Source: a virus. From it: a stretch of DNA of 41,515 nucleotides. The stretch is from positions 1-41,515 of IMG/VR virus record IMGVR_UViG_3300035099_000220. The stretch is one strand, 5' to 3'. Position numbers and translations under genes: made by a program. Every line of letters starts with the position of its first letter. Position 1 is the stretch's first letter. Positions 1 to 41,515 of the stretch are shown here, one piece after another. The notes beneath the pieces were generated by a model. It saw only the letters and a program-made list of their open reading frames with translations, had not been told where the DNA came from and did not search any database.

Positions 1-104
1 GTTAGTTCCATCAGTTCCTAAAACAAGATTTCCCTTGTATGCGGCATCAACCGCTGTTCCATCAGCATATTGTTCTCCTGCTCCACCCCCGCTTAATACA
101 TCTA
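1..104. repeat. Left copy of the 104-bp end overlap (circular contig)
   Basis: Bases 1-104 are identical to 41412-41515. Removing one copy gives a 41,411-bp circle, and a gene reads in frame across the join. This is what an assembler produces from a circular or circularly permuted molecule; a true short terminal repeat is less likely because the cut falls inside a coding gene. Confidence 0.95.
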
Positions 105-1011
105 CTTGTAAATGACCCGAGGCATCAGCCAATGGAATAACATTAGTTCCAGTGCCATCAACCACCGTGTTGGCCCAAATCCTCACATTGTCTTGGGTTT
201 GAATTAAGTTCCTAATATCTAAATCTGTCGCTGAAACAACTACATCATTATTTGTTCCCAAATTAACCAAAAGCCCATCCGTAGCACTGCCGGGTATAAG
301 CTGACCGCCACCCGAAGCAGCACCTACTAATCCAACTACTGCTCTTGTATCTGTTCCCGCTCCCGTATCTAAATCTGCGGTGGTCAATTCAGTGTCAGCA
401 GTTACACTTCCCGAAGAAATGACTACTGATTCAGTATTACAAGCAGTTACTTTTGTATTCAAAGCGGAAAGCGTTGTTTCGGTAGCCGCTCCTGTCGGAA
501 GTGGTAAGGAAACCGCACTTATTGGCTGGGTCGCCTGCCAAAAAGTTCCGTCTACTGTAATCGAACCCCCATTATCCTGTATCGCCAGCACTCCATTTGA
601 ATCGCATTTAAGAGATTGAATAAGTGTTCCATCATCTCCCATTGCAAGAGTTCCAGTAGCCGAACCCCTTGCTGCCCCATCGGCATATTGAGTTCCTGCT
701 CCTGCTTCCACATAATTTCCATCTGTATCAGTTAATCTGACTGCTAAAGGATTGGAATTTACATAATCAAGGACTGTAGCTTTAATAGCGGTATTTACTC
801 CATCTAAGATAGAACCATCTCCCACTCCACCAGCAACTATATTAACCTTTAAATTTCCATCCGCATCTACTACTGGAACATAAGAAGTCCCTGAGCCATC
901 CTTTAAAGTATTTGCCCTTATCTGAGCTAATAACTCACCTAAAGCATTGATATTTACATCAACATCAAGGTCAGCATCATGTAATATTGTTCTTGTTAAT
1001 TTAGTATCCAT
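1..1011 (-). CDS. Repeat-rich virion protein, N-terminal part (gene crosses the circle junction)
   Basis: The start ATG at 1011 overlaps the stop of the upstream coiled-coil gene (TAATG). All 337 codons to base 1 are open and continue in phase at 41411 down to a stop at 40734, for about 562 residues in total. The chain contains repeated blocks of the type GTNVIPLADASGHLQVDV and QYADGTAV, with many Gly, Thr, Asp and Val, as in beta-structured phage fibre or head-decoration proteins. It lies after the capsid and decoration genes and before the Gly-rich fibre. A surface structural role is inferred; no enzyme motif is seen. The gene must be rejoined before any database comparison. Confidence 0.8.
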   Translation of the reverse strand, partial: MDTKLTRTILHDADLDVDVNINALGELLAQIRANTLKDGSGTSYVPVVDADGNLKVNIVAGGVGDGSILDGVNTAIKATVLDYVNSNPLAVRLTDTDGNYVEAGAGTQYADGAARGSATGTLAMGDDGTLIQSLKCDSNGVLAIQDNGGSITVDGTFWQATQPISAVSLPLPTGAATETTLSALNTKVTACNTESVVISSGSVTADTELTTADLDTGAGTDTRAVVGLVGAASGGGQLIPGSATDGLLVNLGTNNDVVVSATDLDIRNLIQTQDNVRIWANTVVDGTGTNVIPLADASGHLQVDVLSGGGAGEQYADGTAVDAAYKGNLVLGTDGTN

Positions 1012-1988
1012 TACTTTTTGAACTGTCTTAACTCTCTTAACTGCCAGTCAAGTTTCTTCTTAGCCTTAACATATTCGTTCCAGTTAATTTCTAAATCTCT
1101 TGCTCTTTTTTCAACATCAACCAATCTTGATTTAATCTCCATGTCTTTATCATTAAGGTCTTTCTGCCATTGAATATATTGAGATTTTTGTCGTTCAAGT
1201 TCAGACCTTAATTCCTCATTAGCAGCAGATGCTTTATCCAGCTCAATGCTTTTTTGTTTTAATAGCTCTTTTTCGTTCTCAAGCAGCTTTAAACTATCAT
1301 CAAGCTGGCTTTTCTGTTCATTTAATAGTATTTTCTCCTTGTTGGTTTGAGTTTGAAATTCCCCTTTTTCTTTTTCAAAAGACTGTTTTTCTAACTCAAA
1401 GTCAGCAAGGCTGGCAGATAAGCGGTCTTTTTCTATCTGAAAGGCATCAATATCGGCTTTTAATTTAGCCTTCTGTTCATCCCATACAGTAAGAAACTGA
1501 TGATATTGTTCTTTTTTACTTTTATATTCGGTATCAAGCAATGTATATTCATTCTTTAAATCCTGAATCTTCTTATTTTCTTTATCTCTTATCTTTTCCG
1601 CCTCTGCCTTAACAGTCTTAATTAATTCATCAGCTTCTTTGCGTTTGCTGTCATAGTAAGCATTGCCTGCTATTTTCTTTTTATCCTCAAGCGACCTGAC
1701 CTCAGCTTCCAATTCCCTTTTTGCCTTTTCTTTTTCAATTTCAAGTGTTTGTTTTATATCCGTTATTTCTGTTTTAACAACATCAAGTTCAAATTGATGT
1801 AATGCAATATCTTCAGCAATACTGTTCTTTTTCTTTTCTAAATCGGCGATTTCGGATGCAAGTGTGTCTTTTTTTAAAAAAGGTATTAAATCTTTATATC
1901 TTTTTTCAAGCCATTTTATCTCCTCCTGAAGCATTAATCTCGTATTCAGCAAATTAATTGCCAGTGGAGCATCATTTACATCAGGCAT
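1011..1988 (-). CDS. Long coiled-coil structural protein
   Basis: This 325-residue protein is almost entirely charged heptad-like sequence rich in Glu, Lys, Leu and Gln from about residue 15 to the end. It has no signal peptide, membrane segment or enzyme motif. The start has a strong AGGAGG site and the stop overlaps the next ATG by one base, so it is coupled to the fibre-like gene that crosses the junction. Its place between head-surface proteins and a fibre-like protein suggests a virion stalk, linker or assembly chaperone, but that is inference from shape and position. Confidence 0.7.
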   Translation of the reverse strand: MPDVNDAPLAINLLNTRLMLQEEIKWLEKRYKDLIPFLKKDTLASEIADLEKKKNSIAEDIALHQFELDVVKTEITDIKQTLEIEKEKAKRELEAEVRSLEDKKKIAGNAYYDSKRKEADELIKTVKAEAEKIRDKENKKIQDLKNEYTLLDTEYKSKKEQYHQFLTVWDEQKAKLKADIDAFQIEKDRLSASLADFELEKQSFEKEKGEFQTQTNKEKILLNEQKSQLDDSLKLLENEKELLKQKSIELDKASAANEELRSELERQKSQYIQWQKDLNDKDMEIKSRLVDVEKRARDLEINWNEYVKAKKKLDWQLRELRQFKK

Positions 1989-2002
1989 TTAAACCTCCTC
2001 TC

Positions 2003-2470
2003 TTATGAAAAATAGATTGGTCTGAGCATGAATACTATTACTACCTCGCCATTTGCACCTGCATTTTTCGCTGTAACTGAACGATTGCATAAAGATACAT
2101 GAAGTTTATTAGTAGCATCAGTATCTCTGTATGGAATAGACAGCCCTGTTTTTGCTGTATAGAATTGATTTGAGGCAGCTATCTGTTTCTGTTCGGTAGC
2201 AGTAAAGTTAACAAATTCTATAAATTTATCTGAATCAAGGTCAGTATTATCATATTCAGAACCACTCCAGATAAATATATCCCACTCTAAGTTCTGGTCA
2301 GCCTGGATAGCAATTCCTTCAATGATACATTCATTCGTTCTTGCCATCGGATTTGGAAAAGCAATAGATTCATCTTCCTTAGCATTCTGAGCAATAGCAC
2401 CTGTAAAATGTGTATCTTTATCCGTTCGCAAATAGACAATCGGATTGGTATTTGCACCTGCATAACCCAT
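2003..2470 (-). CDS. Predicted virion surface/decoration protein
   Basis: A 155-residue protein with an excellent ribosome site (GGGGAGG). It begins MGYAGANTNPIVYL and ends in a hydrophobic beta-like stretch, VVIVFMLRPIYF. Middle segments such as FIWSGSEYDNTDLDSD look like an exposed beta-sandwich. I do not recognise a named family. Its neighbours are all head or fibre-type proteins in one tightly spaced late operon, which supports a structural role. Confidence 0.6.
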   Translation of the reverse strand: MGYAGANTNPIVYLRTDKDTHFTGAIAQNAKEDESIAFPNPMARTNECIIEGIAIQADQNLEWDIFIWSGSEYDNTDLDSDKFIEFVNFTATEQKQIAASNQFYTAKTGLSIPYRDTDATNKLHVSLCNRSVTAKNAGANGEVVIVFMLRPIYFS

Positions 2471-2486
2471 ATTTAGTTACCTCCCC

Positions 2487-3008
2487 TTAGCATCCCATCG
2501 CTATTATTCTTACATCTGTTAGCGCCGAAAGGTCTGTCCCATCAGTCACTTCCGCACCAGCACCTGCTGCAACACCTGCAACACCTGTAATTGTGTGAGT
2601 CTGTGCAGCATGGTCGGCAGGCTGTGTAACTGTGCAAGCTGCCGCTTCATGGTCAGGCATCGTTGCCGCAGAAGATGTAACAGTTGTTCCACCAGATGCG
2701 TGAGCTAAAGCAGGAGTGGTAGCTGTTACGCCAGAATGTGTTAGAGCTGCATGGTCAGCCACTGCTAAAGTATTTGTGATTGCCGCTCTTGGGTAGAACA
2801 CCTTTATCTTGCTGTTTGTATAGTCAATATCAAACAGGTAACCTGATTTTGGAGAAACCTCAATGCTCTCAATAACCCCTAAGGCAAGCTGCCTTGCAGT
2901 TAAGGATTCTCCACCTGTCGGATAAGAACTATCAAAAGCTAAGGATGCAATGGTCTGCCTTCTATTGCCTACAATGTTATGTCCTTTTATAGAAATACTT
3001 AAAGCCAT
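2487..3008 (-). CDS. Predicted capsid-associated structural protein
   Basis: This 173-residue protein has an N-terminal compact part (about 1-95, including a KSGYLFDIDYTNSKIKVFYP beta segment). A low-complexity tail rich in Ala, Thr, His and Gly follows, with repeated ADHA and HT motifs. The last residues, DVRIIAMGC, resemble the ends of many small phage head proteins. An AGGAGG site precedes the ATG. The Ala/Thr/His region may be a short fibre or head-surface extension. The family is not recognised with certainty. Confidence 0.55.
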   Translation of the reverse strand: MALSISIKGHNIVGNRRQTIASLAFDSSYPTGGESLTARQLALGVIESIEVSPKSGYLFDIDYTNSKIKVFYPRAAITNTLAVADHAALTHSGVTATTPALAHASGGTTVTSSAATMPDHEAAACTVTQPADHAAQTHTITGVAGVAAGAGAEVTDGTDLSALTDVRIIAMGC

Positions 3009-3027
3009 ATATCCTCCTTTCTAATAT

Positions 3028-3074
3028 ATATGGAGAGGGAAGAAAAGCACTTATACTCTCCTCCCCTCCCATAT
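3028..3074 (-). other. Purine/pyrimidine hairpin between two structural genes
   Basis: On the minus transcript, ATATGGGAGGGGAG (3074-3061) can pair with CTTCCCTCTCCATAT (3042-3028), leaving about 18 loop bases. The ribosome site of the next gene starts just after it. No U-tract follows, so a processing or stability element is more likely than a full terminator. Confidence 0.4.
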
Positions 3075-3095
3075 GTCTTTTCTTCAACTCGAGTT

Positions 3096-3836
3096 TTACG
3101 ACCCGATTGTCAGGAATATAAGAGAGTATTCAGTTGAGGCATTTACCCTCATCACATATCCCCATGTAACAGTAACATCCGCTGCTACTGGACCACATGC
3201 ACCATCTGTAGTGCCGCCAAGACCTACCTTCTGGCCTATTACAACAGTGCCCTGTGTAAGCACTGCTGCCGGTCCTGCAACCTGACACCAGAAGTAGTAA
3301 GCTGCGGTAACATCAACAGGTGGAACACCTGCTATGGCAGCAGTAAGACCGCCATTTGGTGCAATTACCACACCACTGTAAAGATTAGCAGTTAATGTAA
3401 CCTGTGAATTTGTAGTAAGAGCCTTTGCTACCTCATCATAAAGATTAAAGTAGCCCGTGCCAGCCGAGTCAATTGCATCATGGCTTTTAATTCTGTAGAC
3501 ATAACCTTCTCCATCTACATCATTAACATGAAGTGTGCCTTCTGCATACTGATTGGCTGTAGCTGCTGTTGCACCAAGTGTAACCTTAATCCTTGTAGCA
3601 CCAACTGCTGTTGCTTCTGCAACTGAACAGTTAAGGTGATTGGCTACAGGCACTGCACCCTGCACTGCCTTACCAGCTGCTAAATCTACTGCACCAGCCT
3701 TAGCCAGCTTGAAGATCCTCTCACCGACCTTTAGCCTTGCACCAATCTTACCACCATCCGGCATTGCAGATGATGTCTCGTAGATACCCATTTTTATCGG
3801 GGTATCATACTCTGCGAGGTAATAATTGTAACCCAT
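3096..3836 (-). CDS. Predicted major decoration or head structural protein
   Basis: A 246-residue Ala/Gly/Thr/Val-rich beta protein that begins MGYNYYLAEYDTPIKMGIYE. A repeated pattern of short hydrophobic strands such as YVYRIKSHDA and ITVTWGY-like segments fits an immunoglobulin-like or beta-barrel head protein. It follows the capsid gene and a Pro/Arg-rich small gene, the usual place for a capsid cement protein. The ribosome site is AGGAGG. There is no enzyme signature; assignment rests on composition and position. Confidence 0.55.
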   Translation of the reverse strand: MGYNYYLAEYDTPIKMGIYETSSAMPDGGKIGARLKVGERIFKLAKAGAVDLAAGKAVQGAVPVANHLNCSVAEATAVGATRIKVTLGATAATANQYAEGTLHVNDVDGEGYVYRIKSHDAIDSAGTGYFNLYDEVAKALTTNSQVTLTANLYSGVVIAPNGGLTAAIAGVPPVDVTAAYYFWCQVAGPAAVLTQGTVVIGQKVGLGGTTDGACGPVAADVTVTWGYVMRVNASTEYSLIFLTIGS

Positions 3837-3872
3837 GTTTTCCTCCTTTCTTTGGTTTTTAAGCTACCTCAA

Positions 3873-3894
3873 GGGAAGTATGGGCTTACTTCCC
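3873..3894. other. 8-bp perfect hairpin after the 130-residue gene
   Basis: GGGAAGTA and TACTTCCC form an 8-bp stem with a 6-base loop in the short gap between two late genes. No U-run follows on the minus strand, so it is more likely an RNA stability or processing signal than a terminator. Confidence 0.4.
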
Positions 3895-3910
3895 GAAAAG
3901 TATTATTATC

Positions 3911-4303
3911 CTATGCTGGTGGCGGTGCTTCAACCTCCACACCAGCCGGCGCCAAGCCTTGGGTTTCCGCTCCTGCACCTCCTGGTGTTGCTACGGTTTC
4001 CGTTGGAGCAGTCTCACCTCTGCCTCCTGGAGCGCCAGGTCGCCTTGCGACAGGTCGCCTTGCGGCCGCAGCACTGGCCCTTGAAAGTTTATCCAGAAAC
4101 TCCTGGATAATTGGAGCAAGTGTTGGCAATGCATCCATAAGACGCAGTAACAGTTCAATTGCCTGTCTTGCAATTAAAACAGGGTCAGTTGGAGGCGGCT
4201 GGCCTTGCGGAGCTGTTCTTCCTGCCGGGGCAGTCCGACCTCTATAAGATGTCGGAGCTACCCTTCTACCAGCAAGGTCAAGAATATCTCTTCTATCAGG
4301 CAT
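3911..4303 (-). CDS. Pro/Ala/Arg-rich small protein of unknown function
   Basis: A 130-residue protein with a basic, proline-rich N-terminus (about 1-40). A predicted amphipathic helix follows at about 45-75 (ELLLRLMDALPTLAPIIQEF), then a disordered Arg/Pro/Ala/Gly tail. The GC-rich codons stand out from the AT-rich surroundings. An AGGAG site sits 6 bases before the ATG. It lies directly after the major capsid gene. Disordered flanks around one helix would suit a small capsid-binding or assembly protein, but no family is recognised. Confidence 0.55.
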   Translation of the reverse strand: MPDRRDILDLAGRRVAPTSYRGRTAPAGRTAPQGQPPPTDPVLIARQAIELLLRLMDALPTLAPIIQEFLDKLSRASAAAARRPVARRPGAPGGRGETAPTETVATPGGAGAETQGLAPAGVEVEAPPPA

Positions 4304-4315
4304 ATCAATCTCCTT

Positions 4316-5034
4316 TTACGTTACGTTTGTGATGACTCCGCACCTCCAAGGTGCTGTTACAAGCAGATTCGCCATCACTATCAACTGTCTCACATACGCC
4401 CATTCTGCTGTTCCTGACTTTGGTGGTGTCCACAGGAAATTAGCGTTCTGGTTGATTACAAACTGAATATAAGTTGTATTCAAAAACCAGATTGTGCCGT
4501 CATTGCAATAATTATCAGGAACGACTACAGCCCCATTAAATTCAAAACCCTTAAAGCCTACAGCAGCTATGTCAGCATGAGCTTCGCCCATAAAACGCTG
4601 CTGGGGCTGGATCCTTGACCAGAATTTATTCCAGATATCCTGTTTACAAACTATCAGGTCAGGCATTATATCGCCGTCTGTGCAGCTGCCATACATATCC
4701 TGAACTAAATCAAGGCTAAATGCACCGCCTGTGTAATCTACATTCGCCTTCCACCATGTCTTTTCATTTCTGTTGATGGTTGCATAAGTCGGAAAGTAAG
4801 TACCATCATCAATAGCGTTTTTCAGGCCATCTAAATCAAGCGACCCATTGCCTGTCCCATCTCCGTATATCTGTGTAGCAAGCAAATCCTTCATCGTATA
4901 GCCTGCTGCCTCCATCTTTGGATTCAGCAGACCTATAATCTCAATATCAGAATCCGCCTTTGCCAGGTCTGTCCCTGGAATGGTAACGTCCACATAGACG
5001 TTCTTCCAGTTTAGTTCCGCATCAGTTTTGTTAT
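4316..5034 (-). CDS. Major capsid protein, exon 2
   Basis: This open frame contains YVDVTIPGTDLAK, then ATQIYGDGTGNGS and later VCKQDIWNKFW and NCNDGTIWFLN-like segments. These are typical of the middle and C-terminal parts of an HK97-fold phage coat protein. There is no usable start with a ribosome site at its front. The frame continues upstream to about DNKTDAELNWK, where a group I intron ends. Joining 5928-5715 to 5034-4316 gives 311 codons including stop (310 residues), a normal coat-protein length. The exact splice points are my best phase-consistent choice and are not proven. Confidence 0.8.
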
Positions 5035-5714
5035 CATGAAGTCATTTAAACTTCACATCTACAGGTTACCCTGTAGCTCGGACTATATCATCCCTTTCGG
5101 GTCGGGCACTCGTGTCAGGTTTATTGGTCTGTAAATCCGCACCTGTTAGTCTCTGAACTTTCCTGCCTACAAACGATATTACATTCGGCAGGCTTAGCTG
5201 CTGATTGTCCTTTTCAGGACGTTCCAGCAATTCACCCGATTTGCCATGAAAAGCCTGACTGAGTTTCTTATTTAACTCTTTCATTTTAGCTCTAAATAAT
5301 CTGCCATAATAGATTTCATCTTTATTGAGTGTTCTGCCTTTCTTATATCTTGCTCTGCGGGACTTCATTTCTTGAAAAGTAAGAGCTAATTCAAGTTGCT
5401 CTCTTTTTATCTTTACATAAGGTTTGATAGCAAGAAGGAAATTCTTTGCTTGAATGTTACCAATCCAGAGTCTATAACATCCTTGACCCCTTAAAAGAGA
5501 GCCTTTAAATTCTTTATGGAGAGTCGCTAAATAACCAAGATGCTGGTTAGAAAGACATATATTAAGGCTAAATTGTGGAGTTCTTGCATATCCTGCCCGA
5601 GGTTTATGCTCCGAGATAGAAATTGAACCTTCTCCATCAAAGAATCCAGCTAAATAAGAAAGCTCCTCAGAACTTAACATGCCGCATATCTCCAATACGT
5701 ATGAGTCTGTCTGT
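5035..5714 (-). mobile_element. Group I self-splicing intron in the major capsid gene
   Basis: Reading the minus strand, the conserved core is visible in order. P element: GAATTGCTGGAA (5233-5222). P5 hairpin: GTCCT-GAAA-AGGAC (5220-5207). Q element: AATCAGCAGC (5206-5197). R element: GTTCAGAGACTA (5158-5147). S/P7 element: TGATATAGTC (5090-5081). P9 hairpin: CTACAGG-GTAA-CCTGTAG (5076-5059). P3 can form from AAATC and GATTT on either side of P4-P6. Exon 1 ending in T at 5715 and an intron ending in G at 5035 keep the reading frame. The 5' site has a possible 4-bp P1 with the required U.G pair. Boundaries are approximate to within tens of bases. Confidence 0.85.
5066..5680 (-). CDS. LAGLIDADG homing endonuclease encoded in the capsid intron
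   Basis: A 204-residue protein with a single LAGLIDADG motif at residues 9-18 (YLAGFFDGEG). Downstream comes the family-typical YVKIKREQLELALTF helix. I chose the ATG at 5680 because a GGAG sits 9 bases upstream; the longer frame begins with TTG at 5695. Single-motif members act as homodimers that cut an intronless allele so that repair copies the intron. The C-terminal 50 or so residues are read straight through the ribozyme core, since the P, Q, R and S elements are all inside the coding frame. Protein and RNA sequence are therefore constrained together. Confidence 0.88.
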   Translation of the reverse strand: MLSSEELSYLAGFFDGEGSISISEHKPRAGYARTPQFSLNICLSNQHLGYLATLHKEFKGSLLRGQGCYRLWIGNIQAKNFLLAIKPYVKIKREQLELALTFQEMKSRRARYKKGRTLNKDEIYYGRLFRAKMKELNKKLSQAFHGKSGELLERPEKDNQQLSLPNVISFVGRKVQRLTGADLQTNKPDTSARPERDDIVRATG

Positions 5715-5928
5715 AACTGGTATCAAATGGCCCACTACCTGAGAAACTACCACCTGGAAGTTTTCCATACATGATTGGCTGTCGCAGGGAATAACCGCCC
5801 TTGACAACTATATTATGTTTGGTTAGCAGTCTTACAAGTAATGGTGTTGCCTTAAAGACCTGATTTACAATATTAGGTAAATACCGTTTTTCAACTGCAA
5901 CATCCAAATCTTCGTACGTCGTTGGCAC
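5715..5928 (-). CDS. Major capsid protein, exon 1
   Basis: Starts with GTG at 5928, preceded by AAGGAG. The sequence MPTTYEDLDVAVEKRYLPNI and later GGYSLRQPIMYGKLPGG and GPFDTSY match the N-terminal arm and first beta segments expected of the coat protein that continues in exon 2. Without splicing the frame runs only to a stop at 5674. Coat homologues of this type continue from FDT-like residues into a NWK segment, which is exactly what joining to exon 2 restores. It follows the scaffold gene as in P22-like phages. Confidence 0.8.
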
Positions 5929-5978
5929 TGTTATCTTCTCCTTTCTTTAAAATTTCAAATCCTACAAAGATAAGTCCC

Positions 5979-6767
5979 TTATTCTCCTCTCTTAGCCTTT
6001 TCCTCATGGAGAATCTTGAGAACATCGCCCGTAACAGTAGCTGTATCCGTTGGAATTTCTTTTGGAACTTCAAAGGGCTTTATAAACTCCCCTGTTTCTG
6101 CCATCTTCGTTGCCTTTAACTTTTCTTCTTCAGCCTTTAGCCTTTCAGCTACCTGACGGTCAACGTCTCTTTTTATGAACTCGTCCTTATAGGCCTGGTT
6201 GTATATCATTTCCCAGTCTGCCCTTGAAAGGTCAGGTTTATTGTAATCAAATGCCTGATTAATAAGCCTTTCCCTGTCAAAGGGAATATCCGGGCGTTCC
6301 CTTAGATGTCTGTCTTTCAAGGCATCTAAATCAAGACTGTATCTCAAAGCACGACTAAGTTTCTGATTTTCTAAGGCAATGGCATTTATTTCCTTTTCTC
6401 CTGCGTCTTTAAGGTCTTTAATGGTCTTAGAAAGCTGTGAGATTTCATCACGGAGGCGTTTTATTTCATGGTCTTCGTCATTTTCAAAACCCGTATATTC
6501 ATTTACCGCTGCAATTCCTGTTGCTTCATTTCTGTTCTTCATCGTGTTTTCTATCCTCTCCCTGTTAGCTTCATACCACTGGTCCCATCTTGCCGCCCTG
6601 TCTGCTTCTGCCTGTATCGCCCTGAGTTCTTCCTTCTGCCTTCTTATTTCCTCAGCGTCAGCTTGCCTTTTTCTCGTATAATCCGCCTGTCTCATATAAC
6701 CCTTAATTAATTCATCAAGGGTTACTTCTTCATCGCCAACCTTATATTTTGTTTCTTCTGTTGCCAT
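5979..6767 (-). CDS. Capsid scaffolding protein (predicted)
   Basis: A 262-residue, highly charged, helical protein. The N-terminus MATEETKYKVGDEEVTLDELIKGYMRQADYTRKRQ is the pattern seen in phage scaffold proteins of this gene order. A long coiled coil rich in Glu, Lys and Arg follows, ending in a basic tail (HEEKAKRGE) of the kind that binds coat protein. It stands directly upstream of the major capsid gene and has an AGGAGG site. Scaffolds assemble the procapsid and leave it before maturation. Confidence 0.78.
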   Translation of the reverse strand: MATEETKYKVGDEEVTLDELIKGYMRQADYTRKRQADAEEIRRQKEELRAIQAEADRAARWDQWYEANRERIENTMKNRNEATGIAAVNEYTGFENDEDHEIKRLRDEISQLSKTIKDLKDAGEKEINAIALENQKLSRALRYSLDLDALKDRHLRERPDIPFDRERLINQAFDYNKPDLSRADWEMIYNQAYKDEFIKRDVDRQVAERLKAEEEKLKATKMAETGEFIKPFEVPKEIPTDTATVTGDVLKILHEEKAKRGE

Positions 6768-6886
6768 CCTCTCCTCCTAAAGTTATTTTTAGATTTCTTA
6801 GGATTGTTCTCCTTCTTTCAAATATTCTTCTCAAAAAAGAGAGTTCCTTTGAGTTAATCTAAAAGTCTCAGGCGAAACTTATCATG

Positions 6887-6961
6887 CCAACTCCCTGTTT
6901 TCAGGATAGGAGTTAGCCATAACATTTCCAGGAACGCCTTGAAACAATTACGACTAACTCC
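6887..6961 (-). promoter_or_regulatory. Competing hairpins in the leader of the scaffold-capsid genes
   Basis: On the minus transcript GGAGTTAGTCGTAA (6961-6948) pairs over 14 bp, with wobbles, with TTATGGCTAACTCC (6922-6909). The second strand's CTAACTCC can instead pair with GGAGTTGG (6894-6887), enclosing a perfect CCTG-AAAA-CAGG hairpin. The two folds are mutually exclusive. The 208-bp gap at 6768-6975 holds no convincing gene. An RNA switch or processing site is possible; no intrinsic terminator is clear. Confidence 0.45.
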
Positions 6962-6975
6962 TTTTATCCCTTACC

Positions 6976-7089
6976 TCATATTACGAGGCCCCTTGCAGCA
7001 ATCTTACGGGCTACTCTGTTACGGCCTCTCTTACGGCCTCTACGGGTTGCCCTGACTGCAAGTGCTTTCCTACCTCTTTTTCTTGCCAA
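6976..7089 (-). CDS. 37-residue protamine-like basic protein
   Basis: Starts with TTG at 7089 behind a perfect AAAGGAGGTG site. Of 37 residues, 12 are Arg and 4 Lys, with no acidic residue. Motifs such as RRGRKRGRNR resemble nucleic-acid-condensing peptides. It is the last of four consecutive small basic genes just before the scaffold gene. Packaging or condensing virion DNA, or binding RNA, is inferred from charge only. It is easily missed by gene finders because of its size and TTG start. Confidence 0.7.
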   Translation of the reverse strand: MARKRGRKALAVRATRRGRKRGRNRVARKIAARGLVI

Positions 7090-7104
7090 TTCTTTTCACC
7101 TCCT

Positions 7105-7230
7105 TTATCTATGGAGCCTCCTGCTCCGTGATTTCTCAAGACGGGCTAATTGTCTCTTTTTGAGATTTAATTGCCTCTTGAGTTGTCTTAATATTCTTTT
7201 TTTTCTACCTGTAAAGGTCCTGCCACTCAT
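7105..7230 (-). CDS. 41-residue very basic protein
   Basis: ATG at 7230 follows an AGAGG site inside the end of the preceding gene. Seventeen of 41 residues are Arg or Lys and one is acidic. Residues 11-33 (KRILRQLKRQLNLKKRQLAR) form a strongly amphipathic basic helix. It is one of four adjacent small basic proteins. A DNA- or RNA-binding virion component is plausible; the family is unknown. Confidence 0.65.
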   Translation of the reverse strand: MSGRTFTGRKKRILRQLKRQLNLKKRQLARLEKSRSRRLHR

Positions 7231-7231
7231 G

Positions 7232-7384
7232 CTATTTACCTCTTATGTGTTTAAACCTCCGCACCTGTTCAAGTCTTCTCTGTGCTTCAGCCTTGGTCCT
7301 GAAGGTGCCTAAATTCCTTCTTTTTCCCTTTCTTCCTTTTTTATGGGAAACTACACGCCATCCACCTTTGACTTTTCTTATCAT
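7232..7384 (-). CDS. 50-residue basic protein with GGWRV...TKAEAQRRL pattern
   Basis: The ATG at 7384 overlaps the stop of the upstream 87-residue gene (ATGA), so translation is probably coupled. The protein has 20 Arg/Lys in 50 residues. The order GGWRVVS, basic linker, LGTF, TKAEAQRRLEQVRRFKH matches a compact pattern common to small phage proteins that I cannot name. It probably folds as a small strand-helix nucleic-acid-binding unit. The last codons are shared with the ribosome site of the next gene. Confidence 0.65.
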   Translation of the reverse strand: MIRKVKGGWRVVSHKKGRKGKRRNLGTFRTKAEAQRRLEQVRRFKHIRGK

Positions 7385-7644
7385 CTCCGAGTTGTTTTCC
7401 GCCTGCCCTTATATTTATGTCTCGGGCTTAAAACACCTGCATATAAAGCCCTTGATTTCAGCCACCCTGCTAACCTTGCAGGGTCTGAAACCTTATCCCT
7501 GTGTGGCTCAAGAGCTGCAACTGTCTGTCTGAAACCCTTTCTACCTGTAGCCTTTACTGAGGCAGGAAGCAATCTTTTCCTTGCTCTTTCAGCCCTTGAT
7601 TGTCTTTCAGCCTTTGTTAATCTCGGTCTTTTTCTCGTTGCCAT
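7381..7644 (-). CDS. 87-residue basic protein, first of the basic cluster
   Basis: MATRKRPRLTKAERQSRAERARKR opens an extremely basic N-terminal half. The C-terminal half (DPARLAGWLKSRALYAGVLSPRHKYKGR) looks like a small folded helical domain recurrent in phage proteins of unknown function. The ATG is directly downstream of the U-tract of an intrinsic terminator, so it may be translated only from transcripts that read through or start inside. It sits between portal and scaffold, where P22-type phages usually have no gene. Function unknown. Confidence 0.68.
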   Translation of the reverse strand: MATRKRPRLTKAERQSRAERARKRLLPASVKATGRKGFRQTVAALEPHRDKVSDPARLAGWLKSRALYAGVLSPRHKYKGRRKTTRR

Positions 7645-7693
7645 AAAATAAAAAAGCCTGCCAGAAGTATCTCAAGAAACTTCCGACAGGCTT
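7645..7693 (-). terminator. Intrinsic terminator inside the late operon
   Basis: On the minus strand AAGCCTGTCGGAAGT (7693-7679) pairs at all 15 positions, including two wobbles, with ACTTCTGGCAGGCTT (7668-7654). A U-rich run (TTTTTTATTTT) follows. It separates the terminase-portal genes from the basic-protein and capsid genes, so transcription of the rest needs partial read-through, antitermination or another promoter. Confidence 0.85.
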
Positions 7694-7731
7694 ACTCGTC
7701 CCCTGACTTTATTTAAACAGGCGAGTCAGGG
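7694..7731 (-). other. Possible H-type pseudoknot upstream of the terminator
   Basis: CCCTGAC (7731-7725) pairs with GTCAGGG (7707-7701). The 3' end of that arm and its loop also contain ACTCG (7726-7722), which can pair with CGAGT (7698-7694). The arrangement is compatible with a pseudoknot or two alternative hairpins next to the terminator stem. It lies after the stop of the 61-residue gene, so it is not a frameshift signal. Confidence 0.4.
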
Positions 7732-7754
7732 CTTTCGTGCTCTTGTCTTTACTA

Positions 7755-7940
7755 TTATGTTAATCCTATTTTAATATCATTAACACAGCTGTTTGCTTTT
7801 GTCAAGTCTCTCTTAAATGTAACAGAAATCTCTATAAAAATTCCATCTTCTTTTTCAACCCTCTTTTCTGTAATCCAGCCCCTTGCCGACTTTGCAAGGG
7901 TCTTAATCTGTGTTAAAACTTCTTCTAAATCTGTCAGCAT
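7755..7940 (-). CDS. 61-residue conserved-looking small protein
   Basis: The ATG overlaps the portal stop codon (TAATG). Residues 1-20 form a helix (MLTDLEEVLTQIKTLAKSA), followed by alternating hydrophobic strand residues (GIFIEISVTFKRD). It has no recognised motif. Tight coupling to the portal suggests a role in head assembly, but this is position only. It is the last gene before the internal terminator. Confidence 0.55.
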   Translation of the reverse strand: MLTDLEEVLTQIKTLAKSARGWITEKRVEKEDGIFIEISVTFKRDLTKANSCVNDIKIGLT

Positions 7941-9694
7941 TATCCTTTTAGACGCCTTAGAGACGCGCCTCTATCACTTTTGAACTCTGGAATCTTTACC
8001 TTTGAAGTAGGTTTCAGCTGTTGTTTTTGTGGCGTCTCCTGTTCCTTCTGTTGCTTTCTCTGAAGTATCTCTGTTTTATTTGGAAACTCAAGTATATCTA
8101 ATACCGCCTCATCATCTATAATGCCAAGCCTGCGAAGCACTAATGCAAGCTGTGCCCTCTGAACTTTAGTCATGGCCAGAGTAGAACCAGCAGTTACTAT
8201 GAAACGAAAGTCCTTAAATGCCTTTTTGGCAATGTAGATTGATTGCTCTGCGGGTGGCACTACTTTCTTAGAAAGTTCATCCTTATATACACTCAGGAGA
8301 GGCTCTATCAACTGTGCACGAATATATTTAAATTGTTCAAGCCCTTTTGAAGGACCTGATAGATAAAATAACCTGTCATCAGTATAAAACTGGAATATCC
8401 TTGCTATCAGCTTTTGCCCTATATTGTTTAACAACCGCTCAAGCCTTCTTGCCTGATACCTTATAAGAGATTGCCCGAGCGTTGCAAGGCTTTCAATGGC
8501 AATCCCCGAGGTTATAGAACCTTTCTTGCCTCTACTAACCTCGCTCATGCCAGATAAGTCATCAAGTATGCCTCTTAAATATCCAACACTATCAAGCATG
8601 GAGGCGGGCAATGGAGGCGGAGGCTGTCTTAGTATTGGCTTGCCTGGCCTGTGACCTATATACTCACCAGGCTTATTGCGAAGCAACTTTTCTCTTTCGG
8701 ATGGTGTCAGGGCATCAATATCACCTGTCCAGATTGTATTTACTGAAAGAATAATATTCTCAAGTATCAATGCAATAAGTTTGTTATAATACTTAAAAGG
8801 CGGGGCTAAATCCTCAACCTCAGATATTCCAAAGGCTGAATCAGGGTCAAACTGCCAGTCAAGCATATCAAAAGGAAACCTGCCGTCCCAGTATAGATTA
8901 GGTTCGTCATCAAGTATTACATCACCTACTGTTTTAACAAACCTGCCTGTTGGATACAGAAGTTCCCCATTGCCATCTCTGGTAGTTCTGTCTTTTATCC
9001 AGAATTTCTTAACAAGAGACCTTTCAATAGCAAATTTAGCGGCAGGTTCTCCCTCTGTTTTCCTTAGTGTCTGAAGGAGTTTATGAAGAAACGATGTCTT
9101 CTTTTCTTCCTTTACGTCATAATAAGGCTTTATCAATTCTGCCTTATCGGGATATTGTTGCTTTAGCAACGAAGTTGGACGAAAATACTCATGAATAATA
9201 TATTCTGCCTCATTTATCTTATTTGCCTTCATGATAAACGGGTCTATTCTATAGGTTCTGGGATCTCCTACGATTATGTTAATATCGCCTTCTCCCCAAT
9301 CGAGGGATGAATCCCATGCCGTTTCAATAAATGCAGTGCCAAAAATCTGGTCAAAATACAGAAATTCCTCTAATGATGCCGACCAATCATGTTCCTGCCA
9401 GAGCGCTGTGATTGTATTTTTAAGGATTTCACAGACTGGCCATAACTCCTCATACTTATTAGGAGTTATCTCCACCTGCGGTAAGACATCAGTCATCATA
9501 GCGACCTTTCTCGTAAGGATTTCCTTAACGTGATTGATAACAATATCCACCTTATAAGGCGGCCTGCCTCTACGCCAGATTAACCCCTTATAGTAATCTG
9601 ACATCTGCTGGTATTTCTCCTGCTGTGTTTTCTGGAAGGAACCTCCTTCCTCGTATACCCTGTTAAGATATGATAAAAGAGTTTGATTATTCAT
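7940..9694 (-). CDS. Portal protein
   Basis: A 584-residue protein in the standard place after the terminase. Segments such as YYKGLIWRRGRPPYKVDIVINHVKEIL near the N-terminus are characteristic of podovirus-type portals, as are FDQIFGTAFIETAWD, FDMLDWQFDPDSAFGISEVEDL and GMSEVSRGKKGSITSG. The C-terminus (about 545-584) is Gln/Lys-rich and probably disordered. The portal forms the dodecameric vertex ring that the terminase docks on and DNA passes through. Start ATG overlaps the previous stop (ATGA), giving translational coupling. Confidence 0.88.
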   Translation of the reverse strand: MNNQTLLSYLNRVYEEGGSFQKTQQEKYQQMSDYYKGLIWRRGRPPYKVDIVINHVKEILTRKVAMMTDVLPQVEITPNKYEELWPVCEILKNTITALWQEHDWSASLEEFLYFDQIFGTAFIETAWDSSLDWGEGDINIIVGDPRTYRIDPFIMKANKINEAEYIIHEYFRPTSLLKQQYPDKAELIKPYYDVKEEKKTSFLHKLLQTLRKTEGEPAAKFAIERSLVKKFWIKDRTTRDGNGELLYPTGRFVKTVGDVILDDEPNLYWDGRFPFDMLDWQFDPDSAFGISEVEDLAPPFKYYNKLIALILENIILSVNTIWTGDIDALTPSEREKLLRNKPGEYIGHRPGKPILRQPPPPLPASMLDSVGYLRGILDDLSGMSEVSRGKKGSITSGIAIESLATLGQSLIRYQARRLERLLNNIGQKLIARIFQFYTDDRLFYLSGPSKGLEQFKYIRAQLIEPLLSVYKDELSKKVVPPAEQSIYIAKKAFKDFRFIVTAGSTLAMTKVQRAQLALVLRRLGIIDDEAVLDILEFPNKTEILQRKQQKEQETPQKQQLKPTSKVKIPEFKSDRGASLRRLKG

Positions 9695-9912
9695 AATTGC
9701 ATCCAGTCAGCCTCTTCTTCAGGATTCTTCATCTGCTCTTTAGTCTTTTCTGCCATTGAGGTCTTAATGTCCCACCATAGCCTCCACTCAGAAACAATGT
9801 CTTTCCTATAACGATTTAAAATCCATGCAACGACAGATAGCAGGGCAATCGCTATTAATGAAGTCAGGATTAAAATTAACATAAAAATTGTCTGTAACAT
9901 TGTCATTTCCAT
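9691..9912 (-). CDS. Small single-span membrane protein
   Basis: Of its 73 residues, about 5-33 form one strongly hydrophobic helix (FMLILILTSLIAIALLSVVAWIL). A charged cytoplasmic-type tail (RYRKDIVSEWRLWWDIK...) follows. It overlaps both neighbours, so it is an integral part of the operon between terminase and portal. It could be an accessory holin, spanin or membrane-docking factor; nothing in the sequence decides. Lysis proper appears to be encoded at 25647-26648. Confidence 0.6.
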   Translation of the reverse strand: MEMTMLQTIFMLILILTSLIAIALLSVVAWILNRYRKDIVSEWRLWWDIKTSMAEKTKEQMKNPEEEADWMQL

Positions 9913-10169
9913 ATTGCTTTATACTGTTTTGAAAACCAGTCAGCTTCTTCAGGAGTATTAAATTCTATATAGTCATTTTTCTTTCTGCTATATTTATAGG
10001 CAGTGCGTGGGTCATATTTTTTTAACTCTCTTCCATCATATATTATAGTTGGAAAAACGTGATACTTATTTCCTACCTGCATCCAGGCCATTTCATGTGT
10101 TGCATATTTGCCATTATCTCTATTAGCTTCTAAAATCTGGTAAATTTTAGCCAGTTCGTATTCGTTCAT
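9903..10169 (-). CDS. 88-residue hypothetical protein
   Basis: A small soluble protein with segments KYHVFPTIIYDGRELKKYDP and a C-terminal EFNTPEEADWFSKQYKAIWK motif. I associate the latter with small proteins near terminase genes but cannot name it. No metal or catalytic motif is seen. It starts one base before the preceding stop region and overlaps the membrane-protein gene downstream. Confidence 0.6.
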   Translation of the reverse strand: MNEYELAKIYQILEANRDNGKYATHEMAWMQVGNKYHVFPTIIYDGRELKKYDPRTAYKYSRKKNDYIEFNTPEEADWFSKQYKAIWK

Positions 10170-10385
10170 TTAAATCCGCACCTCACCGCCTTCAAATAAT
10201 CGCTTACAGTAGCTTTCTTTATTAAAAGCAGGGAAATACAAATCACATATAGCGTCCGCCTGCACAGAATATCTAATGATCCCCCTGTGATAATCACATT
10301 GATAACTACCTGAAATTTTACAGTATGCACAGTTCATACAGGCATCAATCTGATGATAATTAGGCAGTGTCTTTGATTTCATCAT
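10170..10385 (-). CDS. Small cysteine-rich, probably metal-binding protein
   Basis: A 71-residue protein with six cysteines: ACMNCAYCKISGSYQCDYH in the first half, then AICDLYF and SYCKRLF. A zinc or iron-sulfur site is likely. It overlaps the preceding gene by four bases. It is one of many small CxxC proteins in this genome, but this one is in the late operon near the terminase. Function unknown. Confidence 0.6.
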   Translation of the reverse strand: MMKSKTLPNYHQIDACMNCAYCKISGSYQCDYHRGIIRYSVQADAICDLYFPAFNKESYCKRLFEGGEVRI

Positions 10386-10633
10386 TCTTTCCTTCTGTTA
10401 AATCTGATGTATCTAAACCATTTCTTTAATTCTTTATCTTTATCTTCATCATATTCATCTACTTCATCTTTATAAAGTTTCATTTCATCTTTCCAGAAAT
10501 AATAACTGTTGCCATTAGCATCATATAGGTCAAAACGGTGATCAGTGCCGCCTCTGGTTAGACCTTTCACAAAATTGATTCCAAAGAACCTTGAAAACTT
10601 AGCAAGTTTTCGTGTGCCTAATAAACATCTCAT
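10382..10633 (-). CDS. 83-residue hypothetical protein
   Basis: Starts at an ATGA overlap with the upstream gene. The sequence has a basic N-terminus, a FDLYDANGNSYYFWKDEMKLY middle that looks like a small beta-sheet, and an acidic EDKDKELKKWFRYIRF tail. It has no recognised domain. Retained as a gene because it is tightly packed and coupled on both sides. Confidence 0.55.
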   Translation of the reverse strand: MRCLLGTRKLAKFSRFFGINFVKGLTRGGTDHRFDLYDANGNSYYFWKDEMKLYKDEVDEYDEDKDKELKKWFRYIRFNRRKE

Positions 10634-11172
10634 AACGCTTCAGGTATTGCTCCTGCACAGGCATTACTGCAATAAAGCTGCCCCTGCCTTTTAACTTTAA
10701 ATTCCTTATGGCAGGACATGCAGATAGCAGTTTCTGATGCAGGCATCCTCTCCCTCCATTCAGGAGAAGTCATTACCACATGGGCCAGGCCACCTCCAAC
10801 GCAAAACCTTACGTAAGATAGTACCTGTTGCCAGATTGGCAGGCCATTGTCCTTAATAACCTGTTTTATCATGTCTTTCTCATAGGGAAGCATCAGTGTT
10901 AAAAGGTTTTCAGCCTGGCTGTTATAATCCTTAATTTTGATATAGTGTTTATCAAAATCCTCAACTATCCCCTGTTTAAACAGATAGTCAAAGATTATCT
11001 CTGAAACCTTATCCTCAAGAGAGATACCCTTTCCGTCAATAGACTTTAAAAGCGCGTCTGCAAGTGTGCTGTCAGATATAGGAAGAAGTTTCAGGGTCTC
11101 TTCTTTTGCAGTCTTTACATCCTCTACATCTTCATTTTTAGACGGCTTGCCCTGTGGCCTTCCCTTTCTCAT
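10630..11172 (-). CDS. Hypothetical protein with C-terminal zinc finger
   Basis: I place the start at the ATG at 11172, which has AGGAGG 6 bases upstream; the longer frame from 11217 lacks a good site. The resulting protein of about 180 residues begins with basic RKGRPQGKPSK. A helical middle follows, and it ends in a four-cysteine finger, CMSCHKEFKVKRQGQLYCSNAC. Such fingers occur in DNA-processing proteins. Lying between TerL and portal it may assist packaging, but that is inference. Confidence 0.62.
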   Translation of the reverse strand: MRKGRPQGKPSKNEDVEDVKTAKEETLKLLPISDSTLADALLKSIDGKGISLEDKVSEIIFDYLFKQGIVEDFDKHYIKIKDYNSQAENLLTLMLPYEKDMIKQVIKDNGLPIWQQVLSYVRFCVGGGLAHVVMTSPEWRERMPASETAICMSCHKEFKVKRQGQLYCSNACAGAIPEAL

Positions 11173-11201
11173 AATAACCTCCTTATAATATGGCTTAATT
11201 T

Positions 11202-12947
11202 TCACAAGTCCATCCATGTCATCTTATTTTCTTTCTCTTGTTCTGTATCATAGCCCGACACTTCTAAAATGTCAACACCGTGGCTCCTGAGAGCAGTCAG
11301 TATCTCTGATTCGGATTCCTGCCCCTTTGTCTCACCATACCCTAAATAGTCTCTGTCCTGATATGATGTATAAACTGCCAGAAGGAAACTCATGATAAGA
11401 TCGTCATGTGTTCCTGGCGCTGCCGCCGCCAGTTTCATACCTGGCTGTGAAACAAAGGTAAGGAGCTCACCTAAAAGTCTTTCAGAGTATATCTTATAGG
11501 TTCCTTCATTGAAGATATATTGTCCATAACCAATTAATTCCTTCTTAAAGGTGTAGGTTGTAAGAAAGCCTATCTTCTCGGTTGGCTTATCTGTAATCCT
11601 ATCAAGATACTTATGACAATAAAAATTCCAGTAATACCGTTTTGCCTCCGTCTGACATCCAAGACCATAGTTGATTTCAATAACGAGTTTTGCCTCATTA
11701 TAATACCTCGCCAGAACAATAGCGAGATGTGCAGTCTCAAAGGGGTCAACTATCCCCTGAAACTCAGCTACCTGCTCCTTATCAACCTCATCAATGACCT
11801 CCATTGCAGTCCAGTCCCTGCCTTCCTCTCCAGATGCAGGATCAACGCCAATGCGATAGATTTTACCACGTTGAGGCTTCTTCCATATCCATAGCCTGCC
11901 ATCTTCTTTTTCTATCACCCTGCCCTGAATTTCATAATCAAGCAGGGCATATTCAATTTCTGCCTTTTCTATTGGTGTTACTCTCCTGCTATATGCTTCC
12001 TTCAGCCTTTTCTTGTTAAATGCGGTCTGTCCTTGCACGACAAAGGCCTCATCGGAAGAACTCGGGTATTCCTGATTGAAGCTGTCCTCATCGCCACGAT
12101 ATGCTCGTTCAATCATAAACCGCCGCCATGCTAACTGTCCATCAGTAACCTGTATGTTAAAATCCCTTAATGCAATCTCCTTCAGAGACTTTTCATAAGG
12201 CGTTAAAGAAGTTGGCTTGAACAAATCATATTCAGGCAACATCTCATTGAGACTATATTCAGAAAGCATATACCAGGGAATAAAGACTGCCTGGAAGATG
12301 CTATTGCCTGCCTTTGCCTTTTGCCATTCCTCATGAAACTCAAAGCCTGCGCCTTTTGCGGTGCTTTCAATAACCACCAGCGTATCATGGAGGGAGTGAG
12401 GAACCGATGGAATAAGTGTTGTAAACACCTGATTGAGAAATGGAAAGGAGGCAGCCTCCGAAATATGGATAGCTCTTAGGGTCATAGACTGACCAACAAA
12501 GGGGTCATAAGATGTAGCAATCCTGATAGAGCTTTTGATGCCCTGCCCATCTTTTGTGTCAAAGACAAGCTCTTTTTTTGTAGAATACTTGATTTGAGGC
12601 TGAAGAATCTCAGGCAAAAAGTCATAAAAGGTCTTGCACATATCAAAGATATACTCTGCTCGCTCTCTTGTGTCTGCAAGCACAAGAGCGTTAGTATTAG
12701 GGTTTGTAACAGCGAGATGAAATATTCGTGCCTCTGTGAAAGTTGAGAGTCCCTGCTGCCGGGCTTTCAACAGCAGAAACCAGGGCAGTCTCTGTCTCTG
12801 AATTGTCTCCTGAATCTTTTGATGAAAGACCTTCTGCGCCTCATACCAGGTATCTGGCGAGAAATTGAAAAGCTCTTTCCGAAGTTTGTGCTTGACCTTG
12901 AGAAAGCGAGCGTAACTTTCAAAGTTTCTAATGTTCAGATATTTCAC
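11202..12947 (-). CDS. terL: Terminase large subunit (ATPase-nuclease)
   Basis: A 581-residue packaging motor. The Walker A-like loop is KARQQGLST (residues 61-69). The Walker B-type strand is LRAIHISEAASF near 165, with the usual acidic pair altered to a Ser-Glu. The RNase H-fold nuclease begins with RIGVDPASGEEGRDWTAMEVID near 368, and the late acidic motif is THDDLIMSFLLAVY near 515. It cuts and pumps phage DNA through the portal. It follows the small subunit and a small basic gene and shares its start with the end of that gene. Confidence 0.92.
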   Translation of the reverse strand: MKYLNIRNFESYARFLKVKHKLRKELFNFSPDTWYEAQKVFHQKIQETIQRQRLPWFLLLKARQQGLSTFTEARIFHLAVTNPNTNALVLADTRERAEYIFDMCKTFYDFLPEILQPQIKYSTKKELVFDTKDGQGIKSSIRIATSYDPFVGQSMTLRAIHISEAASFPFLNQVFTTLIPSVPHSLHDTLVVIESTAKGAGFEFHEEWQKAKAGNSIFQAVFIPWYMLSEYSLNEMLPEYDLFKPTSLTPYEKSLKEIALRDFNIQVTDGQLAWRRFMIERAYRGDEDSFNQEYPSSSDEAFVVQGQTAFNKKRLKEAYSRRVTPIEKAEIEYALLDYEIQGRVIEKEDGRLWIWKKPQRGKIYRIGVDPASGEEGRDWTAMEVIDEVDKEQVAEFQGIVDPFETAHLAIVLARYYNEAKLVIEINYGLGCQTEAKRYYWNFYCHKYLDRITDKPTEKIGFLTTYTFKKELIGYGQYIFNEGTYKIYSERLLGELLTFVSQPGMKLAAAAPGTHDDLIMSFLLAVYTSYQDRDYLGYGETKGQESESEILTALRSHGVDILEVSGYDTEQEKENKMTWMDL

Positions 12948-13203
12948 AAGTCTGCTTTCTCCTTGCTCTCATATATTCCCTCATATATACACGATATCTG
13001 TCAGGATTCTTAGCCCGCCAGCGTGCCTGCTTTGTTAGGTTACCTGTATTATGTGTTAGGTTACCTGTTAGATTACTTACATCCTTTTCTGTTAGGTTAC
13101 TTTCAACAGGTGAGTTTGTTAGGTTACCTGCCTTTGCTTGCTTGCCATGGCATTGCAGACAGTAAATCAGACCGTGTTTGCTACACCCACCCTGTATTTT
13201 CAT
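12928..13203 (-). CDS. Small protein with NLT repeats and a basic helix, between terS and terL
   Basis: A 91-residue protein whose N-terminus has a possible metal site (CSKHGLIYCLQCH). Residues 27-60 contain repeated GNLT or SNLT units encoded by near-identical 13-mers, and the C-terminus is a basic helix (RWRAKNPDRYRVYMREYMRARR). The last motif is frequent in small phage DNA-binding proteins. The start overlaps the terS stop and the end overlaps the terL start. It may bind the DNA repeats it contains, or the repeats may be a DNA signal hidden in a tolerant coding region. Confidence 0.62.
   Translation of the reverse strand: MKIQGGCSKHGLIYCLQCHGKQAKAGNLTNSPVESNLTEKDVSNLTGNLTHNTGNLTKQARWRAKNPDRYRVYMREYMRARRKQTCEISEH
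13034..13130. repeat. Five copies of GTTAGGTTACCTG-like 13-mer
   Basis: Copies start at 13034, 13055, 13067, 13091 and 13118. Three are perfect or nearly so (GTTAGGTTACCTG), one ends TTT, and one is GTTAGATTACTTA. Spacings (21, 12, 24, 27) are multiples of three because they encode NLT units. The location between terS and terL suits a packaging or protein-binding site. Confidence 0.75.
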
Positions 13204-13694
13204 GACTCTGACTTCTCAGACTTCTCAGTGTTATCTTCCACGGGTTCTTTCTCCTGTAACGGTTCAAGCAACTGCTTCGTCTCCACCGGCACTTTCCTGG
13301 TCTCTACATCAATATACTTTTGCTCGGGTGAGATCGCCTTCACGGCGTTGAGGAAGTGTTCGTATGTGAATTGTCCTTGCACCTCAGCCCGAACATCCAG
13401 GCCAATGTCAACGCTGGCACGGTAGCGATAGAGACCTGCCATTTCAAAAAGAAGCTTCTGGTGGAGAAATGAACCTGCACAAGCTTGTTTAATGCAGCTA
13501 TTCAGGGCTTGATACACGCCACTTGTAATGTTTGCGGCAAGGAGCTTCTTGAATTTCGCCTGAAAGACAGGATCACGACAGAGGACATGAAGTCTCTGTC
13601 GTGAGACATTCGCTTTTTTGCAAATTTCAGTAATTGTCAGGCGTCTCGTATATGGATTTGCAAGAACTTCAAGCAGTCTGTCACGAGCGAGCAT
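13200..13694 (-). CDS. terS: Terminase small subunit (predicted)
   Basis: A helix-turn-helix at about residues 15-42 (LTITEICKKANVSRQRLHVLCRD) is followed by a helical oligomerisation region and an acidic tail (EPVEDNTEKSEKSES). This is the architecture of phage small terminase subunits, which recognise the packaging site. The open frame can be extended to a TTG at 13730, but that TTG is the -35 box of a promoter whose -10 lies at 13706-13701. I therefore start at ATG 13694, only 6 bases after the -10, giving 164 residues and a leaderless mRNA. Confidence 0.75.
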   Translation of the reverse strand: MLARDRLLEVLANPYTRRLTITEICKKANVSRQRLHVLCRDPVFQAKFKKLLAANITSGVYQALNSCIKQACAGSFLHQKLLFEMAGLYRYRASVDIGLDVRAEVQGQFTYEHFLNAVKAISPEQKYIDVETRKVPVETKQLLEPLQEKEPVEDNTEKSEKSES

Positions 13695-13700
13695 ACAATA

Positions 13701-13730
13701 AGTATAATCATGTCCGTAATATTTTGTCAA
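13701..13730 (-). promoter_or_regulatory. Late promoter (sigma70 type) for the terminase operon
   Basis: TTGACA at 13730-13725, an 18-bp spacer and TATACT at 13706-13701 on the minus strand. The ATG of terS follows after 6 bases, so the transcript is expected to begin at or within a base or two of the start codon. Confidence 0.8.
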
Positions 13731-13754
13731 CTAAACATAGAACCAGACAAGAGT

Positions 13755-13808
13755 TGACTGAAAATGTCAATTCATTGACAGAAAATGTCAGAGTGACAAA
13801 AAATGTCA
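13755..13808. promoter_or_regulatory. Three TGAC-N7-GTCA inverted sites
   Basis: Near-identical 15-mers (TGACtGAAAATGTCA type) lie at 13755-13769, 13776-13790 and 13794-13808. They sit between the late promoter and the rightward genes, at centre-to-centre spacings of 21 and 18 bp, about two helical turns. This is the layout of a multi-site operator for a dimeric regulator. Confidence 0.7.
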
Positions 13809-13853
13809 TACACCTAAAATCATAACTCCTTGAAAAATAAGGGAAAATATTTT

Positions 13854-13883
13854 TTGGCAAGTTGGCATGAAGATTGCTATATA
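13854..13883 (+). promoter_or_regulatory. Candidate promoter for the rightward small-gene cluster
   Basis: TTGGCA (13854-13859), 18-bp spacer, TATATA (13878-13883) on the plus strand, 42 bases upstream of a gene with a strong AGGAGG site. The match is weaker than the other promoters here. Confidence 0.5.
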
Positions 13884-13924
13884 TTAATGAAATGAAAAGA
13901 AAAAATTCAAAGGAGGTGAGAAAA

Positions 13925-14134
13925 ATGATACCATATACAGAAAAGGTCAAGACAATACAGAAAGCTATCTTAGACGGTAGGACGTTCCTGTTAGATACCT
14001 ACCTCGGTTTTTGTATTGTCGTAGGGATTGATGAAGAACATGCTATAACAGGTGAAGGAAATCACAGACGCTCCTGGGCAATATGCTCAAGAGAGATTGA
14101 TGAGTGGTATAATAAAATTAAAGAAAGGAGGTAA
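13925..14134 (+). CDS. 69-residue hypothetical protein
   Basis: The ATG at 13925 has AAAGGAGGTGAG at ideal distance; an upstream in-frame ATG at 13874 has none. The protein reads as a small beta-type domain (GRTFLLDTYLGFCIVVGIDEEHAITGEGNHRRSWAICSREIDEWYNKI). It is first in a plus-strand operon that opposes the late operon. No family is recognised. Confidence 0.6.
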   Translation: MIPYTEKVKTIQKAILDGRTFLLDTYLGFCIVVGIDEEHAITGEGNHRRSWAICSREIDEWYNKIKERR

Positions 14135-14139
14135 GAAAG

Positions 14140-14391
14140 ATGGAAGAAACTATGATGCAGATGCAGAGAAAGAAAGCATACGAGAAAATCAACGATGAGC
14201 TCTCCAAATACGGAGAGTTTATCGACCCTAGCATGGGATACTTCAGAGCGTATCTTGTCGGGACATTAGACAGACTTGTTTACGATGAAGGTAAGATGTC
14301 CGAAGAGGAAGCAAGACAGATTGAAGCGCTCATCGGAGACATCCCTGATGTCCCCGAGGAAGAAGAACACATAAGGTCTGACGGACGTTAG
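14140..14391 (+). CDS. 83-residue acidic hypothetical protein
   Basis: A perfect AAAGGAGGT precedes the ATG. The chain is helical and acidic, ending VPEEEEHIRSDGR. YFRAYLVGTLDRLVYDEGKMSEEEARQIEAL looks like a helix-loop-helix pair. Function unknown. It lies 5 bases after the preceding gene and is followed by a very GC-rich hairpin. Confidence 0.58.
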   Translation: MEETMMQMQRKKAYEKINDELSKYGEFIDPSMGYFRAYLVGTLDRLVYDEGKMSEEEARQIEALIGDIPDVPEEEEHIRSDGR

Positions 14392-14404
14392 GGAAAGGAG
14401 AGGC

Positions 14405-14440
14405 GAGGGGGCAGGTGTCCATGTATCTGCCTGCCCCCTC
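14405..14440 (+). terminator. Strong GC hairpin (no clear U-tract)
   Basis: GAGGGGGCAGG (14405-14415) pairs with CCTGCCCCCTC (14430-14440), an 11-bp perfect stem. An A-rich stretch follows instead of U, so it may act as a barrier, RNA-stability element or partial terminator. Its left arm shares the 15-mer GGGGCAGGTGTCCAT with 14962-14976. Confidence 0.5.
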
Positions 14441-14458
14441 AAAGAAAGAGGAGGCAAT

Positions 14459-14941
14459 ATGATAGCAGCAGTAAAAGTGGGCGAAGTTTTGATTTCAACA
14501 GCAAGAATAACCTCAAAAACAGATGGCAGGATTACCTTTCAGGATTGGATCCTGAAAGCTTTTGAAAAATCACAACTAAATAAAGATAAACTCATACAGG
14601 CCTACCAAGCAATCGGAGGCCCCTGGCTTCCGACATATAACCCATACGACTGGGCGTCATGGGACAAAAAAGACGCTTATCGTGGAAAAATATTGTTTTA
14701 TACTCAAGCTCATCGTTATATCTTGTTATCAACGAGCTATGAGTATAACAAGATTGAAAAGTGGAGAATTGATACCCATTTTTTGAATGGGAGGATTTGG
14801 GTATGGCACTCCATGCCCAAAGACGAGTTTCTTTCAATGTTAGAAAAATGGAGTTACCGCAGCAGAAGTAAAGACTTTTGTTGGGTGATTTCATTTTTAC
14901 TGGGTGTCTTTTTTTGCACCCAGGAAATAAAGGTAGAGTAG
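14459..14941 (+). CDS. 160-residue hypothetical protein
   Basis: Preceded by AAGAGGAGG. It has aromatic-rich stretches (GGPWLPTYNPYDWASWDKK; HFLNGRIWVWHSMPKDEFLSM) and a hydrophobic segment near the C-terminus (about 141-153, CWVISFLLGVFFC). The latter could be a membrane helix or part of the fold. No family is recognised. It is the largest gene of the rightward cluster, probably early or accessory. Confidence 0.55.
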   Translation: MIAAVKVGEVLISTARITSKTDGRITFQDWILKAFEKSQLNKDKLIQAYQAIGGPWLPTYNPYDWASWDKKDAYRGKILFYTQAHRYILLSTSYEYNKIEKWRIDTHFLNGRIWVWHSMPKDEFLSMLEKWSYRSRSKDFCWVISFLLGVFFCTQEIKVE

Positions 14942-14976
14942 TATGAAACTGTGTTAACAGCGGGGCAGGTGTCCAT

Positions 14977-15006
14977 AGGTGGGGTCGAAAGGCCTCACCT
15001 TTTTTT
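14977..15006 (+). terminator. Rho-independent terminator
   Basis: AGGTGGGGTC (14977-14986) pairs over 10 bp, with wobbles, with GGCCTCACCT (14991-15000) around a GAAA loop. Six T residues follow. It divides the rightward cluster into two parts, with genes continuing downstream at 15030. Confidence 0.85.
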
Positions 15007-15029
15007 ATGCTCTTCAGAAAGGAGGTACA

Positions 15030-15269
15030 ATGAAGGCAAAGGTGAGTAAAACGTGCGATTGCGCACGTATAATCAAAAGTTGTATCTGGAACAAAGCTAA
15101 ATTATATCAAGTGCTAAATACTTTTCAAGAACTCAATAGATACTACGATATTGACAATCAGATGGAAGTCGTTGTTCTTCAATGCAGGCGTTGCAAAAAA
15201 ATCTATTCAAGAGGAGGTAAAAAGAATGAAGGCAGTATTAATCAAAGGCAAACCTATCGCCTTTTTTGA
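15030..15269 (+). CDS. Small cysteine-rich (zinc-binding) protein
   Basis: I use the ATG at 15030, which has AAAGGAGG; the open frame extends farther upstream through the terminator. The 79-residue protein has TCDCARIIKSCIW near the start and QCRRCKKIYSRGG near residue 55, four to six cysteines that could hold a zinc ion. Function unknown. The 3' end overlaps the next gene. Confidence 0.58.
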   Translation: MKAKVSKTCDCARIIKSCIWNKAKLYQVLNTFQELNRYYDIDNQMEVVVLQCRRCKKIYSRGGKKNEGSINQRQTYRLF

Positions 15270-15429
15270 GGATAGTGTAGAGTTAGACCTTATCCTCGAA
15301 AAGTACAAAGCCAATCCTGACTTTCAGGTCAGGGATGCGACGATCTGTCCGCACTGTGGTGGGTGCGGTAAGGTCGTCAAGGGTGATAGGGTCTGTAATG
15401 GTATGGCAAGAAACGCATGGTTTGACTAA
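15226..15429 (+). CDS. 67-residue protein with CxxCGGCG zinc knuckle
   Basis: The ATG at 15226 follows GAGGAGG. A strand-helix start (MKAVLIKGKPIAFFEDSVELDLIL) is followed by ICPHCGGCGKVVKGDRVC, which resembles a DnaJ-like or rubredoxin-like zinc knuckle. It overlaps the previous gene by 44 bases in another frame, so they are probably co-expressed. Role unknown. Confidence 0.6.
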   Translation: MKAVLIKGKPIAFFEDSVELDLILEKYKANPDFQVRDATICPHCGGCGKVVKGDRVCNGMARNAWFD

Positions 15430-15446
15430 AAGAAAGGAGGTAAGAA

Positions 15447-15620
15447 GTGGAAAGCAATATAACGACAGATAAGGTAGATAAGATTGTAGATGAAATATAT
15501 ACACTCTACGGCACAGATTCTGGATTTCTCTTTACTCTGCCACCAGAGGACAGAATCATAGTAAGGCTAATTGTTTGGGTAGTCCTTAAAATACAAGAGA
15601 CAACGGAGGGCGTAGATTAG
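15447..15620 (+). CDS. 57-residue hypothetical protein (GTG start)
   Basis: GTG at 15447 stands 5 bases after AAAGGAGG. The protein is a helix (DKVDKIVDEIYTLYG), a short turn, and a hydrophobic segment (DRIIVRLIVWVVLKIQ) that may insert in a membrane or a protein core. It is the last gene of the rightward cluster, ending six bases before a 20-bp palindrome. Confidence 0.55.
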   Translation: MESNITTDKVDKIVDEIYTLYGTDSGFLFTLPPEDRIIVRLIVWVVLKIQETTEGVD

Positions 15621-15625
15621 ACTAT

Positions 15626-15645
15626 TACTGCAACATGTTGCAGTA
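15626..15645. repeat. Perfect 20-bp palindrome between convergent operons
   Basis: TACTGCAACATGTTGCAGTA is its own reverse complement. It lies in the 32-bp gap between the ends of the rightward cluster and the leftward early operon. It could be a bidirectional terminator stem or a protein site. A near copy (18 of 20 bases) is at 20211-20230. Confidence 0.65.
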
Positions 15646-15652
15646 GCTCATT

Positions 15653-15847
15653 TTAATACTGAAGCTCGTATGCTTCTAACTTTAAGCCACCAAAAAGTGA
15701 AGGTGAATTAAGCCTTTTACAATTCTCAATGGCATCCTGCTCATTAAATCCATAGTATATTCCTACCTCATACCATCCGCCGCATCCTTCTTTTGAGATG
15801 CCTCTAACCTTGAATCGGCGGATTATTTTTTTATCTGTCTTATTCAT
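15653..15847 (-). CDS. 64-residue hypothetical protein, last early gene
   Basis: The ATG at 15847 overlaps the end of the helicase gene. MNKTDKKIIRRFKVRGISKEGCGGWYEVGIYYGFNEQDAIENCKRL reads as a small alpha/beta domain in which the FNEQDAIENCK helix resembles phage early proteins of the DUF type. No family is assigned. The longer open frame from 15916 is ignored because it lies inside the helicase gene. Confidence 0.55.
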   Translation of the reverse strand: MNKTDKKIIRRFKVRGISKEGCGGWYEVGIYYGFNEQDAIENCKRLNSPSLFGGLKLEAYELQY

Positions 15848-16604
15848 ATCGATCCTCCCATTCAAACAAATAATTGCCTTTCTTTTGCAGATATATATAT
15901 TTATTCCTGAATCCATGCCTTCTGTTCTTTGTTATTTTTAGACAGGCTTTATTGTCAATCTTACTGTCTCTTGCAATAAAAATTACATTATCCGCCTCCT
16001 GGGCGGACAAAGAGCTGTCTCTCAGGACATCATTATCAAAGTGTTTAAAATCCAGCCTCAATAACTTCTGAACATGGCATATAAGAAATATTACTATCTG
16101 ATATTCAATAGCCTTTTGTTTTAGCCACCGCATGACCCTGCCTATCTCAAGAGACATACTGGGATTCTTTAAATCACAGAGATAATGCAGGTGGTCAATA
16201 AAACATACATCCAGACCAAATTCCTTTTTACATTCCTTGATTTTAAAGTCAATATATTTCAAATCATTAGGAATAAGCTGAAATGGTAAGAAGAACCCGG
16301 GTATATTACCCTGAGCATCCATTGTCTTTTGTAAAAACTCAAGAGGTCCCATCTCGTAAGAAAACCATAAAACATTATTTCCGTATTCACACATGCTGGC
16401 AGTAAAACTAATAGCAAGGGTAGTTTTCCCCATAGATGTCTTGCCGGATAGAATTGTAACTTCGCCAGGAGTAAACTCACCAATATAACTATCCAGTGTG
16501 GGTATATGGGTCTTCACAGGTATTCTGGGCTTCTTTGCCTTTTCTTCTTCTAAAAGATGCTTATAAAGCTCGTTTGATTTCCAGATTTCAGGTAATTTAG
16601 TCAT
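15840..16604 (-). CDS. DnaB-type replicative helicase (C-terminal ATPase domain only)
   Basis: 254 residues from ATG 16604, which overlaps the initiator gene by 8 bases. The P-loop is GKTSMGKT (54-61), followed by NVLWFSYEM. The Walker B strand is VCFIDHLHY (133-141), and the DnaB-like RDSSLSAQEADNVIFIAR lies near 208. It has no DnaB N-terminal domain, so it is about half the usual length, as in several phage loaders and helicases. It should unwind DNA at the fork, recruited by the initiator encoded just upstream, much like phage initiator-helicase pairs. An earlier in-frame ATG at 16646 is possible. Confidence 0.82.
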   Translation of the reverse strand: MTKLPEIWKSNELYKHLLEEEKAKKPRIPVKTHIPTLDSYIGEFTPGEVTILSGKTSMGKTTLAISFTASMCEYGNNVLWFSYEMGPLEFLQKTMDAQGNIPGFFLPFQLIPNDLKYIDFKIKECKKEFGLDVCFIDHLHYLCDLKNPSMSLEIGRVMRWLKQKAIEYQIVIFLICHVQKLLRLDFKHFDNDVLRDSSLSAQEADNVIFIARDSKIDNKACLKITKNRRHGFRNKYIYLQKKGNYLFEWEDRYE

Positions 16605-17460
16605 TGAAGTCTTTAAGCAGACCGTCATCCTGCTCTTCTTCCTCAAGAGGCTTATCTATCCTGTTAAGCCAGTTTACAATAAACCGCCTTGTCTTTTTCC
16701 GCCTTTTGCCGGCTGGAGTCAATAGCCAGGCATCCATCTTGGCAAGTTCCCTATCTATGTCTATCCCCTTATAAGCAGGGTTTTCTTTTAAGACATTAAT
16801 AAAATCGGAATCGGATAATATATTTCTATTCTTATCTATTCTTTTCTTATCTATTATATTCTTATCTATTCTATTCTTGTTGATATCACTTTTTTTGGTT
16901 TTTTTTGATTCTGTGATATCACTTTTTGTTACATCTGTAACGCTACCCGTTACAGTTTTGTCATCTCTACTGATGACAGTCCTCTCTTTAGATGACATAA
17001 GCAGACTATTATATTCTGTTTTCTGTTTACTGTTTACTGTATGATACATCCCCGATACAGTATTGATAGGGTATTGATAGGGTATCTGTAATTCTGCATA
17101 ATAATCTAAAAAATCCTTAATTAATGAGCTGTTATGTAATGTCTTTAAATGATTTTCTATGCCTTTTAACTGTTTTTCTCCCTGTGCCTGAAATTTGAGC
17201 ATTTTTACTACCCAGATACAGCTTATTTGCGGATCATATTTCACCAGATACCTCTCCGATAGGGTATCAATACCGTATCGTATTTCTTTTTTTGATAAAC
17301 CTGTTTCTTCTTTTATTACGGATGTAGGTAAATAATAAATACCTGAATAGTGGCTATGTGGGTTGGTAATACAATATAGAAAAAGCAATTTGTTTTTAAC
17401 GGAAAGTTCCTTTACTTTTGGGTCTGTCCAGAAGGTTTCATGAATTAATTTGTATGACAT
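16597..17460 (-). CDS. Replication initiator protein (predicted)
   Basis: The ATG at 17460 follows TTTAGGAG. The 287-residue protein has an N-terminal winged-helix-like part (MSYKLIHETFWTDPKVKELSVKNKLLFLYCI; GLSKKEIRYGIDTLSERYLVKYD). A low-complexity linker at about 180-225 (VTGSVTDVTKSDI; RIDKNIIDKKRIDKN) encodes DNA direct repeats. The C-terminal domain (AYKGIDIDRELAKMDAWLLTPAGKRRKKTRRFIVNWLNR) resembles ends of phage replication and DnaD-like proteins. With the helicase immediately downstream it parallels lambda O-P organisation. A role in origin binding is inferred. Confidence 0.75.
   Translation of the reverse strand: MSYKLIHETFWTDPKVKELSVKNKLLFLYCITNPHSHYSGIYYLPTSVIKEETGLSKKEIRYGIDTLSERYLVKYDPQISCIWVVKMLKFQAQGEKQLKGIENHLKTLHNSSLIKDFLDYYAELQIPYQYPINTVSGMYHTVNSKQKTEYNSLLMSSKERTVISRDDKTVTGSVTDVTKSDITESKKTKKSDINKNRIDKNIIDKKRIDKNRNILSDSDFINVLKENPAYKGIDIDRELAKMDAWLLTPAGKRRKKTRRFIVNWLNRIDKPLEEEEQDDGLLKDFND
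16829..16885. repeat. Iteron-like 15-bp tandem repeats inside the initiator gene (candidate origin)
   Basis: TTCTTATCTATT occurs exactly at 16829, 16844 and 16859, with a degenerate fourth copy (TTCTTGTTGATA) at 16874, a strict 15-bp period. On the right lie two TGATATCACTTTTT direct repeats (16881 and 16914) and an AT-rich T-tract. In lambda-type phages the origin iterons are likewise inside the initiator gene. Confidence 0.65.
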
Positions 17461-17468
17461 AATTTCTC

Positions 17469-17609
17469 CTAAACACAAATGGCCTTACGGAGAGATTGGG
17501 ATTGTGGCAGAACACAGAAACCACATCCGCAGGTTGCCCTTTTGGAATCCTCCGTAAAGCCATTTTTATTCAGGGATTTTGTAAATGTGTTCTTTTGTTT
17601 TAATCCCAT
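17469..17609 (-). CDS. Possible 46-residue leaderless small protein
   Basis: ATG at 17609 lies 6 bases after a strong -10 box, and the frame stays open to 17469, just before the initiator's ribosome site. The peptide is MGLKQKNTFTKSLNKNGF followed by a cysteine cluster, TCGCGFCVLPQ. The same DNA forms a large inverted repeat, so it may instead act as an RNA or origin structure. Coding capacity and structure could both be real. Confidence 0.45.
   Translation of the reverse strand: MGLKQKNTFTKSLNKNGFTEDSKRATCGCGFCVLPQSQSLRKAICV
17477..17565. repeat. 16-bp inverted repeat with 57-bp centre upstream of the initiator
   Basis: AAATGGCCTTACGGAG (17477-17492) and CTCCGTAAAGCCATTT (17550-17565) are inverted copies with 15 of 16 matches. 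On the minus transcript the stem extends inward through GATT/AATC, and a smaller TGTGG/CCACA hairpin lies inside. It could be a regulatory RNA, a single-strand initiation hairpin, or a MITE-like element. Confidence 0.7.
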
Positions 17610-17615
17610 ATTCTC

Positions 17616-17644
17616 AGTATATACCTGCTTTATTTTTCTGTCAA
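17616..17644 (-). promoter_or_regulatory. Strong promoter upstream of the replication genes
   Basis: TTGACA (17644-17639), 17-bp spacer, TATACT (17621-17616) on the minus strand. A start codon follows 6 bases after the -10 box. It would give extra, independent transcription of the initiator and helicase, or transcribe a primer or regulatory RNA through the inverted repeat. Confidence 0.8.
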
Positions 17645-17658
17645 GAAAAAGTTAACAC

Positions 17659-18072
17659 TTATTCTGTCTCATCATCCTCAGGGGCTTCTGGTAGTGGCCT
17701 CCAGTATGCAGGATAGCCAAGGCAATCTACTTTCTCCCAATATCCATAAGGTCGCTGTGAGACATATTTTCCTACACCTATTGTGCCATCAGTGCTTACA
17801 AGCAAAACCTTTGTCCCATCTTTCGGTGCTGTTTTAATCGGTCTCCATCCAAGCAGTTTTACCTTCTTATATTGCTGTATGATTTTTTCAATTTCCCCAA
17901 GATGATTTTCAGCCCAGTCCAACAGAGATTTTCTGTCTGGAAATACCTCTGTCAGTTTCTGTTTGACATCTTCAGTAGTCAACCAGCAACCCTCACTTGT
18001 TTCTCTCCCAATGCATCCAATACTAACAAGAATTTTCTGCAATTGTTCTTTATATTTTCTCTGTGTTTTCAT
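17659..18072 (-). CDS. DUF551-like protein
   Basis: 137 residues. The C-terminal half WRPIKTAPKDGTKVLLVSTDG ... YWRPLPEAPEDD carries the pattern of the DUF551 domain, common in phage early regions. The N-terminal half (about 1-70) is helical. No biochemical role is established for the family. The gene overlaps the preceding zinc-ribbon gene and is the last before the promoter at 17616-17644. Confidence 0.72.
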   Translation of the reverse strand: MKTQRKYKEQLQKILVSIGCIGRETSEGCWLTTEDVKQKLTEVFPDRKSLLDWAENHLGEIEKIIQQYKKVKLLGWRPIKTAPKDGTKVLLVSTDGTIGVGKYVSQRPYGYWEKVDCLGYPAYWRPLPEAPEDDETE

Positions 18073-18250
18073 TACATGTCTCTCCCTTCACTGAGTCCAA
18101 GATTTTTGTAAATGACCTGTGGCCACATCCTGCAATGAATATAAATTCTATCCATTCATCCGTAGCCCTGATTTCTTCCAGGTCTGCCTTAACCCATTTA
18201 TCGCAGGCATTACAAAAAACTTTAATCCGCACCGAATTCATTTCTGGCAA
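18050..18250 (-). CDS. Small zinc-ribbon-like protein
   Basis: A 66-residue protein with FCNACDKWVKADL near residue 12, a GCGHRSF element near 42, and a Cys close to the end. A Cys2-His-containing metal site is likely. The ATG at 18241 (MNSVRIKVFC) is an alternative start. It is part of the tightly packed early operon. No named family. Confidence 0.58.
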   Translation of the reverse strand: MPEMNSVRIKVFCNACDKWVKADLEEIRATDEWIEFIFIAGCGHRSFTKILDSVKGETCNENTEKI

Positions 18251-18257
18251 TAAACCA

Positions 18258-18605
18258 TTAATTGTTCTGAATCTGAATCGTAAGACTTTCTAATTGCCTG
18301 AGCATAACCTTAGCTTCTTCCAGCCATTCACTCCACTTTTTGGCTTTATCAACTCCCTTCCATCTATTCTTCGCTTCGGGGTTTCCACAAATTCCATATT
18401 TTCGTTGAAGGGGGCAAGCATCACATGAAAGAGTATTACAATCATAATAGGTTTCACATAAAAAACAATCCTCCATATACCAGGATTCTCCTATTTCTCT
18501 TTTCATTTTCTCACTATCAATCTTATCTTCAGGGGGCTGTTTCTCTACCCACTTAATCATCCTTGTCCAATGAATAATAGATTTATCAACTGCATTTAGG
18601 CTCAT
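18258..18605 (-). CDS. Cysteine-rich early protein, paralogue of 23045-23404
   Basis: A 115-residue protein with the pattern HWTRMIKWVE, P-x-D, IGESWYMEDCFLC, CPLQRKYGICG and W-x-EWLEEAKVMLRQLESL. The same ordered residues occur in the gene at 23045-23404, so the two are duplicates separated by about 4.5 kb. Six or more conserved Cys suggest a zinc-stabilised core between two helices. The ATG is inside AAAGGAGAAACAATGA, coupled to the HNH gene. Function unknown. Confidence 0.68.
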   Translation of the reverse strand: MSLNAVDKSIIHWTRMIKWVEKQPPEDKIDSEKMKREIGESWYMEDCFLCETYYDCNTLSCDACPLQRKYGICGNPEAKNRWKGVDKAKKWSEWLEEAKVMLRQLESLTIQIQNN

Positions 18606-18973
18606 TGTTTCTCCTTTAATAATTGTAAATAAAGTGCTCTAAGATCACCAATTCGATATCTTGCAGGGGTCATTGCCCTTGCCTTTAAGGCCTCAAACTC
18701 TTTAAGGCCTATACGCTTGATGATGAGATCCCTGAACTGCTCGGGTTTCGTATGAGCGTAATATAAGTGGCAAGGGAAACATAAGACTATTAAATTGCGA
18801 GTATCAAAACGCACGTTGGCATACTTAACCGAGAAGATGTGATGAACACTCTTAACGTCTTTCCTGCCACACTTCTGGCAGGTGAACCTATCACGCACTC
18901 TGACGATATTTTTGGCAAGGTCATCAAGGTCTTTTAAAAGAACCTGCCGCTCGCTCTTAGGTTTTCTTTTCAT
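18602..18973 (-). CDS. HNH endonuclease, NinG/Rap-like
   Basis: A 123-residue protein. The HNH region runs from RVRDRFTCQKCGRKDVKSVHHIFSV through RNLIVLCFPCHLYYAH (about 26-77), with two CxxC zinc pairs and the HH catalytic motif. An RFDTRNL segment and an IKRIG tail recall lambda NinG (Rap) Holliday-junction nucleases. It lies in an early operon near SSB-like and nuclease genes, which supports a recombination role. A restriction-like or homing HNH remains possible. Confidence 0.72.
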   Translation of the reverse strand: MKRKPKSERQVLLKDLDDLAKNIVRVRDRFTCQKCGRKDVKSVHHIFSVKYANVRFDTRNLIVLCFPCHLYYAHTKPEQFRDLIIKRIGLKEFEALKARAMTPARYRIGDLRALYLQLLKEKQ

Positions 18974-19505
18974 CCTTCACCAGTTCCAAACCATAAGCAA
19001 GGATTGTTTCTTTCAGGCCCGTAGCCATTATAGCTTCCCATGCAGCACTCCTTGCAGCCTCTACAGCAGCCCATTGGATTCCCTGTGCAGCCTCTACAGC
19101 AGCCCATCCAGAATGCCAGATAGCCCATGTGCCACCCGTAGCAGCTCTTACAGCTTCTTCCGTAGCTTTAAAAGCATTATCCTTGTTGCTTTTTGATGGG
19201 CTTTTTAACCATTTCCTTACCGCTATAATTGCTTCTCTTGGTCGTTTATCTTCAGGCATTTTCTTTTCGAAAACAGAAAGTGCAAGCTCCGCACAATACA
19301 CTGCCAGCTTTATTCTTGCCCTTTTTGTTTTCAGCAGGCGAGGTAATGCCCAGATTATCCATTCCCATTTTTGTTCGGTCTCTAATTTAGATTTCTTCAG
19401 ACGGTCTGCAAGTTCCATGACTTCTCTTGTATCTTGCTCCTTCAGCCAATTTATGGCTTCTATACATGGTTTCCACTTTTTTATCCAGCTATCTGTTATT
19501 TTCAT
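18957..19505 (-). CDS. Imm5-like alpha-helical protein (putative)
   Basis: I start at the ATG at 19505 (TATAGGAG upstream), giving 182 residues. The layout INWLKEQ, WEWIIWALPRL, AVYCAELALSVFEKKMPEDKRPREAIIAVRKWL, and then an Ala-rich helical repeat (AVRAATGGTWAIWHSGWAAVEAAQGIQWAAVEAARSAA written in parts) resembles the putative-immunity (Imm5-like) helical proteins seen in phages and bacteria. Whether it counters a toxin here is unknown. It overlaps the NinG-like gene. Confidence 0.55.
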   Translation of the reverse strand: MKITDSWIKKWKPCIEAINWLKEQDTREVMELADRLKKSKLETEQKWEWIIWALPRLLKTKRARIKLAVYCAELALSVFEKKMPEDKRPREAIIAVRKWLKSPSKSNKDNAFKATEEAVRAATGGTWAIWHSGWAAVEAAQGIQWAAVEAARSAAWEAIMATGLKETILAYGLELVKDEKKT

Positions 19506-19624
19506 AGAAACTCCTATAAGGTTTTCGTTATTGTTCATCGTTCCGCATTTCCAGAGTCAAAATATTTTAAAAAAAGACACTTTTTTGGCAACCCATATAA
19601 TTAATCCTCTTGAGAGCCGACCTC

Positions 19625-19972
19625 TCAAATTTGAGCGTTTTTTTGCTTGATTGATGCCGTCGATTTAAAAAGATACCTCTCATCCCTTATCTTATCCATC
19701 CATTCTTTTGTTCTGCCTTTCCTTTTAGGATTTTTCCCAAACCGATATGACCACAAAGGGCAAATATGAGGAATAGGATTTAAAATCTTTCCGTTACATT
19801 TCCGCACGCCCTGAAGGCTTTGTTCAGGAACACAAGTTATGCAGTAAGCCTTAATCCGTTTTAATGGGACCAATTCGTGGTTATTTAATTGGCAAGCCTC
19901 ACTATAACATTCAAATTGTAAATTATTTTTACAATACTTGCACTCTTTCTTGATTGCTGTCTTAGGTGTCAT
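19625..19972 (-). CDS. Cysteine-rich early protein with several CxxC motifs
   Basis: 115 residues containing ECKYCKNN, FECYSEAC, YCITCVPEQ, VRKCNGK and PHICPLW in order: nine cysteines compatible with two zinc sites. The C-terminal third is basic (GKNPKRKGRTKEWMDKI). It resembles small phage proteins that carry several CxxC pairs, but no family is named. A GAGGG site precedes the ATG. The 119-bp gap after it (19506-19624) holds only a short TTGAGAG/CTCTCAA hairpin. Confidence 0.6.
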   Translation of the reverse strand: MTPKTAIKKECKYCKNNLQFECYSEACQLNNHELVPLKRIKAYCITCVPEQSLQGVRKCNGKILNPIPHICPLWSYRFGKNPKRKGRTKEWMDKIRDERYLFKSTASIKQKNAQI

Positions 19973-19991
19973 AAACCCTCATTTAAATTTG

Positions 19992-20402
19992 TTAAAATTT
20001 CCTCTCCCCTAAATTTTTCCCGCATTGTCTGCATATCTGAAAGTATCCTGTCTCACTGTGAGGACATTCCTTTTTTGGCTTGCCTTCCTCAAGAAGATGT
20101 ATTACTCCTCGCCATGAGATGTTTTTCTCAAGGGGAGCGGATGACAAAAGCGGATACTTCTCTGCGAACGCTACAGCATACCAGATGGTTCGTTCACTCT
20201 TTTGCAAGTCTACTGCAACGTGTTGCACTAAATCAGATATGGATATCCCTTTTTCTTTTTGAACTTCTATAATCCTGCTGCCAATTTGATGATAGCATTC
20301 CACAATTACCCACCGGGCAGTAAATTCGTGCTCGGTTATCAACTCCCTTAGCTCCGTGATGAAGTTTTGATACCAGTCAGAAACGATTAGTTTATTATCC
20401 AT
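19992..20402 (-). CDS. Hypothetical DNA-associated protein with C-terminal zinc finger
   Basis: A 136-residue protein. Residues 1-95 are helical (WYQNFITELRELITEHEFTARWVIVECYHQIG; VQHVAVDLQKSERTIWYAVAFAEKYP), similar in style to DUF1016 or HTH regions of phage regulators. The end has ECPHSETGYFQICRQCGK, a Cys/His finger. Its codons for LVQHVAV contain a near copy of the 20-bp palindrome at 15626. Function unknown; DNA binding is plausible. Confidence 0.58.
   Translation of the reverse strand: MDNKLIVSDWYQNFITELRELITEHEFTARWVIVECYHQIGSRIIEVQKEKGISISDLVQHVAVDLQKSERTIWYAVAFAEKYPLLSSAPLEKNISWRGVIHLLEEGKPKKECPHSETGYFQICRQCGKNLGERKF
20211..20230. repeat. Near copy of the 15626 palindrome
   Basis: TACTGCAACGTGTTGCACTA matches the perfect palindrome at 15626-15645 at 18 of 20 positions and keeps the GCAACRTGTTGC core. 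It lies within a coding gene. Two sites about 4.6 kb apart flanking replication genes could bind one protein. Confidence 0.5.
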
Positions 20403-20646
20403 CTGGTATGCTCCTTTTGTTTTTTAACCGGTTCAGAATGCTTTGCACCACATTTGTTGTTTGAGATACTGATTTTTGCAGGTCAATAAGTGCATCCACA
20501 AACGAAACTTCTTTCTCAGATTCCCTCTCATCGTATAAGATTTTGTTCAATTTCTCAAACAACTCATCCAGCTTCTTGTCCAAGTATCCCGCTTTGTTAT
20601 CAAGTATGATTAACTGTTCTTTGAAAAGCCTTCTGGAATCAGTCAT
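20395..20646 (-). CDS. 83-residue coiled-coil protein
   Basis: Almost fully helical with heptad spacing (FKEQLIILDNKAGYLDKKLDELFEKLNKIL; ALIDLQKSVSQTTNVVQSILNRLKNK). No Cys, no membrane segment. It overlaps the following gene by 8 bases. Probably a small oligomeric early protein; function unknown. Confidence 0.55.
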   Translation of the reverse strand: MTDSRRLFKEQLIILDNKAGYLDKKLDELFEKLNKILYDERESEKEVSFVDALIDLQKSVSQTTNVVQSILNRLKNKRSIPDG

Positions 20647-20661
20647 ATTTTTTACTTTCCT

Positions 20662-20868
20662 TCAATTCAGGTTCACTTGTATTGTGGGAAGGTCTGATAC
20701 CTTTTTGTAGGTATCTACCTTCCCTGGGGGATTTATAGAAGCAATCCATTTGCTAAGTCTGACTATACTCCGCCCTGTGCATGACGGGCATGTATAGTCA
20801 GGCAATACACCATTGACATCAAAAATCTCCTCGCAATCAATACAGAGAAAGACTCTATTAAGTTTCAC
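20662..20868 (-). CDS. Small zinc-ribbon protein
   Basis: A 68-residue protein beginning MKLNRVFLCIDCEEIFDVNG, then YTCPSCTGRSIVRLSKWI: two CxxC knuckles 18 or so residues apart, the classic zinc-ribbon arrangement. The rest is a short tail. Such ribbons bind nucleic acid or RNA polymerase in some phages. No closer assignment is possible. Confidence 0.62.
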   Translation of the reverse strand: MKLNRVFLCIDCEEIFDVNGVLPDYTCPSCTGRSIVRLSKWIASINPPGKVDTYKKVSDLPTIQVNLN

Positions 20869-21117
20869 TTAATCCTCCATGCTTTCAAAATCAGGACATC
20901 TCCTGGCTTCTTCCCATGCTTTGTAGCGATAGCGGTGCTTATAGTTATAGTATGTGTTCAGTTTAAAGGTCCGCGGGCAATTACTTTTTTCACGACAATG
21001 TTGTAAATGTCCCTTAGAACAAGATGCAATCGCCTTTTTATACAGGATTATACCATCTTCAACCGGGATCCTGGCCTTCATGAATTTGCAAAAGGAACAA
21101 TCAGGTCTTCTCATCAT
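20869..21117 (-). CDS. Small cysteine-rich protein
   Basis: An 82-residue protein with DCSFCKFM, ASCSKG, HCREKSNCPRTF and RRCPDFE: six cysteines in a pattern of metal binding. A Tyr/Arg-rich region (YYNYKHRYRYKAWEEA) precedes the last Cys. It overlaps the upstream gene. One of a run of three such proteins (20662-21400). Function unknown. Confidence 0.58.
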   Translation of the reverse strand: MMRRPDCSFCKFMKARIPVEDGIILYKKAIASCSKGHLQHCREKSNCPRTFKLNTYYNYKHRYRYKAWEEARRCPDFESMED

Positions 21118-21400
21118 CCGCCTTTTGAATTGTAACTGATTTATTTTTCCGCATCTTTTTAAATCCTTTTATATTTTTATCAATAGCTCGGTGTATAAGT
21201 TCGGCAACAGATAGATTTGTTAATTCTGACAATTCTTCATCAGCAGGTGCAAAATATTTCAATTCTCCGACCCCATCTATGCAGTAGGGACATTCCTGGA
21301 AAACGTCTACATCGTCTGAAAGTCCTCTGAGGATTATCAATATCTCAAATTCCTTATGGCAATTCATGCATTCGTATATGCCTTTTAGTTTTTCCATCAT
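21101..21400 (-). CDS. 99-residue protein with N-terminal zinc finger
   Basis: Residues 10-41 contain ECMNCHKEFE and QECPYCIDG, two CxxC knuckles. The rest is a helical region (LTNLSVAELIHRAIDKNIKGFKKMRKNK) that could be a DNA-binding or dimer helix. AGGGGG lies before the ATG pair. It is immediately downstream of the SSB-like gene, so a replication or recombination link is possible. Confidence 0.6.
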   Translation of the reverse strand: MMEKLKGIYECMNCHKEFEILIILRGLSDDVDVFQECPYCIDGVGELKYFAPADEELSELTNLSVAELIHRAIDKNIKGFKKMRKNKSVTIQKADDEKT

Positions 21401-21409
21401 TAAATCCCC

Positions 21410-21904
21410 CTAAAATGGTTCTTGAGCAGATTGTTTTTTCTTTTTAATCATATCCTCAATCGGTGTAAGTCTTTTAATCTCAAATTCTTCTTCCGCTGTT
21501 AGTGGTGTATCTTTCCGAGAAGCTATTACTGTGTATTCGGTTTCAAGACCGGATCCTGTCTTGACTATCGTTATGTCATATGGAGGAATTACGTCAAACT
21601 TGTATTCTTCTGATTGTGCCAGTTTCTGTATCTGCTGGATGATAGTATAACCAAACTCGGCTAATTTAATCTTATTATCTGTCCTGTCAATCACGTAACA
21701 TAACCAGACAGGTTTAGGGTCATTGCCTGTTTCACAACCAGAACAGCCCTCATCTTTACCAATACAGATAATGGTTTTCTTTTCAATCCAGTGCTTCCCC
21801 ATTACACCTGCCTCTGAAACAATCCTGATTTTGTTTTCTCCTTCATGGAGTTTTAGATATTTACTGCTGCTGCTTATCAGTTTAGGGTCGTTCCACTTTG
21901 CCAT
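21410..21904 (-). CDS. Single-stranded DNA-binding protein (phage gp32/SSB-like)
   Basis: A 164-residue protein: LHEGENKIRIVSE at residues 19-31, GKHWIE, then CIGKDEGCSGCETG, YVIDRTDNKIKLAEFGYTIIQQI and PPYDITIVKTGSGLETEYTVIAS. This order is a recurrent phage ssDNA-binding pattern with an OB fold and a Cys cluster. It would coat replication and recombination intermediates. Directly upstream is a RecB/Cas4-like nuclease, a common pair in phage recombination modules. Confidence 0.72.
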   Translation of the reverse strand: MAKWNDPKLISSSSKYLKLHEGENKIRIVSEAGVMGKHWIEKKTIICIGKDEGCSGCETGNDPKPVWLCYVIDRTDNKIKLAEFGYTIIQQIQKLAQSEEYKFDVIPPYDITIVKTGSGLETEYTVIASRKDTPLTAEEEFEIKRLTPIEDMIKKKKQSAQEPF

Positions 21905-21905
21905 C

Positions 21906-22712
21906 TTAATCCTCCTTCTTTTGTCTGATTTTAGCCTCTAACAGCAAAGGATAGTCTTTCTGAAGTGGCTTGGTATCGGGATTCTCATTCTTCCAGATTT
22001 CCTTTGCCATTAGAAACAGGTTATATTTGTCAGGCACTTCTGTAAATTTCCATCCCTTTTTGTTTTTGTGATAGCCGAGCTGTAAAATCGCCAGCTTTTT
22101 ATTTACCCATTCTTCCTCGGTAACTTTTAATTCCTTAACGTCAATCCTTGCATGTGCATAAGCGGATACTTGCAAGATATGTTCTTCCCATATGTTTTGG
22201 GAAGTTTTAAGGTCAACAATGTAAATCTGCCCATTAATGCGGTAGATTCTATCCAGAGTTCCTGCATGGCCATCACCAATAACTGTTAGCTCATTTGCTA
22301 ACAGTTCAGGCTTAGTTTCATCCAGCCAGTTACAAAAGCTCAGAATAGAATCTATTTCCTCGGTTAGTAATTCTTCAGGCTGTCCTGTGGTAGAATTTAC
22401 ATACTTCGCATTGAGGGGGATTTTAATACCTTTCTCAATATCCTCACATGCCTGATGCACCTTTGACCCTTTATCGCCTGCGGCCACCTTGATTGCCTCT
22501 GCCTCATCCCAGCCTTTGTTCGCCAACCACTTATAAAAGGCAATGCCTTTTGGATAATAAGAAGCAATCCATGTTATAGAAGGCAGGTATTCCCATGCTA
22601 TAGGAATACCTGTCGTCGGGTGGTATGCTGGTATAGCATACCATCTCTCATCAGCGACGGTGATTCTCACGATTCCTTTTTCTTTGTTTAACTCTTTGAT
22701 TTCTTTTTTCAT
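21906..22712 (-). CDS. PD-(D/E)XK nuclease of the RecB/Cas4 type
   Basis: 268 residues from ATG 22712 (AAAGGAGATAG upstream). A His in KVHQ (about 86) precedes GTLDRIYRINGQIYIVDLKTS (about 151-171), giving the D-x13-D-x-K active-site spacing. QVSAYA near 181-186 follows, the motif of RecB-family nucleases. It probably acts as an exonuclease with the SSB-like protein encoded next. DNA end-processing for recombination or replication is inferred from the family. Confidence 0.82.
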   Translation of the reverse strand: MKKEIKELNKEKGIVRITVADERWYAIPAYHPTTGIPIAWEYLPSITWIASYYPKGIAFYKWLANKGWDEAEAIKVAAGDKGSKVHQACEDIEKGIKIPLNAKYVNSTTGQPEELLTEEIDSILSFCNWLDETKPELLANELTVIGDGHAGTLDRIYRINGQIYIVDLKTSQNIWEEHILQVSAYAHARIDVKELKVTEEEWVNKKLAILQLGYHKNKKGWKFTEVPDKYNLFLMAKEIWKNENPDTKPLQKDYPLLLEAKIRQKKED

Positions 22713-22726
22713 ATTTCTATCTCCTT

Positions 22727-22804
22727 TTACCACCAATATTCAAAAACTATCACTACAAAAATAAACAGGCAGGCAATGCCTGCGGGGCCAATTAATTCAA
22801 ACAT
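22727..22804 (-). CDS. 25-residue single-span membrane peptide
   Basis: ATG at 22804 overlaps the previous stop and has GGAGG upstream. The peptide MFELIGPAGIACLFIFVVIVFEYWW is a lone membrane helix with aromatic end caps. Such peptides are often phage host-takeover or toxin-like products, but no role is shown. It ends just before the nuclease ribosome site. Confidence 0.55.
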   Translation of the reverse strand: MFELIGPAGIACLFIFVVIVFEYWW

Positions 22805-23051
22805 GACTGCCTCCTTTAAAAATGTCGCTATAATGCTTAAATGTCTGTTCGTCAATCTGCCCATACTGGTAGAGCATATTGACAAGAGACATCGCCCTTT
22901 CATTGATTTTGTCAACTATTAAGGCTAAGTCTTTCAAACTTACTTCTGTTGTTTCTTCTTCCACGGTTTCCTTTGGTTCTTCTTCCCCTTCTTCCCAATA
23001 CCACTCGGGGTCATCAGGAAGTTTGCCAGGGAAGTTATATTTATTTAACAT
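22797..23051 (-). CDS. 84-residue acidic protein
   Basis: Begins MLNKYNFPGKLPDDPEWYW, then a run rich in Glu (about 20-37), then a helix-turn-helix-like pair (LKDLALIVDKINERAMSLVNMLYQYGQID). AGGAGGGG precedes it. The acidic segment could mimic DNA or keep the protein soluble. No family recognised. Confidence 0.55.
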   Translation of the reverse strand: MLNKYNFPGKLPDDPEWYWEEGEEEPKETVEEETTEVSLKDLALIVDKINERAMSLVNMLYQYGQIDEQTFKHYSDIFKGGSHV

Positions 23052-23404
23052 TTTTCCCCCTCCTTTCTCAGACTTTTTAATTGATGCAGTAGAATCTCAG
23101 CCTCTCTTATCCAATCCCTCCAGGTCATAGCAAAGGCGACTTTTATCCAGTTATTTCCGGCATCTTCATCTCCACAATCGCCGTACCTTAAATACAGAGG
23201 GCACGGGTTAATTTCTGGACGTGAAAAAAAACAACAATCAAAATTCTGGCAGAGAGGACAATCAGAACTATACCAACTTTCTCCTATTCTTTCTTCCATA
23301 CGCCATTTTATAGGCTCATCATCAGGTGGAAATGTTTTAGCTATCTCTATCATTCTTTCCCAGTGAGCAATAGTTTCATTAATGATTTCTATCTTTTTCT
23401 TCAT
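23045..23404 (-). CDS. Cysteine-rich early protein, paralogue of 18258-18605
   Basis: 119 residues. HWERMIEIAKTFPPDDE, RIGESWYSSDCPLC, CPLYLRYGDCG and WRDWIREAEILLHQLKSL align step by step with the gene at 18258-18605 (same order, same Cys and Trp positions). It is the second gene after the early promoter, so it is made early. Duplicated helical proteins with a central zinc-type core; function unknown. Confidence 0.68.
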   Translation of the reverse strand: MKKKIEIINETIAHWERMIEIAKTFPPDDEPIKWRMEERIGESWYSSDCPLCQNFDCCFFSRPEINPCPLYLRYGDCGDEDAGNNWIKVAFAMTWRDWIREAEILLHQLKSLRKEGEKC

Positions 23405-23418
23405 TCTCTTCCCCCTCC

Positions 23419-23622
23419 TTATCTGTAGGTAATATATTCCCTCATCCCATCAGCAACAACATTTCTTATTGCATAAAACTCACTGACCCTTGTAAGATAA
23501 AAATACCTTCCGTCTATCTTGCAGACTGGACATATCGGATCAATATCGTCTGTTGGGTATTCAATAGAGCATGAACAAGAGTAAAAAGCTTTTCTCACTT
23601 TTACTAAAATTTCTTTTTCCAT
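23419..23622 (-). CDS. Small zinc-binding early protein, first gene of the leftward early operon
   Basis: 67 residues with YSCSCSIEY and PICPVCKIDG (four Cys in two pairs) and a C-terminal YAIRNVVADGMREYITYR. The ATG is only 9 bases after the -10 box of the promoter at 23632-23660, so the mRNA has practically no leader. First position behind a strong promoter suggests an early takeover protein, inference only. Confidence 0.6.
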   Translation of the reverse strand: MEKEILVKVRKAFYSCSCSIEYPTDDIDPICPVCKIDGRYFYLTRVSEFYAIRNVVADGMREYITYR

Positions 23623-23631
23623 CTTACAGAC

Positions 23632-23660
23632 AGATTACCACAACATTTAACTTTTGTCAA
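23632..23660 (-). promoter_or_regulatory. Leftward early promoter
   Basis: TTGACA (23660-23655), 17-bp spacer, TAATCT (23637-23632) on the minus strand, directed at the early operon. The -35 is within ACTTGACAAA, also found in the rightward promoter and the promoter at 25640-25645. Confidence 0.85.
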
Positions 23661-23712
23661 GTGGTTTTTATATTTTTTCTCCTAATGGAAATATAAATTA
23701 ATATTATTTAAC

Positions 23713-23741
23713 TTGACAAATCTGTTTTGAATCATTATTAT
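23713..23741 (+). promoter_or_regulatory. Rightward promoter for the regulator operon
   Basis: TTGACA (23713-23718), 17-bp spacer, TATTAT (23736-23741) on the plus strand. The ATG at 23749 begins 7 bases after the -10, with no ribosome site between, as in leaderless repressor mRNAs. It is divergent from the early promoter, with about 52 bp between the -35 boxes. Confidence 0.85.
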
Positions 23742-23748
23742 CTTTTTT

Positions 23749-24075
23749 ATGATACCTGAATCGCTAATTAACAAAATAATACAGGAGAAGCTATTAGGTA
23801 TTATCCCTGACAAATATCTTGCAAGGAGATACAAAATCTCTATCTTTAGCATCTGGTGTTTAAGAAAGAAGCTCGGCATTAAACGAGCGAGGATACATCT
23901 ACTTTCAGGTAATCATCAGAATTATCAGAGGAAAATAAACCTTGAGGAGTTGAAGCCCCTTTTAGGTAAGGAAAAGGATATCAGAATTGCTGAAAGGTTT
24001 AAGGTCTCAAGAGAAAGAATCAGGCAGATCCGAACGATGTTCGGGATTAAGAGGTTTAAAGGAAAGGGGAAATGA
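23749..24075 (+). CDS. Tandem helix-turn-helix regulator (leaderless)
   Basis: A 108-residue basic protein with two similar HTH units. Residues 15-46 (LLGIIPDKYLARRYKISIF...KKLGIKR) and 71-102 (LLGKEKDIRIAERFKVSRER...FGIKR) look like an internal duplication. The second unit, VSRERIRQIR, resembles sigma-70 region 4.2. No dimerisation or ligand domain is visible. It is placed between divergent promoters like a phage early-lytic switch regulator. The start has no ribosome site and lies 7 bases after the -10 box. Confidence 0.7.
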   Translation: MIPESLINKIIQEKLLGIIPDKYLARRYKISIFSIWCLRKKLGIKRARIHLLSGNHQNYQRKINLEELKPLLGKEKDIRIAERFKVSRERIRQIRTMFGIKRFKGKGK

Positions 24076-24076
24076 T

Positions 24077-24265
24077 ATGGCAATAAAACCAAAGTGCTAT
24101 CGGTGCAAAGTGGAACTTAAAGAGTGGGGAGGCATCATTTTGTCACCACCATTAAAGGACGACTTAATAAGAAAGTTTCACTTATGTGCAAAATGTTTTT
24201 TTATAGTTCTGCATGAATTAAGAAATAAGGTTCTTACTGCGGAAGAAAAGGAGGTGGAAACGTGA
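24077..24265 (+). CDS. Small two-CxxC protein
   Basis: I use ATG 24077, preceded by AAAGGGG. The 62-residue protein MAIKPKCYRCKVELKEWGG ... HLCAKCFFIVLHELRNKV has CxxC pairs about 30 residues apart, enough for one zinc site. It ends with a 4-base overlap on the secreted protein gene. Function unknown. Confidence 0.62.
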   Translation: MAIKPKCYRCKVELKEWGGIILSPPLKDDLIRKFHLCAKCFFIVLHELRNKVLTAEEKEVET

Positions 24266-24552
24266 AAAACCTACTATCAGTAGTATTATTGATTTTGTTA
24301 CTGTGCGGTTCCGCATTTGCAGGTTCGTGGGAATTACCAACTACCTTTGAAAAAAGTAGTGTAATTGGCACATACCATGATGACAAAAACACCTGCAAAA
24401 GCATCAGGGACAATAAAGATACTGAAGCAGTTACTGAAATTGCCTGGGGACAAAACTGGTGTTGCTGCTACACTTTTAACGATGATGTTTGCTGCAACTG
24501 GTCATCATCTTTTGATTGCTACTTTATCCCAGGTTGCATGTGCAGGCATTAA
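24262..24552 (+). CDS. Secreted cysteine-rich protein
   Basis: GTG start at 24262 after AAGGAGG. Residues 1-20 (MKNLLSVVLLILLLCGSAFA) form a typical Sec signal peptide with an AxA cleavage site before GSWELP. The mature part of about 76 residues has nine cysteines, including WCCCY, VCC and a CYFIPGCMC end, so it is probably a disulfide-stabilised or metal-binding extracytoplasmic protein. Phage accessory proteins of this kind are sometimes superinfection-exclusion or envelope-modifying factors; that is a guess. I do not recognise the family. Confidence 0.68.
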   Translation: MKNLLSVVLLILLLCGSAFAGSWELPTTFEKSSVIGTYHDDKNTCKSIRDNKDTEAVTEIAWGQNWCCCYTFNDDVCCNWSSSFDCYFIPGCMCRH

Positions 24553-24564
24553 GGGGAAGAATAG

Positions 24565-24750
24565 ATGCTATCAGAGCAAGAAACAAAAGAGCTTGTAAAG
24601 ACTCTTTTAGATTTGAGAACCAAATTACTCTGGATTATAAAACAAACTCCAGAGAACGAAATACAAAAAAAGTGCATAGAAGAAGGCAAGGAACAACTTT
24701 ATGAGGTTAACAACATGTTGAGTGATTTCGGTGTTAAACTTCCCGATTAA
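24565..24750 (+). CDS. 61-residue helical protein
   Basis: ATG preceded by GGGGA. The chain is helical (EQETKELVKTLLDLRTKLLWIIKQTPENEIQKKCIEEGKEQLYEVNNML) with one Cys. It is a likely coiled-coil or small regulator-binding protein. It belongs to the operon of the tandem-HTH regulator. No family recognised. Confidence 0.55.
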   Translation: MLSEQETKELVKTLLDLRTKLLWIIKQTPENEIQKKCIEEGKEQLYEVNNMLSDFGVKLPD

Positions 24751-24892
24751 GATAGAATTCAATCTTGATGATGAAGCTAAAGAATTACTGAAAGAGCTAA
24801 ATGAGCATCTTTCAGACCTGAAGGTTATGATAGCACCTGTGCTGGGCTGGAGAGTAAAAAAGACAAAAGAGAAGAAAGACAATAATGGATGA
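24722..24892 (+). CDS. Small helical protein, uncertain start
   Basis: Frame +2 relative to its neighbour, opened by GTG codons at 24722 or 24731 with only a weak ribosome site. The protein ends as ...NFPIKIEFNLDDEAKELLKELNEHLSDLKVMIAPVLGWRVKKTK, helical with a basic tail. It overlaps the 61-residue gene and the 23-residue membrane gene. Coding is plausible but not certain. Confidence 0.42.
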   Translation: MISVLNFPIKIEFNLDDEAKELLKELNEHLSDLKVMIAPVLGWRVKKTKEKKDNNG

Positions 24893-24956
24893 TTATTTAG
24901 CCCTGCTTTTTATATGGATTTTATTAGTGGCAGTTATTTATCAACTAAAGGCATAA
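24885..24956 (+). CDS. 23-residue membrane peptide
   Basis: ATG at 24885 overlaps the previous stop. MDDYLALLFIWILLVAVIYQLKA is one membrane helix. It is the last gene of the regulator operon. The stretch 24957-24968 separates it from the convergent HNH gene; no terminator is obvious. Confidence 0.45.
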   Translation: MDDYLALLFIWILLVAVIYQLKA

Positions 24957-24968
24957 ACCGACCAATTT

Positions 24969-25451
24969 CTATTGACTATCAATATTAAAGTCTTGAATAG
25001 ACTTTGATTGCATCCATGGGTGTATTGCACAATGACATTTATTACAAAGAGGAACGATATTTAATGCATCATTTATGCCTCCATTTTTTAGAAGTATAAT
25101 ATGGTGACTTACAGATGACTCCTTACCACAAATAAAACAATTGGATAAAATATTGAAAAACTTATTAGATAAAATACTAAAAGATTTTGATTCAGTAAAC
25201 TGCTTTCTAACTAAATTATATGGGCTTAATCGTTGGAATTTAATATTAGAAGCATGAATCAATGCATCTAATTTATATAGTTTTGGTTTATTTTCTAAAT
25301 CTAAATGTAATGCTTTAAGGAAATTTATAATTTTACAATAATTTTTATTTTCAAGCTTTCTTATTCTATCTCGCTTTCTTCGTTTGTTCCACAATCTCTG
25401 AGCTTTTTGAGCCTGTATTCGAAGTTGTTTACCAAGATTTTTTTGCTTCAT
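24969..25451 (-). CDS. Free-standing HNH endonuclease
   Basis: 160 residues. The N-terminal 30 are very basic (KQLRIQAQKAQRLWNKRRKRDRIRKLENK). The HNH core is at about 107-145 (CFICGKESSVSHHIILLKNGG ... NIVPLCNKCHCAIHP), with the HH motif and two CxxC pairs. There is no RuvC and no PLMP-type N-terminal motif, so it is not an IscB or IshB by motif. It lies directly behind a structured transcript with its own promoter, so it may be a homing or mobile element of an undescribed kind. It is AT-rich compared with the late genes. Confidence 0.75.
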   Translation of the reverse strand: MKQKNLGKQLRIQAQKAQRLWNKRRKRDRIRKLENKNYCKIINFLKALHLDLENKPKLYKLDALIHASNIKFQRLSPYNLVRKQFTESKSFSILSNKFFNILSNCFICGKESSVSHHIILLKNGGINDALNIVPLCNKCHCAIHPWMQSKSIQDFNIDSQ

Positions 25452-25487
25452 TTCTAAACGGGAGTTTCACTATGCCAGAAACGAGAA

Positions 25488-25608
25488 ACCCCTGATATTT
25501 CTATCAAGGGTCCCTCAAAATGGGGAGAAAGCAGGTGAGCTAAGCCTGCGCTTAAAAAAGCCAAATTATAATTAATAATTAGCTTCACTTTCCTCCCCAT
25601 TTCTAAAA
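25488..25608 (-). ncRNA. Structured RNA candidate upstream of the HNH gene
   Basis: From a promoter at 25616-25645 the transcript would start near 25608. AAATGGGGAGGAAAG (25602-25588) closes over CTTTCTCCCCATTT (25531-25518), 14 bp with one bulged G. Inside are hairpins AATTAT-TAATT-ATAATT (25580-25564), GCTT-TTTT-AAGC (25561-25550) and GCAGG...CCTGC (25549-25531). A 10-bp hairpin with a GAAA loop (25511-25488) follows. An ORF of 48 codons (25600-25454) also spans it, so a coding alternative exists. No known RNA motif is recognised. Confidence 0.55.
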
Positions 25609-25615
25609 CAATTCA

Positions 25616-25645
25616 ATTATAAAACTAAAAAATCTTTTTTGTCAA
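25616..25645 (-). promoter_or_regulatory. Near-consensus promoter for the RNA-HNH unit
   Basis: TTGACA (25645-25640), 18-bp spacer, TATAAT (25621-25616) on the minus strand. This is the closest match to consensus in the window, in the gap just after the holin gene. Confidence 0.88.
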
Positions 25646-25646
25646 G

Positions 25647-26081
25647 TCAATGATTCCCCTGCACGTCCTTGGTCTTCTCATAGCTCCTGTATAGTCCGAA
25701 TCCAAGCATACCAGAGAGCAACACAAGCAAATCTCCAACATCTAAAGATGGCGGCGGAGTTAAATCAGGTCGGTAGAGTTTTATTGCCCATGCAATAAGT
25801 GGATTCATAATATAATGGTACGCTAATCCGAATCCGCATACCCATCCGCAGAAAGGACGCCATCCTGAAACAAATATGTTTGGATGCTTGGCTTCTTCAA
25901 GGTTAACAGCGACCTGTGCCTGCTGAGACATAGCCTCAATCTCCATTGCCTTCTGCTCAATCTCAGCCATCTTGACAGGGTCCTTGCCCGTAATTGCAGT
26001 CCTTATATCCTTTGCAAGACCGCCTATGCCTTCAAAAACAGGCTTTATACCCGATGAGAATATTGTCTCAAAAATGTTCAT
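25647..26081 (-). CDS. Holin of the 3-TM (GTA-holin) type
   Basis: 144 residues. An N-terminal amphipathic part (about 1-65, KPVFEGIGGLAKDIRTAITGK; coiled EIEQKAMEIEAMSQQAQ) precedes HPNIFVSGWRPFCGWVCGFGLAYHYIMNPLIAW and LDVGDLLVLLSGMLGFGLYRS. This signature matches holins of three membrane segments. Starting at a TAATG overlap behind a 33-residue membrane gene and the SleB-like hydrolase, it is the last gene of the late operon and the natural lysis-timing protein. Confidence 0.85.
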   Translation of the reverse strand: MNIFETIFSSGIKPVFEGIGGLAKDIRTAITGKDPVKMAEIEQKAMEIEAMSQQAQVAVNLEEAKHPNIFVSGWRPFCGWVCGFGLAYHYIMNPLIAWAIKLYRPDLTPPPSLDVGDLLVLLSGMLGFGLYRSYEKTKDVQGNH

Positions 26082-26182
26082 TAAAAAGCTCCAATCTTTT
26101 TAGGGTTCTTCCTGCCAAATAGTATCCCCACTACAAACCCCGCAACGAAACCGATAACTAATGCTACCAGAAATGTTAACAT
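26081..26182 (-). CDS. 33-residue membrane protein of the lysis cassette
   Basis: ATG at 26182 after AGGAGG; the stop overlaps the holin start (TAATG). MLTFLVALVIGFVAGFVVGILFGRKNPKKIGAF is one membrane helix with a Gly-rich face (GxxxG type) and a basic tail. It could be a second small holin, a holin inhibitor or a spanin-like helper. Confidence 0.62.
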   Translation of the reverse strand: MLTFLVALVIGFVAGFVVGILFGRKNPKKIGAF

Positions 26183-26183
26183 T

Positions 26184-26648
26184 TTAACCCTCCTTTAAAA
26201 ATGTGTCATTGCCCTTTACACAGGTAATCTTCATTTTAGTTGCCCATTTAGGCTTTCTATCACTATTATATAACGAATTAGTCATATAATAGCAAGCCCC
26301 ATGGGTATTATCCTCAATCAGGTCGCCTATGATACCTTCTGCAATCCATGAAAGTTGACGCATAATCTTTGGTAGATTAGTGGGGTCTCTAACAATGCTT
26401 AAAAGTTTCTGGCAATTAGGATCATCTTCATTAAAACAAGAAAACTCTGCATACCATTTATCTTTTACTTTAGTGGCTTTTAAAATAACCTCTTGCCAGT
26501 TAGAACCCCACCATGAGGGCTTCCTTACCCTATTTCTGACTACATTAGCCACCGCAATCTGTCCTTCTACGGGCTCGCCTCTGGCCTCTCCATAAAGAAG
26601 GATAGCTAATAACTGTTTATCTGAAAGCTTTTTAAATTCGTCTAACAT
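26184..26648 (-). CDS. Endolysin: SleB-like cell-wall hydrolase (Hydrolase_2)
   Basis: 154 residues. DKQLLAILLYGEARGEPVEGQIAVANVVRNRV shows the Hydrolase_2 pattern with catalytic Glu21. EFSCFNEDDPN, corresponding to the QFSC motif, lies near 87. It cleaves peptidoglycan as a lytic transglycosylase-type enzyme in the family. It has no signal peptide, so it needs the holin encoded downstream. Ribosome site AAGGAGG. Domain length is normal for a single-domain endolysin. Confidence 0.85.
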   Translation of the reverse strand: MLDEFKKLSDKQLLAILLYGEARGEPVEGQIAVANVVRNRVRKPSWWGSNWQEVILKATKVKDKWYAEFSCFNEDDPNCQKLLSIVRDPTNLPKIMRQLSWIAEGIIGDLIEDNTHGACYYMTNSLYNSDRKPKWATKMKITCVKGNDTFLKEG

Positions 26649-26667
26649 ATTGCATCACCTCCTTATA

Positions 26668-29600
26668 TCAGCCGCCTCCTCTCAGTTCCATAATCTTCTC
26701 TCTTTTTTTTCTTCTTCTTTCCTCAGCGCGCCTTCTGCGATATTCCCTGCCTTCTCTTAGTTGTCTATCTAATTCCCTGCGAAGCTGCCTTGCTCTCTCA
26801 TGATCGCCCCTCAGGGCTGCTTTTTTAATTTCTTCTCTAAGTTCAGTTACGCTATAGCCTTTACTTGTAGGCAACCCAAGAGGTGCCACAAGTTTTGATG
26901 GCAATGCCTTAGATGGTTCAAATATAGTTCTAAAAGGAATAGGTGAAACAGACTCAATACCCTTTTCTATTCTTTTAACTGTCCCTGGCCACCCTTGATA
27001 TTCCTTCCAGTTTCTTGGATTGACCTGTTCTGCCAGTGCATGGACCCATGGGGCAAGTTTATTGATAGCCCTTCCAATCGGGTCTGACAGCAATGCTGGT
27101 ATCTCATATATAGACTTCCATGGGTTAAAATATACCTTTCTACCATCAGGGTCATTATAGGGTGCACGGACTGAAAAGGCATTATGTCCATCATTTTGCA
27201 CCATAAGTTTGCCTTCATCATCCATATATTTCGTCATTATGTAATTATAAAGATTAGCTGTTGCATACATAGAGACAGCAGTATAAAAATATTTTCTATA
27301 CAGGTATGCTGCTGCCTGGTCGCTTTTGCCAGTAAATGCCTTTATAATTTCAACAAATGTACGAATATGTGATAACTGCCATGATGGAGAGATTAGCCAG
27401 CGTTGCCATCTGGCACGTGCTTCAGGTGAATAGAAATGTTTTGCCATCCATTGCCCTGACTGTAATAATTTACCCCGATAATCTTCACCGGAAAATAAGT
27501 TATCACCAATATTAACTGCCTCTCGGTAAAGAGGCTCCTTTTCTATGTCAGTTAATGACCTTCCTATTTTTGCCTCATGTTTTGAAACTAAGTCATGAAA
27601 GATACCTAATGTTACATTTGCCTTAATCCCGGGGTGCACTACATTAAAGGTAAAGTTCTGTGTAGCTACAAGAACCTTACCTGCCCATCTTGGAAGTCTT
27701 TTCTCGGATTTAGCAAGGATATTAAAGGCATTATCTCTCATCTCACCAATATCTGCATATCCATGAAGCTCCAGGCCATTTCTGAATAATCCTCTTAAAT
27801 CCTCACCACCTGCCTCTATCTCCTTTAGTCCTTTGATGACATTATAAATGGGAAGCTTGCTTAATCCCTTCCCACCTGTAAATGCCTGCCATGTTAAGGA
27901 TTGAACATGGAAGAGACTCATAAGATATAAAGATTTTGATGCAAAGTTCAATCTCGACCATGTGCCATAACTTGGATTATTAAAATACGCATTAACATAA
28001 GGGTATAGCTCATTTACTACTCCTACATCTCCTTTAAGCTGATGAACAATGCCTTTTGCATCCTTATAAATTATTGGCTTATCTAAGGCATAATGTGAAA
28101 ATCGGGTATATCCATCTGTTAATCCCTGCTTTTTTAGTTTACTCCAGCTTTCTACAAGCCTCAGTGGTTTAGCCTCTTTTGACCTTGTGCTACGCAACAT
28201 AGCCCTGTTTGAATCAGCCTCTATATTCTTTAAGGTCTTTAGCATTTTCCTGCTTGCAGCTGCCCTGGTCAGGGATATTGCCGATTTAGAAAGATTGGTA
28301 AATATATTGGTGCTTGCAGGGACCTTGCCTGCCTTTATTCCTTCTTCTATAGTTGCATATATCTTCTGCCTTAATTGTGGGGCAGTAGGGGTTAATCTGC
28401 CAAACATCGGATTATATGGTTGACCTGTTTTCTCATCTATCCACCATTGATATAGATAATTGGGATTAACTTTCTCCAGCACTCCTGTATCTATTCCATA
28501 CCGGGAGACCTTATCTGCCTCAACCTTATATGCTTCAACAAATGCTTTTTCAACAGGTGTTAGCTGTTTCATATATTTAAGAGGCTGCTGCACAGCGTGC
28601 ATTATTAGTATCTGCCTTTCCTTATCAGGAACAAATTGTTCAAGCAGATTACCCATTCGTGCTACGTCGCCTCTACTGCCATATACCCACTCTGCATCAC
28701 GTAAGGCTTTATGATGCTCTGCCATAGCCTCAATGCCAGCCTTAACTCCTGCGCCTTTTGGCACACCATATCCTGCCTTTGCCTTATCAAGCACCTCTGA
28801 TGTCTTCTTAGATATATCTTTTAATTCTTTAACTATTGCATCAACAGGAATACCTGAATAAAGAGTTACTCCGCCTCTTGTAGGTGGTTTTTCAACTCGG
28901 CTTTCCGCTATGTCAGGCCTTAGCTTTTTCTTATTTATTGCATCCAATAAAGCCTGCGGAGTGGCTTCTTTAATCCACCCTTCAGCCTGCGCCATGCCTG
29001 CAAGTTCATCAAGTGTTAATCCACCGCCTCTTTTATTAACCGCTCTTTTTAAGGTAGGCTGGTTTTCCATAGCTGTATCAAGCTCATCTGTCCAGTATTC
29101 CTTTATATAATCTATTCCACCCTTTGATTTAATCCAGTTAATTATGTTAGTAGGTTTATAAGGTTTTTTTCCCCCTGCCTCTGCTACGGTTTCCGCTGCT
29201 TCTAATTTCTTAGCTGCTTCCTCTTGCCCTGTCCTTCTAAGCAGGGCTACTCTTTCTTTAAGAGACATGCCACCTTCTTTAATAGGTAGGCCTGGTATAA
29301 CAGGCGGGGTAGGGATTTCTGTTGGTATTTTTTTAAACAATCCTTCTATTTCGAAATATCTTGGATATGAGCCTTCTTCTATATCTCCTAAGGATTTTCT
29401 AACTTCAATAAATATTCGTCTATTTTTAATATCTACTATAGGTTCTCTTGTAATAAACGCTTTCTCGGATATGGGAATAATTCTACCCTTTATATCCGTA
29501 AAATAATGCACCCCCAATTTGAATTCTCTTTTGAAACTGTTGAAAATATTATTTGCTTTTTCAATTTCTTCAGGAGAAAATACTTTCTTAGAAGCATTGG

Positions 29601-30741
29601 AGTTTAAATCTGCCAGTTCGCCTTCAGGAAAATAAGGCAGGTCAGATACCTCTTTAAGTGATATAATTTCGGCTTCTTCAGTCGGGATACCTAACTGCCT
29701 TTCCTCAACAAATCTTCTTTCCTCAGCTTCTTTTGTAGCTTTTTCAAGAGGAGTCTCAGGCAATTCTTCAGTAGGAATTTTGCCCTCTAAGCCTTCTCTT
29801 ACACCAATGAGGTCTGGCTGGATAGGTTTAGGTCTGGTTACAGGCACTTCCTCTGGCTTTAAAATAGGTGGTGTTGGTGCTTCTTCTACAGCTTCCGTTG
29901 GTTTCAGCTTTTCAATAGGCGGTAACCCTTCAGGTATTTCTTCAGGTCTCAGAGTCTCAATAACCCCTCTCCCTGTTCTAATAGCACCCTTAGCCATTGA
30001 TGCAGCCATAGCAACATCATAAAGATACCCTAATGCTGATTTTTGTTCTGGAGTCTTTCCTAAAGATGTTACACCCTCTCTTGGATATGAATAAGGCAAT
30101 GAAAGAATATTAGTTAAATGTTTACCCCACTCACTTTTAGGTATATAAGTGGGGATTTTCTCTTGAGCTTTCTCAACCTCTTTCCAGTCAATATCGCCTG
30201 TTTTGATTAAATCCGCTACTATTTGATAATTGGCCATACCTATTTTTGGTAAAAAACTTAAAATGCCTGACACCGCAGCAGGCACTGCCTGAACCGTACC
30301 TGTAAGAATTTCCCCGGGCGTTGTTGGTTTTACAGGTTTAGCCCATCCCTTTCTGGTTACTTCCGGGCCCGGAGGCTTTAATGTAGAAATTGCCTCTCCA
30401 GGTGGAGTTGGCAAACCTTTGCTTATTATAGGCGCTAACCCTTCCCAGTAAGGCTTACTTTTAGCTCGTATAATTTCAGGTGTTAAGGCGGAAATTACCC
30501 TCTCAACTGGTTTTCCTTTTATCCAGTAGGGTCCGGCGGTAACCCTTGTTGGGACTTGAGATACAGGTTTAACAGGTGCAGTAACGGAAACCGTAGCAGG
30601 ACGACCCTTAATCCCTGCAATCCGCATTAATTCCTCATTAGAGTATTGAGATATAGCTCTTTTAGCAGGAGATGTATCTCTCTTAATGCCTGCGATCCTT
30701 AAAAGCTCTTCGTCTGAATATTGCGAGAGGGCAGATGGCAT
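26668..30741 (-). CDS. Very large ejection/internal virion protein (P22 gp16 position)
   Basis: 1357 residues. The N-terminus carries a duplicated motif: LSQYSDEELLRIAGIKRD (4-21) and ISQYSNEELMRIAGIKGR (30-47). A long Pro/Glu-rich linker follows (about 60-480), then a helical region with LAGMAQAEGWIKEAT and QWWIDEKTGQPYN segments. The last 60 residues are a basic helix (RRRRAEERRRKKREK) near the C-terminus. It is last in an ejection-protein trio and precedes the endolysin. Proteins in this position leave the head first and form a channel for DNA. The size is far above P22 gp16 (about 600). No lytic-transglycosylase catalytic site is clear to me. Confidence 0.7.
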   Translation of the reverse strand: MPSALSQYSDEELLRIAGIKRDTSPAKRAISQYSNEELMRIAGIKGRPATVSVTAPVKPVSQVPTRVTAGPYWIKGKPVERVISALTPEIIRAKSKPYWEGLAPIISKGLPTPPGEAISTLKPPGPEVTRKGWAKPVKPTTPGEILTGTVQAVPAAVSGILSFLPKIGMANYQIVADLIKTGDIDWKEVEKAQEKIPTYIPKSEWGKHLTNILSLPYSYPREGVTSLGKTPEQKSALGYLYDVAMAASMAKGAIRTGRGVIETLRPEEIPEGLPPIEKLKPTEAVEEAPTPPILKPEEVPVTRPKPIQPDLIGVREGLEGKIPTEELPETPLEKATKEAEERRFVEERQLGIPTEEAEIISLKEVSDLPYFPEGELADLNSNASKKVFSPEEIEKANNIFNSFKREFKLGVHYFTDIKGRIIPISEKAFITREPIVDIKNRRIFIEVRKSLGDIEEGSYPRYFEIEGLFKKIPTEIPTPPVIPGLPIKEGGMSLKERVALLRRTGQEEAAKKLEAAETVAEAGGKKPYKPTNIINWIKSKGGIDYIKEYWTDELDTAMENQPTLKRAVNKRGGGLTLDELAGMAQAEGWIKEATPQALLDAINKKKLRPDIAESRVEKPPTRGGVTLYSGIPVDAIVKELKDISKKTSEVLDKAKAGYGVPKGAGVKAGIEAMAEHHKALRDAEWVYGSRGDVARMGNLLEQFVPDKERQILIMHAVQQPLKYMKQLTPVEKAFVEAYKVEADKVSRYGIDTGVLEKVNPNYLYQWWIDEKTGQPYNPMFGRLTPTAPQLRQKIYATIEEGIKAGKVPASTNIFTNLSKSAISLTRAAASRKMLKTLKNIEADSNRAMLRSTRSKEAKPLRLVESWSKLKKQGLTDGYTRFSHYALDKPIIYKDAKGIVHQLKGDVGVVNELYPYVNAYFNNPSYGTWSRLNFASKSLYLMSLFHVQSLTWQAFTGGKGLSKLPIYNVIKGLKEIEAGGEDLRGLFRNGLELHGYADIGEMRDNAFNILAKSEKRLPRWAGKVLVATQNFTFNVVHPGIKANVTLGIFHDLVSKHEAKIGRSLTDIEKEPLYREAVNIGDNLFSGEDYRGKLLQSGQWMAKHFYSPEARARWQRWLISPSWQLSHIRTFVEIIKAFTGKSDQAAAYLYRKYFYTAVSMYATANLYNYIMTKYMDDEGKLMVQNDGHNAFSVRAPYNDPDGRKVYFNPWKSIYEIPALLSDPIGRAINKLAPWVHALAEQVNPRNWKEYQGWPGTVKRIEKGIESVSPIPFRTIFEPSKALPSKLVAPLGLPTSKGYSVTELREEIKKAALRGDHERARQLRRELDRQLREGREYRRRRAEERRRKKREKIMELRGGG

Positions 30742-31931
30742 TATGGAATCAATCCTCTATTTTTTAATTCCTGTATTGCCTGCTCTTTTGTAATCCCTGG
30801 CGTCGTTCCTTGCGGTCCTTGCGTTCCTGTTTGATATGGTGTAAGTCGTATCAAATCCTTATATCTATATACTATGTCGTTTAATCTTCTCTGATATTCT
30901 TTATTTATAGCATCTATATCAGCGCCTTCTTTACTGCTTGCACTGCTATACCATTTCTGAAGGCCATTAATTTCACTCTGATATGCTTTTACCGCTGCTA
31001 CACGTTCCTTACGTCTTTCTTTTTCTGTTTTACTTCCTTCACCTGTTTCTGGTTTATATTTAGGATATGGTTTACCAAAGGGTATATCATAATCTTTTGT
31101 CTCAGGATTCCATTTAAATTTCTGCTCTGTTGTCGCACTTATAGCTTTCTCAACAAACATAGGAGGTGTTGGTTCTTTTACTGGCTTTGTAGTTATTCCA
31201 AAATATTCACGTGGTGATATACCAAATCTTTTTTGAATTTCTGCTATGTCTCTAATAGTTTTAGATTCAGGCGCTATTAACTCTTTCTCAGTTATCCTTG
31301 TCTCGGGAATCTCTGGAGTCGTAAGTGGAGAAATGCCTGTAAATATTGCGGATGGTTCATATCTTAATTTAGGTGTATATGGCGGTAATTCCGCAGCACC
31401 TGGCGGCAATTCTCCAGGTGTTTCAAGTGTAGGCACCTCTGTAAGATGTGGCGTAGGAATTATTGGCGTTCCCTCAAATGCCATTGAGGTTGCAGGGACC
31501 CCTGCTATAGTTTTCTCATGTTCTGTTGTTAAGGTATCAATAACGTTATGGATCTCCTGAAGTGGAGCTTTATATTTCTCAGCAAGTAATGGCGCTGATT
31601 TAATCAAACTCGGTAAATCTGTCCAGCCCTCGCTTATCTGTGTCATTAAATCCTGTTTTAGTTGACCAACTCTGGTAGCAACAGCACCTTCGGCTATAGT
31701 TCTACCTATTTTTGTTAAATTACTTATGTCTCCCTTGACATCATACACACCCTTTAATGCCTCACCCATAGGTTCGACCTCTTCTGGCTTTAAAGAAGTA
31801 GCAGATAGTTTCAATAAGGCATCACCAAAAGACTGCATTTTACCAGTTTCCTTTTCCTTCAGTCTCTCTTTTTCCCCCAGATAGCCTACCCCAAAACCTC
31901 CAAGACCTGCTAAAATTGCTAATGGATTCAT
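30741..31931 (-). CDS. Ejection protein (P22 gp20 position)
   Basis: 396 residues. The short glycine-rich hydrophobic start MNPLAILAGLGGFGVGYLG may insert in a membrane. The middle is Pro/Thr-rich and disordered (about 145-265), with helices and a C-terminal YRYKDLIRLTPYQTGTQGPQGTTPG then a helical end. It overlaps the next gene at TAATG. It is expected to be packaged in the head and ejected. Assignment rests on gene order and composition. Confidence 0.62.
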   Translation of the reverse strand: MNPLAILAGLGGFGVGYLGEKERLKEKETGKMQSFGDALLKLSATSLKPEEVEPMGEALKGVYDVKGDISNLTKIGRTIAEGAVATRVGQLKQDLMTQISEGWTDLPSLIKSAPLLAEKYKAPLQEIHNVIDTLTTEHEKTIAGVPATSMAFEGTPIIPTPHLTEVPTLETPGELPPGAAELPPYTPKLRYEPSAIFTGISPLTTPEIPETRITEKELIAPESKTIRDIAEIQKRFGISPREYFGITTKPVKEPTPPMFVEKAISATTEQKFKWNPETKDYDIPFGKPYPKYKPETGEGSKTEKERRKERVAAVKAYQSEINGLQKWYSSASSKEGADIDAINKEYQRRLNDIVYRYKDLIRLTPYQTGTQGPQGTTPGITKEQAIQELKNRGLIP

Positions 31932-31949
31932 CTTAACTCCTTTTATTTT

Positions 31950-32765
31950 TTAAAAAAGTCCTGCAATTTCTCCTATGCCAAGACCAATCTTTGCAAATGC
32001 TCCAATCCAGCCCATTGTTGATTCCTGTTCTGCCTGCCAGGCTGCAAGCTGTGTTCTATATATATTCATATATTCATTTGATAGATTTGCATATACCTGT
32101 TCCGCTGGCAGACCCTGTGTAAGCTGTAATGCAGCAAGTCTCATTGATGGAATAAAGGTGACTTCCTGTTCTCCAATAGCCCTTCTGTAATTTACAAGTT
32201 CATCTTCTGCTGCCATTTCATAATTAGCTAATACCTTTTCAATATTAGCCTTTTCAGTTCCAATCTGTTGTTCAAGCGCTATATTTGCTGCCCCCTTTGC
32301 AAGAGCGCCTATTCTTTCAGTCTCTATCCTTGCACCGCCACGTGCGGTCTCTATCTCCTCAAGCCTCCTTTCAATATTGGTGGGAAGCCCTCTTATACCT
32401 ATCGTTTCCTCCCTTGCCCTTGCTGCCTCTCTTTCTATTGTCTCAATATTACCTGCTACATATGCGGGGCCGTAATATTTCTCTAACGCCTCACGGGTAG
32501 GCTGATAAGCCTCTTCAATTTTTCCTTTTAATCCCCCCGCTAACTCTTCTGCCTTTGCTGTTTTTTCCTGATAACCAGAAGTAGCTTCATTTATAAGTTT
32601 CTGGAAATCAGGGATGTAATAGGATGGGATTTCTTCACCTCTTGACCATCCAGCAGCTGTCTCAAGGGCAGGCTTTTTTAACCCCCATTCTTCAGATGCT
32701 ATCCTCTCCTGAGTTTTAAGAAGTTCCCTTTGCTCTGGAGGCATTGCAGGAGCGCCGCCACCCAT
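31950..32765 (-). CDS. Ejection protein (P22 gp7 position)
   Basis: I start at ATG 32765 (AAAGGAGGTGG upstream) rather than the TTG at 32771, giving 271 residues. It is Ala/Glu-rich and helical (EELAGGLKGKIEEAYQPTREALEKYYG; GGARIETERIGALAKGAANIALEQQ), with a Gly-rich hydrophobic C-terminus (WIGAFAKIGLGIGEIAGLF) that could enter the membrane on ejection. First of three ejection-type genes in P22 order. Confidence 0.62.
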   Translation of the reverse strand: MGGGAPAMPPEQRELLKTQERIASEEWGLKKPALETAAGWSRGEEIPSYYIPDFQKLINEATSGYQEKTAKAEELAGGLKGKIEEAYQPTREALEKYYGPAYVAGNIETIEREAARAREETIGIRGLPTNIERRLEEIETARGGARIETERIGALAKGAANIALEQQIGTEKANIEKVLANYEMAAEDELVNYRRAIGEQEVTFIPSMRLAALQLTQGLPAEQVYANLSNEYMNIYRTQLAAWQAEQESTMGWIGAFAKIGLGIGEIAGLF

Positions 32766-32780
32766 AATCAACCACCTCCT

Positions 32781-33263
32781 TTATATATAAACCACCAAGG
32801 CATCATCGCCATTTGCAAAATAAGCTGGTATTACACCAGCAATATTAAATCCAAAGGCTAAAACTGTTCTTTTAAGCCTTATATGAGTATAACCCACAAT
32901 ACGATTAATTTCAAAATTATCAAATACCTTATCAAGAAACTTTTTCCATAAATCAAAAAGCATATCTCTGTGAGCAAAATATTTTCTTCTGACAAACAAT
33001 CCTATCTCTGCCCTTTTGCCCGTTATATTATAAAGCCATGCAGCTGCAACTATCTCATCATCATTTACTCCAATGAAAAGCAGGGCAGATAACATAAATT
33101 TTATAAAGGCATTAAGATTATTAATCTCACCATGAAATACACTTTCTATCATCTTTTCTTCCTTTAATATATGCCATAAGTTTGATAAAAAGTTTTCAGG
33201 GTAAAGTTCCTCTGAATAACTTAAAACATCAGGTAAGGCAACTTTTGATCCTGCTTCAAGCAT
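32781..33263 (-). CDS. GNAT-like protein (P22 gp14 position)
   Basis: 160 residues from ATG 33263; the open frame begins at a TTG. The pattern NDDEIVAAAWLYNITGKRAEIGLFVRRKYFAHRDMLFDLWKKFLDK ... IVGYTHIRLKRTVLAFGFNIAG resembles an acetyltransferase-like fold. Position between fibre and ejection genes parallels P22 gene 14, whose product is an assembly protein. Acetyl-CoA binding residues are not obvious, so an assembly role without catalysis is possible. Confidence 0.55.
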   Translation of the reverse strand: MLEAGSKVALPDVLSYSEELYPENFLSNLWHILKEEKMIESVFHGEINNLNAFIKFMLSALLFIGVNDDEIVAAAWLYNITGKRAEIGLFVRRKYFAHRDMLFDLWKKFLDKVFDNFEINRIVGYTHIRLKRTVLAFGFNIAGVIPAYFANGDDALVVYI

Positions 33264-33264
33264 T

Positions 33265-35316
33265 TTAATCAAGTATTACCGTTGCAAGGGTAGCATTACC
33301 TACATGTAACTGAAAATTATTCACAAAAGCCCCGTATGTTGTTGATGAAGCCCATACATATAATTGACATAAATCATTTAAAGACCAGCCTGATATATCT
33401 TCAGTAAATCCAACAGCACTCATAGATGTTGTTGAACGCAATGTGCCAACAGCACTTCCATTACGATATATTTGAGCATAGGCTGTTGCAGAGGCATCTC
33501 CACTCCAGAGATTAAAGCTTATCCTCAAATTCCCCTTGCGTTGCAGACGAATTTCCTTTAATTTTACTGCTGTAGTAGAATTAACACCCCTTTGAGCATT
33601 AGCGCCTTGTTCATAATTATCACCTACAACCCAGGGAACTACAGCAACTACTCCTAATCCAGTTACATCTAAGATTGCATTTCCTGCTGAATCCTTTACG
33701 ATTATTCCATAATCTGTTGAGGCTGTGCCTAATTTACCTATTTTAACTCTTTGCACAGGGCTTGCCTGAGCATCTGTTATCAGAATATTTTGATTGACAC
33801 CATCCAGAAGAAACTTGCTATCTGCAAGATAAATATTCGTTGAGGTTATGGTTCCTGCCTGAATCTTATCTGCTGATAGATTTGCTATCTTTGCATTAGT
33901 TATTGCAGCATCTGCAATCTTAGCAGTGGTAATGGTCAGGTCAGCTATCTTAGCAGCATCTATTGCAAGATTTGCTATCTTTGCATTGGTAATATTGGCA
34001 TCCGCTATCTTAGCAGTAGTAATGTTAGCATCGGCTATCTTTGCGGTGGTAATGTTAGCGTCAGCTATCAGTGCAGTAGTAATTGCAGCTGCTGCTATCT
34101 GTGCAGTGCCCACGGCTGCATCAGCTATCTTGGCAGTAATAATGCTGGCATCTGCTATCTTTGCTGAAGTTACTGCTGCATCTGCAATGGCAGCAGTGCC
34201 TACTGCGAGGTTGGCAATTTTAGCTGAATTAATAGCGGCATCAGCAATTTTGGCAGTAGAAACAGCAGCATCAGCTATCTTAACTGTGGTTATAACCCCG
34301 TTAACTAATCTACCGCTATCAGCTACATAATCTACCGCTATCCATGTAGCTCCAGCAGCATAATATCTGTAACAGATATTCAAATCAGTCCTGTAAAATA
34401 CTTCTCCATCCGTAGGTGAGGTTGGGAAAGATGTTCCTGATTTGCCCAGTATCCATCGTTCTATCTTCGCATTAGTAACAGCGGCGTCTGCTATATGGGC
34501 AGTGCCTACCGCAAGATTAGCGATAGCAGCAGAACCAACAGCAGCGTTTGCTATCTTAGCTGTAGTAACAGCAGCATCAGCTAACTTAGCAGCATCTACA
34601 GCTAAAGCTGCCAGTTTGCTATTATCCACTGCAATATCTGCTATCTTAGCTGTAGTAACAGCAGCATCAGCTAACTGGGTAGAACCTACAGCTCCGCCTG
34701 CTATTTTAGAAGCAGTAACTGTGCCATCAGCTACTTTTGTTGTAGAGATGGCTAAATTAGCTATCATCGGGGTATCTATCCATTCAGGGGCGGCAGGATT
34801 ATTCCAGACCTCATAATAAGTCCCATTTGTATTAACTGCTATAATGAAATTACCCTTAACTACATTATAATCGCTTGTAACAGAATAGCTATTATCCCCT
34901 CTTTTCCAGTAAACATACTTGTTAGCAGTGCCAGTATTGCCAGCGTTAATGGCATAGGCTACGCCCAGATTATAAAGCGTATGAGCATTCCATGCTATTG
35001 AGCCAGCAACAGGCATATTCTCATACCATATAACATCCATAAGCCATATCTGGTCTGAATTTATTTTAGAGCCGTCAATTACTGCATCTTTTATCTTTGC
35101 AATAATTGCATTCTTTGTCGGAAAGCCAGATGTGATACTTTCAACTGAAGGTGCAGCAACATTGCCAGATTCCCCCGAAGCTGTCTTTGAAACAGTCTCG
35201 GTTAAACCCGTAATGTTATCTAAAAATGACCATACCTTATCAAGAACATAATTCAGCTGCAAGACTAAATCGTCAAGATTGTCAGCAGTTATGCTCATAG
35301 GTTTAAGTGTTGCCAT
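33265..35316 (-). CDS. Tail fibre with decapeptide repeats
   Basis: 683 residues. The N-terminal part (about 1-185) probably anchors to the tail. Two blocks of the decapeptide [10 protein letters not shown] and variants (about 185-290 and 335-485) are separated by a unique [15 protein letters not shown] ... [13 protein letters not shown] module. A C-terminal beta domain (about 560-683, [28 protein letters not shown]) probably binds receptor. Such repeats form triple-stranded beta helices. In P22 order this slot holds the tail needle gene, so a needle or central-fibre role is possible. Confidence 0.78.
33880..34770 (-). repeat. 30-bp coding repeat array of the tail fibre
   Basis: Near-identical 30-bp units, with cores such as ATCTGCTATCTTTGC on the plus strand, recur about 25 times in two blocks: roughly 33880-34300 and 34460-34770. 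They encode ten-residue steps of the fibre shaft. Unit number could change by slippage or recombination between repeats. Confidence 0.75.
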
Positions 35317-35317
35317 T

Positions 35318-35521
35318 TTAGCTTACAGACTTATCCTCTTCAGGCACTTCAGCCTTTATTAATTCCGAACCATCAGGGGAGAGATTATAAATACCATCTA
35401 TTCCCTTCGCATTCAAATACACCTGTAAGATAAGCTGAAGCCTTGCCTGAACCTCATCTCTTACTTTTATAAGGTTAAAGAGTAATTGCTTCGTTTTTTC
35501 GTCAATCGGTATTTTGTCCAT
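35318..35521 (-). CDS. 67-residue helical protein
   Basis: Begins [43 protein letters not shown] and ends in an acidic tail ([10 protein letters not shown]). It is a helical hairpin type with no motif. AAGGAGG precedes it, and it lies between the nozzle and fibre genes, so it may be a small connector or chaperone for one of them. Confidence 0.58.
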
Positions 35522-35530
35522 AAATCCTCC

Positions 35531-38353
35531 TTATACTATTTTTTCTGCTAATCCTCTTATACAGGCATGTAGCCATCCCACATAAGCCAGAAGGTCAATC
35601 CCTGCTAAATTACCCTCACCATCATAGCTTTTAATAAAATCTGGTGCTTCTTCTGCAACCAGACTATATTTAGGCTGTGTAAATTTAGGTGAAATATTCT
35701 TTTTCTGAAAATCAGCCATTGCAATATCATATTGCTCTTTAGCGGTTTTAGTAATTTTTGTGGTTGTCTTTCCCTTTTCATCTGTAATAGTTTCTATTAC
35801 ATCCTTAAAATCCGTAATCACAGGCTGAGTAAGTTTCCTTGTCCACTTGTGAACTGGAGTAGCTTTAAGCATATTTATTAGGGGGGTATAATCCACAACT
35901 TGATTAATAATATTTTTGGTCTTTTCTGTAGAATAAACCGTCCAGCTGTCAGCTATTGGGTCAGTAGCAGAGGCTTGCTGAATAGTCAGTATGTTACCTA
36001 TTGTCGTCGTCCCGATGCCGACTCTATGATTAACAGCATCTACGAATAAGGTATTTGTATCAAAAGTTTGGTTGTAAGCACCAAAAGTATTAGCAGAATT
36101 TAAGCCTGGCACGTCCAAATTAGTTCTCGCAGTAGCTGCATCAGAAGCTCCTGTGCCGCCGTCAGCTACCGCTACATCTATGCCACCTGAAACATAGATT
36201 GTTCCTGATATATCCTGAATCGTAAGAGTTCGTGTTGTCGCTGTAGTAATTCCCGATAATTGTAATTGAAGTTTTTTAGTGTTATCTAAATCATCCGCAA
36301 AGTAAGTAGAAGCATCTATAAGTGTTTTATTGGTTAAAGTTACAGTATCTGAAGCACCTATAGCACCCAATGTAGCCCTTGCAGTAGCAGCATCAGCATC
36401 ATCTATCAAAGAACGACCAAATGCAGTTAGTGCAGTTTCAGCCCATGTATCAACTCCTGTTGTGTAAAGTGTCTTATCTGCTACTGTGCCTAATGCAGAG
36501 ATACTGGTAAGGGTAGCATCTAAGGGTTGTTTATTGTTTATTTGCGTCTGAATTGCACTGGCATCTAAAATATAATTACTTGGTGTTATTACAGCTATTG
36601 TTCCTACAGCAGTTACCTTTACATCCGTTACTTTATATTTAAAGACTATAGGGGCAGCAATTACAATATCACTGCTGACTGTCCCTGTTAATTCTATCTG
36701 AAAATTAATTCCACTGATACCGCCTTGAATACCAAGATCAATCCAATCTGCAACTGAATTTACTGTTACAGATGTTATAAGGCTACCATCTGCATAAAAA
36801 TTAGCTGTAATGTCCTGACCATTCGTGTTAATAGAGGTTTTTACCGAAAATATAGTCTTATAAATCTCAGGGACGCCAAAGTCATAAGCCTTAGATAACC
36901 ATCTAAATGTTACGCTTGTTTCTGTTGGAGAAGCTGATTCAAGTTCATATACATAGCCTGATGTATCACCAATCAGGATATAATTTCTTTCATGGTCAAA
37001 ATAGATTGCTGTTGCAGCTAAATCCCATTTATGAAATGCGCCTGTAGAAACCTCATAAATTAATATCTTATTGGGGTCGGTAGCAGAGCCTTCAGGATAT
37101 ATTATATAAATCCTGTTTTTCTTCTGGTCATAGGCTGATGCAACCTTTGTAATCTGAGCAGTATTTAAATCCTCAAGAAAGATAGGTTCTACCTTATCTG
37201 TTGCCTTCTTTGAGGTTAAACCGTCAAACCGATAATACCCGTCAAGCCCTAAATACCCAATATTAGAACCTATTTTGCATACGCTATCGCCTGACTCACA
37301 GGGCATCTGCACATAGGTGGGGTCAAGGTAAAAAGTATCCTCAGTGCCGCCTCTTAATGCAAATATAGATTCCTCAGTTAGAAAATAAAGTGACTCGCCA
37401 AGTTCTTCAACACGCTGGATCTCTTTACCCTTTGTTCCAACTGGATTGGGGTTAGAAGGGTCATAGAAATTCTCAGGTCGCCTTGCCCTGCTCCATGTAA
37501 AGCCATGAGGATATTTAACCCCTGCATAAGCCATATTGCCAGTAAAGATACGGTTAAAGTGCAATGCTAAACATTTCGTATTTGGCGCAGGGTATCTATC
37601 ATAAGGGTCAAGCAATCCGCCTACTGCGGTATCAGCGGTATTATCTGTATATGTTGTAGTGGTATTGTCGTTAATTGTGGCTATATAATAATAATCAGTT
37701 AATGTTCCGCCAAACCTGTATATCTTTCTTTGAGTAACCTGTCCATCTGAAGAGGTAGGTATATCTGATAAATCTATCTGTTGAGAAGATACCGTAATCT
37801 CTGATGAGGCAGGAGAATTTGCCGATTCCGTTCCTTCTGCATTTAGAAATGTAACCTTGTATTTGTAAGTTCCTGATGGATTGCCTGCTGCACCTACTGC
37901 AAGGGTAGGGGCAGTGCCTGGCGCAGCAATCCCCCATTTTGTTAAAGAGCTTCCATCCCACCTTTTAGGTTCATCATTAATATCTGCAAAGTAAAGCCAA
38001 TCCTCATAGTCAACAAAGGCGGACTTATAGCCTGTGGTTCTTGTTGTCAGTAGTGTAAATGTAGCTCCATTGTCAGTAGAATAATAAATTCTCCTTGTTA
38101 CACCATCATCTGTTTCTGCCATTAAATAGGAAGTGCCAGTAGATTTGATATACCTGTAAAGGTTTATAACCTTGCCAGTTAGAGCAGCCGAATTAAGTTT
38201 TTTAATCTTCTGGCGGGTCTTAATACTACCTATCCTGGCAGTAAAATCAAGGTTTGTAGCTTCAACGCATTCGTTATCGGCAATTAGAGATGGGTCCTGT
38301 CTGAGGTTTAATCCACCTGCAAGGGAAGTAACTGGATGGTATCTATATGCCAT
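35531..38353 (-). CDS. Tail nozzle protein (P22 gp10-like) with C-terminal S74-like chaperone
   Basis: 940 residues. Residues 1-90 start HPVTSLAGGLNLRQDPSLIADNEC, typical of gp10-like nozzles, followed by beta-propeller-type segments with YKYKVTFLNAEGTES and IGSNIGYLGLDGYYRFDG (about 90-560). A fibre-like part with GRSLIDDADAATARATLGA and DGGTGASDAATARTNL follows (about 600-730). The last 133 residues resemble the S74 intramolecular chaperone, with Ser808 and Lys813 in the STEKTK motif and LAYVGWLHACIRGLAEKI at the end. It may self-cleave after trimer folding. Confidence 0.8.
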   Translation of the reverse strand: MAYRYHPVTSLAGGLNLRQDPSLIADNECVEATNLDFTARIGSIKTRQKIKKLNSAALTGKVINLYRYIKSTGTSYLMAETDDGVTRRIYYSTDNGATFTLLTTRTTGYKSAFVDYEDWLYFADINDEPKRWDGSSLTKWGIAAPGTAPTLAVGAAGNPSGTYKYKVTFLNAEGTESANSPASSEITVSSQQIDLSDIPTSSDGQVTQRKIYRFGGTLTDYYYIATINDNTTTTYTDNTADTAVGGLLDPYDRYPAPNTKCLALHFNRIFTGNMAYAGVKYPHGFTWSRARRPENFYDPSNPNPVGTKGKEIQRVEELGESLYFLTEESIFALRGGTEDTFYLDPTYVQMPCESGDSVCKIGSNIGYLGLDGYYRFDGLTSKKATDKVEPIFLEDLNTAQITKVASAYDQKKNRIYIIYPEGSATDPNKILIYEVSTGAFHKWDLAATAIYFDHERNYILIGDTSGYVYELESASPTETSVTFRWLSKAYDFGVPEIYKTIFSVKTSINTNGQDITANFYADGSLITSVTVNSVADWIDLGIQGGISGINFQIELTGTVSSDIVIAAPIVFKYKVTDVKVTAVGTIAVITPSNYILDASAIQTQINNKQPLDATLTSISALGTVADKTLYTTGVDTWAETALTAFGRSLIDDADAATARATLGAIGASDTVTLTNKTLIDASTYFADDLDNTKKLQLQLSGITTATTRTLTIQDISGTIYVSGGIDVAVADGGTGASDAATARTNLDVPGLNSANTFGAYNQTFDTNTLFVDAVNHRVGIGTTTIGNILTIQQASATDPIADSWTVYSTEKTKNIINQVVDYTPLINMLKATPVHKWTRKLTQPVITDFKDVIETITDEKGKTTTKITKTAKEQYDIAMADFQKKNISPKFTQPKYSLVAEEAPDFIKSYDGEGNLAGIDLLAYVGWLHACIRGLAEKIV

Positions 38354-38356
38354 TGA

Positions 38357-39244
38357 CTAATAGCTACTCCCTTCTGCCCAATGATTGACCTCCCAATCAC
38401 TTCCAAGACGTCCTTCCTCTGTTGTGTAATCCTTTACCTCAAATTCTGCCGATGATTTTCTCATATCCTCTGCAACTGCCTCATTCCAGAGCCATTGTAT
38501 CTGTGCAGAGACAACAGGAAGAAAATTTAGATAATTTGGATTACTGTTTGCAGCTACACGGTAACAGTCAAGAAGCGTTAGTTCCTGAAGCAGGTCATCT
38601 CTGACAAGTATAGTATCCGTATCTGCCGATAAATTAGATACAGATTTCCAGTAACTGCATCTCAGGACATAATCATCAGAAGGATAGGGGTGTATCTCTA
38701 CTTGCCGATAGCCACTTGCATCAATTCCTCTATCAGCATAAAAAAGCGGTGTCCCTGAGATAGAACGATAAGGGTCATTTCGTTCTATCCATTCTACTGA
38801 TTTTTCTATCAGTGCAAGGTCATAGACTATCTTGCTTATCTCTCTGACATCAGAAGCAAGAGAGTATATATGCTGAAATATCTCGTAAGTTTGACCTGTT
38901 GCAGTATCACCGCCATAAGCAGAAGCTAATGTTATCTCTGTAGCGGATACAACTGCACTTATTTTATAAAAAGGTATTGCTGACCCTAATCTGAAGTGCC
39001 TTCCTGCCATTGCAGAAGTCCATGATGTGCCTGAACCTGTTACAGTCGTAGAGCTATTAGTTACTGATACTGTCCCCGTAGAGTAAGGAGCTACAAGCTG
39101 AAGATTGGCATAACCTTTAAGAAAACTCCACTGCCATGCCTTTAGAAGCTGCTGGTATCGCTTATTAATAAAGTTGCCAATAGTAGTTAATGTTAGTTCT
39201 GGAGTAAAACTTTGAATTAATGATTTTAAATCGCCAAATGTCAA
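38357..39244 (-). CDS. Head-tail adaptor (P22 gp4-like)
   Basis: 295 residues from TTG 39244, which has GGGGGAGG upstream. MTFGDLKSLIQSFTPELTLTTIGNFINKRYQQLLKAWQWSFLK matches the N-terminus of podovirus adaptors that bind the portal. A TGTVSVTNSSTTVTGSGTSWTSAMAGR beta module then follows, of the kind found in such adaptors. Directly upstream of the nozzle gene, as in P22. It closes the head after packaging and seats the nozzle. The family call is sequence- and position-based. Confidence 0.78.
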   Translation of the reverse strand: MTFGDLKSLIQSFTPELTLTTIGNFINKRYQQLLKAWQWSFLKGYANLQLVAPYSTGTVSVTNSSTTVTGSGTSWTSAMAGRHFRLGSAIPFYKISAVVSATEITLASAYGGDTATGQTYEIFQHIYSLASDVREISKIVYDLALIEKSVEWIERNDPYRSISGTPLFYADRGIDASGYRQVEIHPYPSDDYVLRCSYWKSVSNLSADTDTILVRDDLLQELTLLDCYRVAANSNPNYLNFLPVVSAQIQWLWNEAVAEDMRKSSAEFEVKDYTTEEGRLGSDWEVNHWAEGSSY

Positions 39245-39257
39245 TCTAATCCTCCCC

Positions 39258-39530
39258 CTATCTTTTTCTATCCAGTTTCAGGCTTAAATTTTCAATCTCC
39301 TGCCTGATTAACTTAAAGGCATCCTCAATCTTCTGTTCTATCCTTGTTACTCTCTCCCTGCAAATATCTTCAGTAACAAATTTTGTATCAGTAACAGAAG
39401 GTGGCAAGCCTTGCGGATCACATTTATTTTTTCTACTATTAATAAACTCAATTACAACCTTATTGAGCAAATTTACCAGAACTACCCCAGCAGCGGTTAA
39501 GGGGATTACAACCTCAAGTGGTATCTCCAT
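39258..39530 (-). CDS. Membrane-anchored coiled-coil protein
   Basis: I use the ATG at 39530, which overlaps the upstream stop (TAATG); the longer frame from 39590 lies inside another gene. Of 90 residues, 5-27 (LEVVIPLTAAGVVLVNLLNKVVI) are hydrophobic, and the end is a coiled coil (ICRERVTRIEQKIEDAFKLIRQEIENLSLKLDRKR). This resembles XhlA- or spanin-like membrane helpers, but gene order is not a standard lysis cassette. Confidence 0.6.
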   Translation of the reverse strand: MEIPLEVVIPLTAAGVVLVNLLNKVVIEFINSRKNKCDPQGLPPSVTDTKFVTEDICRERVTRIEQKIEDAFKLIRQEIENLSLKLDRKR

Positions 39531-39655
39531 TATGTGCCTACTCCCAGAAGAGTTAAAGTTGGTGTTAATGATATCCCTACTGCTCTCCATACACTAAATG
39601 AGAAAACCCCCCAGGCTGTCTCATATTGGTAGTTATTATTCCAGTCAATAATCAT
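39530..39655 (-). CDS. 41-residue aromatic/hydrophobic peptide
   Basis: ATG at 39655 overlaps the stop of the Gly-rich fibre gene, and its stop overlaps the next ATG, both TAATG. MIIDWNNNYQYETAWGVFSFSVWRAVGISLTPTLTLLG has a hydrophobic C-terminal half that could be one membrane or buried helix. The unbroken chain of overlaps argues for translation. No family. Confidence 0.55.
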   Translation of the reverse strand: MIIDWNNNYQYETAWGVFSFSVWRAVGISLTPTLTLLGVGT

Positions 39656-40578
39656 TATGCCTGCGTTACTATTGTAATTGTTCTCTGGTCTGCTCCTACA
39701 GCAGTGAATTTCAAGGTAATTACATTACCATTTAAATCAGATGCTGCAAGGTTTATCTTATAAACTCCATTTCCAACCTCTGCCACAGCATTAGCACATG
39801 CAGCAAATGCTGCTCCGTCAATAGACCTTTCGGCTGTAACTGTCAAGCCTGTTTTTGGGGTAACATGGTCTGTGCTATCTACCATTAGAAATGAGAAGTT
39901 GGAAAGAGCTACATTCTTGGTAATTTCTGGCATATTATCATATTCAACAAGAAGGTATCCCGAACCACCAGCACCACCAGCACCACTTATGCACCCACCC
40001 CCACCACCAGCACCAGAATTAGCTGGAGCAGCAGCGCCAGCACCACTCAAACCCCCACTTGCTCCTGCACCCCCACAAGCCCGGTAACTTCTTGCACCTC
40101 CACCACCACCATTAACAGCACCACCAGCACCTCCAGATGCACCACCTGCACCGCCAGCAGCACCTGGATTACCCCCACCTCCACCCCCTGCACCACCGAA
40201 TTTAAATGGAGATAGATTAAAATTCGTGCCAGCAGCGCCAGCAACACCCGTAGTGCCTCCTGCACCTCCGCCAACACCTCCGCCTGTTCCACCTACACCA
40301 CCAACAGCACTAGCACCATTACTACCAGCAGCTAAAGACAATAAACTACCAAAAGTTGTTGCTTGCCCAGTAGCACCAATAGTTACAGTTATATTTGACC
40401 CTGGGGTAACAAGTACTGGGTATTTGAAACAAGCCTCACCAGCACCTCCACCCCCTGCACCACCGTCACCGGCTCCAGTACCACCACTGCCTCCTCCACC
40501 TATTCCAGTAAGGTAAACTAAATTAACCCCTGAAGGGACAGTAAATGTGCCTGATGATGTAAACTCTTGTGCTTTCAT
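39655..40578 (-). CDS. Glycine-rich tail fibre/adhesin
   Basis: 307 residues. MKAQEFTSSGTFTVPSGVNLVYLTGIGGGG begins a long Gly-rich region (about 27-212). Short GGGG and GAGG runs are separated by small strands, as in polyglycine-sandwich adhesins of phage fibres. The C-terminal about 90 residues (SFLMVDSTDHVTPKTGLTVTAERSIDGAAFAAC... VITLKFTAVGADQRTITIV) form a beta domain of a type seen in phage baseplate and fibre proteins. Likely receptor-binding. Confidence 0.72.
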   Translation of the reverse strand: MKAQEFTSSGTFTVPSGVNLVYLTGIGGGGSGGTGAGDGGAGGGGAGEACFKYPVLVTPGSNITVTIGATGQATTFGSLLSLAAGSNGASAVGGVGGTGGGVGGGAGGTTGVAGAAGTNFNLSPFKFGGAGGGGGGNPGAAGGAGGASGGAGGAVNGGGGGARSYRACGGAGASGGLSGAGAAAPANSGAGGGGGCISGAGGAGGSGYLLVEYDNMPEITKNVALSNFSFLMVDSTDHVTPKTGLTVTAERSIDGAAFAACANAVAEVGNGVYKINLAASDLNGNVITLKFTAVGADQRTITIVTQA

Positions 40579-40721
40579 CTATTATCTCCTGAGTTTAACA
40601 AAATTAATCCTCCAGGCTTGCAGTAATAGCCCTCACGCTTTTCTTCAACTCTTCTAATATCGCTTTCGCCTCTGCAAGCTTCCTTTGTTCTCCTACTGCC
40701 ATTATCAGCCAACCAACTCAT
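40575..40721 (-). CDS. 48-residue small protein coupled to the Gly-rich fibre
   Basis: ATG at 40721 lies 12 bases after the previous stop with AGGA upstream. The end overlaps the next ATG (ATGA). MSWLADNGSRRTKEACRGESDIRRVEEKREGYYCKPGGLILL has two Cys and a basic-acidic helix. A 32-residue ORF in another frame overlaps it, and I prefer this one for the coupling. Confidence 0.55.
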   Translation of the reverse strand: MSWLADNGSRRTKEACRGESDIRRVEEKREGYYCKPGGLILLNSGDNR

Positions 40722-40733
40722 TTATTTCTTTTC

Positions 40734-41515
40734 CTAAATCTCCAGGTAAACCAGATGCCCTGAAACTGCATTTGCACCTGATAAATTAAGCACCAAAGCC
40801 GCACCTGCTGCTGTTTCAAATAATCCAACTGGCGAATAAGGAGCAGAGATACCGCCATTGGCAGCAAACGACATATCGCCAGTGATTGCCGTTCCAGCAG
40901 CCCCACTCCTGAAATAAACCGTTGTTGCTGCTGCACAGACTAAGGCATATTGCAAAACCCTGATTTTCTTTCCAGCAACTGCTGCCACAATTGTATTATC
41001 TCCTGAGGCAGCCACATCTATTACAGCGAATTTTGGAGTTAAGGCAGTAGTTCCCGAATAAATAGTTCCTGTTTCCTGAGACGCTGAAATTTGACCGATT
41101 AAATTAGTTCCTGCTGGGATTGAAGGTAAAGTTACAACATCAACATTTCCAATATTGTTATCCCCTGGTGCAATTGAGGCAATATCCACATCGCCAATGT
41201 TATTAGTTCCTGCTGGTAACGCACTTCCAATTGAAACCGAACCATCTACAGTTAAAGAACCAGCATTATCGTCAACATGAACTACATTTGTAATTCCAGT
41301 AAGGGTTGTAACCGTTCCTATGTTCCAGGTCCCTGATTGGGTAACAGCTAAAGTAGTATTTAAAATATCAACTTGTAAGTTTCCAGTAGCATCAACAGCT
41401 AATATCTGATAGTTAGTTCCATCAGTTCCTAAAACAAGATTTCCCTTGTATGCGGCATCAACCGCTGTTCCATCAGCATATTGTTCTCCTGCTCCACCCC
41501 CGCTTAATACATCTA
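40734..41515 (-). CDS. Repeat-rich virion protein, C-terminal part (continues from base 1)
   Basis: This is the 3' part of the gene that starts at 1011. Codons are in phase with base 1 (the codon ending at 1 is followed by 41411), and the frame is open to the window end. It contains VDIASIAPGDNNIGNVDVVTLPSIPAGTN. A terminal domain of about 105 residues follows (FAVIDVAASGDNTIVAAVAGKKI ... GLFETAAGAALVLNLSGANAVSGHLVYLEI). I recognise that last domain as a recurrent ending of phage head or tail surface proteins. The 104 bases at the end duplicate 1-104. Confidence 0.8.
   Translation of the reverse strand, partial: DVLSGGGAGEQYADGTAVDAAYKGNLVLGTDGTNYQILAVDATGNLQVDILNTTLAVTQSGTWNIGTVTTLTGITNVVHVDDNAGSLTVDGSVSIGSALPAGTNNIGDVDIASIAPGDNNIGNVDVVTLPSIPAGTNLIGQISASQETGTIYSGTTALTPKFAVIDVAASGDNTIVAAVAGKKIRVLQYALVCAAATTVYFRSGAAGTAITGDMSFAANGGISAPYSPVGLFETAAGAALVLNLSGANAVSGHLVYLEI
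41412..41515. repeat. Right copy of the 104-bp end overlap
   Basis: Exact copy of 1-104. Circularise by dropping one copy. Confidence 0.95.

Follow-up and report, generated by a model that had tools for sequence, protein, structure and literature searches.

The DNA just past the holin gene of this phage may well hold an HNH gene of the homing-endonuclease type, equipped with a promoter of its own and a cis-acting structured leader, a reading that we hold with moderate confidence. It draws on a perfect promoter, a strand-specific fold, the low GC content of the gene, its missing Shine-Dalgarno sequence, the sharing of HNH alone with other phages, a compact unit in two relatives, the structured regions upstream of phage HNH genes and a pairing at the start site. 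If it is true, selfish phage nuclease genes that carry a promoter and a structured leader of their own would gain an example from outside the T4-like phages.

The window, meaning the whole stretch of DNA that was analysed (41,515 nucleotides), carries a direct terminal repeat of 104 bp at 1–104 and 41412–41515. The window is the whole virus record and, given this repeat, probably a complete phage genome of ~41.4 kb; judged from its sequence, the genome is probably circular or terminally redundant. Terminase, portal, capsid and tail-type proteins are encoded. Searches of the phage collection and IMG/VR with the holin, terminase, tail protein and portal revealed no close relative of the phage: the portal and tail protein had no tblastn match, and the nearest terminase relatives were 25–26% identical. 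No close relative with an empty HNH site was found in these two sources either. The late genes lie on the minus strand and finish with a cell-wall hydrolase and then a GTA-type holin. Promoter, leader and HNH gene follow on the same strand immediately past the holin, and the HNH gene is free-standing, with the holin on one side and a convergent gene on the other. The features of the locus, in 5' to 3' order, are:

25647–26081, minus strand: upstream neighbour, a GTA_holin_3TM holin gene (PF11351, E = 8e-15), the final lysis gene of the late operon
25616–25645, minus strand: sigma-70 promoter TTGACA-18-TATAAT, 12/12 consensus, just past the holin stop codon
25619–25636, minus strand: part of the promoter spacer, with complementarity to the HNH start region (inverted repeat I2)
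25453–25609, minus strand: structured leader RNA, predicted 5' part of the transcript (z = −5.5, strand-specific)
25590–25603, minus strand: 5' arm of the 14-bp closing stem (inverted repeat I3 and ensemble pairing)
25557–25586, minus strand: AU-rich inner hairpin, GGCTTTTTT (−7.5 kcal/mol), followed by a six-U run
25531–25549, minus strand: second inner hairpin, GCAGG/CCTGC (pair probability 0.31; alternative TAAGC/GCTTA, 0.68)
25517–25530, minus strand: 3' arm of the 14-bp closing stem (inverted repeat I3 and ensemble pairing)
25483–25516, minus strand: 15-bp hairpin with a GAAA tetraloop (GNRA; pair probabilities 0.96–1.0)
25464–25482, minus strand: small hairpin GTTTC/GAAAC ahead of the HNH start codon (pair probability 0.83)
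25434–25451, minus strand: HNH start codon region, complementary to 25619–25636, with no Shine-Dalgarno sequence
24969–25451, minus strand: free-standing HNH gene encoding P0001, 160 aa (27% GC, genome 40% GC)
25011–25145, minus strand: HNH domain, residues 103–147 (PF01844, E = 1.4e-5, above the cut-off; alignment A4)

Promoter and folded leader

The promoter that an earlier note on this DNA had called near-consensus is exact, reading TTGACA-18-TATAAT at 25645–25616 on the minus strand. It is the sole 12/12 site with a spacer of 15–19 in the 41.5-kb genome (chance expectation 0.05), and its predicted +1 lies near 25609. The extended −35 element CTTGACAAAA has exact copies on the same strand at 7797–7806 and 23652–23661. 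At 7650–7806 (minus strand), the ~150 nt downstream of a second promoter-like CTTGACAAAA contain a CCCTGACT/AGTCAGGG hairpin as well as a long hairpin of terminator type with a T tract; judging by its sequence, this stretch resembles a unit for a small RNA or an attenuator.

The same note had described a folded transcript upstream of the free HNH gene, made of a 14-bp closing stem around three hairpins plus a GNRA-capped hairpin. The transcript fold was borne out, with a strand-specific z of about −5 and the HNH start at 25451. The leader folded at −63.8 kcal/mol compared with −40.9 ± 4.2 for shuffles (z = −5.5, 0/200 shuffles as good), and the opposite strand of the segment folded more weakly (−46.2 kcal/mol, z = −3.7). 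The closing stem, which has one bulged G and spans ~90 nt, was robust in the ensemble (pair probabilities 0.86–1.0 for the 10 of its 14 pairs that were measured), as was the GNRA-capped hairpin. The three inner hairpins stood only in part. The base of the AU-rich one was firm (0.9–0.99), but GCAGG/CCTGC and TAAGC/GCTTA are mutually exclusive, so that two inner hairpins rather than three coexist at once.

The fold signal is strong yet not singular in the genome, as the leader ranked 18th of 1656 segments in a coarse genome-wide scan of fold z-scores, and the 17 further segments reached its significance or better. The strongest folds (z to −8.3) clustered at 14000–15600 on the plus strand, within a short series of small genes encoded on that strand, with a terminator-like hairpin at about 14970–15010 and another hairpin at about 14405–14440. 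The leader fold could be mostly intergenic debris, that is, late-operon terminators beside a promoter with no joint function. The 17 segments would fit this explanation, as would the many phage HNH genes that directly follow an ordinary terminator hairpin. However, a closing stem over ~90 nt is unusual in a terminator and, since the promoter precedes the fold, the fold would be transcribed as an HNH leader; we regard debris as improbable.

The AU-rich hairpin with its six U forms a weak terminator-like element, and the inner 9 bp of the GNRA-capped hairpin, followed by TTTCTCGTTTCT, may act as an imperfect terminator. Both the U run behind the first hairpin and the U-rich tail of the GNRA-capped one suggest attenuation, and the stems that bear them would insulate or attenuate transcription. 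No canonical terminator was called at the locus, neither of the two U-tailed hairpins qualifying, which weighs against the leader reading.

The segment might instead be a stand-alone phage small RNA of ~125–130 nt that ends at the GNRA-capped hairpin and either acts in trans or caps the late operon at its 3' end, the HNH gene being incidental. The best promoter of the genome sits at the very beginning of the fold, and a promoter-hairpin-terminator unit of similar size occurs at about 7655–7806. The fold has ~40% GC, about the level of the genome, compared with 27% for the HNH ORF, a hint of separate origins. A RybB-like match in the terminator part (27 bits, E = 0.002 locally) was rejected, as it stayed under the gathering score of 40 and, with E = 0.18 over the whole window, fell within genome-wide chance. 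The last hairpin also lacks a strong U tract, and no relatives of the sequence were found. A small RNA is a possible but unlikely explanation of the locus.

The 48-codon ORF across the fold, which the earlier note had offered as an alternative reading, exists at 25600–25454 (minus strand) and gained no support. Its frame is open for 48 codons, but its ATG lacks a Shine-Dalgarno sequence (−0.9 kcal/mol), and tblastn found no relative in phages or IMG/VR. A GTG inside the frame, which would give 44 codons, is preceded by the Shine-Dalgarno-like GGGGAGG; this motif is just 3 nt away and hidden in the closing stem, and the near-perfect long stems constrain the sequence as RNA. We consider a protein encoded over the leader fold hardly credible.

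Pairing at the translation start

No Shine-Dalgarno sequence was detected for the HNH gene (−3.9 kcal/mol), compared with −8 to −20 kcal/mol for many other genes of the phage. The extended duplex between the promoter spacer and the start region reached −15.6 kcal/mol, whereas shuffles gave −7.9 ± 2.2 and 3–5 of 1000 were as good. The leader reading can be drawn as follows. The HNH gene would have settled at the end of the late (lysis) operon, along with a sigma-70 promoter of its own and a 5' leader of ~155 nt, which would act in cis. In a long read-through RNA, the HNH start region would pair with the promoter-spacer sequence. The 25619–25636 arm is predicted to be present in read-through transcripts and missing from those starting at 25609, and translation would then depend on the promoter used.

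Two results on this pairing weigh against the leader reading. The modelled cost of opening the start site differed modestly, by 0.2–2.2 kcal/mol, between the own-promoter transcript (5.8 kcal/mol) and read-through transcripts (6.0–8.0 kcal/mol), and 175 of 4148 genome-sampled 40-mers paired equally well with the AT-rich start region. Because the modelled effect is small, we regard start pairing, and the translational switch that would follow from it, as plausible but unproven.

Such an arrangement has precedents, since in I-TevI, segB and mobE the promoter lies within the arm that sequesters the start (PMC2988022). The window locus resembles T4 segB, the I-TevI family and Aeh1 mobE in that an intergenic nuclease gene of a phage has a promoter to itself, that a sequence around this promoter is able to pair with the translation start, and that the gene is patchily spread over unrelated phages; with mobE it also shares the HNH domain. 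It differs in several respects, which speak against the leader reading too. The T4 endonuclease genes sequester a Shine-Dalgarno sequence, whereas the window gene has none to sequester, a large branched fold bigger than the known hairpins lies between its two arms, and the modelled effect on start accessibility is small.

The HNH protein, its family and the mobility of a relative

As the earlier note had claimed, P0001 is an HNH-only protein: domain searches of its 160 aa matched HNH at residues 105–144 and found no RuvC, and PF14239 (RRXRR)/PLMP was not listed at E ≤ 10. The domain occupies the C-terminal part and closes with the family motif CHxxIHPW. The N-terminus is rich in lysine and arginine, and its first ~37 residues, which are basic, were found in the window protein alone and are absent from the family relatives. 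Residues 3–50 form a basic extension that is predicted to be helical, in an AlphaFold model of P0001 alone that is of low confidence (pLDDT 57.5).

Searches with P0001 by itself or with narrow patterns gave only the generic HNH core or nothing, and the CHxxIHPW family was recovered by a scan with degenerate HNH patterns. Identity to P0001 was 59% over the HNH for L017, 37% over residues 55–151 for L018, L019 and L020, and 42% for L021. The family-wide ending is HHIIxLKxGG...CHxxIHPW, with scattered upstream positions R82, F85 and K89 (alignment A4). In tblastx comparisons, HNH was the only feature common to the window phage and four otherwise unrelated phage contigs. Sequence comparison thus defines a small CHxxIHPW HNH family spread over unrelated phages, and its patchy distribution fits a selfish nuclease gene. 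In a non-structural region of the window phage, pattern matching picked out a further ORF, at 18602–18973 (minus strand), whose zinc motif (C..C, HH, C..CH) is HNH-like; its upstream z is −0.2, with no structured leader.

The L018 and L020 phages are related, with about 71–86% identity where alignable. Their HNH gene and its folded 5' segment form a unit of ~0.7 kb (L018:1209–1945, L020:1256–1945) that reaches 99.7% identity over 662 bp, with a further 38 bp past a 47-nt internal indel, and the sequence beside it is ~75% identical or unalignable. The unit starts at the folded 5' segment (edge CATATTG) and stops ~80 nt after the stop codon. Synteny holds within 1.2 kb on one side, so the two copies may occupy a single locus whose neighbours were rearranged instead of two sites of insertion; under either reading, the unit spread recently with its folded segment included. 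Nuclease genes are known from the edges of regions that phages exchange (PMC10448857). The window gene shares with free-standing phage HNH homing endonucleases its intergenic position, its HNH active-site domain and, within its family, patchy presence among unrelated phages and recent spread. It differs from known phage homing endonucleases in that its family is small and has HNH as its only Pfam architecture.

The 5' RNA and known RNA-associated nucleases

The fold z of the 5' segment, −5.5 in the window, was about −3.3 to −5.1 in L018 and L020 and −3.4 in L017, where ~120 nt separate the segment from the start. L021 (z about −1.3) has no structured leader. Three of the four family lineages have, or probably have, a structured 5' segment, with unalike sequences, and no sequence or structure common to the 5' RNAs of the four could be detected. 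A covariance model built from the lone window sequence found no convincing homologue in 57 sources; the candidate L094 (16.5 bits, E = 0.029) was discarded, as the match falls on its terminator-type hairpin. Among exact or degenerate leader patterns, a 17-mer had 0 matches in IMG/VR. A second pattern had four there, two of them in near-identical sequence and none with further similarity or an HNH relative. Nothing tRNA-like was found in the segments upstream of the relatives' genes, and that reading was dropped. That no homologue attests to conservation of the fold and that L021 lacks a structured leader both weigh against the leader reading.

Upstream regions of phage HNH genes (n = 47) had a median z of −2.5, compared with −1.5 for other genes (n = 244; p = 4e-4), and z was below −4 in 23% and 9%, respectively. 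Many of the best-folding HNH upstream regions are plain terminator hairpins. Since HNH genes as a class have structured upstream regions, a folded segment alone is no sign of an RNA partner.

The earlier note had likened the locus to RNA-plus-nuclease mobile elements of HEARO/OMEGA style. The mobile part of this comparison stands, in that the L018/L020 relative moves with its folded 5' segment; membership in HEARO/OMEGA does not, as RF02033, RuvC, PF14239/PLMP and an RNA homologue were all lacking. A search with cmscan at 25300–25760 detected no RF02033 at gathering level or at E ≤ 5, and none was found at the relatives' loci at E ≤ 1. The Rfam check that the note had proposed (RF02033, group I, group II) gave no match at this site, not even with E ≤ 5, and no Rfam family had an accepted match there. 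The NCBIfam model guided_IscB scored 18 bits against P0001 (cut-off 175), the similarity not extending beyond the generic HNH motif.

IshB-like proteins are small relatives of IscB that carry an HNH domain and have PLMP as their defining feature. P0001 resembles them in its small size and its HNH domain, but it has neither a PF14239 match nor PLMP, and there is no IscB-type RNA. HEARO/IscB-omegaRNA (RF02033; PMC9755519) is alike in its structured RNA directly 5' of an HNH-containing nuclease gene and in being a small mobile unit that occurs in viruses; it differs in that the window protein has 160 aa and no RuvC or RRXRR/PLMP, and in that the window RNA is not conserved across relatives. TIGR-Tas TasH (PMC12045711) is also a phage HNH nuclease gene adjoining an RNA, but P0001 gave no Nop match and the locus has no tandem or interspaced repeat array.

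These comparisons bear on whether the RNA is a guide or cofactor of the HNH protein, in an OMEGA-like system reduced to HNH. Its HEARO-like place directly 5' of the nuclease gene, the basic N-terminal extension, engineered IscB as the best PDB sequence match of P0001 (E = 1.5e-5) and the travel of the L018/L020 folded segment with the HNH gene from the unit edge would agree with a partnership. On the other side, the unmatched RF02033, RuvC and PF14239 models, an IscB similarity that stops at the generic HNH motif, the unstructured L021 and the relatives without a basic extension argue against it; a guide scaffold should also be conserved, yet the RNAs of the four lineages share nothing detectable. 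RNA-guided action of the protein is unlikely, and we rate a partnership as quite improbable. It would make the locus the smallest HNH-RNA mobile system known to us. More doubtful still is that the CHxxIHPW family constitutes a new phage class of RNA-associated mobile nuclease, lacking RuvC and PLMP and using its own 5'-edge RNA.

A group I or group II intron core was not found at the locus. The sole RF00028 match in the window is a group I intron at 5059–5309 (minus strand, 77.6 bits), overlapped by a LAGLIDADG ORF at 5066–5695 (minus strand). As this intron lies between the capsid C-terminal ORF (4316–4993) and an upstream coding sequence (5674–5928), the major capsid gene seems to be split.
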